Source: an uncultured Dokdonia sp. (GTDB lineage: Bacteria; Bacteroidota; Bacteroidia; Flavobacteriales; Flavobacteriaceae). Taken from it: a stretch of 64,000 nucleotides of DNA. The notes beneath the pieces are model-generated. The model was given only the letters and a program-made list of their open reading frames with translations, did no database searches and was not told the origin of the DNA. The stretch is taken from positions 62,001-126,000 of the forward strand of contig CANNDF010000003.1 in NCBI GenBank assembly GCA_947503305.1. The letters are read 5' to 3'. This document shows positions 1 through 64,000 of this stretch, piece after piece. The stretch's first letter is position 1; each line of letters opens with the position of its first letter. The position numbers and the translations under genes are program-made.

Positions 1-80
1 AACGATCTTGTTCAAAACTATTTATTGTCAGGCAAATATACCCGCGTAAAAACCCCTGTTTTATAGCAAATTAGTATGAG

Positions 81-100
81 TACGCTTTCGCGAAAGCGTA
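81..100. repeat. dispersed GC-rich palindrome, copy 1
   Basis: A perfect 20-bp palindrome, TACGCTTTCG joined to CGAAAGCGTA, in AT-rich DNA downstream of the minus-strand orphan gene. It has no T-run after it on either strand, so it does not look like an intrinsic terminator. The core GCTTTCGCGAAAGC recurs throughout the window. Confidence 0.9.
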
Positions 101-118
101 TATAACATATATATAATA

Positions 119-150
119 AAGCTCCGTATACACTATGATATACAGAGCTT
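119..150 (-). terminator. hairpin downstream of the orphan gene
   Basis: Arms at 119-130 and 139-150 pair over 12 bp with one G-U, around an 8-nt loop. It lies 42 bp beyond the stop codon of the minus-strand gene ending at 192. The following minus-strand sequence is AT-rich but not a clean T-run, so termination is likely but not certain. Confidence 0.45.
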
Positions 151-191
151 CTGGCTATATATCAAATAATTGCTACGGAAATTTATTCTTA

Positions 192-1022
192 TTATTCTTT
201 TTTACAGCATTTATCTAATATCGCATCTGGTAATGCAATACGTGTTAAACAGATTCTCCCATTATCATCGTCATCCATAACCTGAATTAAGATCTTTAGA
301 ACTCCATCGATAATAAATTTACATGGGATACATAAGGATACTGTGATAGTCACTTCTTCATCTTCACTTTTTTCCTCTTCTTCTTCGGTAAGTTTTTTTG
401 TTTTATTAGGGCTTAAGAAAAACTTTGTTCCCTCCATGTGTACACCACTTACTTTTACAGATTTTACCCCAGAGCTATTCCCAATCCCACCTGTATCAGT
501 TACTGGCACATTTACATCTATCATAATACCACAGGCACCTAACCCAGTTTTACAACAAGTTGCATTTGCAAAAGTAACTTCACCTATTTCTGGAGCTTTT
601 TGATCATCAAAAGGAGGTAAAAAACCTACTTGCTCTATAATCATGTATCCAGGATCTTCATCTTCCCATCCTTTTTTCTTAAAGTAGTCAAAAATCACAT
701 TGGCTACCGTTGTTCCCGCTGTGATAGCTTCTCCTACACCTATAGAAGGTATTTTCATCATACTACTACCTGCCTGCATGAGAGGCAAACTTGGTCCTAA
801 AGAAGTTGCATACGTAAGTGATTGCCCTATAAGTGCTCCAGCTATTCCTGGAAGTTGGTTAGATTCTACAACCTCAAATTGTTGCTTAGCTACCTGATGC
901 GTAGTGCGCGCAATTTTCTTTGCAAGGTTATCTGATACTTCATATTCTCGTGCTATCCACTTACGAAATCGTAATCGATCAAACTCACTTAATTTCCCTT
1001 TTGATTTTACTTGTAATCCCAT
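192..1022 (-). CDS. orphan cysteine-rich protein of unknown function
   Basis: 276 residues; I do not recognise a family. Residues 1-50 are basic and predicted helical. Residues 55-115 are rich in Gly, Ala and Ser with hydrophobic stretches, without a clear transmembrane helix or signal peptide. The C-terminal half carries eight cysteines in close sets (C156-C157, C164, C231-x-x-C234, C258, C272-C273) and an acidic run at about 213-223. This cysteine pattern could bind metal or form disulfides. The gene stands alone: the next gene upstream on the same strand ends 170 bp away, and a hairpin follows the stop. Real coding is supported by the long open frame, ATG start and biased composition; function is unknown. 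Confidence 0.7.
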   Translation of the reverse strand: MGLQVKSKGKLSEFDRLRFRKWIAREYEVSDNLAKKIARTTHQVAKQQFEVVESNQLPGIAGALIGQSLTYATSLGPSLPLMQAGSSMMKIPSIGVGEAITAGTTVANVIFDYFKKKGWEDEDPGYMIIEQVGFLPPFDDQKAPEIGEVTFANATCCKTGLGACGIMIDVNVPVTDTGGIGNSSGVKSVKVSGVHMEGTKFFLSPNKTKKLTEEEEEKSEDEEVTITVSLCIPCKFIIDGVLKILIQVMDDDDNGRICLTRIALPDAILDKCCKKE

Positions 1023-1092
1023 GTTATCATATTTTGAAAGTTAAACATCATTTTATATAGGTTTTGATGATGGTTAGTTTTCAAAACTAGAC

Positions 1093-1156
1093 AGATACAA
1101 GAGAATTATAAAGAGGTAAATACCTCTATTCACAAGGGGTTTTGTATCTTTTTTTT
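1093..1156 (+). terminator. nested hairpin followed by a T-run
   Basis: Outer arms AGATACAA (1093-1100) and TTGTATCT (1142-1149) enclose an inner hairpin with arms AGAGGTA (1112-1118) and TACCTCT (1121-1127). A run of Ts follows directly on the plus strand. Both flanking genes are on the minus strand, so this would end a plus-strand transcript that no annotated gene explains. Confidence 0.4.
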
Positions 1157-1192
1157 ATACGTATAATAACTATTTTACTTCATATATAAGTG

Positions 1193-2860
1193 CTATTCTT
1201 CTTTAGTAAACCATACATTAAGGGCACGATCTGAAGATGCTTTAAAACCTTGAATATGATCTTTATGAATGGTAAATTCTATATTTCCAAAAAACCATGT
1301 ATTTCCAGAAAAAGCATGAGTTGCTATTGGAGTTAATGTAGTTGTTTCTTGTCGAGCATGTTGTGCAATAAGTTGACCATTCTTTACGGTCAGTTCGTAG
1401 GATGTTTTTAGTTCATCACTGTAGTAGCGCCCTGCATATGTCTGGAGCTGATTCGGATTGATTTTATATACTATTTTTAATGCTTTATTTTCATTTCCAT
1501 TATGATCAAAAAGAAGGGCATCTACTTCTCCTTGCTCATTGGTAAGAAATGTTATTACTGCATCTATTCTTCGGATCCTAAATTGGGTATTATTGATAGT
1601 TTCTAAAGGTAATGTTCCCTGTCCTGTAGCTGTGATATAGAGATTCTTGTCTTTTTGATGGAATTCTAGTACAAACCCAGGTTGCATCTCAAATTTCCCT
1701 TCGTATCGTTGCAGTATATTCTTTGATACTGTATGTAATGATTTATCTGTTGTCGAAGGGGTTGTTTCTTCAATATTATGTATATCCAGAAAGATAGCAG
1801 CAATATCATAGGCTTTTTTATCTGCGTTAATAGATCCATCATTGGTAAGTACTAGTATCGAAAGATCTTCTTCTGGAAATCGTAATATTTGACTTCTATA
1901 GCCAGCATCTGCTCCGCCATGTTGTATTGCTTTATATCCTTTGTAGGTAGTAACTACCTGACCTAATCCATAGGGGATTTCTACTCCATCTTTTAAAGTC
2001 CCATGGGTAGATAATGTTTCTAATAATTGTGTGTTACCAATGGTAGGTCGGGAATAATTAATTACCCATTTACTCAAATCTTCTATAGAAGTTCTTATCC
2101 CAGTATTCCCTACTATATCCTTTGCATTACGGATCCCACGTTTATACATAGTCCCGTCGTAGTAATATGGGAGGGCAAGATTTTTTAATATACGTTCATT
2201 ATCATCAAATACAGTAGTCTGTTCCATCCCCAGTGGTTTAAATATAAGTTGGTCTAGATATTCATAAAAAGACATCCCAGAAGTACGTTCTATAATTTCT
2301 GCGAGTAACATATATCCTGTATTGTTATACAAAAAATCAGTTTCTGGAATAAAATTTAATGTGTTTTGTTGGCAAATAAGTTGTAATACTTGTTTTCGTG
2401 TTACAACATCTTCTATATGCCAGCCAGCCATTCCAAGTAAATATGCAATTCCACGCATGCCATGGGTATGTTGTGCTAACGTTTTGACCTTTATAACTTT
2501 TCCAAAATCTGGAAGTTCTGGAATATAGGTTCGGATATCTTCATCTAAAGATAATTTTCCTTCAGATGCTAGGGTTAACATTGCATAGGAAGTAAACTGT
2601 TTAGAATTGGAGGCAATATTAAATAAATGATGTGTTGTATTTGGTACATTGTTTTCTAAGCTAGCCATTCCATAGGAGTTTTTAAATACCAACATTCCAT
2701 CTTTGATTATTCCAATAGTAGCGCCTGGCGTGGTATCTGTATCCCAGGCTTTGAATAAGGCATTTACCTTATCTTGTTTTGATTGTTGTGCAGATAGCCC
2801 TTGTATCCATAAACATACAGATAGTAAAAATAGAATTGGAATATATTTATTAAATGTCAT
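1193..2860 (-). CDS. secreted serine hydrolase, beta-lactamase/class C PBP fold
   Basis: A PF00144-type serine hydrolase. The frame opens at a GTG at 2908, but I prefer the ATG at 2860 because it starts a normal signal peptide ending near Ala-Gln-Gln. Counting from 2908, the catalytic signature S100-N-S-K103 (SxxK), Y194-N-N196 (YxN) and H330-G-G (KTG equivalent) are all present in order. The C-terminal ~170 residues form an extra domain seen in some members of this family. Such proteins include esterases, D-amino-acid peptidases and penicillin-binding proteins, so the substrate is open and antibiotic resistance should not be inferred. It lies upstream of, and co-directional with, nothing but the orphan gene; the DUF6249 gene behind it may be co-transcribed. 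Confidence 0.88.
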   Translation of the reverse strand: MTFNKYIPILFLLSVCLWIQGLSAQQSKQDKVNALFKAWDTDTTPGATIGIIKDGMLVFKNSYGMASLENNVPNTTHHLFNIASNSKQFTSYAMLTLASEGKLSLDEDIRTYIPELPDFGKVIKVKTLAQHTHGMRGIAYLLGMAGWHIEDVVTRKQVLQLICQQNTLNFIPETDFLYNNTGYMLLAEIIERTSGMSFYEYLDQLIFKPLGMEQTTVFDDNERILKNLALPYYYDGTMYKRGIRNAKDIVGNTGIRTSIEDLSKWVINYSRPTIGNTQLLETLSTHGTLKDGVEIPYGLGQVVTTYKGYKAIQHGGADAGYRSQILRFPEEDLSILVLTNDGSINADKKAYDIAAIFLDIHNIEETTPSTTDKSLHTVSKNILQRYEGKFEMQPGFVLEFHQKDKNLYITATGQGTLPLETINNTQFRIRRIDAVITFLTNEQGEVDALLFDHNGNENKALKIVYKINPNQLQTYAGRYYSDELKTSYELTVKNGQLIAQHARQETTTLTPIATHAFSGNTWFFGNIEFTIHKDHIQGFKASSDRALNVWFTKEE

Positions 2861-3039
2861 AACCGATTGTTTTTGATGTGATGATATAAAAATGGGAGTA
2901 GTTTTCACTAATTCGTTATGGAAGAAAAGTGTATTAAATTCACTATGATCATAGATGCATCTACAGCAATATGCTATTAATTATTTTTTTATAAAAAACT
3001 GCAATATAAATTGTTATAAAATTAAAGTGAATTTTTAGT

Positions 3040-3387
3040 TTAACTGTTTTTGTTTTTAGTCAAGTAGTAATTTAATAACAAACTCATACCTCCAAACAGG
3101 AAAATCATAGCAAAATAATAGACAGGATTATCTTCAATTTTGAAATAGATTGTTATCCAATGTCCTACTAAAATTCCTATTGCAATTCCTATTAATAACA
3201 TAGCATTTTTTAAAGTATTAGCTTTTGCTTTTTTCATGTCACGTATACTTGATGCTTCGACACCATTTTTTATCATAGCTATGCGTTCCCTGTGTCTTGC
3301 TGTAAAATAGAGATACGCAATTCCAAAAAGTGCCGCTATAAAAAAGATAGGCACAAAAGGTATTTTAAAGTCTTCTATTTGAATCAT
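3040..3387 (-). CDS. DUF6249-type small membrane protein
   Basis: 115 residues with three hydrophobic segments (about 10-30, 60-82 and 88-108) separated by a basic cytoplasmic stretch. It resembles the protein at 19304-19630, which likewise sits between a serine hydrolase and an ECF sigma factor. Members of this family are commonly found beside ECF sigma factors; their function is unknown, and a regulatory or sensory membrane role is inference from context. It is transcribed divergently from the sigma gene, and both directions carry the same promoter-like sequence. Confidence 0.75.
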   Translation of the reverse strand: MIQIEDFKIPFVPIFFIAALFGIAYLYFTARHRERIAMIKNGVEASSIRDMKKAKANTLKNAMLLIGIAIGILVGHWITIYFKIEDNPVYYFAMIFLFGGMSLLLNYYLTKNKNS

Positions 3388-3417
3388 ATCTTAATATTAT
3401 TCTCTTGTTTTCTTATA

Positions 3418-3445
3418 GGATGCTACATACATCAATGTGGTTACA
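3418..3445 (-). promoter_or_regulatory. ECF-type promoter for the DUF6249 gene
   Basis: On the minus strand TGTAACC (3445-3439) is followed after exactly 15 bases by GCATCC (3423-3418). The predicted transcript would start about 24 nt before the ATG at 3387. The opposite strand carries the same motif with identical spacing at 3478-3505, which makes chance unlikely. Confidence 0.6.
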
Positions 3446-3477
3446 CCTTTTTAATAAAAAAATAATAAAGGCTTTTT

Positions 3478-3505
3478 TGTAACCAATATCTTTAAAAAAG
3501 CATCT
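3478..3505 (+). promoter_or_regulatory. ECF-type promoter for the sigma factor gene
   Basis: TGTAACC (3478-3484), 15 bases, then GCATCT (3500-3505). It mirrors the minus-strand motif at 3418-3445. The start codon at 3515 lies so close that the transcript would be nearly leaderless, or translation may begin from a later codon. Confidence 0.5.
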
Positions 3506-3514
3506 TACTATAGA

Positions 3515-4087
3515 ATGAAACCAGAACAAGAGGTCATATATATTCAGAAAGTACTAGATGGCGATACCGCAGCTTTTACCCCTCTTGTAGATGCATATAA
3601 GAATATGGTTTATACGATAGCCTTAAAAACGATGGGAGATCCCACAGAAGCCGATGATGTCGCTCAAGAGAGTTTTGTTAAGGCTTATCAACAGCTTTCC
3701 CATTTTAATGGTACTTCAAAATTTTCTACATGGTTATATACAATTACCTATAGGACTGCTTTATATGCTTTACGCAGAAACAAAATAAAAACACAAAGTA
3801 TTACCGATAATGATACAGAAACATTTATTTCATATACTCCTTCACAACTAGTTCTACTTTCTCAACAAGAACGTAAGCATTTTGTAAAAGAAGCAATAGA
3901 TAGTTTGCCAAAAATAGAAGGATTACTAGTCACCTTGTATTATATCAATGAAAGTAGTATTGATGAAATTCATGAGATTACCGAATTATCAAAAACAAAT
4001 ATCAAAGTAAAATTGTTTCGTGCTCGCAAAAAGCTTAAAACAAAACTAAGTAGCTTATTAAATGAAGAATTAAAATCAATATTATAG
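3515..4087 (+). CDS. ECF-family RNA polymerase sigma factor
   Basis: 190 residues, the usual size of a two-domain ECF sigma factor. Region 2 (about 20-90) contains the motif DDVAQESFVKAY and a typical FSTWLYTITYR stretch; region 4 (about 125-180) carries the helix-turn-helix that reads the -35 box. It directs RNA polymerase to a small set of promoters, probably including its own and that of the divergent DUF6249 gene, which share TGTAACC-N15-GCATC. The next gene starts 2 bases after its stop and encodes a membrane protein that is probably its anti-sigma factor. Confidence 0.92.
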   Translation: MKPEQEVIYIQKVLDGDTAAFTPLVDAYKNMVYTIALKTMGDPTEADDVAQESFVKAYQQLSHFNGTSKFSTWLYTITYRTALYALRRNKIKTQSITDNDTETFISYTPSQLVLLSQQERKHFVKEAIDSLPKIEGLLVTLYYINESSIDEIHEITELSKTNIKVKLFRARKKLKTKLSSLLNEELKSIL

Positions 4088-4089
4088 CA

Positions 4090-4572
4090 ATGAAGAAGGG
4101 AAGTTTACTAGAAAAATATATAAAAGAAATGCCTTTGGATACTCCTAGTAGTGATTTTACGGAAAGTATAGAACATATTATTGCTACAGATTCTAAGATA
4201 GCATTTAATGAAGATTCATCCTTAAATAATGTACTAAAACGTGCTGCAAAAGACACGTTGCCAATTCATTTTTCAGAAATAGTTACTACAAAAATTCAGC
4301 AAACAAAAGAACAAATGACTATTCTACCCCTGATCTCTTTTAAAGCAGCTATGTATACTTTCTTTGTTATAGTTATAGTTTTATTTGTACTGCTCTTCGT
4401 ACTATTAATTGATAATCAACCTACTATAGATATAAGCACGGTTCAAAAAATACAAAAACCATCATGGATGTCATGGGAGCAGATACCTTCTGTACTCCCA
4501 TTGTCCTGCATAGCATTAAGTTCTCTTTTGATTATTGATCGTTTTTTGCAAAAGAAAACTATGATATATTGA
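4090..4572 (+). CDS. membrane protein, probable anti-sigma factor
   Basis: 160 residues: an N-terminal cytoplasmic region of about 90 residues, then a strongly hydrophobic segment (about 93-118) and a second one near 135-152. There is no zinc-binding HxxxCxxC motif. Position immediately behind the ECF sigma gene, and the resemblance in layout to the gene at 18410-18751, argue that the N-terminal part holds the sigma factor at the membrane. The two genes are almost certainly translated from one message. It ends 6 bases from the convergent stop of the CHAT-protein gene. Confidence 0.7.
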   Translation: MKKGSLLEKYIKEMPLDTPSSDFTESIEHIIATDSKIAFNEDSSLNNVLKRAAKDTLPIHFSEIVTTKIQQTKEQMTILPLISFKAAMYTFFVIVIVLFVLLFVLLIDNQPTIDISTVQKIQKPSWMSWEQIPSVLPLSCIALSSLLIIDRFLQKKTMIY

Positions 4573-4578
4573 TGACCT

Positions 4579-7500
4579 CTATGATATTAACCCCTCTAGA
4601 ACTTTTGTTATCTTCTCAAGATGTGTACGTTTTTTTGGAGAAGTTACAAAGCTTAAGAAAAATTCAATTTCTTTAATTTCCATCTTTATATATCGAGGGC
4701 TGAAGAAAATTCTAAAGAGTTCTAAGTAACGATCTATGATTTCAGTACTTAAGACTTTTTCATCCATATCAGTCACAATCATTTGGCATAAACATATCTC
4801 TATAATACCTAAGAATTTATAAATCTTCATCTCCGCTTTGTTAGAACTATCAAGATTTTGATATATGTCTTTTAAATAAGCATCTATATCATTTTCAGCT
4901 GCATCCATTAATCCAGACTCATGAAGACATGCTAAGAGTGTTGACTCCTTCTCTTTTTCTAATAGATGACCTACATAAATAATATTAGATAACGCATCGT
5001 AATAATCGCCTTTACGTTTTTGATTATTCTCTATTGAAGTTTTATATTTCTGATAAGAACTTATGAGGTATTCTTGTTTTTTCTTGCCTTTTACATGTAC
5101 TGTAGCGTGCTTAAAAGCATTCCCAACAATGTTGAGTCTACTAGGGTTCTTCCCTATTAACAGTAAATTTTCTATACGCTTTAATATTGCATCATGTGAG
5201 TCTTTTGTAATCTCATAGTATGTTTTATTAATACAATATTGTTCCAGTGCTTTCATAGAGAAATCACCATCTATAGATTCAAATAATTCTTCAAATTTTT
5301 GAACAGCAATTTTTGACATTCCTATTTCGTCATAAATTAATGCCTCTTTTTCGATAATAGTTGCATCTGTAAGATTTGCTATATCTGCATTTTTGAGAAT
5401 ATCTTTTAATTTTTTTATGATCTCTTTTTCATCCCGTTTTTTATAGCGTATAGAAGAAAATAGATTTTCTAAATCGGTATAGATTTGTGAAACAATCACA
5501 TAATCATAATTATGCTTTTCCTTTTTCTGGCGATCATTAAATTTGTAAAACTGATTTCCATAACATTGATAGGCTCCCCATGTATTGGTGTTAGGATGTG
5601 TATCATAACATTTTTGACGCGCGAGTTGTACGGCTCTACCAAATTCATATCCTTCTAACATATTGTCATAAAAGGTATCTGAAAACGTTTTGGCCGCAGC
5701 ATCATCTACTTCCCATCCAGCTACTACAATAGCTTTTACACCCATTTCTATAAGTTGTGTACCAACGTTGGCTGCAAATTTATAACGATCTCTTCGGTAA
5801 GGGTTATCGGTTGCTCCTATTTTTCCGGATAAACAACAATTGATAAATACAAATTCTGGTACATATCCTAATTGTTTAAGCATAGGTGGGTCTATATATA
5901 ATCCATCTCCTATGACAATTCCAACCTTTCCTTCTTCAGGAGTATACAAACCATGCCCAGAGAAATGAAGGATTTTATATTTTTCACTAAATAAATCCAA
6001 CATGATTTCATGTGGTTTATTCTTAGTAACCAATGCCTTTGTATTATAGTTTTGATTTCTGAGTACAGAAGCTACTCGTTTTCCTTCTTCTTCGGCAGCT
6101 GGAAGTTGAGGTAGGCTTCCATCATAATCAGGGTCTCCTATAACCAATACATTGATATTACTTACGGCAGTTTCTGTAAACTGTTCTGAATCATCTGTTA
6201 ATAATTGCCTTATTAGCCCCGAACTTACAGCCGCTGGGGTTTCATCTGATGTGAAATCATGGAATAATTCCCATGGGATTTTTGCGGCATCTTTATCTAG
6301 TTTTAAAACAAGATTATTTTGATTTCTAATAATATTTTTAAAATTATTAGGGATTAATAGTTCAAATAAGGTTTTGGAAAGTTTAAAATCAAAACGTTGT
6401 ATTTCTATGATCTGTTTAAGAAGTGTATCTACTTGTTTAAGAGCTACATGAACTGCTTCTCGTTCTACACGGGCATACCCATTTGAAGAATTATATGAAA
6501 AACCAACAACGGTGTTTAATTCCTTTTCTGAATTCCCTAAAATCCCTGAGACATCTAGGCGTTGCCAGGAACTATAACCATCATTTATAAAGGCAACTTT
6601 CTTCTTAGATCCAGATTTTCTTGTAATTCCTTTCTTTAATTTGATGACGATTCGTTTGTCTGAATCCCCTATCCTACTAATACTCCAATACGCTTGACTA
6701 GCTATAGACTCATAATAATTAACAAATTCTATGTTCTTAATTAATTTCAGGCCTTCTCCTTTAGATTTTATATAGCTATTGGCTTTAGAAACACCTAATA
6801 ATATCCCTTTTACAGAATCATTGATAGATAAATTCCCATACCCTATACCGATAAGAATAAATGAAATGCCATTGGCATATTTTTTTGCTCGAGATAACGT
6901 GTAATTGTCCCGCATAAACATGGCATATTTAAGTGTTGCCATTTCTACAGTTTTCGACAGTAAATAAATCGTAAGCTCATTAGTCTTACCAAGACCGCAT
7001 ATAATAGCTCCTTTGGGATTTGTATTAAGGTTAAAAAAGACTTCGCTTTCTCCTATTTTCCCAGGATAATACCCTATTGCATGACGCTGTGATAAACGTT
7101 CATCTAAGGCGCGGTCTAATGCTTTTTCTGCGCTGAAAATCAGGTCATTAAAAAAATGCCCTACCATCACGGGATAATTAGAGACGGTGAGGTCGCCATT
7201 AATAATCTCAACATTGATTTCTTCTACATCAGTAACAACAGGCTTCTGAGCGTTAAACAAGACACCCATTGCTTTGTTTATATCATGTGGAGGTACCGCA
7301 TATTCATAGGCCTCACTCTTTATCTCTACACCTCTTGATATAGGTTCATTTGTAAGGAGTTTGTCTGTAGTACCTTTTGACAGCAAGTCTGAAATGCCTT
7401 CAAAAATATATGCCTCATTTGCTAGTTCTCCATGTGTCGTTCTGGAGTAGTATAGATTTTTAGTGTTAAGAGCTTTAGGAATTCCAGTTTCCCAAGTAAC

Positions 7501-9885
7501 ACTACCGTCGCCTCTTGAAGTAGCCCAGTATACAAGTTTTTTATGTTTTGAAAAATGACGCTTTTTAAGGACATAACTATTTACAGTTTGATCTGCAGCA
7601 CCACATATATAATAAACATCTTTAAAATCTTCAGTTTTTATTTGATTAATAAACTTCAGCACATTATTGCGATATGTCTTAAAGTTATTAAGCGATGTTT
7701 TCTTGGAACTGGGGCTAGGCATTCTTTTAATATTGGCGGCCTTTTTAATATTACTCCAAAAAGCGACTGTTGCAAAATCTCTAGCTGGATTAGTATTCAG
7801 AGGCAATAATTCAAAAACACCCGGATATTTCCAGAAGACTTCTAGTAAATCTTTTCGGTTATGTTTAAAATCTATAGCGGCAAGTTGCTTCACTTTTCCG
7901 CCATGACCAGTGAGTACTTCCATGATTAAGTAAGACCCTAACCATGGAGTCCCCAACATAATATATTTGGTATTACTAGTTGCTTTAAATTTTTTCCAGA
8001 AAGCACCATGATCCATCATTAATTGTCTAACGACAAGCCCTCCCATAGAATGTGCAACAATATGCACATCATTTCCAGCATGATTACGTAATACATTTCC
8101 TAGCAATGCTTGTAATTCTGTAGCAGCAATACTTAGAGATTCTCTCCAATCAAAAGGAAATGTAATAACATCGTATTCTTTTTTAAGGTGTTTTACACAA
8201 TCATCGTAATAATTTTTGATTACACCATCTGCAACAACATTGTCTGAATGAATGTGTAAGTTTGTTGGAATTCCTCCCATATTCATACTAGGAAAATCAA
8301 CCCATTGTTCTTTATTACCTTTGGAAAGCGTAGATCCCATAATCCCTGGAATCAAAATAATAATAGTTCGATCTCCAGAAATATCTTCTATAGGGTAATG
8401 GACTTTCTTAAATGATAAAGGAGAAAGTAAGACTCCTCTATTTTCCTCCGAAATAAGTATCGGGTTATAATCAAGAGCTGGCTGCTCAGGGGTAGCCATC
8501 AATGCTTGAAGTATAACATCACATGTATTCTTATTAGAAAAGTAATTAAAATGATTTGTATCACTATCTTTAGATAAATAATCTCTAGTCCCAGAAACTC
8601 TAGGCACTCCATGTAACATTCTATCTGTATCGACAACTAAATCATTAGGAACCCTATAAAAAAGATTTGCTAGAATTACATAAATAGAATCTAAAGAAAG
8701 ACTCCCTATCTCTGCATCGCCAGAAATTGTGTACAATTCTCCTACTACTCTATTTTCGGTATAATTGAATACTTTTTGAAAAGTAGATTCTGGCATCATA
8801 CTATTAAGGCCTGGCATTGCCTCTGGATCTGCTTTTTGAGCTATGACTTCTAAAAGAAAAGACTTTACCACATCATAGATAGGATTTTTTATCCCAAAAG
8901 CAAGACCTATACCATTGAGCATAAGATTAAAAAAATGATCTACACGTCTCGATAGAATAGTTGTCCCACTAGATGGGGCTGCTACACGTATTACTTTTCC
9001 TATAGTAAGTTTTTTATCCTCTATAAGTTTATTTAACGTAAGCATAAGATCATAAGAAACCTGATCTTCTGTTTCGATCATTTCGAGCTCTTCCTGACTG
9101 AATCCTCTAATCTTATTGCGATGGTCACATTTGGAAATAATATCTGCAATAAGTCCTCCCCTAGAATGACTTACAATATCAAATTCAAATTCATCAGGAC
9201 ATGCTTTTAAAAAGTCGATTGCGTTTGCAATAGGACTTTCGGACAATGTCCAGTGTTCAAGGGCAATTGTTCTATTTTTATAAAGAGAGAATATTTGGTC
9301 CCAAGTAGAGTTATTATTTGCGTTTAACTCTCCAAAAGCATCTCTTGTTGTAGAAAGGGTCCCGTGAATAAGTACTAAGTATTTTTTGGAGACTTCTGAT
9401 GGAGCATCCCATGGCTCTATGGTAAAGCTATCACTTACATTATATATGCCCGGTACAGGAACCGTTTTTTTATCATATCCTTCTGCAAGTCGTTTTGCTG
9501 TATATTTTGCAGCAACGGGAATAACTTTAGGTCTAAATATATTAAGCACTTTTACAAGTGCGCTTTTGATACCACCCCTTGTCGTACTGTTTTGATCATT
9601 GAGGTGTGCATTAAATATAAATACACCATCAGATCGTGTAGCTACTTCTCCGTATATATCTTTTACATCATCGGGATATCCTATCCATTCTGATCCATCT
9701 TCAAAGCGTAATGCAATGATATCATCATCTTCAAAAGAAATGGCAACAGGAGTGCTATTGGCTCTTGTATTTGAAATCTCTACAGTTTGTACACATTCAA
9801 AACTGGAGTACACCCCCTGATGATCTTTAAAGTCTTTGACACTTAGTGTACTATCTGCTTTACTAAAAATCTTTGCTTTCTCCAT
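4579..9885 (-). CDS. giant dual alpha/beta hydrolase-CHAT protease fusion
   Basis: 1768 residues with no signal peptide, so probably cytoplasmic. Domain order: (1) an alpha/beta hydrolase at about 160-460 with LIHGT (172-176) and nucleophile elbow H240-S241-R-G-G; (2) an LCAT/lipase-like hydrolase at about 505-840 with oxyanion motif IPGIMGS (512-518), elbow H612-S613-M-G-G, and candidate acid and base D793 (GDGSV) and H818; (3) a region at about 890-1000 whose GLGKTNEL stretch resembles the macro-like N-terminal domain of M17 aminopeptidases; (4) a CHAT domain at about 1240-1445 with HFSGHG (catalytic H1311) and INCCLSG (catalytic C1351); (5) a helical, TPR-like tail to the end. CHAT proteins are caspase/separase-like peptidases that often act in bacterial defence or programmed death. 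Joining one to two intact lipase-type active sites suggests protease-controlled lipid or ester hydrolysis, which is inference. It is a single-gene unit. Confidence 0.85.
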   Translation of the reverse strand: MEKAKIFSKADSTLSVKDFKDHQGVYSSFECVQTVEISNTRANSTPVAISFEDDDIIALRFEDGSEWIGYPDDVKDIYGEVATRSDGVFIFNAHLNDQNSTTRGGIKSALVKVLNIFRPKVIPVAAKYTAKRLAEGYDKKTVPVPGIYNVSDSFTIEPWDAPSEVSKKYLVLIHGTLSTTRDAFGELNANNNSTWDQIFSLYKNRTIALEHWTLSESPIANAIDFLKACPDEFEFDIVSHSRGGLIADIISKCDHRNKIRGFSQEELEMIETEDQVSYDLMLTLNKLIEDKKLTIGKVIRVAAPSSGTTILSRRVDHFFNLMLNGIGLAFGIKNPIYDVVKSFLLEVIAQKADPEAMPGLNSMMPESTFQKVFNYTENRVVGELYTISGDAEIGSLSLDSIYVILANLFYRVPNDLVVDTDRMLHGVPRVSGTRDYLSKDSDTNHFNYFSNKNTCDVILQALMATPEQPALDYNPILISEENRGVLLSPLSFKKVHYPIEDISGDRTIIILIPGIMGSTLSKGNKEQWVDFPSMNMGGIPTNLHIHSDNVVADGVIKNYYDDCVKHLKKEYDVITFPFDWRESLSIAATELQALLGNVLRNHAGNDVHIVAHSMGGLVVRQLMMDHGAFWKKFKATSNTKYIMLGTPWLGSYLIMEVLTGHGGKVKQLAAIDFKHNRKDLLEVFWKYPGVFELLPLNTNPARDFATVAFWSNIKKAANIKRMPSPSSKKTSLNNFKTYRNNVLKFINQIKTEDFKDVYYICGAADQTVNSYVLKKRHFSKHKKLVYWATSRGDGSVTWETGIPKALNTKNLYYSRTTHGELANEAYIFEGISDLLSKGTTDKLLTNEPISRGVEIKSEAYEYAVPPHDINKAMGVLFNAQKPVVTDVEEINVEIINGDLTVSNYPVMVGHFFNDLIFSAEKALDRALDERLSQRHAIGYYPGKIGESEVFFNLNTNPKGAIICGLGKTNELTIYLLSKTVEMATLKYAMFMRDNYTLSRAKKYANGISFILIGIGYGNLSINDSVKGILLGVSKANSYIKSKGEGLKLIKNIEFVNYYESIASQAYWSISRIGDSDKRIVIKLKKGITRKSGSKKKVAFINDGYSSWQRLDVSGILGNSEKELNTVVGFSYNSSNGYARVEREAVHVALKQVDTLLKQIIEIQRFDFKLSKTLFELLIPNNFKNIIRNQNNLVLKLDKDAAKIPWELFHDFTSDETPAAVSSGLIRQLLTDDSEQFTETAVSNINVLVIGDPDYDGSLPQLPAAEEEGKRVASVLRNQNYNTKALVTKNKPHEIMLDLFSEKYKILHFSGHGLYTPEEGKVGIVIGDGLYIDPPMLKQLGYVPEFVFINCCLSGKIGATDNPYRRDRYKFAANVGTQLIEMGVKAIVVAGWEVDDAAAKTFSDTFYDNMLEGYEFGRAVQLARQKCYDTHPNTNTWGAYQCYGNQFYKFNDRQKKEKHNYDYVIVSQIYTDLENLFSSIRYKKRDEKEIIKKLKDILKNADIANLTDATIIEKEALIYDEIGMSKIAVQKFEELFESIDGDFSMKALEQYCINKTYYEITKDSHDAILKRIENLLLIGKNPSRLNIVGNAFKHATVHVKGKKKQEYLISSYQKYKTSIENNQKRKGDYYDALSNIIYVGHLLEKEKESTLLACLHESGLMDAAENDIDAYLKDIYQNLDSSNKAEMKIYKFLGIIEICLCQMIVTDMDEKVLSTEIIDRYLELFRIFFSPRYIKMEIKEIEFFLSFVTSPKKRTHLEKITKVLEGLIS

Positions 9886-10093
9886 GATCTATTAATTATA
9901 GGTTAACTACTATTCATGACAAGACACACACATCTTATATGTATGAATAACATATTAGTTATAAGGTTTTTAGGGGTTTGCACTACTGCAAGTGTAGTAC
10001 TACGTAAATATATTAAAAAATGAAATAAGATCGAATCTACTTCTTAAATATACCCATTAACTAGTATATAAAATCATTATAAATAGTGTCTTT

Positions 10094-10678
10094 TTATTCT
10101 TTCCAACCCCATGGAGGGGCTGGTTGTTCTGTAGTTTTGGAAAGATCAAAGACAACTTTAAATACGCGTTCAGTACCTAAACGTCTTAAATTATACGTAA
10201 AGTGAGTCTTGTCTAGAGTAATCCACCATATATTTCCAGATGCAGCAGGAATCATATTTTGGGTTTCTGGATCTGCAGGAAATACTTGAATTGTATCCTG
10301 CCCACTATTTGTTGTAGTTCCACCATACATTGTAATAGTATCTGGAGATCCATCTTCATGGCGATGGTCATGTTTTAATGTAATACGATCTGTATTTTTG
10401 GTAAGTACCCATGTTCGGGATTTATCATCTCCTACAAAAAATGGAATTTTAATCACTGTATCCGTACAGGAGCGTACATGCATTATTAATGTTTTACCAG
10501 AAAATGAATCCTCCTCTTTGGGAAGTACAAGTGTCCCTTCATAGGCATTTCCACATAATGTTTGAAGAGAATTCCAAAAATTTTCAGAAGGTGTTTTTTC
10601 TTGACAAACAAGTAAACCACTCGTCAATACTAAAGAAAAAAAGCACATATAGAACCGTATACTATTAGATAGTATCAT
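10094..10678 (-). CDS. secreted protein of unknown function
   Basis: 194 residues with an N-terminal signal sequence of about 24 residues ending in GLLVCQEK; the cysteine could be lipidated, but Val at -1 is not a normal lipobox residue. The mature part is predicted mostly beta and contains a Cys-Gly pair and a C-R-S-C-like set (C48, C69 region) that could form a disulfide. I do not recognise a named family. Its start lies 5 bases after the stop of the cold-shock gene on the same strand, so the two are probably co-transcribed. Confidence 0.7.
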   Translation of the reverse strand: MILSNSIRFYMCFFSLVLTSGLLVCQEKTPSENFWNSLQTLCGNAYEGTLVLPKEEDSFSGKTLIMHVRSCTDTVIKIPFFVGDDKSRTWVLTKNTDRITLKHDHRHEDGSPDTITMYGGTTTNSGQDTIQVFPADPETQNMIPAASGNIWWITLDKTHFTYNLRRLGTERVFKVVFDLSKTTEQPAPPWGWKE

Positions 10679-10683
10679 ATGTA

Positions 10684-11139
10684 CTATACTTTCTGAACAC
10701 GAACAGCATTCATCCCTTTCATTCCTTTTTCAAGTTCAAACGAGACATTGTCATTCTCGGCAATCTGATCGATTAATCCACTTACGTGGCAAAAGTACTT
10801 CTCTTGATTTTCTGCATCTATAATAAATCCAAATCCTTTTGATGTATCAAAAAAGGACACTTTTCCTTTTCGTACAGGATCAAATTTATCTTCATCGCTT
10901 TTTTCCTTTTTAGGAATTCCTAATACAATATCTTCTACATCTACTTCTATCTTATCATTTGGATCTGGAGGAGTATCCGTTAGATTTCCAAAATGATCTA
11001 CATAAGCAAATTGAATTCCACCCCCTTTTTCTTTGGCCTCAGCTCGGCGGGCTTCTTTTTTCTTTTGTTTTTCTTCACGCTTTTTAAGACGCTTTTTTTC
11101 TTTTTCTAGTTTATTGAAGGTTTGCTGAGATTTTGCCAT
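10684..11139 (-). CDS. cold-shock domain protein with lysine-rich N-terminus
   Basis: 151 residues. The C-terminal ~65 residues form a cold-shock (OB-fold) domain that binds single-stranded nucleic acid: the RNP-1-like motif KGFGFI and the RNP-2-like motif YFCHV are visible. The first ~40 residues are a charged Lys/Glu/Arg-rich helix, followed by a linker, an arrangement common in Bacteroidota cold-shock proteins and longer than the ~70-residue CspA type. It probably acts as an RNA chaperone. Translation starts at the ATG at 11139; the gene for a small secreted protein follows closely. Confidence 0.9.
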   Translation of the reverse strand: MAKSQQTFNKLEKEKKRLKKREEKQKKKEARRAEAKEKGGGIQFAYVDHFGNLTDTPPDPNDKIEVDVEDIVLGIPKKEKSDEDKFDPVRKGKVSFFDTSKGFGFIIDAENQEKYFCHVSGLIDQIAENDNVSFELEKGMKGMNAVRVQKV

Positions 11140-11440
11140 TAGGGTATTATAAAAATTTTAAGTTCCAGAAAAGTTTTCTAAACGAATGGCAAAAAATTAC
11201 AAAGATTATAGATGTTTAGTATAAAAAAGTAGTAATCAAGGACATTCCCTTATACTACAAAGATACAGATTGCATTTTAGAATAAATAATGAACCCCCTT
11301 TTAATTTCTGTAGGTACGCTTTCGCGAAAGCGTATATTTAAATCATAAAAAAGTACTTTTAAAAGTATTTTAGTATTGTATTTATGATCGTATTCAAAGA
11401 ATTCTTGTAATTTAAACCCTATATATCTAAACCACCAAAA
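11140..11440. other. divergent intergenic region
   Basis: About 300 bp between the cold-shock gene and the M28 peptidase gene, which point away from each other. It holds palindrome copy 2 (11315-11334) and, on the minus strand at 11265-11258, TATCTTTG, a match to the Bacteroidota -7 box TAnnTTTG, but without a TTG at the right distance upstream. I see no further gene or structured RNA. Confidence 0.6.
11315..11334. repeat. dispersed GC-rich palindrome, copy 2
   Basis: The same perfect 20-bp palindrome as at 81-100. Here it lies between two divergent genes, about 106 bp before the M28 peptidase start, where a terminator would serve no annotated transcript. Confidence 0.9.
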
Positions 11441-12994
11441 ATGAAATCACTACTACTAAACACGCTCCTTTTGTTATTAAGTTTTGGGGCATTACTTGCT
11501 CAAAAAACAAACCCTGTTATAGAAGGGATTATAAAAGAAGCCAATGAAAATTCGAAGTTAGAAATACTAGCTCATGAAATGACAGACCTTATAGGCCCTA
11601 GGTTAGTAGGGACACCACAAATGAAAAAAGCAAATGATTGGGCTGTCGCCAAATACGAAAGCTGGGGTATCCCTGCTAAAAATGAAGCTTGGGGCGAATG
11701 GCGTGGCTGGGAACGTGGTATTACTCATATAGATATGGTACATCCACGTATACAGAGTTTACGAGGCACACAACTTGCATGGAATCCTAGCACATCTAAA
11801 GAAGGAGTTACTGCCGAACTCGCAGTACTTCCTATTTCTTTAAAAGACTCTCTCGAATTTGACAAATGGCTACCTACTGTTAAAGGGAAAATTGTTTTGA
11901 TATCTATGCATCAACCTACAGGAAGACCTGATTATAATTGGGAAGAATTTGCAACAGAATCTTCTTTTACAAAAATGAAAGATGCACGTGATACACAAAC
12001 CAAAGCATGGCGTGAGAATATGAAAATAACAGGTTATAATAGACGTACACTCCCTGTTGCTCTAGAAAAAGCTGGTGCTGTCGGTATTGTAACATCTAAT
12101 TGGTCACGTGGATTTGGGGTGAATAAAATTTTTAGTGCGTACACAAAAAAAATACCTACTGTAGATCTGGAGTTAGAAGATTATGGAATGTTATATCGTC
12201 TTGTACTTTCTGGGAATCAACCACAAATTACAATAGTAGCTCAGTCTAAAGAGTTAGGAAAAGTTCCTACGTTTAATACCATCGCCGAAATCAAAGGAAC
12301 TGAAAAGCCAGACGAATATGTGATACTGTCTGCACATTTTGATTCATGGGATGGTGGTACTGGAGCTACAGATAATGGAACGGGCACATTAGTCATGATG
12401 GAAGCAATGCGTATTTTAAAAAAAATGTATCCAAACCCTAAACGAACGATTCTTGTAGGACATTGGGGAAGTGAAGAACAAGGTTTAAATGGCTCTAGAG
12501 CTTTTGTAGAAGATCATCCAGAAATTGTTAAAGGGGTTCAGGCCTCTTTTAATCAAGATAATGGAACAGGGCGTGTTGTTAGATTATCTGGAGGCGGGTT
12601 TTTATACGCTTATGACTATTTGTCTAGATGGCTTAATGCTGTTCCAAAAGAAATTACCGATCATATAGAAACCACATTTCCTGGTACTCCTGCACGTGGA
12701 GGATCTGATTATGCATCCTTTCAAGCTGCTGGAGCTCCTGCCTTTAGTTTAAGTTCATTAAATTGGTCATACTGGGATTATACATGGCACACAAATCGTG
12801 ATACCTACGATAAAATCATTTTTGATGATGTACGAAATAATGCTATTCTCACAGCTATTTTAACCTATATGGCTAGTGAAGATCCAGAAAGAACATCAAG
12901 AGTTAAAAGTGTATTACCAGTAGATACACGTACGGGAGAACCTCGTGTATGGCCTACTCCTAGAAGCCCAAATAGAAAAGGAGGACTAGATTAA
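11441..12994 (+). CDS. secreted M28-family zinc metallopeptidase
   Basis: 517 residues with a signal peptide (cleavage near A20). An N-terminal part with a PA-like insertion (about 120-270) precedes the catalytic domain (about 280-470). Expected zinc ligands and catalytic residues are all present: H299 and D301, D311, the acidic pair E345-E346, D373 and H450. Family members are co-catalytic di-zinc aminopeptidases or carboxypeptidases that release amino acids from peptides, acting in the periplasm or outside. The C-terminal 45 residues are Pro/Arg rich with no T9SS sorting domain. It is transcribed alone and ends at a strong bidirectional terminator. Confidence 0.92.
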   Translation: MKSLLLNTLLLLLSFGALLAQKTNPVIEGIIKEANENSKLEILAHEMTDLIGPRLVGTPQMKKANDWAVAKYESWGIPAKNEAWGEWRGWERGITHIDMVHPRIQSLRGTQLAWNPSTSKEGVTAELAVLPISLKDSLEFDKWLPTVKGKIVLISMHQPTGRPDYNWEEFATESSFTKMKDARDTQTKAWRENMKITGYNRRTLPVALEKAGAVGIVTSNWSRGFGVNKIFSAYTKKIPTVDLELEDYGMLYRLVLSGNQPQITIVAQSKELGKVPTFNTIAEIKGTEKPDEYVILSAHFDSWDGGTGATDNGTGTLVMMEAMRILKKMYPNPKRTILVGHWGSEEQGLNGSRAFVEDHPEIVKGVQASFNQDNGTGRVVRLSGGGFLYAYDYLSRWLNAVPKEITDHIETTFPGTPARGGSDYASFQAAGAPAFSLSSLNWSYWDYTWHTNRDTYDKIIFDDVRNNAILTAILTYMASEDPERTSRVKSVLPVDTRTGEPRVWPTPRSPNRKGGLD

Positions 12995-13020
12995 TAGCAA
13001 CACATTTTACAAAGCTATTT

Positions 13021-13060
13021 AACCTATAAAAGCACTTCAAATGAAGTGCTTTTATAGGTT
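13021..13060. terminator. bidirectional intrinsic terminator
   Basis: A perfect inverted repeat: 18-bp arms at 13021-13038 and 13043-13060 around a 4-nt loop. It sits between the convergent stops of the M28 peptidase and GIN-domain genes, with T/A runs near the hairpin base on both strands. Confidence 0.88.
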
Positions 13061-13071
13061 AAGATTAGCTA

Positions 13072-13653
13072 CTATGAACCTACTTTAATTCTTGCAAAAC
13101 CATCAGAATCTTTATGGACTCTAGAAGTACTAAGATCTTCAGCATTGATTTTTCCAAAACCATCAATACTGAAACTTGCGTTCTCTGCAGTACCTGAGAT
13201 TGTCATTCCACTAAATCCGTCAAGATCTACTGTTAAATCATTTACGTTAACTTCTATATCACCTTTAATAAAACCATCTCCATTTATTTTAAGAGAAGAT
13301 TCTGTTAATGGCCGATCAGATTCTACACGTACAAATCCGTCTAGGTCTAAATCACGTACTCCGGTATGACTTAAATAGACCTTGATTTTATGCTCTTTTT
13401 TTGACCAATGCTTCTTTTTAAAATGCAAATATAGTGTCCCGTTACGTACCTCTGTAACATATGAATCCAGATGCGCTTCTTTTTTTGCATCCAATTCGAC
13501 AGAAGGTGTATCACTTTTGATAAGATATAATTTTGCATTTCCATCCAGATTGACTTTATCAAAAGGCTCCAGATCACGTACCTGTGTGTGTTGTGCAGTC
13601 ATTGAACCTAGCATACCTAGGGCAATAATAAGAGTTAATCCTATGTTTTTCAT
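13072..13653 (-). CDS. secreted GIN-domain (DUF2807) protein
   Basis: 193 residues: a signal peptide (about 1-20, ending TAQ) then a single putative auto-transporter adhesin head, GIN domain. Short repeating beta strands with alternating Asp-Gly turns (about 95-185) give the right-handed beta-helix character of this family. Such proteins are exported to the periplasm or outer membrane; their biochemical role is not established. A strong ECF-type promoter lies just upstream, shared with the paralogue at 36564-37283, so it is probably part of an envelope-stress regulon. Confidence 0.88.
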   Translation of the reverse strand: MKNIGLTLIIALGMLGSMTAQHTQVRDLEPFDKVNLDGNAKLYLIKSDTPSVELDAKKEAHLDSYVTEVRNGTLYLHFKKKHWSKKEHKIKVYLSHTGVRDLDLDGFVRVESDRPLTESSLKINGDGFIKGDIEVNVNDLTVDLDGFSGMTISGTAENASFSIDGFGKINAEDLSTSRVHKDSDGFARIKVGS

Positions 13654-13957
13654 AATGGGTTGATTTTAGGTTGATTGATGAATGTTTACTAAAAGACGAC
13701 ATTTTATATAACATGTTACAGTTTGACATTAAAAATTAGATGACAAAAGTAGTTAGCAAAATAACTTTATCTTACACAGATTAAGTAAAAAAAATAAAAC
13801 TATATATTGAATAAGCCTCTTATTATACCATGGATTTTAATTGGCATTATTTATAATTCTATTAAGTTATAAATCAAAATTATTCAGTTAATAGTAAGCC
13901 TACTACCTACTATATCTTTCTTATGTTTTATGTATATCTTTATCAAAATTTACAAGA
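13654..13957. other. intergenic region upstream of the GIN gene
   Basis: About 300 bp between divergent genes. It contains the ECF-type promoter at 13693-13720. The remaining part is very AT-rich; I see no gene, hairpin or clear promoter for the plus-strand gene at 13958. Confidence 0.55.
13693..13720 (-). promoter_or_regulatory. ECF-type promoter of the GIN gene
   Basis: On the minus strand TGTAACA (13720-13714), exactly 15 bases, then CGTCTT (13698-13693). Predicted transcription starts about 33 nt before the ATG at 13653. The -35 GTAAC and -10 CGTCT boxes are textbook for ECF sigma factors. Confidence 0.72.
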
Positions 13958-14686
13958 ATGATCGTCCTAATTGTAATAATCGGTATTGCCTTATTGATAG
14001 TTGGTATAATGAACCTTTTGTCTCTAAAAAAACTTAGGAGATTTTCAAGTAAGAAGAAATCTCAATTAAATGATGCCAAATATTATGAATTGAAGTATAA
14101 GACAGATTTTCTTATTGCACTTTTTACAATCATTGTCACTGTTGCAGGATTTCTAGGCTATGAAACAATTGAAAGTGCAAAAAAAGAAATTAAGAACGAG
14201 TTTTTTGTAGAAACTTCTACAATAGACTCCTTATTATTAATTACTAAAAGAAAAGTTCTAGCTCAAGACTCTATACTTGCAAAAATCGAACTTAAACAAG
14301 AAATAATTAATAAGTTAATTCCCAAGAATGAACGTATCTTAACAGATCAAAATTATAGAATTAAGAAATTGCAAGAGGTCATAGATAAATTAAATAACAC
14401 GAATAAACAAAAAAGGAATTTTTATTTAATCAGTAATCTTAAAACTGATCCCGATGGTAAAGATAAAACATTCAGATTCTCAGATATTATGACAACTCAA
14501 GGAGATCGACTGCCTATTTTTTCTAGTCCGCCCTCTATTATTGCTATTCCTACAAGTTCAATCGATTTAGATATTTATGATATTGGGATAAATGACTTTA
14601 AAGTTGGTGTAGCTGGTTGGACTGAGTGGGATAAAGAAATAGAACCTCCTTTTATTTTCAGCTTGATGATTATAGAAAATAAATAG
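13958..14686 (+). CDS. membrane protein with coiled coil, unknown function
   Basis: 242 residues. Two hydrophobic segments (about 1-22 and 52-70) flank a short basic loop; then a predicted coiled coil (about 75-150) rich in Lys, Glu, Ile and Leu, and a C-terminal region of about 90 residues predicted beta. I do not recognise the family. The topology puts both the N-terminal tail and the large C-terminal part on the same side of the membrane. It looks like a single-gene accessory insertion; a 7-bp hairpin (14717-14737) follows the stop. Confidence 0.6.
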   Translation: MIVLIVIIGIALLIVGIMNLLSLKKLRRFSSKKKSQLNDAKYYELKYKTDFLIALFTIIVTVAGFLGYETIESAKKEIKNEFFVETSTIDSLLLITKRKVLAQDSILAKIELKQEIINKLIPKNERILTDQNYRIKKLQEVIDKLNNTNKQKRNFYLISNLKTDPDGKDKTFRFSDIMTTQGDRLPIFSSPPSIIAIPTSSIDLDIYDIGINDFKVGVAGWTEWDKEIEPPFIFSLMIIENK

Positions 14687-14716
14687 AATCCTTATGTGGT
14701 TGACTTTGGCTTCTCA

Positions 14717-14737
14717 TATCACTTATTAATAGTGATA
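14717..14737 (+). terminator. possible weak terminator
   Basis: Arms TATCACT and AGTGATA pair perfectly around a 7-nt loop, 31 bp after the stop of the preceding gene, followed by an AT-rich but not pure T sequence. Confidence 0.35.
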
Positions 14738-14753
14738 GCATATATTTTAAGAA

Positions 14754-15185
14754 ATGACCTACTATCCAGAAATAGCAGCATTAAAAAAATTTATTTCAGA
14801 TTATAACGTCCATATACAACCTCAGACGACAAGTCCCATTTTACAAACTTTAATTCCATTATCTGTCCAGATAGCTAATCATAAATTTACAGTCTATGTA
14901 CAAGATGAATACGATGATCTGACGACTAACAATCTGACTATATATACCCTCTTAGTACTAAGAGAATTAGAGCTCATAGAAGATAGCACCGATTACTTAA
15001 ACTGGTGTCATATGCAATGTATTAATGCCTCAACTGAATCATTACGCTCATATTACCAAGAGATTACAAAATACATTCCTAAATTATACCCTAATTTTAA
15101 TACTAACAAAATAACTTCATTTATCTCTGATCTAGATTATCAACTTAATTCAGGAGCCATGCAGTGGTTACTTAAAGGTTTATAA
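14754..15185 (+). CDS. small soluble protein of unknown function
   Basis: 143 residues, no signal peptide or membrane segment, predicted mostly helical with a short beta section (about 40-55). It has two cysteines near the middle (WCHMQC). I do not recognise a family. It lies between an unknown membrane protein and a LamG lipoprotein, all on the plus strand, but the gaps of about 60 bp leave operon membership open. Confidence 0.6.
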   Translation: MTYYPEIAALKKFISDYNVHIQPQTTSPILQTLIPLSVQIANHKFTVYVQDEYDDLTTNNLTIYTLLVLRELELIEDSTDYLNWCHMQCINASTESLRSYYQEITKYIPKLYPNFNTNKITSFISDLDYQLNSGAMQWLLKGL

Positions 15186-15244
15186 TACTTAATCATATTT
15201 CAGTATCTTTAAAATCTAGCTATCACTCATTCCATCTAAACACT

Positions 15245-16123
15245 ATGAAAAAACATTGCTTTATTTACCTCTGTTTGAATACAATGTTCCTCTTTTTTTT
15301 AATTGCTTCCTGTACTACAGATACTACTCATAAAGATTTAAAAAATGCGCTTACCTTATATGCATCTTTTGATAATGGTCCTGATGCAGATTTTGCCAAA
15401 GGAGACCCTAAAATATATACGGTACCTTCCCGAAAAGCAAGGGATTCAGCACAAGTAGGAATCCACAAGAAAGATATTAAAATACTCGATGAACAAGGAC
15501 TTCATGGCAATGCGTTATCGTATGGGTCCAAAAGTAAAGGGTATATCTATTATCCAAGTAAAGATAATATTGCTTATTCAACAACAAATTGGAATGGAGC
15601 TATTTCTTTTTGGCTCAATCTGGATCCAGCAACAGATTTGGAACCTGGATTTTGTGACCCTATTCAAATCACAGATGTAAGTTATAATGATGCCTCTATT
15701 TGGGTAGATTTCACCAAAGAGAATCCAAGAGATTTTAGATTAGGAGTTATAGGAGATCGCGATAGTTGGAACCCCACTCCGGAAGGACCTGATAATGCCA
15801 ACCCAATATTTATGAATCAATTAGTTCCAGTATCAAATCCTCCTTTTAAAAAAGGGACCTGGACACATATTCTCATCAACTATATGGCTCTTAATACTCC
15901 AGAAGGAAAAGCAGCGCTTTATATCAATGGAGAAAAGAAAGGCATACGTGATAACATTTCTGATCCTTTTACATGGGTTCTTGAAGAATCAAATATCTAT
16001 CTAGGTCTTAGCTATATAGGCCTTATGGATGAGCTTTCCGTCTACAACAAGCATTTGTCACAAAAAGAAATAACGACATTATATACACTTGAAAATGGCG
16101 TACATACTCTTTTAGAGTACTAA
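15245..16123 (+). CDS. LamG-like (concanavalin A fold) lipoprotein
   Basis: 292 residues with a lipoprotein signal peptide; the lipobox LIASC places the acylated cysteine at about residue 23. The rest is a LamG/pentraxin-like jelly roll: an opening strand with LYASFDNGPDADF, a middle GAISFWLNLDP strand, WTHILINY, and the typical closing MDELSVYNKHLSQKEI segment. This fold usually binds carbohydrate or serves as an adhesion module. It is followed 44 bp later by an acylase lipoprotein on the same strand, so the two may act together at the cell surface. Confidence 0.82.
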   Translation: MKKHCFIYLCLNTMFLFFLIASCTTDTTHKDLKNALTLYASFDNGPDADFAKGDPKIYTVPSRKARDSAQVGIHKKDIKILDEQGLHGNALSYGSKSKGYIYYPSKDNIAYSTTNWNGAISFWLNLDPATDLEPGFCDPIQITDVSYNDASIWVDFTKENPRDFRLGVIGDRDSWNPTPEGPDNANPIFMNQLVPVSNPPFKKGTWTHILINYMALNTPEGKAALYINGEKKGIRDNISDPFTWVLEESNIYLGLSYIGLMDELSVYNKHLSQKEITTLYTLENGVHTLLEY

Positions 16124-16167
16124 AAAATGTATCTCCAACTTACTGATAATATATTAAAAGACTTACC

Positions 16168-18360
16168 ATGCGCATATTCTATAATTTAAGTTTGCTCTTA
16201 TTTATTTTGTGTAGTTCTTGTAAAACAGAACCAATCCAAACAGAAGAACAAAAACGTTGGACAAAACATGCTGAAAACACAACCATTATCAGAGATGACT
16301 TTGGAGTTCCACATATCTATGGGAAAACAGACGCCGATGCGGTTTTTGGGCTATTATATGCACAATGTGAAGATGACTTTAATCGAGTAGAACAAAATTA
16401 TATCTGGGCCACAGGTCGTCTTGCAGAAGTTGAAGGCGAAGATGCAATCTATAGTGATGTACGAGCACGTCTCTATATGACCCAAGAAGAAGCTATTGCC
16501 CATTATGAGAGTAGCCCTGATTGGTTAAAAAAACTCTGTAATGCCTTTGCAGATGGAATAAACTATTATTTAGAAACACATCCTGAAGTCACCCCTCGGT
16601 TATTGACACATTTTGAGCCTTGGATGCCTATGTATTTTAGCGAGGGATCTATAGGAGGTGATATTGAACGAGTATCTATTCGCAAGTTGAAAGCTATGTA
16701 TGAAGAAGGAATGGAAGTCCCTCCTACTGTAGAAGTAGCCATGCAGAAAAAACAAGAAATGTTAGAACCCCAAGGGTCTAACGGAATTGCTATCTCCGGA
16801 AAGCTCACAGAATCAGGTCATCCATTGTTATTAATTAACCCCCATACTTCTTTTTATTTTAGAGGCGAAGTACATGTTGTAAGTGAAGAAGGGTTAAATG
16901 CCTATGGTGCTGTTACATGGGGGCAATTTTTTGTCTATCAGGGATTCAATGAAAAAACAGGGTGGATGCATACATCTACGTATACCGATGTCATTGATGA
17001 ATTTATAGAAACCATTCAAAAAGATGTGAATGGAAATCTTGTCTATACCTATGGAGATATACTACGACCTGTAGAGCAATACGATATGACAATACGGTAT
17101 AAAGATGGAGATACTTACAGTGATAGGATTATTCCTGCTTATCGGACACATCATGGCCCTATCACACATTTAAAAGATGGAAAATGGGTAGCTTCATCAC
17201 TTATGTGGGATCCTGTAAATGCACTTCAACAATCCTATATACGGTCAAAACAAGATGGATATAAAGGTTTTAGAGAGATGATGGATATTAGAACAAACTC
17301 CTCAAATAATACAGTATATGCTGATGCCGAAGGAAATATCGCATACTTTCATGGTAATTTTATTCCTATTCGTGATACATCATTTGATTATACCCAACCT
17401 GTAGATGGTAGTAATCCTAAAACAGATTGGCAAGGGTTACATCCCGTAGAAGAAACTATCACCTTATTAAATCCTGAAAATGGATGGTTACAAAATTGTA
17501 ATTCTACTCCGTATACAGCAGCACTTGAATACAGTCCAAAAAAAGAAGATTACCCAGCTTATATGTCTATAGATAGAGAAAACTATAGAGGTGTACATGC
17601 CATTCAGTTATTAAAAAATGGAAATGATTATACAATAGATAGCCTTATCGCACTAGGGTATGATCCTTATTTACCCGCTTTCGCGAAATTAATCCCTGGA
17701 CTTATTAAAGCCTATGACACTAGTGTTCCCAAAAACGTTGCCCTTCAAAAACCTATAGATATCCTTCGAGGATGGGATTTTAAAACATCAAAAGCATCGA
17801 CAGCAATGACTTTGGCACATTACTATGGAACACTCTATTCTAAAGATGGACATCGACCAAAAGATATCAAAAGTAGTATGGAACTCCTCTCCTATTTTGG
17901 TACAGCCTCTCCTATGGAAGAACGTTTGGACATTTTTGCGAAAGCAGTACAACAACTAGAAGAAGATTTTGGAACATCTATCATAGCATGGGGAGACGTC
18001 AATCGTTTTCAACGTATCAATGGGGACATACGTCAACCCTTTAATGATTCTTTACCTAGTACTGCAGTCGGTATGGCTTCAGGGAGATGGGGAGCCCTAG
18101 CGGCCTATGGAGAACGTTATAACAATAACACTAAAAAAATCTACGGTACCCGAGGTAATAGTTTTGTTGCCGTCGTAGAATTTGGAGATAAAGTAAAGGC
18201 AAAAACCAGTCTTGCAGGAGGGCAAAGTGGAAATCCTGATTCTCCACACTTTAATGATCAAATACAACCTTATGTAGATGCACAGTTTAAAGAAGTTGCC
18301 TATTACAAAGAGGATGTCTTAAAACGAGCTCAAAAAACCTATCACCCAGGTGATAACTAA
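16168..18360 (+). CDS. penicillin-acylase-family (Ntn hydrolase) lipoprotein
   Basis: 730 residues with lipobox LCSSC (Cys at about 18). The N-terminal ~200 residues match the alpha-chain region with the typical RDDFGVPHIYG opening. The autoproteolytic junction is G203-S204-N205, so Ser204 would be the N-terminal nucleophile of the beta chain. Members cleave amide bonds of acylated amines: penicillins, N-acyl-homoserine lactones or other N-acyl amines; the substrate cannot be told from sequence. A degenerate copy of the dispersed palindrome lies inside at 17677-17688 and reads in frame as Phe-Ala-Lys. Confidence 0.9.
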   Translation: MRIFYNLSLLLFILCSSCKTEPIQTEEQKRWTKHAENTTIIRDDFGVPHIYGKTDADAVFGLLYAQCEDDFNRVEQNYIWATGRLAEVEGEDAIYSDVRARLYMTQEEAIAHYESSPDWLKKLCNAFADGINYYLETHPEVTPRLLTHFEPWMPMYFSEGSIGGDIERVSIRKLKAMYEEGMEVPPTVEVAMQKKQEMLEPQGSNGIAISGKLTESGHPLLLINPHTSFYFRGEVHVVSEEGLNAYGAVTWGQFFVYQGFNEKTGWMHTSTYTDVIDEFIETIQKDVNGNLVYTYGDILRPVEQYDMTIRYKDGDTYSDRIIPAYRTHHGPITHLKDGKWVASSLMWDPVNALQQSYIRSKQDGYKGFREMMDIRTNSSNNTVYADAEGNIAYFHGNFIPIRDTSFDYTQPVDGSNPKTDWQGLHPVEETITLLNPENGWLQNCNSTPYTAALEYSPKKEDYPAYMSIDRENYRGVHAIQLLKNGNDYTIDSLIALGYDPYLPAFAKLIPGLIKAYDTSVPKNVALQKPIDILRGWDFKTSKASTAMTLAHYYGTLYSKDGHRPKDIKSSMELLSYFGTASPMEERLDIFAKAVQQLEEDFGTSIIAWGDVNRFQRINGDIRQPFNDSLPSTAVGMASGRWGALAAYGERYNNNTKKIYGTRGNSFVAVVEFGDKVKAKTSLAGGQSGNPDSPHFNDQIQPYVDAQFKEVAYYKEDVLKRAQKTYHPGDN
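17677..17690. repeat. dispersed palindrome, partial copy inside the acylase gene
   Basis: GCTTTCGCGAAATT matches 12 of 14 positions of the core. It reads in frame as Ala-Phe-Ala-Lys-Leu, like the other coding copies. Confidence 0.6.
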
Positions 18361-18409
18361 ATTATAAGTAAAGAGTCATTAGTACATACAGCTCTTAGAG
18401 TGTTATAAA

Positions 18410-18751
18410 CTATACCATGGTCTCAAGTTTCTTATACGTTTCGTTTAATCGAAGGATATAATTTAATCCTAATAAAAAAGCTATGGTCACCATAATCGAT
18501 AATGCCATCGAAGGTATCTTAATATCAATACTTAGAATCCCTTGTATACTATGATTTGTAGTATAAATTAAAAAGGGAATCAAGGCTAAAGCAATTGAAA
18601 ACCCAATCACAATTTTCTTAAACGGAAAAGGTAAAGGGGTTGACTCAATACTTTCCTGAGCTTCTATTTTTGATAATAATGTATCTGTAAAATCTTCAGA
18701 AGTCCTGACTGTACTCTTTTGTATGAGTTGTTTCATCTGATCTTGCTTCAT
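18410..18751 (-). CDS. membrane protein, probable anti-sigma factor
   Basis: 113 residues. A basic, Gln-rich N-terminal helix with the stretch RTSEDFTDTLLSKI (about 16-29) is followed by two hydrophobic segments (about 45-65 and 80-100). The N-terminal part resembles the corresponding region of the protein at 4090-4572. Its ATG overlaps the stop of the ECF sigma gene by 4 bases, the usual coupling of sigma and anti-sigma genes. It closes the operon and meets the convergent acylase gene. Confidence 0.7.
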   Translation of the reverse strand: MKQDQMKQLIQKSTVRTSEDFTDTLLSKIEAQESIESTPLPFPFKKIVIGFSIALALIPFLIYTTNHSIQGILSIDIKIPSMALSIMVTIAFLLGLNYILRLNETYKKLETMV

Positions 18752-19311
18752 AATAAATGTTTTAATTCATCTCCTAATAATCGTTCTAATTGTTTTTCCA
18801 TATGCTGTCTTCCCCGATGCAAATCCATTTTGACTTTTGAACTAGAAAAGCCAGTAATTTTCTGTATTTCCCCTATTTTTAATTCGCATAAATAAAATAG
18901 GCGTAATACCAAAGATTCATCTCTTTTAAGCAATTGTAAGGCAAGAGATACATACTTTTCAATATCTGCTGTTTCCATTCCCTTTTTATCTTCACTGCCC
19001 AAAGTTATCATTGTATCGATTTCTTCATGATGCTTTATTCTTTTCAAAGCATTATAACTCATATTGACAACAATCCTATATAACCATGTTGTAAAAGAAG
19101 ATTTAAACTGAAAGGTATCTATTTTTGAATATACTTTCATAAATACATCCTGTAGAACATCTTCTGCAGTCTGAGTATCTTTGAGAATAGAACACGCTAA
19201 AGAAAGTGACACATCTTTATGCTTATCGACAAGTTGTCTAAAAGCCGAAGTGTCACCTTCTTTAATCCTTAGGATTAAACGTGTATCCTGATCTGTTTGA
19301 TGATTACTCAA
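18748..19311 (-). CDS. ECF-family RNA polymerase sigma factor
   Basis: 187 residues. Region 2 shows AEDVLQDVFMKVY and FTTWLYRIVVNMSYN; region 4 has a helix-turn-helix ending KITGFSSSKVKMDLHRGRQ. The start appears to be TTG at 19311, preceded by an AGAAAGAGA stretch; no ATG fits the family's usual N-terminus. The gene overlaps both neighbours (8 bases with the DUF6249 gene, 4 with the anti-sigma gene), indicating translational coupling. Its cassette copies the content, but not the orientation, of the one at 1193-4572. Confidence 0.92.
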   Translation of the reverse strand: MSNHQTDQDTRLILRIKEGDTSAFRQLVDKHKDVSLSLACSILKDTQTAEDVLQDVFMKVYSKIDTFQFKSSFTTWLYRIVVNMSYNALKRIKHHEEIDTMITLGSEDKKGMETADIEKYVSLALQLLKRDESLVLRLFYLCELKIGEIQKITGFSSSKVKMDLHRGRQHMEKQLERLLGDELKHLL

Positions 19312-19630
19312 GTCTCTTTCTTATGTAGTGAGCAGTTACCAATCCTGCAGAACTAAAAACTAATATCGTTCCCCAAATCAATAAGTCTGCAGTATCTTCA
19401 AGCAAATTCATCGTTGTAAATACTGATGATATTGCTAACCCTATACCTAGTCCTAATAGAATACATCCTATGTCTAAGTACTTAAGTTTTTTTGTAGCTT
19501 CAGTATCTACAAGTCCTCTTTCAATTTTTGCTTTTTGTATTAAGTAATTATATTTTGCAATAATAAATACGATTAATACGGCACCTGCTATAAGTCCTAT
19601 GCCTCCTAAAATTTCATGTAAATTTTCCAT
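19304..19630 (-). CDS. DUF6249-type small membrane protein
   Basis: 108 residues with three hydrophobic segments (about 8-28, 52-72 and 80-100) and the basic loop QKAKIERGLV between the first two, comparable to the protein at 3040-3387. It lies 12 bp after the serine hydrolase and overlaps the ECF sigma gene by 8 bases. The position suggests a membrane component of the sigma switch; the function is unknown. Confidence 0.75.
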   Translation of the reverse strand: MENLHEILGGIGLIAGAVLIVFIIAKYNYLIQKAKIERGLVDTEATKKLKYLDIGCILLGLGIGLAISSVFTTMNLLEDTADLLIWGTILVFSSAGLVTAHYIRKRLE

Positions 19631-19642
19631 TATATTATTTTT

Positions 19643-20755
19643 TTAAAAATGTTCTCCTAATAATTTTTCTATAGTATCCAGTAAAGGAAATAAGTTATCT
19701 GAATTCCCAAACATAACAAATCCATATTTTTGATCGGGAATAAACATAGTATATGCTTGAAAATCTTTATTGTTTCCTGTATGCAAATGCATCAACCCAT
19801 TAGGAGTTGGTTTTTGTGCAAAACCTAGTCCCCAACCAGTTTGTCCAGTTTCTTTATATACCTCATTATCTTGTTTGAATTTATTATGTTCTGTAAGCAT
19901 TTCATCTATAGTTTCTTGCTTTACATTCTTAGGATCCATCATTTCTATTAAGAAGTGTGCATAATCCTCTGCATCAGAATGTAAACTGAATCCCGGCCCT
20001 ACTCTTTTATATCTATTGATTTCTGGATTAGTTTTTCCATCTATATGACCATGAGCAACATCTTCTTCAAAAATTTCATTCCATGTATAAATAGTTCTAT
20101 CCATTTGTATAGGAAGTGCTACCTCTTTAATAATGAGTGTATCTAATTCACCTCCCCATCCTATTCCTTTTTTAAGCCCAAAAGCAGCTCCTAGGTGTTG
20201 ATAGGCTTCTCCAGAATATGAAAAATCTGTTCCAGGAGTAAAAGCGATTGATATAGGTTTTCCTTTGACCCAATTTGGTATTCCAGTACCATGTGATAAT
20301 ATAATACGAGGAGTTATGGTTTTATAAGCATCCATTGATTTTTCTTCTACAATGCCTTCTTTAAAAATAGATTTTAAAAATGGATAAATAGGTTTATCAA
20401 GATCCAATTCTCCTTTCTCAACCATTTTCATAATGAAATAGGCAAATAATGGTTTTGAAAGTGATGCCCCTTCAAAAATAGTCTTTGTCGTAACTGGTTC
20501 TTTAGTTTTAAGATTTGCCAGACCTAGTGCTTTATGGTAAGCAATTTTACCATCGTTAACAATGGCTATTGAAAGTCCAGGAATTCCTATAGAATCCATC
20601 GCTTTTTCTATATGGGCTGTAAGTACATCTGTACTTACTCTTTTCCCATCTGGTGTTCGTAATGTGGTTGCATTTTGCGATATTCCTTGTGCTACTATCC
20701 CAGTAAAAAATAACAGTGTAAATAAATGTCTAATTGTTCGTTTTATATGATTCAT
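19643..20755 (-). CDS. secreted serine hydrolase, beta-lactamase/class C PBP fold
   Basis: 370 residues with an N-terminal signal peptide (about 1-26). Catalytic motifs S98-L-S-K101, a YSG tyrosine near 180 and HTGN (KTG equivalent) near 325 are in order. It is close in sequence to the enzyme at 38103-39191 (both share EGASLSKPLFA) and more distant from the one at 1193-2860. It heads a four-gene operon with a DUF6249 protein, an ECF sigma factor and an anti-sigma factor, so its expression is probably tied to that sigma factor. Substrate unknown; a peptidase or esterase is as likely as a beta-lactamase. Confidence 0.88.
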   Translation of the reverse strand: MNHIKRTIRHLFTLLFFTGIVAQGISQNATTLRTPDGKRVSTDVLTAHIEKAMDSIGIPGLSIAIVNDGKIAYHKALGLANLKTKEPVTTKTIFEGASLSKPLFAYFIMKMVEKGELDLDKPIYPFLKSIFKEGIVEEKSMDAYKTITPRIILSHGTGIPNWVKGKPISIAFTPGTDFSYSGEAYQHLGAAFGLKKGIGWGGELDTLIIKEVALPIQMDRTIYTWNEIFEEDVAHGHIDGKTNPEINRYKRVGPGFSLHSDAEDYAHFLIEMMDPKNVKQETIDEMLTEHNKFKQDNEVYKETGQTGWGLGFAQKPTPNGLMHLHTGNNKDFQAYTMFIPDQKYGFVMFGNSDNLFPLLDTIEKLLGEHF

Positions 20756-20910
20756 CTTGTTTTGATTTAATGTAAATACCTTGTTTTATTGTAGATCCAC
20801 ATGTATTTGACAAGATGACTTTTTAAAAGGTCACAAAAAAAATGAGATTTTTATAATTACCTGAATATCATTTATTTGAAATTAGATATTTTTTTGTAAT
20901 TACTTAATTT

Positions 20911-20932
20911 TCAAACAGAAAATTCTGTTTGA
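20911..20932. promoter_or_regulatory. inverted repeat, possible operator
   Basis: TCAAACAGAA, two bases, TTCTGTTTGA: a perfect 10-bp inverted repeat 156 bp upstream of the serine hydrolase start. No T-run follows. The compact dyad is typical of a dimeric regulator site; the binding protein is unknown. Confidence 0.45.
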
Positions 20933-21131
20933 GCATGTTAACGATTTTTGAAATAGTAAAAAATGAGCATCAACACATGATACATTCTGAAGTAATAAAG
21001 TAAAAATCACAAACGTCATTATCCCTCCTTTGGATAACTATCCCCTTAGTATAGAGGACTATAGATAGGTTTTATGTTTCCTTACAAATTTTATATATAA
21101 TTAACATCTATTGTTAATTATATTCCAATAG

Positions 21132-21159
21132 TGTAAGTCTATAGTGAAATATACGTCTT
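21132..21159 (+). promoter_or_regulatory. ECF-type promoter of the small ORF
   Basis: TGTAAGT (21132-21138), 15 bases, CGTCTT (21154-21159). The -10 box and spacing are identical to those of the GIN gene at 13693-13720; the -35 box differs by one base (TGTAAG for TGTAAC). A transcript would begin near 21166, about 54 nt before the small ORF. Confidence 0.55.
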
Positions 21160-21219
21160 AGTAGGTATAAGAAAGATACCATACAAAAAACATATATAAT
21201 AATTTAAAAACGTATTAAC

Positions 21220-21318
21220 ATGAAAGCACTATTTGAAACATTATCAAAAAAAATGAAAACAGTATCTACTATTTTAGCCGAACTTGGAAAAGCCAGTAGT
21301 TATGCGATACACAGATAA
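21220..21318 (+). CDS. 32-residue small protein, unknown function
   Basis: A short frame, ATG to TAA, encoding a basic peptide that begins MKALFETLSKKMKTVST and ends KASSYAIHR. It could form an amphipathic helix with a Lys-rich face. Support for a real gene is contextual: an ECF-type promoter sits about 60 bp upstream and a strong intrinsic terminator starts 23 bp after the stop, so the 180-nt unit is a complete transcription unit. It could instead be a regulatory RNA whose ORF is incidental. I do not recognise the peptide. Confidence 0.5.
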   Translation: MKALFETLSKKMKTVSTILAELGKASSYAIHR

Positions 21319-21340
21319 GAAGATGTATATAGAAATGTAA

Positions 21341-21367
21341 AAGGCCCTAACAAATAGGGCCTTTTTT
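21341..21367 (+). terminator. intrinsic terminator after the small ORF
   Basis: AAGGCCCT and AGGGCCTT pair perfectly around an 8- to 11-nt loop and are followed by six Ts on the plus strand. It also lies at the 3-prime end of the convergent T9SS protein gene, whose side has only a short A/T run. Confidence 0.85.
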
Positions 21368-21385
21368 ATGGTTGTTAATTACTAA

Positions 21386-23728
21386 TTATATCCCACGTTT
21401 TATTAACGAAAAATGACCTCTAAATGTCCTACCATCTGCAAACGTAACAAGATACCAGTAATCATTTGATGGTAATACTTCCCCCTGATATACTCCGTCC
21501 CATCCTATACCCATTCCTCGTTGTGAGAATAATGTTTTCCCAAAACGATCAAAAATCACAAACTGTACTATAGGGTTAACTGTAGGAGTAACGCCTTCTA
21601 CCATCCATCTATCATGTATGGAATCACCATTAGGAGTAAAAAAGCGTGGAAACCCAATTACAGCAACTTCTTCTTGGATAATTCCACAACCATTTATATC
21701 TCTTACAAATAATGTATGAAAACCAGAACTTACATTCGTAAAGAGTGGAGTATCAGTATAAGGACCCAATATAGAATCTAAAGCATATTCATAAGCTCCT
21801 TCTCCAGAAACTTCAAATGTTATTGTATTATTTTGAGTACCATCTGTAACTTGGATAGCAGTAATCGTAGCAGTATTAGAAGGAACAACAGTAATGGTAC
21901 GTACAGAGGAACAACCATTAAACGCTGTTACTGTAACACGATATGTTCCTGGTTGATTAATTGAAAGTGTAGCTGTTGTATCTGTAAGCAACATCCCATT
22001 AAATTCCCAGCTATAGGTAAATACATTTGGATTTGCTTGTACCCCACTATTGATTAGTATACTATTTGGAAAATTATTTAAACAATAAAACAATCGTTCA
22101 TCTTCATCTAGAATAGGTGCTGGTAACACTTCCAGTGGTACTGTTCCTATCGCAAAGCAGTTTGTGTCACTCGTGACTCTGAGAAAAATAGTTTGAGCAT
22201 CTTCCGTGCTATTTCTATACGTCGACCCCAGAGCATTGGTTTCTTGTAAGGCATTCTCTATAGTTTCATAATAACGTATGACGGCTTCTGCAGGAAGTTG
22301 CGAAGAAAGCGATGCGCTGATATCATTGAGATTAAAATCAGTAAATCCATCAACAGGTGCATCATCACATTCATAAATTGTTGTAATATCCAGTTGTGTA
22401 ATCGTCGTATCTATTTCAAGAAGTACCATTGCTATTGAAAAGCAACCTGCCTCATTTTCTACTCGAGCATAAACTGTTTGATTCGGAATAGACAATTCAT
22501 AAGAAGCGGGATCTTCTATGGGAGTGTCATTAAGCATTGCTTGGATCTCATTTTCAAAAAAACCTGAGATCACAAGGAAATCATCATTATTGGTAATCGC
22601 ATTACTCGCCGTAAATAAATTAAAAATAACGGTCCCATCTTCATCAATATCACATTGTTGTAGAGATGTGTCAAATACAGCTGGGTTATCACTGAATTCT
22701 ATGATTATTTCACCAAAAGATTCACATCCATTTTGTAATGTGACTATTACTTCGTAAAACCCTGGGTCTTCAACAAGAAGAGTTTCACTTGTTTCTGTAG
22801 GAAGTAAAACCCCATCCTGCGACCAAGAATAGGAAATAGCAGATACTTCGGTTGCATCTAGAATTAATGTTTCATTCTCACATAGAGCATTCCCCGTGCT
22901 TATTAAGCGATTAGGTCCTATATCTGTTGCTAATTCAAAACTCCCTGCTTCTAGAAATACTGCCGAATCAAATCTAAAATTTTGCTCATCGGCAATAACC
23001 AGTTTTACTTGGTAAGTAACATCGGGCATAATCATAGCTGTAGCCTCAATAACTGTTGTCTGACCATTAAAGTTTATTGGGACATTTGGTCCATTAAAGC
23101 TTTCAAAGTAAAACTCATTCTGAGCTGGGCATCCTCCTGAGATTTCTGGATGTACCGTTGTTACTTTTACTGGTGTCTGTGTTCCCGGAACTAATGCTAT
23201 ATTTTCGTATTGCTGTGTTCCTAATGGCCGAATTAAAAACCCAAATAGATCTGAGAACTGACATGTATTGGGATCTCCTTCCTGATATTCTTCTGATGCA
23301 AAAATATACCGAAAACTTACAGCAGAAGCCGATGATGTAAAATCAAATTCTAATATAGTGGCATTGGTTGTATTGGGTTCGTCCAGAATTTGTTCTAAAT
23401 CTGCATCCCCTAACCATCCTGGAGCATCATCATCACTAAGCGTTGTATTCGGCCCTTCGACATTTTGCAACCTTCCCGTACTGAGCACAATACCTTCCTG
23501 AAAAGGAAATGTAGTTCCTGTCGCATCAAAATACCCATAACTCTGTTCACTACCTCCAAAATCACCCCCTACCACATTAGTAACTAATACATTTTCAATA
23601 CAGTTACTATCTATTAAAATATCTTCGATTAATTGCTGAGGAGTAAAACTCTGGCTATCTACCTGTATATTCTGTGTATACACAAAGAGAGGTACAAGGA
23701 GAAGTACATATAAAATAGAGTTTTTCAT
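21386..23728 (-). CDS. large T9SS cargo protein with choice-of-anchor L and type B sorting domain
   Basis: 780 residues. Signal peptide (about 1-18); an N-terminal choice-of-anchor L domain (about 25-245) with the typical GGDFGGSEQSYGYFD and GIVLSTG stretches; repeated Ig/PKD-like beta domains (about 270-690) with cysteine-containing FNLNDI-type segments; and a C-terminal gliding-motility-associated (CHU_C) domain starting at FFTPNGDSIHD, the type B sorting signal read by the type IX secretion system. It is exported across the outer membrane and displayed on or released from the surface, probably for adhesion. Monocistronic, ended by the terminator near 21341. Confidence 0.92.
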   Translation of the reverse strand: MKNSILYVLLLVPLFVYTQNIQVDSQSFTPQQLIEDILIDSNCIENVLVTNVVGGDFGGSEQSYGYFDATGTTFPFQEGIVLSTGRLQNVEGPNTTLSDDDAPGWLGDADLEQILDEPNTTNATILEFDFTSSASAVSFRYIFASEEYQEGDPNTCQFSDLFGFLIRPLGTQQYENIALVPGTQTPVKVTTVHPEISGGCPAQNEFYFESFNGPNVPINFNGQTTVIEATAMIMPDVTYQVKLVIADEQNFRFDSAVFLEAGSFELATDIGPNRLISTGNALCENETLILDATEVSAISYSWSQDGVLLPTETSETLLVEDPGFYEVIVTLQNGCESFGEIIIEFSDNPAVFDTSLQQCDIDEDGTVIFNLFTASNAITNNDDFLVISGFFENEIQAMLNDTPIEDPASYELSIPNQTVYARVENEAGCFSIAMVLLEIDTTITQLDITTIYECDDAPVDGFTDFNLNDISASLSSQLPAEAVIRYYETIENALQETNALGSTYRNSTEDAQTIFLRVTSDTNCFAIGTVPLEVLPAPILDEDERLFYCLNNFPNSILINSGVQANPNVFTYSWEFNGMLLTDTTATLSINQPGTYRVTVTAFNGCSSVRTITVVPSNTATITAIQVTDGTQNNTITFEVSGEGAYEYALDSILGPYTDTPLFTNVSSGFHTLFVRDINGCGIIQEEVAVIGFPRFFTPNGDSIHDRWMVEGVTPTVNPIVQFVIFDRFGKTLFSQRGMGIGWDGVYQGEVLPSNDYWYLVTFADGRTFRGHFSLIKRGI

Positions 23729-23818
23729 TTTCTGAGATAGCTGCGCAAAAATACAAATTCATTAATAGGGTTGATAGAATTTCATAATGAAATCCATACG
23801 ATTTACTTATAATTTATC

Positions 23819-23840
23819 GTATGCTTTCGCGAAAGCGTAC
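23819..23840. repeat. dispersed GC-rich palindrome, copy 3
   Basis: A 22-bp palindrome with one mismatched pair around the perfect GCTTTCGCGAAAGC core. It lies between divergent genes (T9SS protein and thioredoxin-like protein). Confidence 0.88.
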
Positions 23841-23907
23841 TTAGATCATATATCTAGACCATTTTCATAAAAAAAATAATATCTTTCAGATCTAAATCCT
23901 ATAGATC

Positions 23908-24519
23908 ATGCTTCGACAATTATTAATAATATCTTTTATTCTTGTTTACTCATATGCGTATACACAAGAACGTCCCGTAAAAATTATAGATACAACAAAA
24001 GCAAATCGTTTATTACTATATGCTGTTAATGAAAATGAACAAGATCTTGATGTTAAAATCACAGTTACTGGGACAGGTTTTAGACAGAGTAAAGGAAAAG
24101 CTAGACTTATACGAGTTCCTGCTACTTCTAAGGTAAATGTAAAAAGCTTAATTATAGAACGTGGTAAAACTCCATCCTATACGTATGAACTGGAAGTAAA
24201 TGATAGTCTATCTAGACGCGCACTTAAAAAACCCTTTAAGCTTATAAAAATAGAAGCTATGCGACCAATTCTTGTATATCTTACAGAACGTTGTGTTGGT
24301 TGTAATAGTCTTATCGCTTCTATTAAGGAAAGTAAATACTTATTCAGAACAGAAAACCTAAGTGATAAACCCAAAATGGAAGAATACCTGGAGAATACAT
24401 TAAAGAATACCAAAACTCCTCTTACATCTATCACAAACCCTATTGTAAGTCTTGGCGGAAAACTCTATTTTGATATAACAACCTATGAACAATTAGTAGA
24501 GGCTTTATCTGAAGAATAG
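23908..24519 (+). CDS. secreted thioredoxin/glutaredoxin-fold protein
   Basis: 203 residues: a signal peptide (about 1-20); an Ig-like beta region (about 25-100); then a glutaredoxin-like domain (about 118-200) with redox motif C129-V-G-C132 preceded by the strand ILVYLTE, and a likely cis-Pro strand near NPIVSLGG. The fold suggests periplasmic thiol-disulfide exchange, although the CVGC pair and lack of obvious partners leave substrate open. An EF-hand gene follows 32 bp later and probably shares its transcript. Confidence 0.72.
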   Translation: MLRQLLIISFILVYSYAYTQERPVKIIDTTKANRLLLYAVNENEQDLDVKITVTGTGFRQSKGKARLIRVPATSKVNVKSLIIERGKTPSYTYELEVNDSLSRRALKKPFKLIKIEAMRPILVYLTERCVGCNSLIASIKESKYLFRTENLSDKPKMEEYLENTLKNTKTPLTSITNPIVSLGGKLYFDITTYEQLVEALSEE

Positions 24520-24551
24520 TTTGTATATTTAGTAAAACAACTATACAATAT

Positions 24552-24821
24552 ATGGCTACAAAAGATATCATTCTTGGGAAATTACAAAATTTAATTACTG
24601 AGCGTTTTGATAATCCCGAAGATGCATTTCATTTTTTTGATAAAAATGGTGATGGGACTCTTTCAAAAAAAGAGATTGTAAAACTTCTAAAACAAGCCGA
24701 AATTAGTGGTTTTATAAGAGGTATTGTCGCTTCCAAATTAATTGATGGATATAGCAAAGATGGTGATGAGACGGTAAGTTGGGAAGAATTCAAAGCTGCT
24801 CTAGACGAAATAAAAGAGTAG
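24552..24821 (+). CDS. EF-hand calcium-binding protein
   Basis: 89 residues, no signal peptide. The first EF-hand loop, D30-K-N-G-D34-G to E41, is canonical. The second loop (S68 to E79, with D70 and D72) is degenerate: Ser replaces the first Asp and Glu the central Gly. A pair of EF hands joined by a helix suggests a small calcium sensor or buffer in the cytoplasm. It lies behind the thioredoxin-like gene and ends at a strong bidirectional terminator. Confidence 0.85.
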   Translation: MATKDIILGKLQNLITERFDNPEDAFHFFDKNGDGTLSKKEIVKLLKQAEISGFIRGIVASKLIDGYSKDGDETVSWEEFKAALDEIKE

Positions 24822-24840
24822 TTTAAAATATCATACAAAA

Positions 24841-24874
24841 AAACGCTATCCGTTTTGGATAGCGTTTTTTTTTG
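24841..24874. terminator. bidirectional intrinsic terminator
   Basis: Perfect 11-bp arms (24841-24851 and 24857-24867) around a 5-nt loop, with a T-run on the plus side and an A-run on the other. It separates the convergent EF-hand gene and DUF4097 operon. Confidence 0.9.
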
Positions 24875-24886
24875 AGTGCACCTTTT

Positions 24887-25729
24887 TTAGTTTGATCGTA
24901 TAAGAATATCACCATTAAGGGTCTTAAATTTCATATCGGCTCCTCCTCCATTGATACTTCCTGAGACACCTTTTTCTCGACTTACACGATAGACACCATT
25001 TCTTGTTGATGTCTTTACATTTTTTTGAAGTTTTGATGTTTTCATTTCAAAATCCGTAAATACGTCCCCGTTATCAGATCTTGCCATTACATTTGCCTTT
25101 AGACTGTTAGGAAACGATACATCTATATCTCCATTAAGGCTCGTAAACATCATATTTGTATCTTGATGAATCGTTGTGAAGGTGATGGTGATATCTCTAT
25201 TGAGAGCATCTGCTATGACAGAACCTCCTATATCATTCATTGTGATCTTTCCATTTGTATTACTTACTTCATGGGTGCCATCTACATTTTTTACTACTAT
25301 ATTCCCTTTATTTACAGTTTTAAGATCGACAGAAAATTTTCTAGGAACTTGTACTTCAAAATCGATTACCCATTTTCCAGGTCTATATTTTATTTTGACT
25401 GTATTATCAATTTCTTCTACTGTAAATTCAAGAGAATTATCTACTATTTTACGCATTCCATCCCGAGAATCCTTTTCTTTTTTTTCAGTTTTCCAGTTGC
25501 GCCAATTGCTATTTTTTGTAGTCCCTATTGCTGTCACAATAACTTCATTGCCATCATACCCTGTAACTGTAATATTGCCATCTATAATATGGGTGATTAA
25601 TTTACCTTCTTCGCCTGGATTACTAAGCGGTATCGTATATGACTCTGTGGTTGATTGACTATACAAATTACCACAAAAAGTCATCAATACTATAACGAGT
25701 ACAACCTTTATATTTACTAGTTTTTTCAT
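24887..25729 (-). CDS. secreted DUF4097-family beta-repeat protein
   Basis: 280 residues with a signal peptide (about 1-24). The body consists of short repeated beta strands with NGD/NGK turns (LNGDIDVSF, NTNGKITMNDI, LNGDILIRS), the pattern of the DUF4097 adhesin-like family related to GIN domains. It is a tandem paralogue of the next gene upstream, 4 bp away, and the last gene of an ECF sigma operon. Location outside the inner membrane is supported; a role in envelope stress response is inference from the operon. Confidence 0.82.
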   Translation of the reverse strand: MKKLVNIKVVLVIVLMTFCGNLYSQSTTESYTIPLSNPGEEGKLITHIIDGNITVTGYDGNEVIVTAIGTTKNSNWRNWKTEKKEKDSRDGMRKIVDNSLEFTVEEIDNTVKIKYRPGKWVIDFEVQVPRKFSVDLKTVNKGNIVVKNVDGTHEVSNTNGKITMNDIGGSVIADALNRDITITFTTIHQDTNMMFTSLNGDIDVSFPNSLKANVMARSDNGDVFTDFEMKTSKLQKNVKTSTRNGVYRVSREKGVSGSINGGGADMKFKTLNGDILIRSN

Positions 25730-25733
25730 TGTA

Positions 25734-26600
25734 CTACCCTTTTATAGTTACATTACCGTTAAGTAAATCAAAATCCATCGCAACACCTCCATCTCCTATT
25801 TTAAACTCTGTATTCGAGTTTATTTTATATTTCAGACCTCTCTTTCCTTTCTTCTTTTGAACATTTATTTTAGAAGGCGTATTTGTAGTTTCTAAATTGG
25901 TAAAAATATCCCCATTTAATGTCTTAAAAGATACATCTGCATTCAAATTACTCTGAACATTAATATTAATATCACCATTCAACGATTTATATACAGAATC
26001 TGCCGTTGGATTTTTTGCATACGTAATGTTAATATCTTTATTAAGTGCATTTACAAAGGTTTGCCCAGCTATATTTTCTAATCGAATAGGACCATTAATA
26101 TTATTTGCTGCTATTTCTGAAGCATCTATATCTCTGACTAGAATTTCTCCATTATTAATTGCGCTTAATTCAACACTTGTATTCTTAGGTACTTTAATTT
26201 TAAAGTCCAAACGATAGTCATAAGGTATACCTTCCCAAGGTCCTCTATGGTCAAAACGTCCAGTATCTAGATCAAACTCTGAATATGGAGTATCAAGATA
26301 TACATACATAATCCCATCTTTCTTTTCTACCTTCATAGATACTTCTTTTTTGCCTTGCTCTAGTGTACGGCTATTACGTCCTTTTATATACTTCTCTGCC
26401 GAGATTTGTACAGTAGATCCATTATATCCTTCTACAGTAATTGATCCTTCTATGTTTTTGACAACCAATAAATTGTCATTCCCATTATTGGAAAATTGTT
26501 GTATTTCAGTTAGAGTTTCTGAAAATTCTTGTGCGTTTATTGAAGTCATGCCTAATAGGCTTATGACTACTAATGTTGCTATTTGTTTTATAGATTTCAT
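25734..26600 (-). CDS. secreted DUF4097-family beta-repeat protein
   Basis: 288 residues, signal peptide (about 1-23, ending INAQ), then DUF4097 repeats: NINGPIRLENI, LNKDINITY, LNGDININV and FKTLNGDIFTNL show the regular one-strand-per-turn pattern of a beta-helix. Similar to the downstream neighbour but with longer strands and a GRFDHRGP insertion. Cotranscribed with the sigma and anti-sigma genes (12 bp after the anti-sigma stop). Such proteins may be targets or sensors for the sigma switch; no enzyme motif is visible. Confidence 0.82.
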   Translation of the reverse strand: MKSIKQIATLVVISLLGMTSINAQEFSETLTEIQQFSNNGNDNLLVVKNIEGSITVEGYNGSTVQISAEKYIKGRNSRTLEQGKKEVSMKVEKKDGIMYVYLDTPYSEFDLDTGRFDHRGPWEGIPYDYRLDFKIKVPKNTSVELSAINNGEILVRDIDASEIAANNINGPIRLENIAGQTFVNALNKDINITYAKNPTADSVYKSLNGDININVQSNLNADVSFKTLNGDIFTNLETTNTPSKINVQKKKGKRGLKYKINSNTEFKIGDGGVAMDFDLLNGNVTIKG

Positions 26601-26612
26601 GCTTGTTCGTTT

Positions 26613-27440
26613 TTAAATGATTCGTTTGATTGATTCTTCTAGTTTTGCTTTTACTGCATCGTTGATATCAGGTTGTTGCAATAAAGTTTCCATAGAATCT
26701 ATTGATTTTTGTTCTTTCAGAGTCACCATAAGATCAGCAAGTGCAATCTGAACTAGTGGTGATTCTTGCTTAGTAATACTCATTACTAAACCTTCTCGCA
26801 CTTTGGGATTATCCACATATTTTGAGAGTGATGCTACGGCGGCCAACCGTACATTTACATTTGGGTCACTATTCAGCATTTTGAAAAGTGCTATAATAAC
26901 TTGATCTGTTGCAGTATCCATTTTATTTACTTCAGAAACAGCTTTTAACCTTTTAGTAGCCGATGGTTGATCTGCTAGGGCTACGACGAGTTGAGATCTC
27001 AGATCATTAGTTTCATCTTCTAATGATACAGTTTTATCAAGAGTTGTATCGTTTTCTATCGCTCCTGAAGTATTTGTAGCTAGTTTATTTCCTAAAAATA
27101 AACCAATGAGTAAAACACAAATCCCTAATGCCAGACGCATCGTTGTGTGTTGCCAATTTCCAATACCTAGTATAGACTTGATGTGGTCTATGATACTAAT
27201 AGACGGTTGTCCTTTATGTTCTATAGTAGCATGTAATGCTTCATAAAAACCAGTATCCATAGCTTCACTTGGTTCTGGAATTGTTGTATCTAATAAGGCA
27301 TGCATATCTCTCCATTGATCTACAAGGGTAATTGCTTCGGGATGGTTGATTAAATATTCTTCAAAAGCAACTTTTTCGGTCGCCGAAAGCCTATGTAGTG
27401 CGTAATCAGGAAGTAAATCTTTAAATTCTTGTTCTTTCAT
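26613..27440 (-). CDS. HEAT-repeat anti-sigma factor
   Basis: 275 residues. The N-terminal ~65 residues form the helical anti-sigma domain (opening MKEQEFKDLLPDYALHRLS) without the zinc-binding HxxxCxxC motif. A transmembrane segment lies at about 103-121. The exported part (about 150-275) consists of HEAT-like helical repeats, e.g. NVRLAAVASLSKYVDNPKVR. A cytoplasmic sigma-binding domain linked to a periplasmic protein-binding solenoid fits a sensor of envelope conditions that releases the adjacent ECF sigma factor, probably through proteolysis. It follows the sigma gene by 3 bp. Confidence 0.82.
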   Translation of the reverse strand: MKEQEFKDLLPDYALHRLSATEKVAFEEYLINHPEAITLVDQWRDMHALLDTTIPEPSEAMDTGFYEALHATIEHKGQPSISIIDHIKSILGIGNWQHTTMRLALGICVLLIGLFLGNKLATNTSGAIENDTTLDKTVSLEDETNDLRSQLVVALADQPSATKRLKAVSEVNKMDTATDQVIIALFKMLNSDPNVNVRLAAVASLSKYVDNPKVREGLVMSITKQESPLVQIALADLMVTLKEQKSIDSMETLLQQPDINDAVKAKLEESIKRII

Positions 27441-27443
27441 AAC

Positions 27444-27995
27444 TCAATGTTTCTCCATTGCTAAAAATGTAATTCTCAAATCTTGTAATGCTCTATGCGC
27501 TTTGGTACGAGCAGCCACTTCTGTACATCCTAACAACTCACCTATCTCTTTATATTTTAATTCTTTTAATTTACTTAGCATTAGGATTTCTCGTTTTTCA
27601 TAGGGCAATCTAGCAAGAGCTTTATGTAATAATAATTGTGATTCTGTATGTTCTATATGCTCTTCTATATCATCTTTTGTATGCATTTTATAAGAAATCT
27701 CGTCTAGTGGTAGGATTTCTTTTTTTGCGTTTTTTTTATAGGCATCGTTATGTATATTACGCGCTATTTGAAACATCCAGGTTACAAATTTACTTTCGGG
27801 CGTATAGGTGTGTTTATATTTTAGAATACGAATGAATACATTTTGTACTAAATCTTCACTCATCGCCTGATCCCCATTCATTTGATAAAAAAAGTTAAAT
27901 ATCCATTTCTTATAACGCTCATAAAGCAATCCCAGTTTTTGAGAATCCCCAGCTTTTACTTTTAGCATTAATGCATTATCAGATAGACTATCCAA
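27444..27995 (-). CDS. ECF-family RNA polymerase sigma factor
   Basis: 183 residues, with region 2 motifs SEDLVQNVFIRIL and FVTWMFQIARNIHND and a region 4 helix-turn-helix around YKEIGELLGCTEVAARTKAHRAL. The start is TTG at 27995: the preceding frame has no ATG, and the family's usual N-terminus (about nine residues before LMLKVKAGD) fits this codon. It heads the operon sigma, anti-sigma, DUF4097, DUF4097. A promoter-like TGTAACG-N15-AGTTTA lies 28-56 bp upstream, so autoregulation is likely, and matching sites before two GIN genes and a DUF2911 gene make this sigma factor the best candidate controller. Confidence 0.93.
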   Translation of the reverse strand: MDSLSDNALMLKVKAGDSQKLGLLYERYKKWIFNFFYQMNGDQAMSEDLVQNVFIRILKYKHTYTPESKFVTWMFQIARNIHNDAYKKNAKKEILPLDEISYKMHTKDDIEEHIEHTESQLLLHKALARLPYEKREILMLSKLKELKYKEIGELLGCTEVAARTKAHRALQDLRITFLAMEKH

Positions 27996-28023
27996 CGGTT
28001 CGGTTTTGATGGTTACGAGACTA

Positions 28024-28051
28024 TAAACTCCTCTTTTTTTAAAACGTTACA
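28024..28051 (-). promoter_or_regulatory. ECF-type promoter of the sigma operon
   Basis: Minus strand TGTAACG (28051-28045), 15 bases, AGTTTA (28029-28024). The -35 box and spacing agree with the other members; the -10 box is weaker than CGTCTT. Confidence 0.5.
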
Positions 28052-28086
28052 GAAAGTAATAAAAAAAATAGGAATGTGATTGTTTC

Positions 28087-28102
28087 TGCTTTCGCGAAAG
28101 CA
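28087..28102. repeat. dispersed GC-rich palindrome, copy 4
   Basis: A perfect 16-bp palindrome around the GCTTTCGCGAAAGC core, between the divergent sigma operon and AraC gene and between their two promoter candidates. Confidence 0.88.
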
Positions 28103-28117
28103 AAATTGTCCCAGTAT

Positions 28118-28145
28118 TGTTACAAAATTAAATAAGAGTCGTCAT
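28118..28145 (+). promoter_or_regulatory. weak ECF-type promoter of the AraC gene
   Basis: TGTTACA, 15 bases, CGTCAT; each box differs by one base from the best examples, but spacing is identical. It would start transcription about 18 nt before the ATG at 28170. Confidence 0.35.
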
Positions 28146-28169
28146 TTTTATATAACCCAAAATATATCC

Positions 28170-29015
28170 ATGAAGTTTCAAGAGGATTTTATCACTGTCG
28201 TTCCTAAACACCCATTGGTGTCCAGATATATCGGGTACTACTATTTTTATAAAGTTACAGACCCCCATTTTTACAAATCATTTACTTATTATCCTCACTA
28301 TATGAATGCCTTGAGCATTGATAAAGATGCTGAGGTAACTTGGGATGATTACTCACGTATATCAACTTACACACCAAATCATACAGATCACATTCTTACT
28401 GTCAATCCTAGAGAAACACGAAGATCTGTATTGATTGGGAAAATGGATAGAATTTGCATTGCCTTTAATCCATTGGGAATAAACGTTTTTATGACAGCAC
28501 CTCTTAGTACTATACAAACAGGAACTATTACAAAAACGACATATTTTGGCATGAGTCTACAAAAATTATGTGATCAGATTTTTACTACTTATGATCTAGC
28601 GACTAAAATAGATCTCTTAGATGCTTATTTTATATCTCAATTTCAAAATGCAAATGATTCTAGGCTAGAAAATGCTGTTTCTATAATACTTAATTCAGGT
28701 CATAAAATAGAAATACAAACTCTCGCAAAAAAAATAGGGACTTCTCGTAAAACATTATTACGATTGTTCAAAAAGCATTTATGTAGTACTCCTACAGAAT
28801 TTAATACAGTTGTTCAATTCAGAAAGGCCTTTCATCAATATAAAGGTACTCTGGGAAAAGTTCGATTTTCTGATATCGCCTATGACAATGGGTATTATGA
28901 TCAATCTGATCTCAATAGGAATTTTAAAAATCTTACGGGTACAAAACCTACACAATTATTAAAAAACACATCAAAATTAGGTACGCAACCTATTTATTGG
29001 ACAATGAGTGCATAA
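28170..29015 (+). CDS. AraC-family transcriptional regulator
   Basis: 281 residues from the ATG at 28170. The open frame runs back to a TTG at 28080, but that part would cover the palindrome and promoter region and looks non-coding. The N-terminal ~180 residues are an AraC-type sensor region; the C-terminal ~100 carry two helix-turn-helix motifs (IQTLAKKIGTSRKTLLRLFKKH and the second around FSDIAYDNGYYDQSDLNRNFK, the AraC signature). It lies just before the ABC/M1 cassette and may control it. Confidence 0.85.
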   Translation: MKFQEDFITVVPKHPLVSRYIGYYYFYKVTDPHFYKSFTYYPHYMNALSIDKDAEVTWDDYSRISTYTPNHTDHILTVNPRETRRSVLIGKMDRICIAFNPLGINVFMTAPLSTIQTGTITKTTYFGMSLQKLCDQIFTTYDLATKIDLLDAYFISQFQNANDSRLENAVSIILNSGHKIEIQTLAKKIGTSRKTLLRLFKKHLCSTPTEFNTVVQFRKAFHQYKGTLGKVRFSDIAYDNGYYDQSDLNRNFKNLTGTKPTQLLKNTSKLGTQPIYWTMSA

Positions 29016-29079
29016 CTGTCCCCTATTGCCAATTTTATCGTTATAAAGTCCTCTAGATTTGACATATAAATTTATCTAA

Positions 29080-29316
29080 ATGAATCATACAGGTATTAAA
29101 ATAGGGGCTGCATTGCTTGTTGTTATAACTAACATCATTATTGAGGGGTATCCATATGCGAAGAGGCAATCAAAAGTATATGTATGTACAAATGATATAT
29201 CAACACTTATCGATGAGCATGTTGATAATGATGTTATCAAGGCCTTTGTAAATGATTCTACAAAACAAGCCGCATTGAAAAAATTTCAAGAATCCACATG
29301 CGCACAAAAAGAATAA
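29080..29316 (+). CDS. small membrane-anchored protein of unknown function
   Basis: 78 residues with a single hydrophobic N-terminal segment (about 7-25), which may be an uncleaved anchor or signal peptide, then a charged helical tail with two cysteines (C36 and C74). It ends 4 bp before the ABC ATPase gene, so it is probably part of the transporter operon. No family recognised. Confidence 0.6.
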   Translation: MNHTGIKIGAALLVVITNIIIEGYPYAKRQSKVYVCTNDISTLIDEHVDNDVIKAFVNDSTKQAALKKFQESTCAQKE

Positions 29317-29320
29317 AATT

Positions 29321-30193
29321 ATGAGTTTACAAATAGAAAATCTATCAAAGACATATCCTAATGGTGTTAAAGCTATAGATAAACTTTCTCTAGAAATTCA
29401 AAACGGTATGTTTGGATTGTTGGGACCCAATGGTGCTGGAAAATCATCGCTTATGCGAACGATAGCCACTTTACAAGATCCTGATAGTGGTACGATCACT
29501 TTTAATGGAAACTCTATTCTAGAAGATCCTATGGAATTACGCAAAAAACTTGGATATCTTCCTCAAGAGTTTGGTGTCTACCCAAAAGTTTCTGCAGAAA
29601 AACTCCTTGATTATTTTGCTACTCTTAAGGGGATTGCTTCAAAAAAAGAACGTAATCATATTATTCAGGAAGTACTAGAAATCACAAATCTATACGATGT
29701 TAAGAAAAAACATGTCAGTGGATATTCCGGAGGAATGAAGCAACGTTTTGGGATTGCTCAATTATTACTTAACTCTCCAGAACTTATTATTGTAGACGAA
29801 CCAACGGCTGGTCTTGATCCAGCAGAACGTATACGCTTTCTTAATATCCTTAGGGAAGTAGGGACAAATAATACAGTTATTTTTTCTACACATATTGTAG
29901 AAGATGTCAAAGAGTTATGTACTGATATGGCCATTATTAATAAGGGTAAGGTACTCCAGCAGTCTGCCCCTACTGAAGCTACAGGCGCCATAAATGGTAA
30001 ACTTTGGACAAAAAATATACATCCAGACCGTCTTGAAGAAACTAAAAAAGAACATCATGTTCTCTCATCTAGCTATACAGAAGATAACCAACTTGCTATA
30101 CGGGTATATGCAGATAAAAAACCTTCTGAAGAGTATGTTACCTGTACCCCAAATCTAGAGGATGTTTATTTCAATGCTTTACTAGCCAACTAA
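29321..30193 (+). CDS. ABC transporter ATP-binding protein
   Basis: 290 residues. Walker A G35-P-N-G-A-G-K-S42, signature YSGGMKQR, Walker B LIIVDEPTAGLD and the H-loop STHIVED are all present. It is the ABC-2 type (closest in this window to 44727-45605, about the same length, with the same opening YPNGVKAID). It energises the permease-M1 fusion encoded 10 bp downstream. Substrate unknown; a role in export or in gating the attached peptidase are both possible. Confidence 0.93.
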   Translation: MSLQIENLSKTYPNGVKAIDKLSLEIQNGMFGLLGPNGAGKSSLMRTIATLQDPDSGTITFNGNSILEDPMELRKKLGYLPQEFGVYPKVSAEKLLDYFATLKGIASKKERNHIIQEVLEITNLYDVKKKHVSGYSGGMKQRFGIAQLLLNSPELIIVDEPTAGLDPAERIRFLNILREVGTNNTVIFSTHIVEDVKELCTDMAIINKGKVLQQSAPTEATGAINGKLWTKNIHPDRLEETKKEHHVLSSSYTEDNQLAIRVYADKKPSEEYVTCTPNLEDVYFNALLAN

Positions 30194-30203
30194 ACTGGAA
30201 GTT

Positions 30204-33200
30204 ATGTTTCGTACAATATTCATTTATGAGCTTAAATATTGGTTAAAACAACCATCTATATATATATACCTCCTATTCTTTCTTGGAGTTTCTATACTAG
30301 CAATGGCTGGTATCTCTGGTGCTTTTGATCCTCCTAGTAGTGATGGTATTTCTGTAAAAGAGAATGCGACTATAAATATCTATACAAATATTAATTACCT
30401 CACTATTTTAATTTTATTCTTACTTCCAGCAATTATAGGAAACGCAGTATATAGAGATTATAAAAGCAATATGCATTATATCCTATACTCTTATCCATTT
30501 AAAAAAAGAGATTATTTGTTTGCAAAATTCTTTAGCTCTTTTCTAATAGTATTTTTTATTATTCTGATGATAGGCATAGGAATCATCATAGGAACACAAG
30601 TGCCTGGTGTACAAGAAGAAAAGTTACTTCCATTTAATATATGGACATATATTCAAATCTATGTAGTTTTTCTTATTCCTAATATTTTTTTATATGGTGC
30701 TATCGTTTTTGGTGTTGTCACTTTTAGCAGGAACGTCTATGCAGGTTTTATAACTGTAGGACTCCTACTTTTTGTACCACAGCTTATCATCAATATTCCT
30801 ATGCATGATTATGTACTTTGTTTACTGGATCCATTTGGAGAATATGCTATAAAATATGGTGTAAAAGATTGGACTACTGCACAACAAAATGAATTATTAC
30901 TTCCTGTTACAAATCTTGTGATATTCAATAGACTACTATGGCTTACAATCGCAATTATAATCTTCAGTTGGGTCTATAAAACCTTTAGTTTTAATCAAAC
31001 AGGGAACGTTGTTGTTTTTGGCAAAAAAAATAAGAAAACAACCCTTAATAATGACCCGTATCAAAATAATACAATACTTACAGAAAGAAAAACAGTCTCT
31101 AAGGCAAATTTTGATTACAGCCTAAAACAACAACTAAAGATGGTGTGGAAACTATCAACTATAGACTTTTATAGTATTATCAGAAGTTGGCCGTTTATTA
31201 CCATTTTACTTGCAGGGTTTGTGGTAGTTATTTTTCTATTACTACAGATGAATTCGCCTTTTGAGAATGATATATTACCAGTGACGTGGATCATACTTAC
31301 GTTTCCAGTATTATTCTATTCACTAGTCGTAAAAATACTTACGTTTTTATATACAGGTATTACTATACACAGAGGTAGATCTTCGCGTATGAATCATCTT
31401 ATTGATGTAAATCCAGTAAAAAACTGGGTGTTTATGGCTTCTAAATTCTTGGCAATTGTCAAAATGCAATTCGCATTACAACTAGCCGTGCTAATTGCAG
31501 GGATATCCATTCAAATGAGCAAGGGGTATTTCAATTTTGATATCAAACATTATATAATTGAATTATTACTCTTAAACATGATAGGATACATAATTTGGGC
31601 AATGCTATCTGTACTTGTTCATAGTATCATTAAAAATGTATACTTGGGCCTATTTGTTTTAATAGTAATCCTCTTTGGAATAAGTGCCCTTCCTGAACTA
31701 GGTGTTGAGAATCCTGTATTCTTGTTTAATGAGACTGGGCAAGACAGTATTATTCCATTTACAGACATGAATGGATATGGACATCGTATAGAAGGCTTTC
31801 TTGCCTATAAGCTATACTGGTTTATCGGATCAATAGGGTTATTACTTACGGCATTATTAGTATGGAATCGTGGAGCAGGTAGAAGTTTTACAGAACGTAT
31901 TGGTCTTTTAAAAGCTCGCTTTCAAAGAAGATTACGCTATGCTTGGGCACTTGCATTTACTGCTTTTTTTATTATGGGAGCTAGTTATTATTATGAAACT
32001 ACTGTACGAAATCCTATACTAACTAATGATACGATTAAAGACCAGTATTCAAATTTTGAAAAAGAGTTTTCTGCTTTCGCTAAAGCGCCACAACCCAAAA
32101 TCACTTCCGTAAACATTCATCTAGATATCTTCCCAGAATCCGAAAGTTTTGAAGCAAATGGACAATATGTCCTTGTTAATAAAACAAATAAACCTATAGA
32201 TACACTACTTATAAGAACAGGATTTGACGAGCTAAGCACTTTTTCTGTAAACGTTCCTTATGAAATTGTAAAATCAGATAGTTTAGCTAAATTTTATGTT
32301 GCAAAACTTCAGAATACGCTCTCTCCTATGGATACTATCGTAATGAAGTTTACCATTCAAAATATGAAGAACACATTATTTCAAACCAATTCTAATGTTG
32401 GGACGTCTACTACATTTTTAAAGACAGATGTATTTCCTAGGTTAGGCTACTTAGATAGGTCTAGATCATTTCCATATCCAGAAGATGCAGATTTAAGTTA
32501 TACATATACCTCTGAAGATGCAGATCTTATTGATTTTGAAGCTACAGTGAGTACCTCCAAAGATCAGATCGCTATCGCTACTGGTTATTTACAGAAAGAA
32601 TGGTCGGAAAATAATCGCAACTATTACCACTATAAAATGGATCGAAAAATCAAATTTGAATTTGGTTTTAATTCTTCTGTTTATGAGATATATGAAGATT
32701 CGTATAAAGGCATAGTTATTCAAGTCTATCACCATCCAGGTCATGTATATAATATAGAAAATATGATTGCTGGTATAAAGGCAGCATTAGCATACAACAC
32801 CAATAGTTTAAGCACATATCAGCATAAAGAGGTACGTATCATTGAATTCCCAATTACAATGGGTAGTTATGCAACTATCTTTGCAAATACGATCCCATTT
32901 TCAGAGGTACGGTTTCTAGCAGATATATCTAAAGATAATTTTAACCTCCCATTTTATGTAGCTTCTCATGAGATGGCTCATCAATGGTGGGGAAATCAAG
33001 TGACTCCTGCAAGATCATTAGGATATCAGATGGTCACAGAAAGCCCAGCAGAATACTTTGCACTTAAATCTTATGAACATCATTTTGGAAAAGAACCCGT
33101 AGAAGAATATTTAGATGCATATATGAAACAATATTTGAGAGTCCATAAATGGATTAAAAATGAAAAGCCTTTGATATATACTGATGGATATCGAAAAATC

Positions 33201-33719
33201 CCATATATCAAAGGTGCACTTGCATTTTATGGATTGTCTCAGCGTATAGGTGAACAAAATATGAATACAGGATTACGCAATTATCTTACTAAGGTTGGGT
33301 ATCAAAATAAACCGTACACGACATCATTAGAGATGGTAGAAGCGCTTAAAAGAGTAACGCCAGATTCTTTACATTATGTGATAAAAGATGCATTTGAAAC
33401 GGTAACACTATACACGCATACAATTACAAATACGTCTACAAAAACTCTTAATAATCAGTATGTTATCACGATGGATTTTAAAGTAAAAAAAGAACGTACT
33501 AATAAAGATGGAGTTAAAGAAAACGTATTGTTATATGATGATATTGAAATTGTAGTTTTTGGTGATGACAACACACAACTTTATAGACAACAACACAAGA
33601 TAACTCAAGAGAAAAATAGTGTGCAGATTACTGTAAAAGATGTACCCAATGAAATTGCTATAGATCCATTTCATCTTAGTTTCAATCGTAACGTAAAAAA
33701 TAATAGAAAAAAATTATAG
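30204..33719 (+). CDS. ABC-2 permease fused to an M1-type metallopeptidase
   Basis: 1171 residues. Residues 1-600 contain two sets of about six membrane helices (about 15-260 and 325-600), so the chain supplies a complete permease dimer equivalent. Residues 630-1171 form an extracytoplasmic M1-type domain with H922-E923-M-A-H926 and E946 as zinc ligands. Two deviations from classical M1 enzymes: 19 residues rather than 18 separate the zinc-binding H926 from E946, and the GxMEN exopeptidase motif is replaced by MGSYATIFANT (about 886-896). This suggests an active zinc site with altered substrate choice. Pairs with the ATPase just upstream. A degenerate palindrome copy lies at the junction (32073-32086). 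Confidence 0.9.
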   Translation: MFRTIFIYELKYWLKQPSIYIYLLFFLGVSILAMAGISGAFDPPSSDGISVKENATINIYTNINYLTILILFLLPAIIGNAVYRDYKSNMHYILYSYPFKKRDYLFAKFFSSFLIVFFIILMIGIGIIIGTQVPGVQEEKLLPFNIWTYIQIYVVFLIPNIFLYGAIVFGVVTFSRNVYAGFITVGLLLFVPQLIINIPMHDYVLCLLDPFGEYAIKYGVKDWTTAQQNELLLPVTNLVIFNRLLWLTIAIIIFSWVYKTFSFNQTGNVVVFGKKNKKTTLNNDPYQNNTILTERKTVSKANFDYSLKQQLKMVWKLSTIDFYSIIRSWPFITILLAGFVVVIFLLLQMNSPFENDILPVTWIILTFPVLFYSLVVKILTFLYTGITIHRGRSSRMNHLIDVNPVKNWVFMASKFLAIVKMQFALQLAVLIAGISIQMSKGYFNFDIKHYIIELLLLNMIGYIIWAMLSVLVHSIIKNVYLGLFVLIVILFGISALPELGVENPVFLFNETGQDSIIPFTDMNGYGHRIEGFLAYKLYWFIGSIGLLLTALLVWNRGAGRSFTERIGLLKARFQRRLRYAWALAFTAFFIMGASYYYETTVRNPILTNDTIKDQYSNFEKEFSAFAKAPQPKITSVNIHLDIFPESESFEANGQYVLVNKTNKPIDTLLIRTGFDELSTFSVNVPYEIVKSDSLAKFYVAKLQNTLSPMDTIVMKFTIQNMKNTLFQTNSNVGTSTTFLKTDVFPRLGYLDRSRSFPYPEDADLSYTYTSEDADLIDFEATVSTSKDQIAIATGYLQKEWSENNRNYYHYKMDRKIKFEFGFNSSVYEIYEDSYKGIVIQVYHHPGHVYNIENMIAGIKAALAYNTNSLSTYQHKEVRIIEFPITMGSYATIFANTIPFSEVRFLADISKDNFNLPFYVASHEMAHQWWGNQVTPARSLGYQMVTESPAEYFALKSYEHHFGKEPVEEYLDAYMKQYLRVHKWIKNEKPLIYTDGYRKIPYIKGALAFYGLSQRIGEQNMNTGLRNYLTKVGYQNKPYTTSLEMVEALKRVTPDSLHYVIKDAFETVTLYTHTITNTSTKTLNNQYVITMDFKVKKERTNKDGVKENVLLYDDIEIVVFGDDNTQLYRQQHKITQEKNSVQITVKDVPNEIAIDPFHLSFNRNVKNNRKKL
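32073..32086. repeat. dispersed palindrome, degenerate copy inside the permease-M1 gene
   Basis: GCTTTCGCTAAAGC, one change from the core, in the linker between membrane and peptidase parts. It reads in frame as Ala-Phe-Ala-Lys-Ala. Confidence 0.65.
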
Positions 33720-33720
33720 C

Positions 33721-34257
33721 CTATTTTACTTCTTCTGGAAAATCATTTGAATCACGAATGACCCAATGATCATCATAGATTGATCTATATTTAATTATAT
33801 AATCAAACCCATCAGCGTTTAATATTTTTTCAAATAGTTGCAAGAATTTAGTGTAGTCTTCCTCTGTACCCCCTATTTTAATCATAGTTCGTACTCCATT
33901 TGAGGATATGGCTAAACCTGGACTAATCGTAGAATTATTAATTATATTAATACTATCCATTTCTGGAAATTGAGTTGTTGCAAACTCATGAAAATCCATC
34001 GAATACTTTTTATTTTCATACAGAATTTGAATATCTTCAATAATAGCAGGTCCTACTCCATAATTAATAATATCAATAGTAAATGTTTTTTCATACCCAT
34101 TGTTGGAGGTTTCAATAAGTAAATAAGGCATTACAGAAAGCCTACTTTGCCTTTCCATAATGTTTGTTTGTTTTACAAAAATGATCAGTGTAATTAAACT
34201 TATAGATATAGCTACAATACCTACCAGTTTATCTGATGTCCAAAACTTCTTTTTCAT
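33721..34257 (-). CDS. membrane-anchored protein of unknown function
   Basis: 178 residues with one transmembrane segment (about 10-28) near the N-terminus, a short basic cytoplasmic start, and an exported domain predicted as beta-rich in its first half (FTIDIINYGVGPAIIEDIQI resembles an immunoglobulin-like strand pair). No family recognised. Its stop abuts the convergent stop of the permease-M1 gene; no terminator is visible between them. Confidence 0.6.
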   Translation of the reverse strand: MKKKFWTSDKLVGIVAISISLITLIIFVKQTNIMERQSRLSVMPYLLIETSNNGYEKTFTIDIINYGVGPAIIEDIQILYENKKYSMDFHEFATTQFPEMDSINIINNSTISPGLAISSNGVRTMIKIGGTEEDYTKFLQLFEKILNADGFDYIIKYRSIYDDHWVIRDSNDFPEEVK

Positions 34258-34387
34258 ATGGATGCTTTCTTCATGAAAAATACATCAAAAAAACGAGGTA
34301 GTAAAGTCTTTACTTAAACTAAAAGTGGTCAAAAAAGATACAGTACACCTTCTAATGAAAACGTATCTTTGAATAAACAAATAGTCT

Positions 34388-35224
34388 TTGCATCCAAAAA
34401 ATATACATAAAAAGGAGTATGATTTTGACCTTTTACAAGAATGTTATCCTCAGCTTTCTGAATTTGTTTTTATAAACTCACATGAAAAAAAGTCTATTGA
34501 TTTTTCTAATGCAAAAGCTGTTTTTAGATTAAACAAAGCATTGTTGATACAGGGGTATGCAATTAAAAACTGGGAACTTCCAGATGGATATCTCTGCCCT
34601 CCTATCCCAGGACGTGCAGATTATATTCATCATATTTCAGATCTGATAGAAAGAAAAAATAATGTACTAGGATTAGATATAGGCGTGGGTGCAAATTGTA
34701 TTTATCCTATACTTGGAGCACGTATTTATAACTGGTATATGACTGGTGTAGATATAGATGAGACTGCAATCAATTATGCAAAAAAGAATTCCAAAGATAT
34801 CCCACAGATAGATATCCGTCATCAAACGGATAATGCATCTATTTTTAAAGGAATCCTAAAAGAAGGAGAGACTTTTGATTTTAGTATGTGTAATCCACCT
34901 TTTTATAGGTCGGAAAAGGATGCTACAAAAGCTACTATTAAAAAAAATACTGCTTTACATATAGATTCTCATACACGTAATTTTTCTGGACAGTCACATG
35001 AATTATGGTGTAATGGCGGAGAAGCTCTCTTTATAAAACGAATGATTAAACAAAGTGTCAGTGTAAAAGATCAAATACGATGGTTTACGTGCCTAGTCTC
35101 AAAGAAAGAACATCTCCCTAAAATATACAAACAACTAGATAAACTCAAGATAACGCGGCAAACGATTCCTATGTCACAAGGTAACAAAGAGAGTCGTTTT
35201 ATAGCTTGGACATTTACTGTATAA
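34388..35224 (+). CDS. rlmF: 23S rRNA (adenine(1618)-N6)-methyltransferase
   Basis: 278 residues. The family signatures are clear: an opening HPKN, the segment WELPDGYLCPPIPGRADYIHH, the SAM-binding loop LGLDIGVGANCIYP (about 97-110), and the catalytic N-P-P-F motif near 173-176. The enzyme methylates A1618 of 23S rRNA. The start is TTG at 34388; no ATG in frame lies upstream, and this codon aligns with the family's N-terminus. An RNA pseudouridine synthase gene follows 7 bp later, giving an rRNA-modification pair. Confidence 0.92.
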   Translation: MHPKNIHKKEYDFDLLQECYPQLSEFVFINSHEKKSIDFSNAKAVFRLNKALLIQGYAIKNWELPDGYLCPPIPGRADYIHHISDLIERKNNVLGLDIGVGANCIYPILGARIYNWYMTGVDIDETAINYAKKNSKDIPQIDIRHQTDNASIFKGILKEGETFDFSMCNPPFYRSEKDATKATIKKNTALHIDSHTRNFSGQSHELWCNGGEALFIKRMIKQSVSVKDQIRWFTCLVSKKEHLPKIYKQLDKLKITRQTIPMSQGNKESRFIAWTFTV

Positions 35225-35231
35225 GACGTTA

Positions 35232-35837
35232 ATGAAAGAAGATCAATTACATTATAAGCTCTATAAACCTTATGGATATATCAGTCAGCTACTTAGTAAT
35301 GATGAACGTCAGTCACGTAAAAAGAAATTCTTACGTGAACTCTACAATTTTCCTCAAGGAGTAATGGCTGTCGGACGATTAGATGAAAAATCTGAAGGGT
35401 TATTAGTACTTACAACCGATGGAAAATTGAGTGATACGATCAATCGTTCAGGCATAGAGAAAGAGTATTATGCACAACTCGATGGAGCTATTACAGATGA
35501 AGCCTTAGAGCATTTACGTCAAGGAGTTTTTATAGGTATTCATGGAAAAAAATATAAAACGAAACCGTGTAAAGTCATAAAATTATCTGGGATACCTTCT
35601 CTCCCTGAACGTTCAAAAAAAATACGTGATCTTCGTCATGGCCCCACACCATGGATTAGTATTACAATACAGGAAGGAAAGTTTAGACAAATCCGAAAAA
35701 TGACATCTGCGGTAGGGTTTCCAACTTTACGTCTTGTACGTGTGCGAATAGGATCATTGACTATAGAAGACATGAACCCTTCTGATGTTTTTAAAATAGA
35801 TACTGAAGTTATACGATCATCACTTCTAATAGAGTAA
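35232..35837 (+). CDS. rRNA large-subunit pseudouridine synthase, RluE-like
   Basis: 201 residues with the RsuA/RluB/E/F architecture minus the S4 domain. The catalytic motif GRLDEKSEGLLVLTTDG (Asp at about residue 49) and the C-terminal EGKFRQIRKM motif are present. The KLYKPYGYISQ opening and short length fit RluE, which modifies U2457 of 23S rRNA; RluF or RluB are less likely because of the missing S4 domain. Probably transcribed with rlmF. Its stop directly abuts the convergent DUF4251 gene. Confidence 0.88.
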   Translation: MKEDQLHYKLYKPYGYISQLLSNDERQSRKKKFLRELYNFPQGVMAVGRLDEKSEGLLVLTTDGKLSDTINRSGIEKEYYAQLDGAITDEALEHLRQGVFIGIHGKKYKTKPCKVIKLSGIPSLPERSKKIRDLRHGPTPWISITIQEGKFRQIRKMTSAVGFPTLRLVRVRIGSLTIEDMNPSDVFKIDTEVIRSSLLIE

Positions 35838-36365
35838 TTATTTAGTCCTGCTTTTTTCTTGTGGAATTATAATTCCTTGATAGCGTATAGCATCTCGTTT
35901 ACTACTACTTATAAATACGGTAGTATTTGCCTTGCTTTGTACTTTGATGTTTATGTCAAACAATTCAACAGTCGTTTTTACTTGAAGGTTAATTTCAGAT
36001 GTTTGTTTATCATCATTATGCGTGATTGTATAGGCAGCAAGCTCACCATCATGATAGATACCTGCTCTTTGATTAAGCCCTCCACCTATTCGAACAATAC
36101 CTCGATATGGTAAATACATATCTATAGTATTTCCATCGATTCGTATATACCCAGGATTACCTACTAAATTTAATTGTACGCTATTACGTGGATACATCCA
36201 TTCTGCGTCAAAAGTATACACCCCAGAATCTAATAATGATTTTGTATGTGCATAGGCTTTTATTGCTTTTTCTAATTTAAGTTGTTTTCTTTCTGCTCGT
36301 GTCTGTGAAAAGGAACTATGTGCTATAAAAACTGAAAGAAAGATAATGACTATTAATTTATTCAT
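35838..36365 (-). CDS. secreted DUF4251 protein
   Basis: 175 residues; signal peptide (about 1-20, ending SFSQ), a basic helix (RAERKQLKLEKAIK), then the DUF4251 beta domain with PRNSVQLNLVGNPGYIRIDGNTIDMYLPYRG. A paralogue sits at 53261-53752. Proteins of this family are exported; the function is unknown. Monocistronic. Confidence 0.83.
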   Translation of the reverse strand: MNKLIVIIFLSVFIAHSSFSQTRAERKQLKLEKAIKAYAHTKSLLDSGVYTFDAEWMYPRNSVQLNLVGNPGYIRIDGNTIDMYLPYRGIVRIGGGLNQRAGIYHDGELAAYTITHNDDKQTSEINLQVKTTVELFDINIKVQSKANTTVFISSSKRDAIRYQGIIIPQEKSRTK

Positions 36366-36488
36366 GACGGGAAAGCATTAAATATTCTAACTAAATAATA
36401 TCAAAAATCATTCCTAAGTTACGATACAATCATAAAACAAACTAATCGCGTTTTTGGAAGGCATATGTATAAAAAAATAATAGAATAC

Positions 36489-36516
36489 TGTAACACTGGT
36501 TTTTTTGAGAGGTCTA
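36489..36516 (+). promoter_or_regulatory. ECF-type promoter of the second GIN gene
   Basis: TGTAACA (36489-36495), 15 bases, GGTCTA (36511-36516). It matches the promoter at 13693-13720 in spacing and in the GTAAC and GTCT cores. Predicted leader about 40 nt. Confidence 0.68.
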
Positions 36517-36563
36517 TACTAGTATAAACCAAACAATCAAACATCAATAAAAATCGAATCATT

Positions 36564-37283
36564 ATGAAATCAAAATCAATTCTTACCCTATGCCTAGTCG
36601 TTCTTATGACTACAGTCTCTTTTGGACAAAAACGAGTTACACTTTCAAGTGATACGACAACAAAATCCTATAACTTCTCTGATTATACGACACTTGATGT
36701 TGCCAGTGATTTTGAAGTAAACGTAAATTTCTCATCATCAGACGCTATCAAAGTAACAGCAAATAGCAACTTAATGGAATATGTAAATATCTATAAAGAA
36801 GGAAACACCTTATATCTAAGACTTAAGAAAAATATGTGGTTTAAAGGTAGAATGGTTCTTGATGTTGATATTACGACCCCTATTGTAACTGATTTTGTAG
36901 CTGTAGCTGATGCAATTATCAATTTAAATAGCCCATTACAAACCGAAAGAGCCAGTTTAAATCTCAAAAGCGATGCTGTATTTAAAGGAAAGTTAAACGT
37001 TAACAAGTTGTTTGTAAATGCGTATTCTGATGCAGAGATTGAACTTTCAGGTTCTGCAAAAGATATGACAGGTAATTTTAAATCTGATAGTGAGTTTGAT
37101 AATAAAGATTTTAAGGTTGAAAATCTTACTATTGATTTAAGAGGAGATAGTGAAGTTACTTTAACAGTAACAAGATCTTTAAATGCCACTGCAAGTGGGG
37201 ATAGTGAGTTACGATATGCAGGGAATCCAGAAAAAGTAAAACAAAGTGCACGTGGAGATGCTGATATAGTTTCTATACGTTAA
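36564..37283 (+). CDS. secreted GIN-domain (DUF2807) protein
   Basis: 239 residues; signal peptide (about 1-21), then a GIN domain with serial Asp-rich turns (AYSDAEIELSG, FKSDSEFDNKDF, RGDSEVTLTV, ASGDSELRYAG). The opening after the signal, TTTKSYNFSDYTTLDVASDFEVNV, is typical of the family. A paralogue of the protein at 13072-13653 and controlled by the same type of promoter. It ends at a strong bidirectional terminator. Function in the envelope is not established. Confidence 0.9.
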   Translation: MKSKSILTLCLVVLMTTVSFGQKRVTLSSDTTTKSYNFSDYTTLDVASDFEVNVNFSSSDAIKVTANSNLMEYVNIYKEGNTLYLRLKKNMWFKGRMVLDVDITTPIVTDFVAVADAIINLNSPLQTERASLNLKSDAVFKGKLNVNKLFVNAYSDAEIELSGSAKDMTGNFKSDSEFDNKDFKVENLTIDLRGDSEVTLTVTRSLNATASGDSELRYAGNPEKVKQSARGDADIVSIR

Positions 37284-37294
37284 TACTAAAACTT

Positions 37295-37332
37295 AAAATG
37301 CCCCATTACATCTGCAATGGGGCATTTTTTAT
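37295..37332. terminator. bidirectional intrinsic terminator
   Basis: Perfect 13-bp arms (37295-37307 and 37316-37328) around an 8-nt loop, with T-runs on both strands. It separates the convergent GIN and DUF6624 genes. Confidence 0.9.
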
Positions 37333-38006
37333 TCTTTTGGTAGTGGATATAGTGTAGGTTCTGTTATTCCTTTTTCTTTTAAATATTCTTTATTCATTTC
37401 AAAATGAAATAGTGTTGCTTCATTAAGATATTCTTCTAGTGTCTCCATACCTAGAAGTGCCCTACGCTTATTAACATTTTTGCGATCTTGTAATTCTTTA
37501 ATATATGCTTGACCTAATTCGTTAAAATGGCGTTGAGTACCATAAAGTTGTGGTTCTCCTGAATTTACAAGTACACGATCTGTAAGCAATCCATAGTGAG
37601 CAGGAGTAGCATTATTTTTGTCTACCTCCTGTTTTAGTAACAATAATACACTCGTTTGCCATTCAGGGTCAAAATCCGAGTGTTGTACCATCACCCAAAA
37701 ATCTGATTCTCCAGATTCTCCTACTCTATCAAAACCTGGATATCCATACATCTCTATAATATCTTGTAATATTTTCTGATGCTTTCTATTAATACTATCT
37801 CGTATTTTTATCCATGTATCCCAATCTCCTTCATGTTCTCCTTGTGGAATACCCGCATAATATTGATCAACTTCTGCCATTTTTGAAAGAGTTGTTACTA
37901 ATTCTTCATTAAAAACAACAACATCTTCTTGTTTTTGAACTTCTCCTTTACATGCTAATGCAATAAGTATACATAGTAGTAAACTATATTTTATCGTGTT
38001 CATCAT
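37329..38006 (-). CDS. DUF6624 lipoprotein
   Basis: 225 residues; lipobox ALAC near residue 19. The DUF6624 domain (about 45-215) is helical and contains the family landmarks YGYPGFDRVGE, FWVMVQHSDFDPEWQ and a QLYGTQ segment. A larger relative is at 53829-55154. It lies about 95 bp downstream of the serine hydrolase at 38103 on the same strand. The family has no known biochemical role. Confidence 0.82.
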   Translation of the reverse strand: MMNTIKYSLLLCILIALACKGEVQKQEDVVVFNEELVTTLSKMAEVDQYYAGIPQGEHEGDWDTWIKIRDSINRKHQKILQDIIEMYGYPGFDRVGESGESDFWVMVQHSDFDPEWQTSVLLLLKQEVDKNNATPAHYGLLTDRVLVNSGEPQLYGTQRHFNELGQAYIKELQDRKNVNKRRALLGMETLEEYLNEATLFHFEMNKEYLKEKGITEPTLYPLPKE

Positions 38007-38102
38007 AATTTCTATTTAACTCTAGTAAAGTATAAAAAGTAAAAAGAACAGTTTGATCATTTAACATTAAATATTACATGAACCCATCATTAAAACATGG
38101 TA

Positions 38103-39191
38103 TTATTGTCCCGTTGTCATTAAATATTGAAAGAATTCTATTCCCATTTGTTCTCCATAACTTGAGTTTGTAAATAAAACTGCACCCCATTTTTGTTCTG
38201 GCACCATAAAAAACAAAGATGTAAATCTTTTATTATTATTGCCCCCATGTCCGTATACATTCCCAAATGGAAAAACTCCTTTATAAAATCCTAATGTGAT
38301 ATCTGTAATGCCAGATGCTCGGTTTTGATTACCTTCTGGTAGTACAGTATTAGTCTCAAAAAGTTGTTCATACCCTTCTTTACTTAATCCTTTTTTGTTC
38401 ATCCAAGCTATCATAAGTTTTGCCCAATCTCTCGCTTCAGAATTGATACCATAAGCTGCACCAAATTCTTCATTTCCTTGATTAGTAACAGGTAACCACG
38501 CTCCATTTTTGTACGCCTGTGCCTTATGCTGTTGGTTTATAATATTGGGTATATACCTAGTAATTTCTAGTCCTAACGGCTGCGCAACTTGTTTATGAAA
38601 CTGTTTTTGAAGACCATTTGCATCTGTATTTAGGAGTTTCTGAAGTACTAAAGCTAGATATTGATATCCTTCACCGGAATATTGAAACTGTGTACCTGGT
38701 TCAAAATCTATAGTGAGACCAGTCTTTCCATTTTCATCACGCCAATTTGGAAATCCTGTTGTATGTGATAACACCATGCGAGCTGTGATCTTTTTATAAC
38801 GATCATCATGCGCAATATCTTTATATGGTAGATATGTATACAATGGCGTATCAAGATCAAGAATTCCTTGTTCTACATATTGCATGACAAAAAAAGCAAA
38901 AAGTGGTTTTGATAAAGATGCACCTTCAAAAATTGTTTTGTCTGACATAGGAATGCCTGGAGCACTATGACCTATAATGGTATGAAAAACAATTTTACCA
39001 TCATTTATAATTGCCATAGATACCCCTGGAGTACCATTTGCTTTCATTTGAGTTTCTAAAAGATGTTTAATTTCTTGAGTTGAGATAGAAGTCCCGACTG
39101 GTGTCGTAATAGTTTGTGCACTACTAATACTAATTAAAATAAAGATGGAGAATTGAATAAGTCTAATCATCATATTAAGTTTTTGATTCAT
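38103..39191 (-). CDS. secreted serine hydrolase, beta-lactamase/class C PBP fold
   Basis: About 362 residues. The frame opens at a TTG at 39200, but the ATG at 39191 gives a normal signal peptide ending SSAQ. Counting from 39200, SxxK is S95-L-S-K98, the Tyr motif YSGEGYQ is near 180, and HGGNNN near 325 is the KTG equivalent. Closest in the window to the enzyme at 19643-20755 (shared EGASLSKPLFA). Substrate unknown. Confidence 0.87.
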   Translation of the reverse strand: MNQKLNMMIRLIQFSIFILISISSAQTITTPVGTSISTQEIKHLLETQMKANGTPGVSMAIINDGKIVFHTIIGHSAPGIPMSDKTIFEGASLSKPLFAFFVMQYVEQGILDLDTPLYTYLPYKDIAHDDRYKKITARMVLSHTTGFPNWRDENGKTGLTIDFEPGTQFQYSGEGYQYLALVLQKLLNTDANGLQKQFHKQVAQPLGLEITRYIPNIINQQHKAQAYKNGAWLPVTNQGNEEFGAAYGINSEARDWAKLMIAWMNKKGLSKEGYEQLFETNTVLPEGNQNRASGITDITLGFYKGVFPFGNVYGHGGNNNKRFTSLFFMVPEQKWGAVLFTNSSYGEQMGIEFFQYLMTTGQ

Positions 39192-39216
39192 GAAGTTCAA
39201 AAATGATGATGTATTC

Positions 39217-39230
39217 GCTTTCGCGAAAGC
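39217..39230. repeat. dispersed GC-rich palindrome, copy 5
   Basis: The perfect 14-bp core between the serine hydrolase and the LytTR regulator gene, both on the minus strand. No T-run follows. Confidence 0.87.
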
Positions 39231-39269
39231 TTAAAACGATCAACAAGGCTTAAATCATGATAAATAGTA

Positions 39270-40034
39270 CTATTGGTCCAACCAAAGCCTAAAGTTTGCT
39301 GTCGTACTAGAGCTTGTCATAACTTTTTCCTTATAGGTTTCTAAGGTCAATAAAAGCCGATTCTTAAAATGATTTTCTATACTTTGAATGTACTGTAACT
39401 GTATTAACTGACTCCTATTAATTCTAAAAAATTTTAAGGGATCTAACAACGCATAAATCCCTCCTATATTGAGTGAATATAAATGTGTCTTTCCATGTAT
39501 ATCTATAAGCTTACAGAAATCTCCTTCGGCCTCTACAAGTACAATAGTATGTGTTTCTAATAAGTGTATGCCTTTTTTGCTTTTAATGACAAATCTTTCT
39601 TTGTAACTATTTGATTCATTATTAACTACACTCTTTAAATCACTAAATACTTTAACTGGAATAAACGAAGATTTTACAGATTTAAATAGCATTTTGAATT
39701 TAGATAACGCCTGTATTACATCATCTTCTGTATATGGTTTTAATATATACGCAATCCCATTGCTTTGAAATGCTTTAAACAAATACTCATCATATGCAGA
39801 ACAAAAAACAATAGGGGTTTGTAAATCTACTTTTTCAAAGACATCAAAAGAGATTCCATCCAGTAATTGAACATCAGAAATAATAAGTTCATAGGTGTTA
39901 TTTTCTAAGAAGTGAAAAACCTCACTGTTTGAACGTGCCCAATCATACGTATAACTATTTCCGATATATGTTTTAAGAATAGCACAAAGCTTTTCAAAAG
40001 CTGGTATTTCATCTTCTATAATTAAAATATACAT
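39270..40034 (-). CDS. LytTR-family response regulator
   Basis: 254 residues: a receiver domain (about 1-120) with acidic pocket E7-D8 and phosphoacceptor D54 in ISDVQLLDG, then a LytTR DNA-binding domain (about 155-254). It lies 3 bp after its partner histidine kinase gene. LytTR regulators bind short direct repeats and often control ABC exporters and surface functions; the permease-M1 cassette directly upstream is the likely target. Confidence 0.9.
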   Translation of the reverse strand: MYILIIEDEIPAFEKLCAILKTYIGNSYTYDWARSNSEVFHFLENNTYELIISDVQLLDGISFDVFEKVDLQTPIVFCSAYDEYLFKAFQSNGIAYILKPYTEDDVIQALSKFKMLFKSVKSSFIPVKVFSDLKSVVNNESNSYKERFVIKSKKGIHLLETHTIVLVEAEGDFCKLIDIHGKTHLYSLNIGGIYALLDPLKFFRINRSQLIQLQYIQSIENHFKNRLLLTLETYKEKVMTSSSTTANFRLWLDQ

Positions 40035-40037
40035 TTT

Positions 40038-41060
40038 TTACTTAGACTCTAAAAGGGTTACCATCGGAAGGGTTACTATAAATTGTGTATTACTATCTGT
40101 AATCGTTACCGTTTTATCTATTAATAATGCATAACGTTCTTTCAAATTCTTTAACCCTGTCCCAAAAGATTCTTTGATTGTAGGATGTGAGCTTTTAGAG
40201 TTTGTGACAGTCATGGTATCCCCTATCATTTCTATGGAAGTATTGATAGATTTTCCATGAATAACTTTATTGTGTTTTACAACATTCTCTAATAACGTTT
40301 GCAATGTTCCCGTTGGTAAGTACGCTTTCGCGAAAGCGATATCATGTACATCATTACATATATCAAAAGTATATGCATCTCCAAAGCGTGTTTTGATAAG
40401 GTAAAAATAATCTTGAGCCATCGCAATTTCCTCATGTAAAGGCACAATTTCTTGATCTTGCGTACTTATCAAATATCGGTACAATGATGAGAGACGACTG
40501 ATATATTCTTTTGCTTTTGTTGGATTTGTATCAATAAGAGCATCCACTGTATTCAGATTATTAAATAAAAAATGAGGACTTAGCTGTGATCGTAAGAGTT
40601 TGAGTTCGCTATCTTTTTGCTGCTTTTTGATAGTAGTCAGTTTTGCTTGTTCTTCAAAGTATTTTTTTGTCACTATAAAAATAAATGGCGTTGCTAGGTC
40701 AGCTGCCGAATAATAAAAACTGTGAATTATAATGTATCCCCAAGATGGTAAGTCTTTCCATCCATATCCAGAACCATAATAATCTCGTAAAAGGTCCAAG
40801 AAGCCTGTAGCTATTAAGCTTGCAGTAGAAAGGACTATAAACAAGATGTATTGTTTTTTTTCTACAAGATACTTCTGAATAAGCCATCGTAATATAAAAA
40901 ATGCCGCCAGCGTCTTTGCAATGATAATTGGAATATCAAATACTATTTGTTCAAATGGGTGTTTTTCCGTCCAGAATTTTAAAATGAGCCAGAAAAACAT
41001 CCCTGCTGTAAAAACCCAGATGAATTTATAATCCGATTTATTAAGTTTGAAACTAATCAT
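40038..41060 (-). CDS. LytS-type membrane sensor histidine kinase
   Basis: 340 residues with four membrane segments (about 12-30, 42-60, 70-90 and 108-130), a coiled coil, then the His_kinase domain with phosphoacceptor H163 in QLSPHFLFNNLN and the ATPase part (GTGLKNLKERY near 305). It lacks a separate sensing domain, so sensing is probably within the membrane, as in BceS-like systems. Encoded immediately before the LytTR regulator. A palindrome copy at 40323-40338 reads in frame as Ala-Phe-Ala-Lys-Ala in the ATPase domain. Confidence 0.9.
   Translation of the reverse strand: MISFKLNKSDYKFIWVFTAGMFFWLILKFWTEKHPFEQIVFDIPIIIAKTLAAFFILRWLIQKYLVEKKQYILFIVLSTASLIATGFLDLLRDYYGSGYGWKDLPSWGYIIIHSFYYSAADLATPFIFIVTKKYFEEQAKLTTIKKQQKDSELKLLRSQLSPHFLFNNLNTVDALIDTNPTKAKEYISRLSSLYRYLISTQDQEIVPLHEEIAMAQDYFYLIKTRFGDAYTFDICNDVHDIAFAKAYLPTGTLQTLLENVVKHNKVIHGKSINTSIEMIGDTMTVTNSKSSHPTIKESFGTGLKNLKERYALLIDKTVTITDSNTQFIVTLPMVTLLESK
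40323..40338. repeat. dispersed GC-rich palindrome, copy 6, inside the kinase gene
   Basis: A perfect 16-bp palindrome (CGCTTTCGCGAAAGCG) within the coding sequence; minus-strand reading gives Ala-Phe-Ala-Lys-Ala in a loop before the ATP-binding N box. Confidence 0.88.
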
Positions 41061-41148
41061 CCCTTAAAAATAGGCAAAGCCATAAGTCTTATCTTAAAAA
41101 GACGGGGATAAAAACGATAAACTGGGTTAAAATTAGGTTGAACGATCT

Positions 41149-44100
41149 CTAATTGTGTTTAGATAATGTTTTTACATTATCTATTCTACTTTCATCTAAA
41201 CGTGTTAAAAATGGATCTACCCCTATATAAGTAGGTAACGTATCTACAATTATTTTAAATGTTTGTTTTCCAGTTGTAATCGAGTGTTTCTTAAGATAAA
41301 TGGGAACATCCCCTAACTTAAAATCATTAGGGTGCTTTGTAAACAATCCTATCTCTATAGGCTCATCTATTCCAATAGATATTTCTTCTCCACTTTCTAA
41401 CATTCTAGTGCGTTTTGCTTCTGTAATAATCTCAATTTCATAGGTGTTATCCTGTAATTTTTTATATGTCGAATTTATTATTCTAAGGTCATATACAATT
41501 ACTTTTTTAAACCAATCTTCTAAAAGAGTATGGTAATTCTTGGGAGTTATAGCATAAAGTTCTTTTAAGAAATCTAAAGAGGTTACTTCTGAGGTCTGAT
41601 GATGTTTTTCTAATACGTTTTGTAGCGCTTTATTAACCTGATCTTCTCCTATAAGAGATCGTAATCCATTAAAAATCACATAACCCTTACTATATGCTAG
41701 ATATTGTTGATTATTAACTAAATACAATGGTGGTTCTGGAGTTCTAGCATTAGAGCGACTTCCAAAATATCTTCTTGACGTATAATTGGTTAATTGTCTA
41801 ACCATTCCTTTTCCATATAATTTTTCAAGTACTACTGCTTCTGTATACTTGCATAATGCTTCACTTAAAAATTTTGCGCCTTCTACTCTTTTTGGAGCGA
41901 GTTGGTGTCCCCACCATTCATGTGCAATTTCATGTATAGTACGTCGTGCTACTACATTTATACCTTTATCTGGATTACGTATATCTTTTGTATACATGCT
42001 CGTCTCTGACATACTTATGGTTCCTGGCATTGCTTGCCCTCCAAAATTGCGATGCCCTCCTACTTCTGCAATACGTAAATGATTGTGCTGATATGGACTA
42101 AAGTTTTTTGTAGCATATGTCAACGTCTTTTTTGCTATCTCTGCCATAAAATCTATATTATGGTAATGTGTAGGGTGATAGTACATTTCTATAGTAATAC
42201 TATCATGTTTTATTTTTTTTACATCATACCTTGCAGAAAAATATGTCATGTTCTTTTTGACGTAGGTAGCTGTTTTGTAATGAAAATAGTTTCGTCCATT
42301 ATCACTCCATTGTTTTATTAACTCCCCCGAGGCAATAGCAGTTTGATCTTCTGAAGTAGATACAATAGATTCATAGGCCACAGTATTTATTAAAAATTTT
42401 CCTACATCTTGTAAATGAGGATCATTATATGGAAGTTCTGGTCTCTCTGGTAGTCCTCGTTTTTCTCGTTCATTCGGGTTTTTAATTTCAATAAAATTTA
42501 CATATCCTAATAAGGGATCAAATTGAGAGTGCTGTAGATACGAACTATTAGAGATTACATCTTTACTGATTCCAAATCCCTTTGTTTCCTTATTTATTGA
42601 AAATTGCATTGAAAGTTTTTCTCCTGGCAAGAAAGGTTTCTTAAGCTCAAATAGATATGCGCCTAATACAGTATCTTTTAGGGTTTGTTTTGTGTTTTCT
42701 ATAGAAAACGACTCGAAATCTTCGCGAGTAGTAGCAAAAATCTGATAGATAGGCTCATCACTTGTATTTTTAATTATATAGTTTGCATTAATAGTATATG
42801 CTCGTTCCTTTGGAAATATATCTACATTTGTTTCTACTCCCACAATTGCAGGAATTGTAAGTGATTCATATTTTTTATACAATCGTTCATACTGCTCATT
42901 ACTCCAATACTCATCTGTATTCCCTACTGGATTTAATAGATGAGTATTGTAGAAAATATAACTCCCAGAACCAATAAATAAGATGACAAAAGTGAGTATG
43001 AATATTTTCTCTGTACGGGACCCTATTTTTGAAAAAGAAGATCGTATTGTTTTATAATTACTTCCACTTCCTCTATTTCCCCATTTTAGACTTAATACAA
43101 CTATAATACCTATCAATGATCCCCAATACACTATAAAGCTATGAAATGGCTTTGCAAATTGTCCATATCCATACATATCAGAATGTCTAGCATACATACG
43201 TCCAAAATTTAAAAACCGTGCTAATGGCTCGTTTAAAATAAACGTAGGTGCCCAAAACTTAAAAAATAACAGTAGTACTCCCGTAGCTAGCATTGCTAGG
43301 TATTTATTTGGGATACAAATTTGTAAAAAAGTGGTAAAGAATATGACGAAAACGATAGGTACTCCGCTATAATAATATAATGATACATAATGTGCTAATT
43401 CAATGTTACCATATCCATCTATTAATTGAAAAGCAATTCCAATACTGATACCTATAGTTAAAAATAGGAAAAGTAATAACGTGAGTACTGTATATTTAGA
43501 AAGAAGAAGCACTCCATTTTTAACTGGAGTACTAGAAAGTATTTCATTAAAACCCACTGAACATGGTTTCCATACTAGTTCTCCACAATAAAAAATGACT
43601 AGTAACATGCTTAGTATTTCAAAAGGCTCTACAATAAGACCTGCAAGTAAGTTTGTAGTTGGGTATCTTCCTCCAAACTCTGCTTCTCCAGTAATCATAA
43701 AATACATCCCTATTATTGTCATAGCAATCCAGGCCATGGTCATGATCACAAATGGAATACTCTTAAAGATGTTTCTAAATTCTATTATGCATTGACTATA
43801 AAAAGCTTGTATGTGTGAAACTATCGAGGTATGATCTGTAGAAGTCGCTGTATATATTTTTGGTACAATAATTATCTCTTCAGTTTTCTTTTTTGTAGGG
43901 ATGCGATTAACTTTTCTAAATGAGAAACGATTATAGCCTATGATCAATAGTATACCTCCTATCAATGTCCATAAGATTCGATTCCAGAATAATGATCCTG
44001 AAAAAGATATAAATTGGTGATTCTTTTTATAAGGTGTCCAAAATTGGGTTTGCTCTAAAAAAGCACCTATTCCAAAAAAATCAAAATATGCTACTCTTTC

Positions 44101-44721
44101 TACAATTTCTGGTTTTGCAAGTATTTGTCCTCCTGTCAATGGAGAGTTATTATAAAAGCTTCCTAACCAAAAAATAATCAATAGCACTATTCCTGTAGTG
44201 TATGCAATAATTGCTTTTTGCGAAAGCATCGTACTTATTCCTATAATCGCATTATTGATAAATAAATTAGGAATCATTATAAGTAACCAAGGCCATAGAT
44301 AATAGGTAATACTTTCTGTACCAAGTTGCACATATTCTGGTTCGAGATATTTTCCAAAATAAAACCCAAGTAATGATGCGCTACTAACAATAAGTGTACT
44401 TATAAAAACACCAAGGTGTCTACTTAACATATAGATCACTTTGCGTATAGGAGTACTAAAAAGTATTGGATCAAAATTACTTGTGGTATCTCTTAATAAT
44501 GCTTGGATAGAAAACAGCATCGAAGGCACTAAACTAGTAAGACTTATAACACAAACAAAATATGTAATACGGTATGGCGAATTATCGTTAACACCTCCGC
44601 CTGGTAGGTCAAGGAATAATGAAAAACCAAGGAATAAAGACAGTGCTAGAATGATGTAAAAAGAAAGTTTTTTACAGTGAAAACGCATCTCAAAATGCAA
44701 AAGTGACAGAAACATATCCAT
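41149..44721 (-). CDS. ABC-2 permease fused to an M1-type metallopeptidase
   Basis: 1190 residues, with the same layout as 30204-33719: about twelve membrane helices in the first ~600 residues, then an extracytoplasmic peptidase domain. Zinc site H930-E931-I-A-H934 and E954, again with 19 rather than 18 residues between the second His and the Glu. The GxMEN exopeptidase motif is absent (GGQAMPGTISMSET in its place). The ATPase gene precedes it by 5 bp and the kinase/regulator pair follows, giving ATPase, permease-M1, kinase, regulator on one strand. Membrane tethering would place peptide cleavage next to the transport path. Confidence 0.9.
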   Translation of the reverse strand: MDMFLSLLHFEMRFHCKKLSFYIILALSLFLGFSLFLDLPGGGVNDNSPYRITYFVCVISLTSLVPSMLFSIQALLRDTTSNFDPILFSTPIRKVIYMLSRHLGVFISTLIVSSASLLGFYFGKYLEPEYVQLGTESITYYLWPWLLIMIPNLFINNAIIGISTMLSQKAIIAYTTGIVLLIIFWLGSFYNNSPLTGGQILAKPEIVERVAYFDFFGIGAFLEQTQFWTPYKKNHQFISFSGSLFWNRILWTLIGGILLIIGYNRFSFRKVNRIPTKKKTEEIIIVPKIYTATSTDHTSIVSHIQAFYSQCIIEFRNIFKSIPFVIMTMAWIAMTIIGMYFMITGEAEFGGRYPTTNLLAGLIVEPFEILSMLLVIFYCGELVWKPCSVGFNEILSSTPVKNGVLLLSKYTVLTLLLFLFLTIGISIGIAFQLIDGYGNIELAHYVSLYYYSGVPIVFVIFFTTFLQICIPNKYLAMLATGVLLLFFKFWAPTFILNEPLARFLNFGRMYARHSDMYGYGQFAKPFHSFIVYWGSLIGIIVVLSLKWGNRGSGSNYKTIRSSFSKIGSRTEKIFILTFVILFIGSGSYIFYNTHLLNPVGNTDEYWSNEQYERLYKKYESLTIPAIVGVETNVDIFPKERAYTINANYIIKNTSDEPIYQIFATTREDFESFSIENTKQTLKDTVLGAYLFELKKPFLPGEKLSMQFSINKETKGFGISKDVISNSSYLQHSQFDPLLGYVNFIEIKNPNEREKRGLPERPELPYNDPHLQDVGKFLINTVAYESIVSTSEDQTAIASGELIKQWSDNGRNYFHYKTATYVKKNMTYFSARYDVKKIKHDSITIEMYYHPTHYHNIDFMAEIAKKTLTYATKNFSPYQHNHLRIAEVGGHRNFGGQAMPGTISMSETSMYTKDIRNPDKGINVVARRTIHEIAHEWWGHQLAPKRVEGAKFLSEALCKYTEAVVLEKLYGKGMVRQLTNYTSRRYFGSRSNARTPEPPLYLVNNQQYLAYSKGYVIFNGLRSLIGEDQVNKALQNVLEKHHQTSEVTSLDFLKELYAITPKNYHTLLEDWFKKVIVYDLRIINSTYKKLQDNTYEIEIITEAKRTRMLESGEEISIGIDEPIEIGLFTKHPNDFKLGDVPIYLKKHSITTGKQTFKIIVDTLPTYIGVDPFLTRLDESRIDNVKTLSKHN

Positions 44722-44726
44722 AAAAT

Positions 44727-45605
44727 TTATTTATTGTTTGTGTATAAACTTGTGAAATACAAATCTTCTAGACTGGTTTGGATGATTTCAAACATCGGAC
44801 TAGGTTTACTTTCTGCAAATACATGAATTTGTGTTTTCCCCGCTAGTAATTGTGTAGATATTACCGTGTATCTATTTTGATATTCATCAAGTTCATCTTT
44901 AGGAATTATTGCAGACCAAATAGTTCCTTCTTTCTCTTTTACTAAATCAAGAGGAATCCCTTTAGTTATAATTTTTCCTTCTTGTAGGATTGCCATCTGT
45001 GTACATAAATCGTGTACATCTTCTACAATATGAGTTGAAAGTATAACTACCTTAGATGACGCAATATCACTCAATAAGTTATGAAACCTATTACGTTCTT
45101 CCGGATCTAACCCTGCTGTTGGTTCATCGACAATAATAAGTTTAGGATCTCCTAATAATGCTTGCGCAATTCCAAAACGCTGTTTCATTCCTCCCGAAAA
45201 ATTGTGAACCCATTTTTTACGATGGTCATAAAGATTGGTTTGTTGCAATAATGCTTCTACTTGATCTTTGCGTTCTCCTCTATTCAGAACCCCCTTTAGA
45301 ATAGCAATATGGTCTAGTAATTTATATGCCGAAAATCTAGGGTATACACCAAATTCTTGTGGCAAGTACCCTAACTGTTGCCTTAATTGCTGTGGGTTTT
45401 TTAATATATCAATGTCATTAAATTGCAGACTTCCCGATGAGGGTTCTTGCAATGCAGATATAGTTCTCATGAGCGAAGACTTTCCTGCTCCATTAGGCCC
45501 TAACAGTCCAAACATACCGTCTGTAATAGTTAAGGAAATAGCGTCCAATGCTTTTACACCATTTGGATATGTTTTAGAAAGATTAGTCAGCTTTAATGTA
45601 TTCAT
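44727..45605 (-). CDS. ABC transporter ATP-binding protein
   Basis: 292 residues. Walker A GPNGAGKSS (about 35-43), signature FSGGMKQR, Walker B LIIVDEPTAGLD and H-loop STHIVED. A close paralogue of the protein at 29321-30193. First gene of the minus-strand cassette with permease-M1, histidine kinase and LytTR regulator. Its start faces a histidine kinase gene at 45810 across a 204-bp region carrying repeated elements. Confidence 0.93.
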   Translation of the reverse strand: MNTLKLTNLSKTYPNGVKALDAISLTITDGMFGLLGPNGAGKSSLMRTISALQEPSSGSLQFNDIDILKNPQQLRQQLGYLPQEFGVYPRFSAYKLLDHIAILKGVLNRGERKDQVEALLQQTNLYDHRKKWVHNFSGGMKQRFGIAQALLGDPKLIIVDEPTAGLDPEERNRFHNLLSDIASSKVVILSTHIVEDVHDLCTQMAILQEGKIITKGIPLDLVKEKEGTIWSAIIPKDELDEYQNRYTVISTQLLAGKTQIHVFAESKPSPMFEIIQTSLEDLYFTSLYTNNK

Positions 45606-45609
45606 AAAT

Positions 45610-45708
45610 AACCTATTTTAAACACGAACCTACTATGGGCTCCATTTTTAAAATAGTTTTTGGGGTAAACGACATATATGCTATGTCACAAACACCTTAA
45701 AATAGGTT
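45610..45708. promoter_or_regulatory. repeated 12-bp elements in a divergent promoter region
   Basis: AACCTATTTTAA at 45610-45621, its exact reverse complement TTAAAATAGGTT at 45697-45708, and a one-mismatch copy TTAAAATAGTTT at 45648-45659. They lie between the ABC/M1 cassette and a histidine kinase/LytTR pair transcribed away from each other. Repeated short sites of this kind are what a LytTR regulator would bind. Related TTAAAA(T)TAGG sequences occur at about 41063 and 41127. Confidence 0.5.
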
Positions 45709-45809
45709 AAGGATGTTTTATTGTTTGTTTTAGTACGTTGGACATGTCTCAAAGACTGTTTGCCAACTATTTTGCAATCGGGAGTGCACTTGAGTACATT
45801 TGACATTAT

Positions 45810-47075
45810 ATGGATTTCTTAAAGAAAAATATATTGACTAAGCAACGCATATATATAGGGTTGTTATTCCTTTTTGGTTGTGCACATGGCGCATATGAAG
45901 CATATCAACACCATCTTAGATGGATTGCATATGATAAAGAATATGGTAGCACGCATACACATGATTACACTCCATTTACAAACACACTATTCAATATTTT
46001 CTTTTATTCTTTTGTTATCTTTATTATATATAAACCTCTGATACGATATTTAGAACAGAAGGATCTAATTAATCCTATTCAAAACTGGAGAAGAAAAGCC
46101 TCAAAGATTATTTCAATAACTCTTGCTTTTATTCTTTTGATTGCTATTATAGAGACAGTTGAAGTGACTGGACATCAAACCATTACTGGGGTAATACTTG
46201 TTGGGATCTATATTCTATTTTTTGTATTATTATCTTGGTATTATAAATCTTATTTTCTTAAATCTTTTTCGATTAAAAATGTACTACAAGCTACATTCTT
46301 AAAAACACATTTAGAAAAAATCATTATCACCATATTCTTGATGGTACTATTTGTACTCATGGGGATTTTCAAAGAGAATAAAACATATCCATATATTTTT
46401 GATATCGCTGCCGTTTTTGTGACACTAACCATAGGGTATGTAGTATTGTCCTGGTTATTAAATCAATACAAATCCATACGGAAATTAAAAAATGAAAAAG
46501 CACATGCAGAGTTATTACATTTAAAGAGTCAAGTAAGTCCTCATTTCTTCTTCAACACATTGAATAATCTTTATGGTTTAATAAATAAAAATCCAGATAG
46601 CGCTCGTGAGCTAGTCCTTGAACTCTCTGATATGATGCGTTATACTATCTATGAAGGTCAAAAAGAATGGGTTCCGATTGAAGAGGAAATTACTTATTTA
46701 AAAAATTACATCGCATTGCATAAGAAACGTTATCATAAAAAGATTGATATTCAGTTTTTCTCAGAGGTACATGATCACAATAAGAGAGTCATGCCTTTAC
46801 TCTTTATTATATTATTAGAAAATGCATTTAAGCATGGTGTAGAAAACATACGTAATAATGCATATATTCATATTCAATTGACGGTAAAAAATCGTCAGAT
46901 ACGATTTGAAATCAAAAATAACTTTGATCCATTAAGTCTCCCTACAACATCAGGTATAGGATTACGGAATTTAAAAAAAAGATTAGAATTAATGTACCCT
47001 AATAGACATGAGTTACTAATAGAGTCAGACGATGAAGTGTATTTGGTTGTACTAGAAATGAATTCATATGATTAA
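45810..47075 (+). CDS. LytS-type membrane sensor histidine kinase
   Basis: 421 residues with about six membrane segments in the first 220 residues (near 12-30, 60-75, 100-118, 125-145, 170-187 and 198-217), then the His_kinase domain with H245 in QVSPHFFFNTLNNLYG and the GIGLRNLKKRLELMYP ATP-binding segment. Overlaps the regulator gene by 8 bases. The divergent ABC/M1 cassette is a likely target or signal source. Confidence 0.9.
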   Translation: MDFLKKNILTKQRIYIGLLFLFGCAHGAYEAYQHHLRWIAYDKEYGSTHTHDYTPFTNTLFNIFFYSFVIFIIYKPLIRYLEQKDLINPIQNWRRKASKIISITLAFILLIAIIETVEVTGHQTITGVILVGIYILFFVLLSWYYKSYFLKSFSIKNVLQATFLKTHLEKIIITIFLMVLFVLMGIFKENKTYPYIFDIAAVFVTLTIGYVVLSWLLNQYKSIRKLKNEKAHAELLHLKSQVSPHFFFNTLNNLYGLINKNPDSARELVLELSDMMRYTIYEGQKEWVPIEEEITYLKNYIALHKKRYHKKIDIQFFSEVHDHNKRVMPLLFIILLENAFKHGVENIRNNAYIHIQLTVKNRQIRFEIKNNFDPLSLPTTSGIGLRNLKKRLELMYPNRHELLIESDDEVYLVVLEMNSYD

Positions 47076-47778
47076 GTATATTATCGTAGATGACGAATCT
47101 ATTGCACATGATATTATAAGAGAATATGCAGATCTTTTGCCTAATCTGAAGTTTGAAGGGCAATGCTATGACGCTATTGAAGCTATGCAATATCTCAATA
47201 AAAATGAGATCGACCTTATGTTTTTGGATATCAACATGCCAAAACTTAAAGGGATAGACTTTTTAAAAACGCTCACCCATCCACCTAAAGTAATTTTGAC
47301 TACTGCCTATAAAGAATATGCCTTAGAAGGCTATGAACTTAATGTGGTCGATTACTTATTGAAGCCTTTTTCTTTTGAACGTTTTTTAAAAGCAATACAT
47401 AAAGTGGTAAACGCTTCCGCGAAAGCTGAAACTCGTACTACCCCTTCAATAGCATCAACTAAAGAAGATTCTAAACGACTTTTCATAAAGGATGACAAAA
47501 GACATATCCAAATAAATTTAGAAGATATTTTCTATATAGAAGCTTCTGGAAACTATACCAAACTGATTCTAAATTCGGATATCATTACTACGAGAGAAAA
47601 ACTATCTGTTATTCAAGATTTACTCCCTGCAAATAAATTTATTAAAGTACATAAGTCATTTATAGTGGCACAAAAACACATTCATAGTATCGAAGGGAAT
47701 CGTATTTTCATAGGAATTCACACTATACCAATAGGAAAAGTCTATAAACTCAATATCAATAAGTTATTAAAAAAATAG
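47068..47778 (+). CDS. LytTR-family response regulator
   Basis: 236 residues: receiver domain with D8-D9 pocket and phosphoacceptor D54 (MFLDINMPKL), then a LytTR domain (about 140-236) with FIKVHKSFIVAQKHI. Paralogue of the regulator at 47830-48549, with which it converges. A degenerate palindrome copy (47413-47426) lies in the linker between domains. Partner kinase is the overlapping gene upstream. Confidence 0.91.
   Translation: MIKYIIVDDESIAHDIIREYADLLPNLKFEGQCYDAIEAMQYLNKNEIDLMFLDINMPKLKGIDFLKTLTHPPKVILTTAYKEYALEGYELNVVDYLLKPFSFERFLKAIHKVVNASAKAETRTTPSIASTKEDSKRLFIKDDKRHIQINLEDIFYIEASGNYTKLILNSDIITTREKLSVIQDLLPANKFIKVHKSFIVAQKHIHSIEGNRIFIGIHTIPIGKVYKLNINKLLKK
47413..47426. repeat. dispersed palindrome, degenerate copy inside the regulator gene
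   Basis: GCTTCCGCGAAAGC, one change from the core, in the linker between receiver and LytTR domains; reads Ala-Ser-Ala-Lys-Ala. Confidence 0.65.
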
Positions 47779-47829
47779 AGTTTCATATTTTAATATATAC
47801 AGTAAAAGCGCATCTGTAAAGTCAACTTA

Positions 47830-48549
47830 TTAGATATCTATTCGTGCTAATACTGAAGAACGATAAGATTTCCCAATAGGTAATTTAACTTGATTTTGGA
47901 GCACATATTGATTTCCATCTATGAGTTGTAGTTTATCAAAGTTCACAACATATGATTTATGTATTCTCATAAACGTAGAAGATGGAAGCTTTGTGAGAAA
48001 AACAGTCAGTGTTTCTGCAACAAGATGCATGATTTCTGCATGTACTTTAATATAATTACCATATGCTTCTATATAGAGAATGCTATTTACTTCTAATCTA
48101 ACCAATTTTTTATCACTTTTAATGAAGATAGTTTCTGTAGTCTCAGAAACAGTAGGAGTCACTATAGATTGTTGATCTAAAGGTACACTACGTTTATTTT
48201 TCTGTGCTTTTAATACTGCTTGTAGAAATCGCTCTAAAGAAAAGGGTTTTAGTAAATAATCTGTCACAGAGAGTTCAAACCCTTCAATAGCGTACTCAGG
48301 GTATGCAGTCGTAATAATTACTTCAGGACGTTGTTGAAGTGATTTTAATAAACTTAAGCCAGAAAGTTTAGGCATGTTGATATCCAAAAAAAGAAGATCA
48401 ACAGATTGCTTTTGTAATATTTCTAATACCTCAAATGCATTTTTACATTCGGCAACAACTGTAAGTGAGGGGATCTCTTTGATATAACTCGCTATTAATT
48501 GTCGAGCAATAGGTTCGTCATCTGCAATAATACATGTAAGATTTTGCAT
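47830..48549 (-). CDS. LytTR-family response regulator
   Basis: 239 residues from the ATG at 48549, whose A is the last base of the kinase stop codon (TGATG), so translation is coupled; a TTG one codon earlier is possible. Receiver domain with D11-D12 pocket and phosphoacceptor D57 (numbered from that TTG) in LLFLDINMPKL, then LytTR with FMRIHKSYVVNFDKL. Converges with the paralogous regulator at 47068-47778. Confidence 0.91.
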   Translation of the reverse strand: MQNLTCIIADDEPIARQLIASYIKEIPSLTVVAECKNAFEVLEILQKQSVDLLFLDINMPKLSGLSLLKSLQQRPEVIITTAYPEYAIEGFELSVTDYLLKPFSLERFLQAVLKAQKNKRSVPLDQQSIVTPTVSETTETIFIKSDKKLVRLEVNSILYIEAYGNYIKVHAEIMHLVAETLTVFLTKLPSSTFMRIHKSYVVNFDKLQLIDGNQYVLQNQVKLPIGKSYRSSVLARIDI

Positions 48550-49526
48550 CAAAGAGTCATTTTTAAGTCCACCGAATATACTTCTTTATCACTAGATATA
48601 GTAAGTATATGCTTATCTGGATATATAAGTAATAATCGTTTTTTTGCGTTTACTAATCCTATGCCGCTACGCCCAGATTCTAGATTCTCTTCCAATTGGA
48701 TTGTGTCATTTTTTGAATTGACACATGTAAAATCCAATCTATTATCTATAATTTTTATTCCAATGGTCACATTATTCACCCCATGTATAGAGGTCTCCAA
48801 ATGCTTAAACGCATTCTCTACAAAAACGATAAGCAACATAGGAGCAATCATCAATCCATCTGTAGCTCCGTGTATATGCATAGTAATTTCTGTTTGATCT
48901 TCTAGTCGTATACGTTCTAAAGCAATATAGTTATCTAAATAATTTAATTCTTTTTGTAGTGGCACCAATGCCTCTTTAGTATCATACAGACTATACCGTA
49001 ACAAATCTGATAGTTTAAGCATTAGATTAGGTAACCTATTAGATTTTAAAACCGACATTCCATATAGATTATTTAATGTATTAAATAAGAAATGAGGATT
49101 TAGTTGTGCTTTTAACAATTGTAGCTCAGCATCTTTTATCTGTTGTCTACGTACAACATTATCTTTTGCAAGTTTTATAGCAGAAGCAAATAGAAGTGCT
49201 AGAATCATAGACCCTAATAGATTGACAACCATTTCCCATTTAAATGCTTGCCCAAAAAAGCTAATCATATACGTTCCAATTATAGCAAAAAATGATGCGT
49301 TTAGAACAAATAATAATAGACCTACAATAAATTTTCTTTTAGTAAAAAAGGGAAGAATGAGAAGGTTATTAATGTAAACAGGGAATAGTAAAAAAATAAC
49401 GATTCCTATAGACGACAAAAATCGATTTTCGGCTTGAATAACAACAGTAAATATAAGAACTAAAAACACCCAGACAGCTATATTCTGGTATAGTTTGTTA
49501 TCCAGCCATTGTTCAATTTTAAGCAT
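48549..49526 (-). CDS. LytS-type membrane sensor histidine kinase
   Basis: 325 residues with four membrane segments (about 14-31, 38-58, 66-90 and 100-118), then the His_kinase domain with H145 in QLNPHFLFNTLNNLYG and GIGLVNAKKRLLLIYPDK. Divergent from the third ABC cassette, which it may control with its LytTR partner. A near-palindrome with 9-bp arms lies in its leader (49535-49553). Confidence 0.9.
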   Translation of the reverse strand: MLKIEQWLDNKLYQNIAVWVFLVLIFTVVIQAENRFLSSIGIVIFLLFPVYINNLLILPFFTKRKFIVGLLLFVLNASFFAIIGTYMISFFGQAFKWEMVVNLLGSMILALLFASAIKLAKDNVVRRQQIKDAELQLLKAQLNPHFLFNTLNNLYGMSVLKSNRLPNLMLKLSDLLRYSLYDTKEALVPLQKELNYLDNYIALERIRLEDQTEITMHIHGATDGLMIAPMLLIVFVENAFKHLETSIHGVNNVTIGIKIIDNRLDFTCVNSKNDTIQLEENLESGRSGIGLVNAKKRLLLIYPDKHILTISSDKEVYSVDLKMTL

Positions 49527-49534
49527 TTATTGTG

Positions 49535-49553
49535 TTTTGAAAGTCTTTCAAAA
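49535..49553. promoter_or_regulatory. inverted repeat upstream of the histidine kinase
   Basis: TTTTGAAAG, one base, CTTTCAAAA: perfect 9-bp arms starting 8 bp before the kinase start codon. It could be an autoregulatory site or a leader hairpin affecting translation. Confidence 0.4.
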
Positions 49554-49753
49554 ATAACGGAAACTAAAGGAATTGTACATGTTTTTATGATGTATGGCAC
49601 ATATTTCCTTTTAAACAGAGTCCATATAATGATAAAAGAACAAACCCAAGAAAAATAAGTATTCATCCTTTTTTTGAGTATACTTATCATAAATAATTGA
49701 TACTTGCTACTAGTGTACAGACATTTGGTTCATCAATAAAAAAACAAACAGGT

Positions 49754-50608
49754 ATGCAATTAGATATTCAAAATCTCTCAAAACGTTATGGAAATAATTA
49801 TGGAGTCAAAGAATATTCCTTGTCTATGGAAAAAGGAATTCTCGGTTTATTAGGACCTAATGGTGCAGGAAAATCAACCTTACTCAAAATGATCGCTACT
49901 GTAAGTAAACCTACAGAAGGGACTATTCTAGTAAATCGTAATAATATTGTAAAAGATCCAAACTATATACGAAAGCAACTTGGATATCTACCTCAGAATT
50001 TCGGGGTATATCCTAATTTAAATGCTATTGAGTTTTTAAATTATATGGCAGCCTTAAAAGGAATAGGTGGTCCTAGTGTTAAAAAAAGAATCTATCAATT
50101 ATTAGAGGGGTTAAATCTTATGGATGCTGCCAAAAAACCTATTGGCACGTATTCTGGGGGTATGAAACAACGTGTTGGTATCGCACAGGCGCTTCTTAAT
50201 AATCCAAAAATGCTCATTTTTGACGAACCTACTGTCGGACTAGATCCTGAAGAGCGTGTCCGTTTTAGAAATCTAATATCAGATTTAGCAAATGAGTGTA
50301 TTATAATTCTCTCATCACATATTGTATCAGATATTGTTACTATAGCAGATGAAGTTGCTATTATGAAAAAAGGGACATTAGTTTCTAAAGGATTTCAAGA
50401 AGATACGATAGCACATGTAGCTGGGCGCGTGTATGAAATTAAAATACCAAAAGATGCGATCACTACATTTAAAAAAGATCACACAATCGTTAGTATTACA
50501 AGAAAGGCTTCTCATGTAATTGTACGTTACGTTGGAACTTCAGTAGAAGGCGCTACTACTGCCCTACCTACATTAGAAGATGCCTATTTATACCTCACAA
50601 AAAACTAA
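49754..50608 (+). CDS. ABC transporter ATP-binding protein
   Basis: 284 residues from the ATG at 49754; the frame extends to a TTG at 49697 but the first 19 codons look non-coding. Walker A GPNGAGKST, signature YSGGMKQR, Walker B MLIFDEPTVGLD and H-loop SSHIVSD are present. It is more distant from the two other ATPases of this region (VGLD instead of AGLD). Partner of the permease gene 3 bp downstream. Confidence 0.92.
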   Translation: MQLDIQNLSKRYGNNYGVKEYSLSMEKGILGLLGPNGAGKSTLLKMIATVSKPTEGTILVNRNNIVKDPNYIRKQLGYLPQNFGVYPNLNAIEFLNYMAALKGIGGPSVKKRIYQLLEGLNLMDAAKKPIGTYSGGMKQRVGIAQALLNNPKMLIFDEPTVGLDPEERVRFRNLISDLANECIIILSSHIVSDIVTIADEVAIMKKGTLVSKGFQEDTIAHVAGRVYEIKIPKDAITTFKKDHTIVSITRKASHVIVRYVGTSVEGATTALPTLEDAYLYLTKN

Positions 50609-50611
50609 ATA

Positions 50612-52162
50612 ATGAATACGTTCTTTACAATAATAAAATCAGATTATTTACAACGTACACGTAGTTATACGTTCTTAATAACATTATGTATAAGTGTTGC
50701 TGTTGGGTATACGTTTATTCCAGCTCCTGGAGCTTCATATGCTACTATACAACTTGGAGAATATATTGGAGTATATAATGCCGCATGGTTTGGGTATGTG
50801 ACAGCGATGATGAGTAGTGTTTTCTTATCTCTTATAGGTTTTTATCTTATCAACAGCGGTATTAAAAGAGACCGTATCACACAAGTAGGGCAAATTACAG
50901 CAGCAACATCTATATCAAATACAGCATATTTATGTACGAAAGCACTTAGTAATTTTGCAATTTTAATGACCATATTAGCCGTGTTATTTGGTATGAGTAT
51001 CATTTTATTTTTCTTGTATAGTGATGGGTATCCATTTGACATTATGCAATTTATCACTCCATTTTTGTTTATTCCTGTTCCAGCTATAGCATGTATTTCG
51101 ATACTTGCCGTACTTTTTGAAATGATATTAGGAAAATATAGTGTTCTGCAAAATATTGGTTTTTTTATTGTTTTTGGATTTCTAGTAAGCCTGCAATCAA
51201 GAGACTCTTTTAATACAGCAAATGTAGATTTATTTGGATCTCAAGTTGTAATCAATGCAATGGTAGATGTAGCTCAAACTCAAATCACAGATCCAGACAT
51301 GATAGAACTTAACATAGGATATACAATAGGAAATAAATCGGCTAGTAAGACATTTATATTTGAAGGGGTTTCATTTCCAATAAGTTATAATATAAGTAGA
51401 TTATTATGGGTAGGAGGTCCACTCCTATTGCTATGTAGTATAGCGCCATTCTTTCACCGCTTTGATATCAAAGAAGCCCTCAGGTTATTACCAAAAAAGT
51501 ATAATGAAGAGTATCGCAAACACAAACGAATTCAAATAGATGAGCTCGCAGAAGTCACACCAAAAATAGGCCTGTATACGTTGTATAAAATGGAGCTGTA
51601 TATGCTTACACAAAATAGTTCTAAGTGGCTTTGGTTACCAACGTTGAGCATTATGATAGCAATGATTTTTGTGCCAATAACTATTTCTCATCAGATTCTA
51701 TTACCCCTTGTTTGGTTCTTGCAAATAGCTCGTATAGCATCTATTACAAGCAAAGAGCTCACATCAAATGTTGCTCCATTTGCATTTGCATCTTACAAAC
51801 CACTTCAACGGTTATTAACTTCGCAACTACTAGCAGCTATAACATTACTTCTTGTGCTTGCATCTCCATTATTAATACGTTTGCTTATTAATAATGATAG
51901 TACAGCCGTTAGCGCAATACTTCTCGGAGCTTTATTTATAATAAGTCTTGCAGCATTTTTTGGGATAGTGACACGTGGTAAAAAATTATTTGAAATTGTA
52001 TTTTTCATAGTAACATATACCAATATGAGCAAACTCCCATATACAGATTATTTTGGAGGGCTCACCCCTGCAATACATCATTACTATATCCTTATTCCTA
52101 TCGTAGTTGTATTATATGTTGGAACATATAGCATGAGAAAACTAGAGATACGACGTTTGTAA
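50612..52162 (+). CDS. ABC-2 type permease without a peptidase domain
   Basis: 516 residues with about twelve predicted membrane helices in two halves (about 15-275 and 345-510) and an extracytoplasmic loop near 195-250. The helical part is comparable to the permease half of the two M1 fusions in the window, but it stops before any peptidase domain. With the ATPase before it and the divergent kinase/LytTR pair it forms the third signalling-transport cassette. Substrate unknown. Confidence 0.87.
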   Translation: MNTFFTIIKSDYLQRTRSYTFLITLCISVAVGYTFIPAPGASYATIQLGEYIGVYNAAWFGYVTAMMSSVFLSLIGFYLINSGIKRDRITQVGQITAATSISNTAYLCTKALSNFAILMTILAVLFGMSIILFFLYSDGYPFDIMQFITPFLFIPVPAIACISILAVLFEMILGKYSVLQNIGFFIVFGFLVSLQSRDSFNTANVDLFGSQVVINAMVDVAQTQITDPDMIELNIGYTIGNKSASKTFIFEGVSFPISYNISRLLWVGGPLLLLCSIAPFFHRFDIKEALRLLPKKYNEEYRKHKRIQIDELAEVTPKIGLYTLYKMELYMLTQNSSKWLWLPTLSIMIAMIFVPITISHQILLPLVWFLQIARIASITSKELTSNVAPFAFASYKPLQRLLTSQLLAAITLLLVLASPLLIRLLINNDSTAVSAILLGALFIISLAAFFGIVTRGKKLFEIVFFIVTYTNMSKLPYTDYFGGLTPAIHHYYILIPIVVVLYVGTYSMRKLEIRRL

Positions 52163-52193
52163 AAGGTAAAATATGAGGGTATTTATATAGTAT

Positions 52194-52207
52194 GCTTTCG
52201 CGAAAGC
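52194..52207. repeat. dispersed GC-rich palindrome, copy 7
   Basis: The perfect 14-bp core, 31 bp after the permease stop and before the next plus-strand gene. No T-run follows. Confidence 0.87.
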
Positions 52208-52349
52208 TACTATCTATTATCTAACTTTTGAATTAAATTTGATAATACATATCCTGTAATATATAATGTAATTTTGAGCTATAGCAATGTAAAGTTTATA
52301 TCTTTATGTAACTAAGAGATTAAATAACACTAAATTATAAATCAATATT

Positions 52350-53228
52350 ATGCAGTTATTTTTTTATAGCATCCTATTTGCATTTTTATGTATTACAATA
52401 TATCCAGACACACAGATTAAGGTAGATCGTACAGATACAGAAATCTCTACTCAGAGTATTCAATTGTTACGTAATGCAACATTAGTAGTACAACTCTCTG
52501 GAAAAAAAATACTAATAGACCCTATGTTTGCAGAGAAAGGGGCATTTCCAGCATTTAGTGGCGCTGGAAATAATTTTAGAAATCCAATGGTAGACCTCCC
52601 TATTAATGAAGATGAGATTAGGCATATCATAGATGAAATAGATGCTGTTTTTATAACCCATACACATTTAGATCATTGGGACCCTAAGGCACGAAAAATG
52701 ATTCCAAAAAACAAGCCGTTATTTGTGCAACCGGCAGATGAAAAACTTATAAAAAGTCAGGGGTTTACAGATGTAACTGTAGTAGAAAATACAACTATCT
52801 GGGAGGGAATTACTATTCATAGAACGGGAGGCCAACATGGTTTTGGTGCTGTAGGGAAGCTTATGGGTACCGTTTCTGGATATGTATTTATGAATACTGA
52901 TCAAAGTATATATATTGCTGGAGATACTAGGTGGTGTGATGAGGTAAAAACTGCATTACATACTTATACTCCAGATGTCATTGTACTTAATGCTGGTGGT
53001 GCCCAGTTTATTGAAGGAAATAAAAAAGGAGATCCTATAACAATGACTCCCGAAGATGTGATTACAGTTCAAAAAAATGCTGTAAATGCGCAAATTATAA
53101 CAGTACATATGAATACTCTTAATCATTGCTTTGTAAAGCGTAAAGATCTTAGAAATGCATTAAATCTAGAAGGAATAAATAAACTTGTACAAATTCCAGC
53201 AGATGGGGATATTATACTTCTTAAGTAA
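52350..53228 (+). CDS. exported MBL-fold metal-dependent hydrolase
   Basis: 292 residues with a hydrophobic N-terminus (about 1-19) that is probably a signal peptide. The metallo-beta-lactamase fold motif H104-T-H106-L-D108-H109 is complete; a further metal-binding Asp is in YIAGDTRW and a His in GGQHGFG. It resembles the UlaG/YhfI-like branch, whose members hydrolyse lactones or phosphodiesters; there is no reason to call it a beta-lactamase. It may be transcribed separately from the ABC cassette since a 187-bp gap with the palindrome lies between. Confidence 0.85.
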   Translation: MQLFFYSILFAFLCITIYPDTQIKVDRTDTEISTQSIQLLRNATLVVQLSGKKILIDPMFAEKGAFPAFSGAGNNFRNPMVDLPINEDEIRHIIDEIDAVFITHTHLDHWDPKARKMIPKNKPLFVQPADEKLIKSQGFTDVTVVENTTIWEGITIHRTGGQHGFGAVGKLMGTVSGYVFMNTDQSIYIAGDTRWCDEVKTALHTYTPDVIVLNAGGAQFIEGNKKGDPITMTPEDVITVQKNAVNAQIITVHMNTLNHCFVKRKDLRNALNLEGINKLVQIPADGDIILLK

Positions 53229-53260
53229 AAAAATGATACACTTTTATAACCAAAAAAATA

Positions 53261-53752
53261 CTAATTCCTAGTTTCAAACAGTCCTTGAAATTGTGCTTCT
53301 ACTCCATCAGAGCTAGACATCCATAACGTAGGTTTTTCTCCAAAGCTAATAATCACTTTAAAAGTATAAGTTTTTCCATTAGATCTCCCTTTAAAAGAAG
53401 AGGTCATAGTATTTCCATTATTTGACGAAAATGCTAAGTAATTTTGAATACCAAAATCGGAGGATAAGGTAAGACGTTTCCCATCTGTGTCAAACCAAGT
53501 AAAGTCAAACAACTCTCCTTGCGTATTTCTTACATACAAATTACCTCCCCCAAAGTTTGTTCCGCCTACATTTGTGGTTGCGATTCTTCGGATCCCAAAT
53601 GTAAATTCACCAGCTTCCATAGCCTTTTTTGAGTTCTCAAACTTTATTTTCTTCTTTTCTAATTTGAGCTGTTTTTTTGATTTTTTTTCTTGACCTGTTG
53701 CTGTATAAGAAATACTAGCAAGTAAGAATATACATAATAGAAATTGTTTCAT
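53261..53752 (-). CDS. secreted DUF4251 protein
   Basis: 163 residues; signal peptide (about 1-20, ending ATGQ), a very lysine-rich segment (KKSKKQLKLEKKKIKFE), then the DUF4251 beta domain including Gly-rich NVGGTNFGGGNLYV. Paralogue of 35838-36365. Exported; function unknown. Confidence 0.83.
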   Translation of the reverse strand: MKQFLLCIFLLASISYTATGQEKKSKKQLKLEKKKIKFENSKKAMEAGEFTFGIRRIATTNVGGTNFGGGNLYVRNTQGELFDFTWFDTDGKRLTLSSDFGIQNYLAFSSNNGNTMTSSFKGRSNGKTYTFKVIISFGEKPTLWMSSSDGVEAQFQGLFETRN

Positions 53753-53828
53753 AATTGATTAATGGATAGTTTGCCTATTTGCAACAAATTATATGCCAGA
53801 ATTTTACTCAGAAACAAATTTCACATAA

Positions 53829-55154
53829 TTAAGGAAAACTTGAAAACAATAACTCTATAAGATTTGTCCAATCTTCAGTAGCATGTAAATTCTTTAATTC
53901 ATTTGAATTGCGTACAACTGCTCGATCATCCCAACGTCTCCAAATCAACACTTTTAAAATTTTAATAGAAAGGCGTTTAGAACGATCATCTCCTAACTGT
54001 GCTAATGAAACAGCGGCATCATAAAGTTGTTTATTACTAAGGTCTCCATGCATATCTATTGCTTTATGAAGAGATACTCTAGCGGAATCACTTTTTTGAG
54101 TTTTAATAAACTCTTCAAACTTTATATACAATGCTTGTGCTTTGTTATACGACTGTTTTGCAATCGTAAGTGCTTCCGATTTACTTGGCACACTATATTC
54201 AACAGAATGAAAGACGGCATTTAAAGCTACTGGAAAATCAATACCTAATGCTTCTCTCCGTTGATCAACCTCCCAAGAATCTTTTATGGGATGTAAGACA
54301 CCATTACCTATACTGGCTCCATATGTTTGCTTTTGCCATGTATCTCTCGCAATTCTATCTGATAATTCGGCATAGTAATTAGGATCTGTATCCTCTTTTG
54401 CTATTGCATCTTTGATATAACCTAAACATTTTTGTTTATAAAATATATCTGGATAATGTTGTGGAATGGCCCAACTTAATTTACTTCCCTCTTTACCTAC
54501 CAGAGAGTCTCCAGGCCACCCATAGATAGTAATAATGCTATCCAATATCTTCTTGTTAAGATCCCATTGTTTTTCAATAGGATAAAACAGACGTTCATTT
54601 TCTTCATACGTAAGTTGAGAACCACGCTGAGCAATCTCTTGTTGATATAACGCAAGTGCTTCTTGATCTTTGCGCCATAAGGATTGCAGTATATGTAATA
54701 CTTCTGGATTTTTAATAGAAGCATCATGCTGTTGTTTTTGTCGCATAACTTTCTCCTTATATGCTGCCCATCTTGTATCTGTATGAAGCGGAGAAAGTCC
54801 TGGAAAAGTAATAAGAAAATCTATATCTACAAATCCAGATTCTAAGGCTTTTTCAAGTGCTACAAATGCTTTGTCAATATGATTTTCCTGAGCAAATATA
54901 GAAGCAGTAATAAAAAAGTTTTCCCAATCAGAAACGGGCATCTGTTCTGAAGCTTCATATAATAATGTTGCTGTTTCAAGATTTTGTTCTCTATTAAAAG
55001 CTCTTGTTGCTTGTATCATTGGTTGAACCCATGCCTCGTCATATGCGTGCTTAAAATCTGTATTATGAGAAAAAGTCTCAGAAGTTTTATATATACAGCT
55101 ATTAAAAAAGAAACAGATACTTACACTAAAATAGAATATGGTGGCAATTTTCAT
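53829..55154 (-). CDS. DUF6624 lipoprotein with helical repeat N-terminus
   Basis: 441 residues; lipobox FNSC near residue 20. The first ~150 residues after the lipid anchor are TPR-like helices (the LEKALESGFVD, LSPLHTDTRWAAYKEKV segment is typical); residues about 165-330 are the DUF6624 domain with YGWPGDSLVGKEGSKLSWAIPQHYPD and QTYGASI; a further helical part follows. It is twice as long as the DUF6624 protein at 37329-38006. Function unknown. Confidence 0.8.
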   Translation of the reverse strand: MKIATIFYFSVSICFFFNSCIYKTSETFSHNTDFKHAYDEAWVQPMIQATRAFNREQNLETATLLYEASEQMPVSDWENFFITASIFAQENHIDKAFVALEKALESGFVDIDFLITFPGLSPLHTDTRWAAYKEKVMRQKQQHDASIKNPEVLHILQSLWRKDQEALALYQQEIAQRGSQLTYEENERLFYPIEKQWDLNKKILDSIITIYGWPGDSLVGKEGSKLSWAIPQHYPDIFYKQKCLGYIKDAIAKEDTDPNYYAELSDRIARDTWQKQTYGASIGNGVLHPIKDSWEVDQRREALGIDFPVALNAVFHSVEYSVPSKSEALTIAKQSYNKAQALYIKFEEFIKTQKSDSARVSLHKAIDMHGDLSNKQLYDAAVSLAQLGDDRSKRLSIKILKVLIWRRWDDRAVVRNSNELKNLHATEDWTNLIELLFSSFP

Positions 55155-55227
55155 AATATGTTTTGATTAATGAATCACAAAGTAAACATACATTCAGTTC
55201 AAAAAATAGAATGAAAATTGCCTCGTA

Positions 55228-56046
55228 TTATAATTCTCTATACTTATTAGGAAGATGTCCTGTAATATCTTTAAAAGCTCTGATAAAGTGACTTTGATCA
55301 GAAAATCCACTATCATATGCAATTGCTGATAATGAAAGTGAAGAATTTTTTATTTTATATAATGCGCGATCAATTTTTAATTTACGCGTATAAGTTCCAT
55401 ACGTACATTGAAAATAAGCTCGAAAATATTTTGAAATTGTAGTAGGATGTACTCCTACCAGCATAGATAACTCTTTCAATGAAATAGTCTCTCTCCATCT
55501 ATCGTTTAAAATATCTGTAATTTCTTGTACCCAAGAGGGAAAATGAGTAGGAGGCTTTTTATGTAGTGAATTCTCAAAAAAATCAAGAAGTAGGATTTCT
55601 ATTGCATTATGAGAAGAAGCATCATTTATAGATACTTCTTTTAGCAATTTTAAGAAGGTAAAGTGTGGATCATAACTATGAGCTATCACTTCTTCTATAC
55701 GGTCCTCTGTGTAGTTGTTTTTTTCTAAAAACAAAGAATCGATCTCAAGACTTACATGCTTTGATGGAAATTCTGTATATACATTTTTATGAGGCTCGTA
55801 AGCATGATAAAAATTAATACTTCCCGCACTACGTCTGATATCATAATGTTCTCTGAATTCATGATTAACACCGTATAAAACAAAACTAATCATTGGCTTT
55901 TCATGAGAATGCCATATCCCAGTTTTTATTTTCTCAGTATAGGAGGTAACTGCTATTAAAAAATCTTCTAGATCATACGTATCATAATCTGGAGCCATAT
56001 AGTGGCCTCTATCTAGAATGATATCATTAGATCTAGAAGATTGCAT
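55228..56046 (-). CDS. AraC-family transcriptional regulator
   Basis: 272 residues: an N-terminal cupin-like sensor part (about 1-160) and a C-terminal AraC DNA-binding domain with two helix-turn-helix motifs (ISLKELSMLVGVHPTTISKYFRAYF and the signature LSAIAYDSGFSDQSHFIRAFKDITG). It lies 9 bp after the DUF2911 gene and is probably co-transcribed. Targets unknown. Confidence 0.9.
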   Translation of the reverse strand: MQSSRSNDIILDRGHYMAPDYDTYDLEDFLIAVTSYTEKIKTGIWHSHEKPMISFVLYGVNHEFREHYDIRRSAGSINFYHAYEPHKNVYTEFPSKHVSLEIDSLFLEKNNYTEDRIEEVIAHSYDPHFTFLKLLKEVSINDASSHNAIEILLLDFFENSLHKKPPTHFPSWVQEITDILNDRWRETISLKELSMLVGVHPTTISKYFRAYFQCTYGTYTRKLKIDRALYKIKNSSLSLSAIAYDSGFSDQSHFIRAFKDITGHLPNKYREL

Positions 56047-56055
56047 TTAATTATT

Positions 56056-56613
56056 TTAATTGCTAGTACTGAATGGAACCGATACTGCCGTAGTATCCCA
56101 TGCTAGTTGTAAGCTTGGCCCATTTGCATTTTCTACAAAAGAAATAGTAAATAATTCTACAGAACTACTTAAGGTTGTCACAGGAACTGTTACAACTATA
56201 GCATCTTTTCCCGGATCTCTAGCAGCTCCTCCAGAGTTTACTCCCCAACCATACATATCATTATTAAAAACTACCTCCCAACGATCTGCATTAGGAACTG
56301 TCCACAATGTATACTTTCCTTTAGGTAATGTCTTCCCATCAATGATAAGATCTGTATTCGTATCAAATGTTGTAGCTTCATTGGCTCCAGTTCTCCATGT
56401 AACACCATAGGGTACTAGTTTACCAAAAATCTCTCTCCCTTTTTTTGAAGGGCGATTATAAAATACTTCAAGAGAAGCATTTCCTTCTGTATAATTTACA
56501 ATTTCTTCAGGGCTAGCCTTTTTGGTTTGTGAGATCATAAATGTATAAGCCCCGTAGCCCAGTGCTGCAAGAATAATGATAACAATCCCTGTAATCTTTA
56601 ATCCTTTTTTCAT
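56056..56613 (-). CDS. DUF2911 membrane-anchored protein
   Basis: 185 residues: one N-terminal membrane segment (about 7-26), then the DUF2911 beta-sandwich domain, with the landmarks VFYNRPSKKGREIFG, LVPYGVTWRTGANEATTF, PKGKYTLWTVP and FNNDMYGWG. Members are exported and often lie near stress-response genes; the biochemical role is unknown. The best-placed upstream sequence is an ECF-type promoter (56657-56684). An AraC regulator gene follows. Confidence 0.87.
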   Translation of the reverse strand: MKKGLKITGIVIIILAALGYGAYTFMISQTKKASPEEIVNYTEGNASLEVFYNRPSKKGREIFGKLVPYGVTWRTGANEATTFDTNTDLIIDGKTLPKGKYTLWTVPNADRWEVVFNNDMYGWGVNSGGAARDPGKDAIVVTVPVTTLSSSVELFTISFVENANGPSLQLAWDTTAVSVPFSTSN

Positions 56614-56656
56614 AAAAAATCTGTGTTAGTTAAGTTGATAAGTGTTTGAAAAAGGT

Positions 56657-56684
56657 AAGACTATTGACTCACTATATCGTTACC
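56657..56684 (-). promoter_or_regulatory. ECF-type promoter of the DUF2911 gene
   Basis: Minus strand GGTAACG (56684-56678), 15 bases, AGTCTT (56662-56657). Same GTAAC and GTCTT cores and spacing as the GIN gene promoters. Leader about 37 nt. Confidence 0.65.
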
Positions 56685-56745
56685 GAAAAAAAGGAATTTT
56701 ATAATAATTTTAAGATAACATACCTACGAAAGGTTATAAATCGAA

Positions 56746-58506
56746 TTAAATTTTAGCTTGGTATGTATATAATTCAAAATAACGGCCTTGCGATTCAATA
56801 AGTTCGTCATGAGTTCCCTGCTCTGCGATACGACCAGATTCAATAACTAGTATTTGATCTGCTTTTTTAATAGTACTCAGACGATGAGCAATGACTATTG
56901 TCGTGCGATCTTTTACAAGCTCTGACAAAGATTTTTGAATTAAAGCTTCACTCTCAGTATCCAGATTTGAAGTAGCTTCATCTAGAATAATAATTTTTGG
57001 GTCGGCAAGAATAGCCCTTGCAATCGCTATACGTTGACGTTGACCTCCAGAAAGTTTTACCCCACGTTCACCAATTAATGTATCCAAACCATCTTCAAAA
57101 CGATCTGTAAATTCGTTAACATAACCAGCTTTTACAGCTTGTTGTAATTGAGTTTCACTAGCATCCGGTCTAGGAAATAAAATATTCTCTCGGATCGTTC
57201 CTTCAAAAAGAAATTCATCTTGTAAAACTACACCTAGATGTTGTCTAAAACTACTGAGTTTTACTTTTGAAAGATCTTGCCCATCCATAGAAATTGTACC
57301 CGATTGTGGATTTAAAAATGTAGCCGAAAGTCCCGCAATTGTAGATTTTCCTGAGCCCGAACTTCCAACCAATGCAATGACTGATCCAGCAGGAGCCTCA
57401 AAACTGATATCATGCAATACTTCTTTACCTTCTTCATAAGAAAAAGAAACATTTGAGAATGCCAGATCACCTTTAAAAGTATCAAGAGTCACTGTACGAT
57501 CACCTAACTCATCTTCTGGAGTCATATTCATTAACTCTTCTGTGCGATCAAGCCCGGCAAGAGCTTCTGTAAGTTGACTCCCTATATTACTCATTTGAAC
57601 AATAGGCGCTATCATAAATCCAAGTAACAGTGTAAAGAATAAAAACTCTCCAGTAGTCATTTCTCCTTGGATCATAAAGTACCCCCCTATACCCATAATA
57701 CCTACAGAGGCAAGACCTAATAAAAACGTAGATGAACTTGTCATCGCTGCCGTAGCAGTAAGACTTTTCTTTACATTCTGAAAAAGACGATCTACACCTT
57801 CTTCAAAAGATTTATTCTCCTGGTCTTCGGCATTAAATCCTTTTATAACACGTACCCCAGCAAGGGTCTCTGTAAGTCTACCCTGTACTTCTGCATTGAT
57901 CTTTCCTCTATTCCTGAAAATAGGTCTTATATATTTAAAAGCACGTAAAGCAACATACCCAAAAATTCCTACAGGGAGAAATACAAAAAGAGTCATCCAT
58001 GGATTAATTTGTATTAATAGTATTAAGGAAATAACTGCGGTAATAGTACCCCCTACTAGTTGTACCAATCCAGTACCTATAAGATTACGTACCCCTTCTA
58101 CATCTGTCATAATACGAGAAACTAAAGCTCCTGATTTTGTATTATCAAAAAAACTTATAGGTAGTGATAGTACTTTCTTTTGTACCTGAGCTCGTAGTTC
58201 TGAAATCAAATATTGGGCTTGCACACTTAAAATACGAGTTAATAAAAAAGAAGTAACTGCCTGTACTAATAATGCTGCTCCTACAAACCAAAGTAATTCA
58301 TAAAGTGCATTCATGTCTTTATTAGGAATCACTTCATCCAGCAAGGCTTTAGATTTCCATGGTAATACAAGGCTTGCTAATCTACTAATGACGATTAAAA
58401 CCAAACCTATAAAAACTAAGTTTCGTCTTGGCCATATTATCGTTTTAAATGCAGAGGTTATGGTAACACTTGATCTTTTTTTGGGGTCTTTTTTCGGTGA
58501 GCTCAT
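56746..58506 (-). CDS. ABC exporter, MsbA/ABCB type
   Basis: 586 residues: a six-helix export domain (about 25-320) fused to an ATPase with Walker A GSSGSGKS (381-388), signature LSGGQ (485-489) and Walker B IIILDE (505-510). A homodimeric half-transporter of the multidrug/lipid flippase group. It is clearly different from the ABC-2 systems earlier in the window. A TATCTTTG -7-like box lies only 8 bp before its ATG, so the message may be nearly leaderless. Substrate unknown. Confidence 0.93.
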   Translation of the reverse strand: MSSPKKDPKKRSSVTITSAFKTIIWPRRNLVFIGLVLIVISRLASLVLPWKSKALLDEVIPNKDMNALYELLWFVGAALLVQAVTSFLLTRILSVQAQYLISELRAQVQKKVLSLPISFFDNTKSGALVSRIMTDVEGVRNLIGTGLVQLVGGTITAVISLILLIQINPWMTLFVFLPVGIFGYVALRAFKYIRPIFRNRGKINAEVQGRLTETLAGVRVIKGFNAEDQENKSFEEGVDRLFQNVKKSLTATAAMTSSSTFLLGLASVGIMGIGGYFMIQGEMTTGEFLFFTLLLGFMIAPIVQMSNIGSQLTEALAGLDRTEELMNMTPEDELGDRTVTLDTFKGDLAFSNVSFSYEEGKEVLHDISFEAPAGSVIALVGSSGSGKSTIAGLSATFLNPQSGTISMDGQDLSKVKLSSFRQHLGVVLQDEFLFEGTIRENILFPRPDASETQLQQAVKAGYVNEFTDRFEDGLDTLIGERGVKLSGGQRQRIAIARAILADPKIIILDEATSNLDTESEALIQKSLSELVKDRTTIVIAHRLSTIKKADQILVIESGRIAEQGTHDELIESQGRYFELYTYQAKI

Positions 58507-58572
58507 ATACCATCAAAGATACTAAAGCCTCATAGTAAAATAAGGCATTTTAAGATACCATTATAAAAATAT

Positions 58573-58629
58573 GCAACCAAAAAGTTGCTAATTAAATATT
58601 ATTGCTTAATTTAGCAACCAATTAGTTGC
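58573..58629. promoter_or_regulatory. two ArsR-type operators flanking a promoter
   Basis: Two near-identical palindromes, GCAACCAAAAAGTTGC (58573-58588) and GCAACCAATTAGTTGC (58614-58629), with centres 41 bp apart. Between them lies TTG (58585-58587), 19 bases, TAATTTAG (58607-58614), a good Bacteroidota promoter. One operator covers the -33 box, the other the predicted start site, so binding of the ArsR protein encoded downstream would block transcription. Confidence 0.78.
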
Positions 58630-58653
58630 ATTATTAATCAAAAAAGAACAATC

Positions 58654-59079
58654 ATGAAAGACATCATTCGTCGAGAAAAAATATTTTCTCACCCAATTCA
58701 AAAAGTATGGGATGCCATTACAAAAGCAGAAGAAATTTCTACTTGGTTTATTCCAGCCAATTTTAAAGCAGAAAAAGGATTCAAGTATACATTCAATGCT
58801 GATGGAGGTGACTGCTCACCTATCAGTGGTGAAGTGCTGGAAGCTACTCCTTATACGCTTATATACTCTTGGATTGTTACAGAAAAGCCAGTAAAAACAA
58901 CTGTAAAGTGGCAGCTAGAAGAAGTAGATGGTGGTACAAAGCTTTATTTAGAGCACTCTGGAATCTCTAATTATAAAGGAGAAACTGCTGTCGAAATGTT
59001 TGCAAGTTTTACAGGAGGATGGGATAATTGTATTGAATGTTTAAAGACATACTTAAAAGAAGAAGTCCATGCAGGATAA
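58654..59079 (+). CDS. SRPBCC/AHSA1-domain protein
   Basis: 141 residues with the START-like fold of the Aha1/SRPBCC family: the opening RREKIFSHPIQKVWDAITKAEEISTWF, a central YSWIVTEKPVKTTVKWQLEE strand pair and the closing helix with GGWDNCIECLKTYL. Such proteins bind small hydrophobic ligands. The gene precedes and overlaps an ArsR-family repressor by 11 bases, a frequent pairing; the ligand and the physiological role are unknown. Confidence 0.9.
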   Translation: MKDIIRREKIFSHPIQKVWDAITKAEEISTWFIPANFKAEKGFKYTFNADGGDCSPISGEVLEATPYTLIYSWIVTEKPVKTTVKWQLEEVDGGTKLYLEHSGISNYKGETAVEMFASFTGGWDNCIECLKTYLKEEVHAG

Positions 59080-59392
59080 CATCACAAAAATCCTAAAAGC
59101 TATTGCAGATCCAACAAGGCGTGAACTATTTCACGCCTTAGTAATGGCCGCTACTGCATTGCCTATTACGCAAGTGTCTGCACAGTTTAACATAAGCAGA
59201 CAAGGTGTTACAAAGCACCTTAAAACTTTACAAGATGCAGGACTTATTGATATAAGAACATCCGGACGGGAACGTTTTTGTGTCGCAAATACAAAGCCGT
59301 TGCAAGAGGTCAAAAATTGGTTAGGTTTCTATGAAAAATTCTGGGATGATAGCCTTGATAATTTAGATCTATTCCTTGGAAAAAAATCATGA
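59069..59392 (+). CDS. ArsR-family winged-helix repressor
   Basis: 107 residues. The opening ILKAIADPTRRELFHALV and the recognition helix ISRQGVTKHLKTLQDAGLI are typical of ArsR. There are no clustered cysteines for metal binding (one Cys near residue 70), so it is more likely of the metal-independent type found with AHSA1 proteins. It overlaps the AHSA1 gene by 11 bases; two matching operators lie in front of the pair, indicating autoregulation. Confidence 0.9.
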   Translation: MQDNITKILKAIADPTRRELFHALVMAATALPITQVSAQFNISRQGVTKHLKTLQDAGLIDIRTSGRERFCVANTKPLQEVKNWLGFYEKFWDDSLDNLDLFLGKKS

Positions 59393-59434
59393 TTAGACAC
59401 AAAATCTATTCCGAGTATCAATAAATTTAATGCA

Positions 59435-59956
59435 CTATACAGTGCGTTGATATACTACATTTGTAGGAAAATCGGGATCTTTTTTATCTGTGATAGTAAA
59501 CAGATTCTTTTCTAATAATGCTAGAGAAGCTTTATTATCATAATGTGTATACGCCTCTATTTTTTGTAGTTGTAATCTAGTAAACCCAAACTGCACTATG
59601 GTATCTATTGCCTCACTCATTATTCCCTTTCCTTGATAACTAGGATGTAAATCATACCCTAGTTCTGCGATATGTCGATTTTTGGAAAAATTCCACAACG
59701 TGATAGCCCCAATATAAATATCTGGTGAGTTTTTCAGTGCGATAGCCCAATAAATACTATGCCCCTCTTTTCGATCTACTAACCTATCATTGATAAATAC
59801 ATCGACTTCCGAAAGGCTTCTGGGTTTTTCTCTTTTAATAAATTGATTTACAGATGAATCAGTACGCATAAAAAAAATCTTCTCTCGATCATTTATATGC
59901 GGAGATCTTAATAGTAAACGCTCTGTATAAATATCATACCCTTCTGAAAAATCCAT
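59435..59956 (-). CDS. GNAT N-acetyltransferase, RimJ/RimL-like
   Basis: 173 residues. The start (TERLLLRSP) and the acetyl-CoA loop motif (ELGYDLHPSYQGKGIMSEA, about 110-128) are typical of the RimJ/RimL branch, which acetylates N-terminal or small-molecule amines. The closing LLEKNLFTITDK segment fits too. Substrate unknown. Monocistronic; palindrome copy 8 lies 31 bp before its start. Confidence 0.88.
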   Translation of the reverse strand: MDFSEGYDIYTERLLLRSPHINDREKIFFMRTDSSVNQFIKREKPRSLSEVDVFINDRLVDRKEGHSIYWAIALKNSPDIYIGAITLWNFSKNRHIAELGYDLHPSYQGKGIMSEAIDTIVQFGFTRLQLQKIEAYTHYDNKASLALLEKNLFTITDKKDPDFPTNVVYQRTV

Positions 59957-59986
59957 TACTTATATTTATGATATGGTATAGAAAAA

Positions 59987-60008
59987 GTACGCTTTCGCGA
60001 AAGCGTAC
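59987..60008. repeat. dispersed GC-rich palindrome, copy 8
   Basis: The longest perfect copy, 22 bp. It lies downstream of the T9SS-A gene on the minus strand and is followed on that strand by five Ts, so this copy could act as a terminator. Confidence 0.9.
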
Positions 60009-60037
60009 CTTCTCATTTTATAATAATAATACAAATA

Positions 60038-62191
60038 TTATTTTTTAATTACTCTCTTAGTAATAGATCCTTGGGTAGTAACAATCTCAAAAAAGTAAAT
60101 ACCTGTTCGTAGGGACGAAATATCAATTGTTGAATCTGTGCTGAGTAAAACTTTCTCCCCAAGCATAGAATATATGCTTGTCTTTACAATACCTATATCT
60201 GGCGTAGTTGTAATTATAATATGATCTGAAGTAGGGTTGGGATATAAAGAAAGCTGTCCAGAAAGGGCATTCTCTTCTATACTCAAATTATCTACCACTT
60301 CTGTCATTACTGTATTTGTTATGATAGGTGCATTAAAATCAAAAAAGATATTAGCTCTATTTGAAATAACGTCTCCTACTACTAAATCTGTATTACTTCG
60401 CAATTGAAAAGAAACATATCCATTACTACCTTCTTGATCATCATCTACCGATGGTAAATTGATATCATCAAAAATAAATGATACATTATTTCCCCCTGTA
60501 ATTTCAACACGGTAATCATGACTTGCAGAGAGCACTCTAAATGTATCCCAATCTAAATGATCATCTAGTAAATCATCTACACGCACATTAATAGCATCTC
60601 CAGTTCCAATATTTTGAAAACGAACCACATAATCGATATATGAACCTACTTCTTCTTGGGTAATGCTCTCACCTTGTGCAACTAGTTTATCATTAGGGTC
60701 CTGAGAGTTTACATAGATCATTTCTAGAATAGATGTATTATCTTCAGGAGTTTCATCTCCTGCAACTGGAGTTACCTCTGATAAAAATAGAATTTCATCT
60801 CCTATATCATTTGTAGGTGGCGGAAAAGAATTCATAGTGATCTGGATCATATCAGATTGCAGTGGAGAGATATCTGTAAAATTCCAAGAAATTGTATTTC
60901 CCGTATTATCATTTTCTGTAGGTATCGAAGACACGTAGGTTATTTGAGTATCATCTATTGTCACTGATACTGATCCACTTGCAGGTTGTGTTCCCATATT
61001 TGTAACAATAAGCTGAAAATCGGTATCAAAACCTGGTCTTACGACTCCTAGTGGAATTAAAACAACATTAAGGTCATTTGCTGGACTGCCTTCGCCCATA
61101 CAGAAATCAATTTCTTCTGTATTTCCAACTGTTGTAAATGTAGTTTCAACGTCGTTAGGCATGACATCATAGTACGTTGGGAAGTTATCCAAAACAACCG
61201 ATGTCGTATACGTTCCCTCCCCTACAAAAATTGTGTAAGTACCATCATCATTTGTAGTTGTATGAATACTATCAATACCATCTGTAGTTTGTATCAATAC
61301 CGAAGAGACTGGATCATCACTATCATCACATCCATCTCCCAAAAGGTCATAGGCCATCATTCCTGAAATTTGATTAAATCCTGACTCACAATTATCAATA
61401 ACCTCTTCAACAGTATTGCAACCTTCAAGATTATTCTGAACAACTATTGATTGATTATCCGTGTTTTGAATAAATAAATTACAAAAATTAGTAATGCTAC
61501 AATTGGATAATAATTCATTCCCTGAGATAATTATGAAGATAAATTCTTGACTAGGAATAGGAACATTTTGCAGTGCCGTAATATCAGTAAGGAGATCATT
61601 ATTAGAAATGTTTATGCCTGTCATAAAGCTCATATTTTGAAGCCCATTTAAGTCTGTCAAGAGATCATTGCTATCAATACGCATAAAAACATTAGCAGTC
61701 ATGCCCGAAAGATGTTCTAAGGTTTGTAAATTATCATTATTTATAATGTTAAATCCTTCTTGGTCAAAAATGACTTGAGAGATAGCACCTATACCCGAAA
61801 AACTTTCCAAATTTTCATTAGACGATACTGTTGCAAAACCAAATCTTTCTAAAGAGCCTAGTCCTGTAAAATCTAGTAGACTGGGGTTATCTCTAATCAC
61901 CAATTCAAAAGAGACTTCACTTAAATTATCAAGCCCATTAAAGTCCTGTATACTTGTTTCCTGTATCACCAAAAATTCAAATAACATCTCAATCTGACTG
62001 AGTCCATTGAGATTTGTAATATCAGGACCTTCTATAATAAGACTGGAAAGACTCGTACATCCTGGATAATCCGTAGCAAAAGAATCGATCTCTGCTTGAG
62101 AAGTAATTGTTATGTTTGGATTATCTGGACATTGTCCATAACTTAAAAACGAAATTAATAATGCAAGAAATAATGTAGGATTTTTTTTCAT
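60038..62191 (-). CDS. T9SS type A cargo protein with leucine-rich-like and DUF11-like domains
   Basis: 717 residues. Signal peptide (about 1-19); an N-terminal region (about 25-270) with repeated leucine-rich-like units such as SLERFGFATVSSNENLESFSG; a carboxypeptidase-regulatory-like segment (about 275-360); a beta-sandwich of DUF11 type (about 375-620) with VVRFQNIGTGDAINVRVDDLL; and a C-terminal type A sorting domain ending in SSLRTGIYFFEIVTTQGSITKRVIKK-like sequence, recognised by the type IX secretion system. Exported to the surface, probably adhesive. The sorting motif confirms Bacteroidota. Confidence 0.9.
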   Translation of the reverse strand: MKKNPTLFLALLISFLSYGQCPDNPNITITSQAEIDSFATDYPGCTSLSSLIIEGPDITNLNGLSQIEMLFEFLVIQETSIQDFNGLDNLSEVSFELVIRDNPSLLDFTGLGSLERFGFATVSSNENLESFSGIGAISQVIFDQEGFNIINNDNLQTLEHLSGMTANVFMRIDSNDLLTDLNGLQNMSFMTGINISNNDLLTDITALQNVPIPSQEFIFIIISGNELLSNCSITNFCNLFIQNTDNQSIVVQNNLEGCNTVEEVIDNCESGFNQISGMMAYDLLGDGCDDSDDPVSSVLIQTTDGIDSIHTTTNDDGTYTIFVGEGTYTTSVVLDNFPTYYDVMPNDVETTFTTVGNTEEIDFCMGEGSPANDLNVVLIPLGVVRPGFDTDFQLIVTNMGTQPASGSVSVTIDDTQITYVSSIPTENDNTGNTISWNFTDISPLQSDMIQITMNSFPPPTNDIGDEILFLSEVTPVAGDETPEDNTSILEMIYVNSQDPNDKLVAQGESITQEEVGSYIDYVVRFQNIGTGDAINVRVDDLLDDHLDWDTFRVLSASHDYRVEITGGNNVSFIFDDINLPSVDDDQEGSNGYVSFQLRSNTDLVVGDVISNRANIFFDFNAPIITNTVMTEVVDNLSIEENALSGQLSLYPNPTSDHIIITTTPDIGIVKTSIYSMLGEKVLLSTDSTIDISSLRTGIYFFEIVTTQGSITKRVIKK

Positions 62192-62286
62192 AATAAATTG
62201 ATTGGTATAGTTATAGTTTAAATATACTATATATAACAGTCAAATTAAGAAGATACTTGTATTTTTACATAATCATTAAAAGAATT

Positions 62287-63537
62287 ATGAAACAACTTAG
62301 TCACTGGATTTACGACTTTTTAATCGGTAAAGGACTCTCAGAAACGACTGCTACATATGTCAATGTTATTGTTTTGTCTATTTTTCTTTTACTTGTATTA
62401 TGGGTTATAGATACGCTTTCGCGAAAAATATTACGTAAAGTATCCAATACTGTTGCAAAAGCATCAAAAACACAATTTGATGATCTTTTAATTTCCAATA
62501 GTGTCCCAAGACGCATTGCGCATATTATCCCATTATTAATAGCTTACACAACGACGCCTCTTATTTTTCGCGATTTTCCTATCACACAAGTATGGATTCA
62601 TAAATCCTTACAACTGTATGGTATCATCTTAACACTTTGGATAGTAAGAGCTTTACTAAATACCTTAAAAGATTATTTTAAAACACGACCAAGATTAAGA
62701 GACAAACCTATAGATAGTTACATCCAGGTATTTATGATTTTTGCTTGGTTTGTAGGTATATTTTTGGCATTAGCTGTCATTGCTGATATTGATATTTGGA
62801 AGTTCCTTACTGGACTAGGAGCTATTTCTGCTGTTATTATTTTAATTTTTAGAGATACGATTTTAGGTTTTGTAGCTAGTATTCAGGTGGCAACAAATGA
62901 TATTGTACGTATAGGTGATTGGATCACTTTTGAAAAATATGGTGCAGATGGTGATGTTGTAGAGATTAACCTAGCTACAGTAAAAGTTCAAAATTTTGAC
63001 AAAACCATAACCACAATTCCCACCTATGCATTGATAGCCGACAGTTTTAAAAACTGGCGTGGTATGAATGACTCTCAGGGGCGTCGTATAAAAAGGGCGC
63101 TTCATATAAAACAAGAGAGTATTCATTTTTTGACTCCAGAAGCTATTGAAGAATTAAAAAAAATAAGTCTTATTACTACCTATTTAAAGGATAGGAGTTC
63201 AAAAATCATATCAGAAAATCAAGATAAACAGATCGATAAATCCATTGCTATTAATGGCCGTAACCTTACCAATCTAGGTGTTTTTAGAAAATATATAGAA
63301 ACCTATTTACAACAACACTCGGCTATCAATAAGGATATGATGATCATGACACGACAACTTGCGCCTACCGCTCAGGGAATCCCGTTAGAAGTCTATTGTT
63401 TTAGTAGCGACAAGCGCTGGGAAAATTATGAATATATCATGGCAGATATTTTTGATCATCTCCTAGCCTCTATATCCTATTTTGATCTTGAGGTATTTGA
63501 ATTTCCAAGTAGTAGTAACTTTATTCCGAAAAGTTAA
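62287..63537 (+). CDS. MscS-family mechanosensitive channel, YbdG-like
   Basis: 416 residues from the ATG at 62287; the frame reaches back to a TTG at 62257, but those codons look non-coding. Several membrane helices in the first ~200 residues, the MscS pore helix region and the beta domain with VRIGDWITFEKYGADGDVVEINLATVKVQNFDK and NFDKTITTIPTYALI. The YbdG-like group has a longer C-terminal domain. It releases osmolytes on hypoosmotic shock. A half palindrome (62412-62427) lies inside, coding Thr-Leu-Ser-Arg. Confidence 0.9.
   Translation: MKQLSHWIYDFLIGKGLSETTATYVNVIVLSIFLLLVLWVIDTLSRKILRKVSNTVAKASKTQFDDLLISNSVPRRIAHIIPLLIAYTTTPLIFRDFPITQVWIHKSLQLYGIILTLWIVRALLNTLKDYFKTRPRLRDKPIDSYIQVFMIFAWFVGIFLALAVIADIDIWKFLTGLGAISAVIILIFRDTILGFVASIQVATNDIVRIGDWITFEKYGADGDVVEINLATVKVQNFDKTITTIPTYALIADSFKNWRGMNDSQGRRIKRALHIKQESIHFLTPEAIEELKKISLITTYLKDRSSKIISENQDKQIDKSIAINGRNLTNLGVFRKYIETYLQQHSAINKDMMIMTRQLAPTAQGIPLEVYCFSSDKRWENYEYIMADIFDHLLASISYFDLEVFEFPSSSNFIPKS
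62412..62427. repeat. dispersed palindrome, half copy inside the channel gene
   Basis: TACGCTTTCGCGAAAA: the left arm is complete, the right arm decays after GCGAAAA. Here the frame differs from the other coding copies. Confidence 0.5.
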
Positions 63538-63588
63538 TTTTTTTTCAATACGGCTGTAAATTAGTATTTTGTTAGAAAATCTAACGCT

Positions 63589-64000
63589 ATGCTTCAAAGG
63601 ATCTCCCCCCTGCTTTTTTTGTTTTTTCTATTTGTAATAAGTTGTGATAATTCGGATGATAATTCAGATAGCACTCCTCAAGGACCAGACGTTGTTGTTG
63701 TAGATGATACTACAAATGATACATTTATTACAGATGAATCTGTACAATTAAATCCATCTGGACGAGCACCATTATCGGCAGAGATCGCCTTAACACTTTC
63801 AGAAAGTGCAACTATTGAAATGCGTATTGTGGGGCAAAACGGACAACCTTCAGATATTAATAAAGTGTTTTCTAACGACGAAACATCAGTAAGTATTCCT
63901 ATACATGGACTATATGCAGATTATGAAAATACAGTAATTTTAAGCTTTACAAGGCAAGATGGAACGAGTCTAGGCAGTAAAACGTATAGCATACAAACAG
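63589..64000 (+). CDS. aryl-sulfate sulfotransferase lipoprotein, 5-prime part
   Basis: The frame opens with ATG at 63589 and runs off the window end. It codes for a lipoprotein signal peptide with lipobox VISC, an acidic linker (DNSDDNSD, DVVVVDD) and a beta domain containing LNPSGRAPLSAEIALTL and PIHGLYADYENTVIL, which match the N-terminal domain of arylsulfate sulfotransferases. The enzyme transfers sulfate between phenolic compounds. The active-site His would lie beyond the window, so catalytic competence cannot be judged. Confidence 0.75.
   Translation, partial: MLQRISPLLFLFFLFVISCDNSDDNSDSTPQGPDVVVVDDTTNDTFITDESVQLNPSGRAPLSAEIALTLSESATIEMRIVGQNGQPSDINKVFSNDETSVSIPIHGLYADYENTVILSFTRQDGTSLGSKTYSIQT

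What the first reader, a model, noticed from the sequence alone, without database searches (positions are those of the whole stretch)
4579..9885. Single chain carrying two lipase-type active sites and a CHAT protease
Seen: two serine nucleophile elbows (S241, S613) with a plausible acid/base pair for the second (D793, H818), a CHAT His/Cys pair (H1311, C1351) and a helical tail, in one cytoplasmic protein. Known: CHAT domains are caspase-like proteases and commonly act in defence or self-killing systems. Inferred: the CHAT part may activate or release the lipase domains, damaging the host membrane on a trigger sensed by the TPR-like tail. I know no described system with this order of parts.
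Basis: partly seen in the sequence, partly recalled or inferred. Interest (0 to 1): 0.7.

Follow-up and report, generated by a model that had tools for sequence, protein, structure and literature searches.

The report
Protease-gated double-lipase bacterial defence protein
One large bacterial protein joins two lipase-like enzymes, a nucleotide-binding-like domain, a caspase-like protease and a helical tail, with active sites kept in distant relatives, which suggests a self-cutting, membrane-attacking suicide weapon.

Summary
The 1,768-aa ORF (4579-9885, minus) has two alpha/beta-hydrolase (lipase) domains, each with a candidate Ser/Asp/His triad, a CHAT (clan CD) protease with a His/Cys dyad, and a TPR-like helical tail. 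The order is the same in the full-length members of 84 compared proteins (chosen as best-scoring relatives) from Bacteroidota, Proteobacteria, Desulfobacterota-type and Nitrospirales bins; 4 of 84 lost the second lipase serine, none the other two nucleophiles where that part is present.

New here: Arg followed by Gly/Ser/Ala is conserved at R41, R84, R103, R483 and R851 inside poorly conserved linkers, and three of the four least ordered segments of the N-terminal model hold one of them. The CHAT fold resembles Arg-specific separase. I propose that CHAT cuts these linkers and frees the lipases to damage the membrane: a single-chain, protease-gated suicide effector.

The gene is sporadic, apparently horizontally moved, and in some relatives lies near or is fused to TIR, STAND, SIR2, caspase or NucA-type genes. 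Cleavage, lipase activity and defence are untested. New variant of a known kind.

The parts
4579..9885 (-). Whole gene, 1,768 aa, ATG start
9451..9885 (-). N-terminal beta-rich region, residues 1-145, with conserved R41 (codon 9763-9765), R84 (9634-9636) and R103 (9577-9579) in weakly conserved sequence
8476..9438 (-). Lipase-like alpha/beta-hydrolase domain 1 (DUF7379), residues about 150-470; nucleophile S241 (9163-9165), candidate acid D415 (8641-8643), base H445 (8551-8553)
8365..8475 (-). Inter-lipase linker, residues 471-507, with conserved R483 (8437-8439) in the pLDDT<50 segment 479-489
7372..8364 (-). Lipase domain 2 (LCAT / lysosomal phospholipase A2-like), residues about 508-838; S613 (8047-8049), D793 (7507-7509), H818 (7432-7434)
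7231..7371 (-). Linker between lipase 2 and macro-like domain, residues 839-885, with conserved P848 and R851 (7333-7335)
6571..7230 (-). Macro-like domain of leucine-aminopeptidase N-domain (M17_N) type, residues about 886-1105
   Evidence: sub-threshold; M17_N over cut-off in relative L019
5554..6381 (-). CHAT protease domain, residues 1169-1444; H1311 (5953-5955), C1351 (5833-5835); candidate S1 acids E1267 and D1395
4582..5493 (-). C-terminal helical, TPR-like tail, residues 1465-1768 (modelled to 1704)

Best explanation
A (probably cytoplasmic) self-processed suicide effector of the bacterial conflict-system type. At rest both lipases are held in one chain with the CHAT protease. A trigger, perhaps a ligand of the macro-like domain or a partner of the TPR-like tail, activates CHAT. 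CHAT cuts after conserved arginines in the linkers (R483 and R851, and R41/R84/R103 near the N-terminus), separating lipase 1 and lipase 2 from the regulator; the freed lipases hydrolyse membrane lipids and stop or kill the infected cell. Shown here: architecture, fold matches, near-invariant catalytic residues, conserved Arg-small dipeptides in linkers, sporadic and non-syntenic occurrence, immune-type neighbours in a subset of relatives. Inferred: location, protease activation, Arg specificity, self-cleavage, lipid substrate, trigger, cell suicide.
For: Catalytic residues near-invariant in 84 homologues that are 25-57% identical to the window protein over the segments aligned. Five conserved Arg (R41 in 82, R84 72, R103 81, R483 79, R851 81 of 84) are followed by Gly/Ser/Ala in 67 of 82, 64 of 72, 76 of 81, 55 of 79 and 80 of 81 cases; of the 11 other Arg columns conserved at 80% or more, only R242, in the catalytic elbow (82 of 82), behaves so, the remaining 10 having 0 to 26% small followers. 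Thinned to 42 clusters at 50% identity, the Arg stays in 41, 37, 40, 39 and 39. Of 140 columns conserved at 80% or more in residues 1-880 (11 of them Arg), 4 fall in pLDDT<50 segments and 3 of these are Arg, hypergeometric p 0.0014 (post hoc). The second model matches separase (5fby, E 1.4e-5), an enzyme that cleaves after Arg (PMC4626109 passages). E1267 and D1395 are 84 of 84, compatible by sequence order with the acids of P1-Arg pockets. Divergent relative L019 (lipase 2, macro-like, CHAT only) has Arg-Gly before the lipase and Arg-Ser after it. Of 36 close, mostly co-directional neighbour genes or C-terminal extensions that I picked by hand for Pfam, 17 (12 loci) matched TIR, nSTAND1, SIR2, caspase, patatin or Endonuclease_NS. 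A home-made TIR profile hit 20 of 458 genes at gene positions 1-3, 4 of 139 at position 4 and 7 of 501 at positions 5-10.
Against: No activity was tested. Arg-Gly after the lipase also occurs, by eye, in 3 of 6 stand-alone lipase homologues without a fused protease (L105, L106, L107), so R851 may belong to the lipase linker or serve a protease in trans. Csx29 (TPR-CHAT) cuts Csx30 between residues 427 and 429, and the passages seen do not call it Arg-specific, so the CHAT fold does not give the specificity. The residue two before the catalytic Cys is Asn (N1349, 84 of 84), where MALT1 has Asp462 (position relative to its Cys recalled). R41 lies in a fairly confident turn (block mean 81). The Arg statistics were post hoc, and other isolated conserved columns are not Arg (G8, W710, W1107, P725 and more). 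The 84 proteins are best-scoring relatives, not a random sample. The home-made nSTAND1 profile shows no gradient: 7 of 458 genes at positions 1-3 and 7 of 501 at positions 5-10, with likely drift to transporters; the caspase seed gave 2 and 2. The TIR profile also drifted (it hit L080 +1, which Pfam calls a deoxyribosyltransferase). The window's own scanned neighbours hold no recognised defence gene apart from a general cold-shock-domain model in PADLOC (CSD_V, E 4.5e-9). PADLOC near/far (84 versus 20 families) counts overlapping families, not genes, and the far set held phospholipase effectors. Four of 84 lost S613, three of them also H818. Domain placement in model 2 is uncertain (pTM 0.57).
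Confidence: 0.5

Rival explanations
1. The CHAT protease acts mainly on a separate protein (for example the downstream NucA-type nuclease of some relatives, or an anti-sigma factor), and the lipases are a second arm controlled in another way; the conserved Arg are structural or docking residues.
For: Csx29 (TPR-CHAT) cleaves a separate anti-sigma factor, Csx30 (PMC10028731, abstract and passages). An Endonuclease_NS gene lies directly downstream in L009 (same locus as L089) and L010 (same as L023) and two co-directional genes downstream in L019. An ECF sigma factor and a two-TM protein lie tail-to-tail with the window gene. Arg-Gly also follows some stand-alone lipases.
Against: Among 86 loci compared, the largest cluster of neighbour genes touches 15 loci and mixes proteins of 121 to 2,032 aa, so no constant partner was found within six genes. 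Sigma-factor matches near relatives lie at gene positions +3 (L033) and -4 (L020) only, and the 160-aa neighbour has none; that protein was found in 1 of 59 genomes, its own.
Confidence: 0.25
2. The conserved Arg loops are pseudo-substrate inhibitors: they occupy the CHAT S1 pocket and keep the protease off until a trigger displaces them, as the gingipain prodomain loop does.
For: Gingipain prodomain Arg126 inhibitory loop (PMC4357240 passage). Explains an Arg in exposed loops as well as cleavage does.
Against: Five such positions are more than one inhibitor needs; no model of the whole chain could be made (limit 1,200 aa).
Confidence: 0.1
3. A housekeeping or lipid-remodelling enzyme rather than a defence effector; CHAT is a regulatory protease of lipid metabolism.
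For: The double-lipase model is closest to lysosomal phospholipase A2 and LCAT. No constant immune partner was found, and 19 of the 36 hand-picked neighbours or extensions had no match to the immune-type families counted.
Against: Sporadic: 9 of 395 genomes of the phylum match the macro-CHAT profile, 5 of them (own included) over the full length. In the genus 5 of 18 genomes have a match (own included; G007 a short fragment, G015 in two pieces), the three longer same-genus copies at 50-52% identity, while the flanking peptidase gene is in 14 of 18 and 86-88% identical in those species. Carried on plasmids. TIR-fused in L088 and L095 and beside STAND/TIR/SIR2 genes in part of the loci.
Confidence: 0.15

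Closest known systems
VMAP ternary conflict systems with paired caspase-superfamily peptidase and alpha/beta-hydrolase (Kaur et al. 2020, eLife 9:e52696, PMC7159879; passages seen)
   Same: A caspase-type peptidase always accompanied by an alpha/beta-hydrolase, with the proposal that proteolysis frees effectors
   Different: There the hydrolase is a neighbouring gene and MoxR/vWA/VMAP genes are present; here two hydrolases and CHAT share one chain, and no such genes matched among the window proteins scanned
NucA-peptidase system ('System 3', same paper)
   Same: A peptidase coupled to an effector enzyme with proposed proteolytic activation; some relatives of the window protein have an Endonuclease_NS gene downstream
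   Different: Its core is trypsin plus NucA; neither matched beside the window gene
Craspase / TPR-CHAT Csx29, type III-E CRISPR (PMC10028731 abstract and passages; PMC9729208 start of abstract in a search listing)
   Same: CHAT protease fold (7y85) with a TPR-like part; cuts its substrate in a flexible loop
   Different: No Cas7-11 or Csx30 matched; lipases fused instead; TPR-like part is C-terminal here (N-terminal in Csx29 from recall)
SAVED-CHAT (PDB 8tl0)
   Same: CHAT fold match; a ligand-sensing domain beside CHAT (SAVED function recalled)
   Different: Macro-like M17_N-type domain here, not SAVED; lipases fused; its primary paper was not seen
Canu caspase-nuclease and HamMAB gated nucleases (PMC12799240; abstract, opening and one section read)
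   Same: A protease unmasks a pro-effector by site-specific cleavage
   Different: The effector is an MBL-type nuclease in a separate gene
MARTX cysteine protease domain (clan CD, family C80; PMC4357240 passages; multi-site effector release recalled)
   Same: A ligand-activated clan CD protease that processes its own multi-domain chain
   Different: Unrelated secreted proteins with Leu at P1; here a CHAT with candidate Arg sites

Membership tests
CHAT protease family (PF12770) | Significant CHAT profile match | tested here: met
   81.5 bits versus cut-off 24, residues 1169-1444
CHAT protease family (PF12770) | His/Cys dyad conserved | tested here: met
   H1311 and C1351 84 of 84
CHAT protease family (PF12770) | Peptidase activity | not testable with these tools
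   needs biochemistry
Arg-specific clan CD protease (separase/gingipain type) | Acidic residues in the S1 pocket | tested here: inconclusive
   E1267 and D1395 84 of 84, assigned by sequence order; no coordinates to check geometry; N1349, two before the Cys, is not acidic
Alpha/beta-hydrolase lipases (LCAT PF02450, DUF7379 PF24096) | Profile match over cut-off | tested here: met
   LCAT 44.9 (cut-off 21), DUF7379 109.7 (cut-off 33)
Alpha/beta-hydrolase lipases (LCAT PF02450, DUF7379 PF24096) | Ser/Asp/His conserved in both domains | tested here: met
   S241/D415/H445 83 of 84 each with 1 gap; S613 80, D793 84, H818 81 of 84; triad geometry not checked
Alpha/beta-hydrolase lipases (LCAT PF02450, DUF7379 PF24096) | Lipase or phospholipase activity | not testable with these tools
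   needs assay
NucA-peptidase system (Kaur 2020 System 3) | NucA-type nuclease gene with trypsin-like peptidase | tested here: not met
   No Endonuclease_NS or trypsin match among the window's 8 Pfam-scanned proteins
VMAP ternary system | MoxR, vWA and VMAP genes next door | tested here: not met
   None matched among the 8 Pfam-scanned window proteins; window genes beyond 11.1 kb were not Pfam-scanned
Type III-E Craspase | Cas7-11/gRAMP and Csx30 partners | tested here: not met
   No such match among the proteins scanned
Known anti-phage system in PADLOC-DB 2.0.0 | Significant match of the main protein | tested here: not met
   Only DUF3644, E 0.0031, no stretch passing on its own
Macro / M17_N domain | Fold | tested here: met
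   2dx6 E 1.1e-4, TM (target) 0.72; leucine aminopeptidase 6ome E 9.6e-5, aligned query range not shown there; profile A6 positions 20-98 hit 3jru, E 0.0071
Macro / M17_N domain | ADP-ribose or other ligand binding | not tested
   No coordinates or ligand modelling available

The most novel reading that the evidence does not exclude
A bacterial polyprotein weapon: a ligand-sensing macro-like domain (in some relatives perhaps reading a product of the neighbouring or fused TIR enzyme) switches on an Arg-specific CHAT protease that cuts its own chain at up to five conserved Arg-small sites and releases two different lipases at once. It would be a single-protein bacterial counterpart of caspase release of a membrane-destroying effector, with lipases in place of gasdermin pores.
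Probability: 0.2. Interest if true: 0.85.

Novelty: new variant of a known kind. Interest (0 to 1): 0.62.

Why it matters
Proteolytic release of killing enzymes in bacteria has been proposed or shown mainly for two-gene peptidase/effector pairs. A single conserved chain that holds the protease, candidate cut sites, two lipases and a ligand-type domain would let the whole sense-cut-kill route be tested in one protein. The conserved linker arginines give exact, falsifiable cleavage predictions, and a macro-like domain next to CHAT, beside TIR enzymes in some relatives, suggests a testable link from a nucleotide signal to a protease.

Tried and rejected
Sigma/anti-sigma link: an ECF sigma factor and a two-TM 160-aa protein lie tail-to-tail with the gene, reminiscent of Csx29/Csx30/CASP-sigma. 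Not supported: the pair is not kept beside relatives.

A constant partner gene: clustering of neighbours within six genes over 86 loci gave none. Conserved cassettes exist in small groups only (about 163/480/513 aa after L047, L056, L062, L078, L082; about 411/116/534 aa after L022, L025, L031).

PADLOC near/far comparison: 84 versus 20 families for 136 proteins each (gene positions 1-2 versus 6-7 on both sides) from the 34 loci with enough flank. Families overlap, the near list shows only 25 of 84, and one near protein (L027) is the split-off end of the main gene; suggestive only. Home-made profiles: TIR falls off with distance, nSTAND1 and caspase do not.

Fused C-terminal extensions (L020, L043, L088, L095) also show Arg-Gly or Arg-Ser in their linkers by eye; by my rough estimate about one such dipeptide is expected in 100 residues, so no weight was given. 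The L020 extension looks trypsin-like by eye, but Pfam found no trypsin match there.

Triad and S1-pocket geometry could not be measured: VIA-align was not available and no coordinate files are laid out.

Literature: searched the held open-access library. I saw the listings only (for example 20 of 338 papers, 10 of 665) and passages of a few papers; no description of this lipase-lipase-macro-CHAT chain was seen. Passages were also seen of PMC8195603 and PMC10907252. Subscription papers and preprints are largely outside the library.

Rows dropped before the 84-sequence count: L007-L011 (same proteins as window, L031, L089, L023, L029), L012 and L013 (fragments), L018 and L019 (other architectures: no lipases, and one lipase without tail). 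The structure alignments used 61 and 60 sequences, a hand-thinned part of the 84.
Full report
What is there. The minus-strand ORF at 4579-9885 is 1,768 aa long. Pfam places DUF7379, LCAT and CHAT over their cut-offs and a sub-threshold Peptidase_M17_N between LCAT and CHAT. DUF7379 is a domain of unknown function by name; I read it as an alpha/beta-hydrolase because of the strand/helix order in the model, the SHSRGG elbow around S241, and because the same profile weakly matches the elbow region of the LCAT-type lipases of L019 (E 0.035) and L099 (E 0.0016). phmmer against the PDB gives group XV phospholipase A2 as best, weak match for lipase 2 (E 0.0071). PADLOC has no good match for the main protein.

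Relatives. Of 59 genomes searched (own included), 6 have a match: own, G030, G011, G014, G015 (in two pieces) and G007 (a 60-residue stretch). tblastn against plasmids found 25 records, 7 of them covering at least 80% of the query, at 27.6-28.7% identity. Of these 79, 71 carry an ORF of 1,700-1,880 aa, four are longer through C-terminal extensions (L020, L043, L088, L095) and four are cut or split (L027, L029, L044, L069). Because the best-scoring were kept, this understates variety: two plasmid relatives fetched separately have only macro-like plus CHAT plus a TPR-S tail (L018) or lipase 2 plus macro-like plus CHAT (L019). Titles name mainly Bacteroidota, with Desulfuromonadales, Geobacter, Desulfatitalea, Deltaproteobacteria, Gallionellaceae, Chromatiales, a gammaproteobacterial endosymbiont and a Nitrospirales bin.

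The host.

Catalytic residues. In 84 aligned proteins: S241, D415 and H445 in 83 with one gap each; S613 in 80 (Gly in L061, L066, L072; Glu in L043); D793 in 84; H818 in 81 (Tyr in the same three, all Chitinophaga); H1311 and C1351 in 84. In this set lipase 1 and CHAT were never lost where that part of the protein is present; lipase 2 lost its serine in four.

Structure. Model 1 (residues 1-880, 61 sequences): pLDDT 87.6, pTM 0.88, pLDDT<50 segments 82-85, 101-104, 123-127 and 479-489. Foldseek gives lysosomal phospholipase A2 (4x92, E 1.9e-10), LCAT, the phospholipase effector Tle4 and Geobacillus lipases; the output does not say which of the two domains was aligned. Model 2 (residues 505-1704, 60 sequences): pLDDT 86.8, pTM 0.57. 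Foldseek gives lipase BlEst2 (6wpy), separase (5fby E 1.4e-5, 5fc3), SAVED-CHAT (8tl0), Craspase TPR-CHAT (7y85), the macro-type protein 2dx6 (E 1.1e-4, TM 0.72 on the target; its being a macro domain is recalled) and leucine aminopeptidases over about 190 columns. A profile of the macro-CHAT stretch hits a leucine aminopeptidase near its N-terminus (3jru, E 0.0071). In relative L019 Peptidase_M17_N is over its cut-off (29.8 versus 23.4).

Linker arginines. Of 184 columns conserved at 90% or more, ranked by how poorly their surroundings are conserved, R483, R41, R103 and R851 rank 2, 3, 4 and 12; G8, W710, W1107, P725, G1092, L543, G537 and L732 fill the other places among the first twelve. 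Sixteen Arg columns are conserved in at least 80% of sequences. Those followed mostly by Gly/Ser/Ala are R41 (67 of 82), R84 (64 of 72), R103 (76 of 81), R483 (55 of 79), R851 (80 of 81) and R242 (82 of 82, the nucleophile elbow); the other ten range from 0 of 84 to 20 of 77. Thinned to 42 clusters the five linker Arg stay in 37-41. Three of four pLDDT<50 segments hold one of them; p 0.0014 at the 80% threshold, 0.0022 at 85%, 0.0097 at 90%, all post hoc. R851 lies in a block with mean pLDDT 66, R41 in one with mean 81. Against: 3 of 6 stand-alone lipase homologues fetched (L102-L107) also show Arg-Gly downstream of the lipase without a fused protease. Separases cleave after Arg and are thought to use two acidic S1 residues (PMC4626109 passages); gingipain and MALT1 also bind P1 Arg by acids (PMC4357240 passages). 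The family has invariant acids E1267 and D1395, but I could not check that they line the pocket.

Genomic setting. In the genus the gene is matched in 5 of 18 genomes counting own. Same-genus copies are 50-52% identical over their longer stretches, whereas the peptidase gene at 11441-12994 is in 14 of 18 genomes and 86-88% identical in those same species. In G011 and G014 the two genes lie on different contigs, the CHAT gene about 98 kb and 70 kb from the nearer contig end, so they are not neighbours there. This is the pattern of a horizontally acquired gene. In a phylum sample 9 of 395 genomes matched the macro-CHAT profile at E 1e-40, 5 of them (own included) over the full length, all five in open frames of 1,769-1,823 aa; the other four matched in part, in frames of 896-1,277 aa.

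Neighbours. I picked by hand 36 close neighbour genes or C-terminal extensions for Pfam; 17, in 12 loci, matched TIR, nSTAND1, SIR2, caspase, patatin or Endonuclease_NS: TIR in L018 (twice), L054 (twice), L075 (with LRR-Roc), L087, L088 (fused and next door) and L094; nSTAND1 in L014, L018 (twice) and L054; SIR2 in L019 and L054; caspase in L060; patatin in L095; Endonuclease_NS in L009, L010 and L019. L095 also has a fused TIR by a home-made profile. The other 19 included a SNF2 helicase (L055), ordinary families and proteins without a match. The home-made TIR profile, which drifted somewhat, hit 20 of 458 genes at positions 1-3, 4 of 139 at position 4 and 7 of 501 at positions 5-10; an nSTAND1 profile hit 7 of 458 and 7 of 501, no gradient. 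Stand-alone homologues of lipase 2 lie beside serine protease (L102), AAA ATPase (L103), ATP-binding protein (L106), GUN4 and NACHT (L105), and TIR-like plus cyclase genes (L107); L104 has hypothetical proteins.

Window neighbours. Upstream on the same strand: a 194-aa protein with a signal-peptide-like start (10094-10678) and a cold-shock-domain protein (10684-11139); downstream and convergent: a 160-aa two-TM protein and an ECF sigma factor. Near relatives, the sigma factor has matches at L033 and L020 and the serine hydrolase at 1193-2908 at L037, L070 and L027; the others have none. They are not counted as parts.

Mechanism. The best reading is a protease-gated double-lipase effector. Shown: domains, catalytic conservation, linker arginines, mobility, immune-type company in part of the relatives. 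Inferred: trigger, cleavage, lipase release, membrane damage, suicide. Kaur et al. 2020 already proposed that peptidases in conflict systems free effectors and noted that VMAP caspases always have an alpha/beta-hydrolase neighbour (PMC7159879 passages). CHAT cleavage in a flexible loop is shown for Csx29 (PMC10028731 passages) and caspase activation of a pro-nuclease for Canu (PMC12799240, section read). So the kind is known; the single-chain double-lipase form with a macro-like domain and conserved Arg linkers was not seen in the listings.

Noticed in passing
window 3515-4572 (+): ECF sigma factor (190 aa) with a 160-aa two-TM protein, tail-to-tail with the CHAT gene; reminiscent of CHAT/sigma circuits but not kept beside relatives.
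   Followed up: partly
window 10684-11139 (-): Cold-shock domain at the C-terminus of a 151-aa protein, preceded by about 90 residues of unknown type; sub-threshold match to the retron Se72 effector model (E 4.4e-8) and to PADLOC CSD_V.
   Followed up: no
own genome, L001-L005: Five further CHAT proteins in open frames of 876-1,114 aa, not examined.
   Followed up: no
L061, L066, L072: Chitinophaga copies with lipase 2 lost (S613G and H818Y together) but lipase 1 and CHAT residues intact.
   Followed up: no
L088 and L095, C-terminal about 230 aa: TIR domain fused to the C-terminus of the double-lipase CHAT protein.
   Followed up: partly
L020 and L043 C-terminal extensions: L020: trypsin-like by eye, not confirmed by Pfam; L043: amidohydrolase PF04909.
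   Followed up: partly
L099:5848-8370: An LCAT-type lipase fused to a trypsin-like peptidase (Trypsin_2, E 1.5e-22) in one plasmid protein: another lipase-protease fusion.
   Followed up: partly
L102-L107: Stand-alone LCAT-like lipases beside serine protease, AAA ATPase, GUN4/NACHT, or TIR-like and cyclase genes on plasmids.
   Followed up: partly
L016 and L017, upstream ORF of about 1,090 aa: Paracoccus copies follow a large gene (SBP_bac_3 match in L017) with a gap of 0 or 41 bases; function unclear.
   Followed up: no
L018:6007-8814: A lipase-free macro-CHAT protein with a TPR-S tail, between two TIR-nSTAND1-WD40 genes and beside a glycosyl hydrolase 108 gene.
   Followed up: partly
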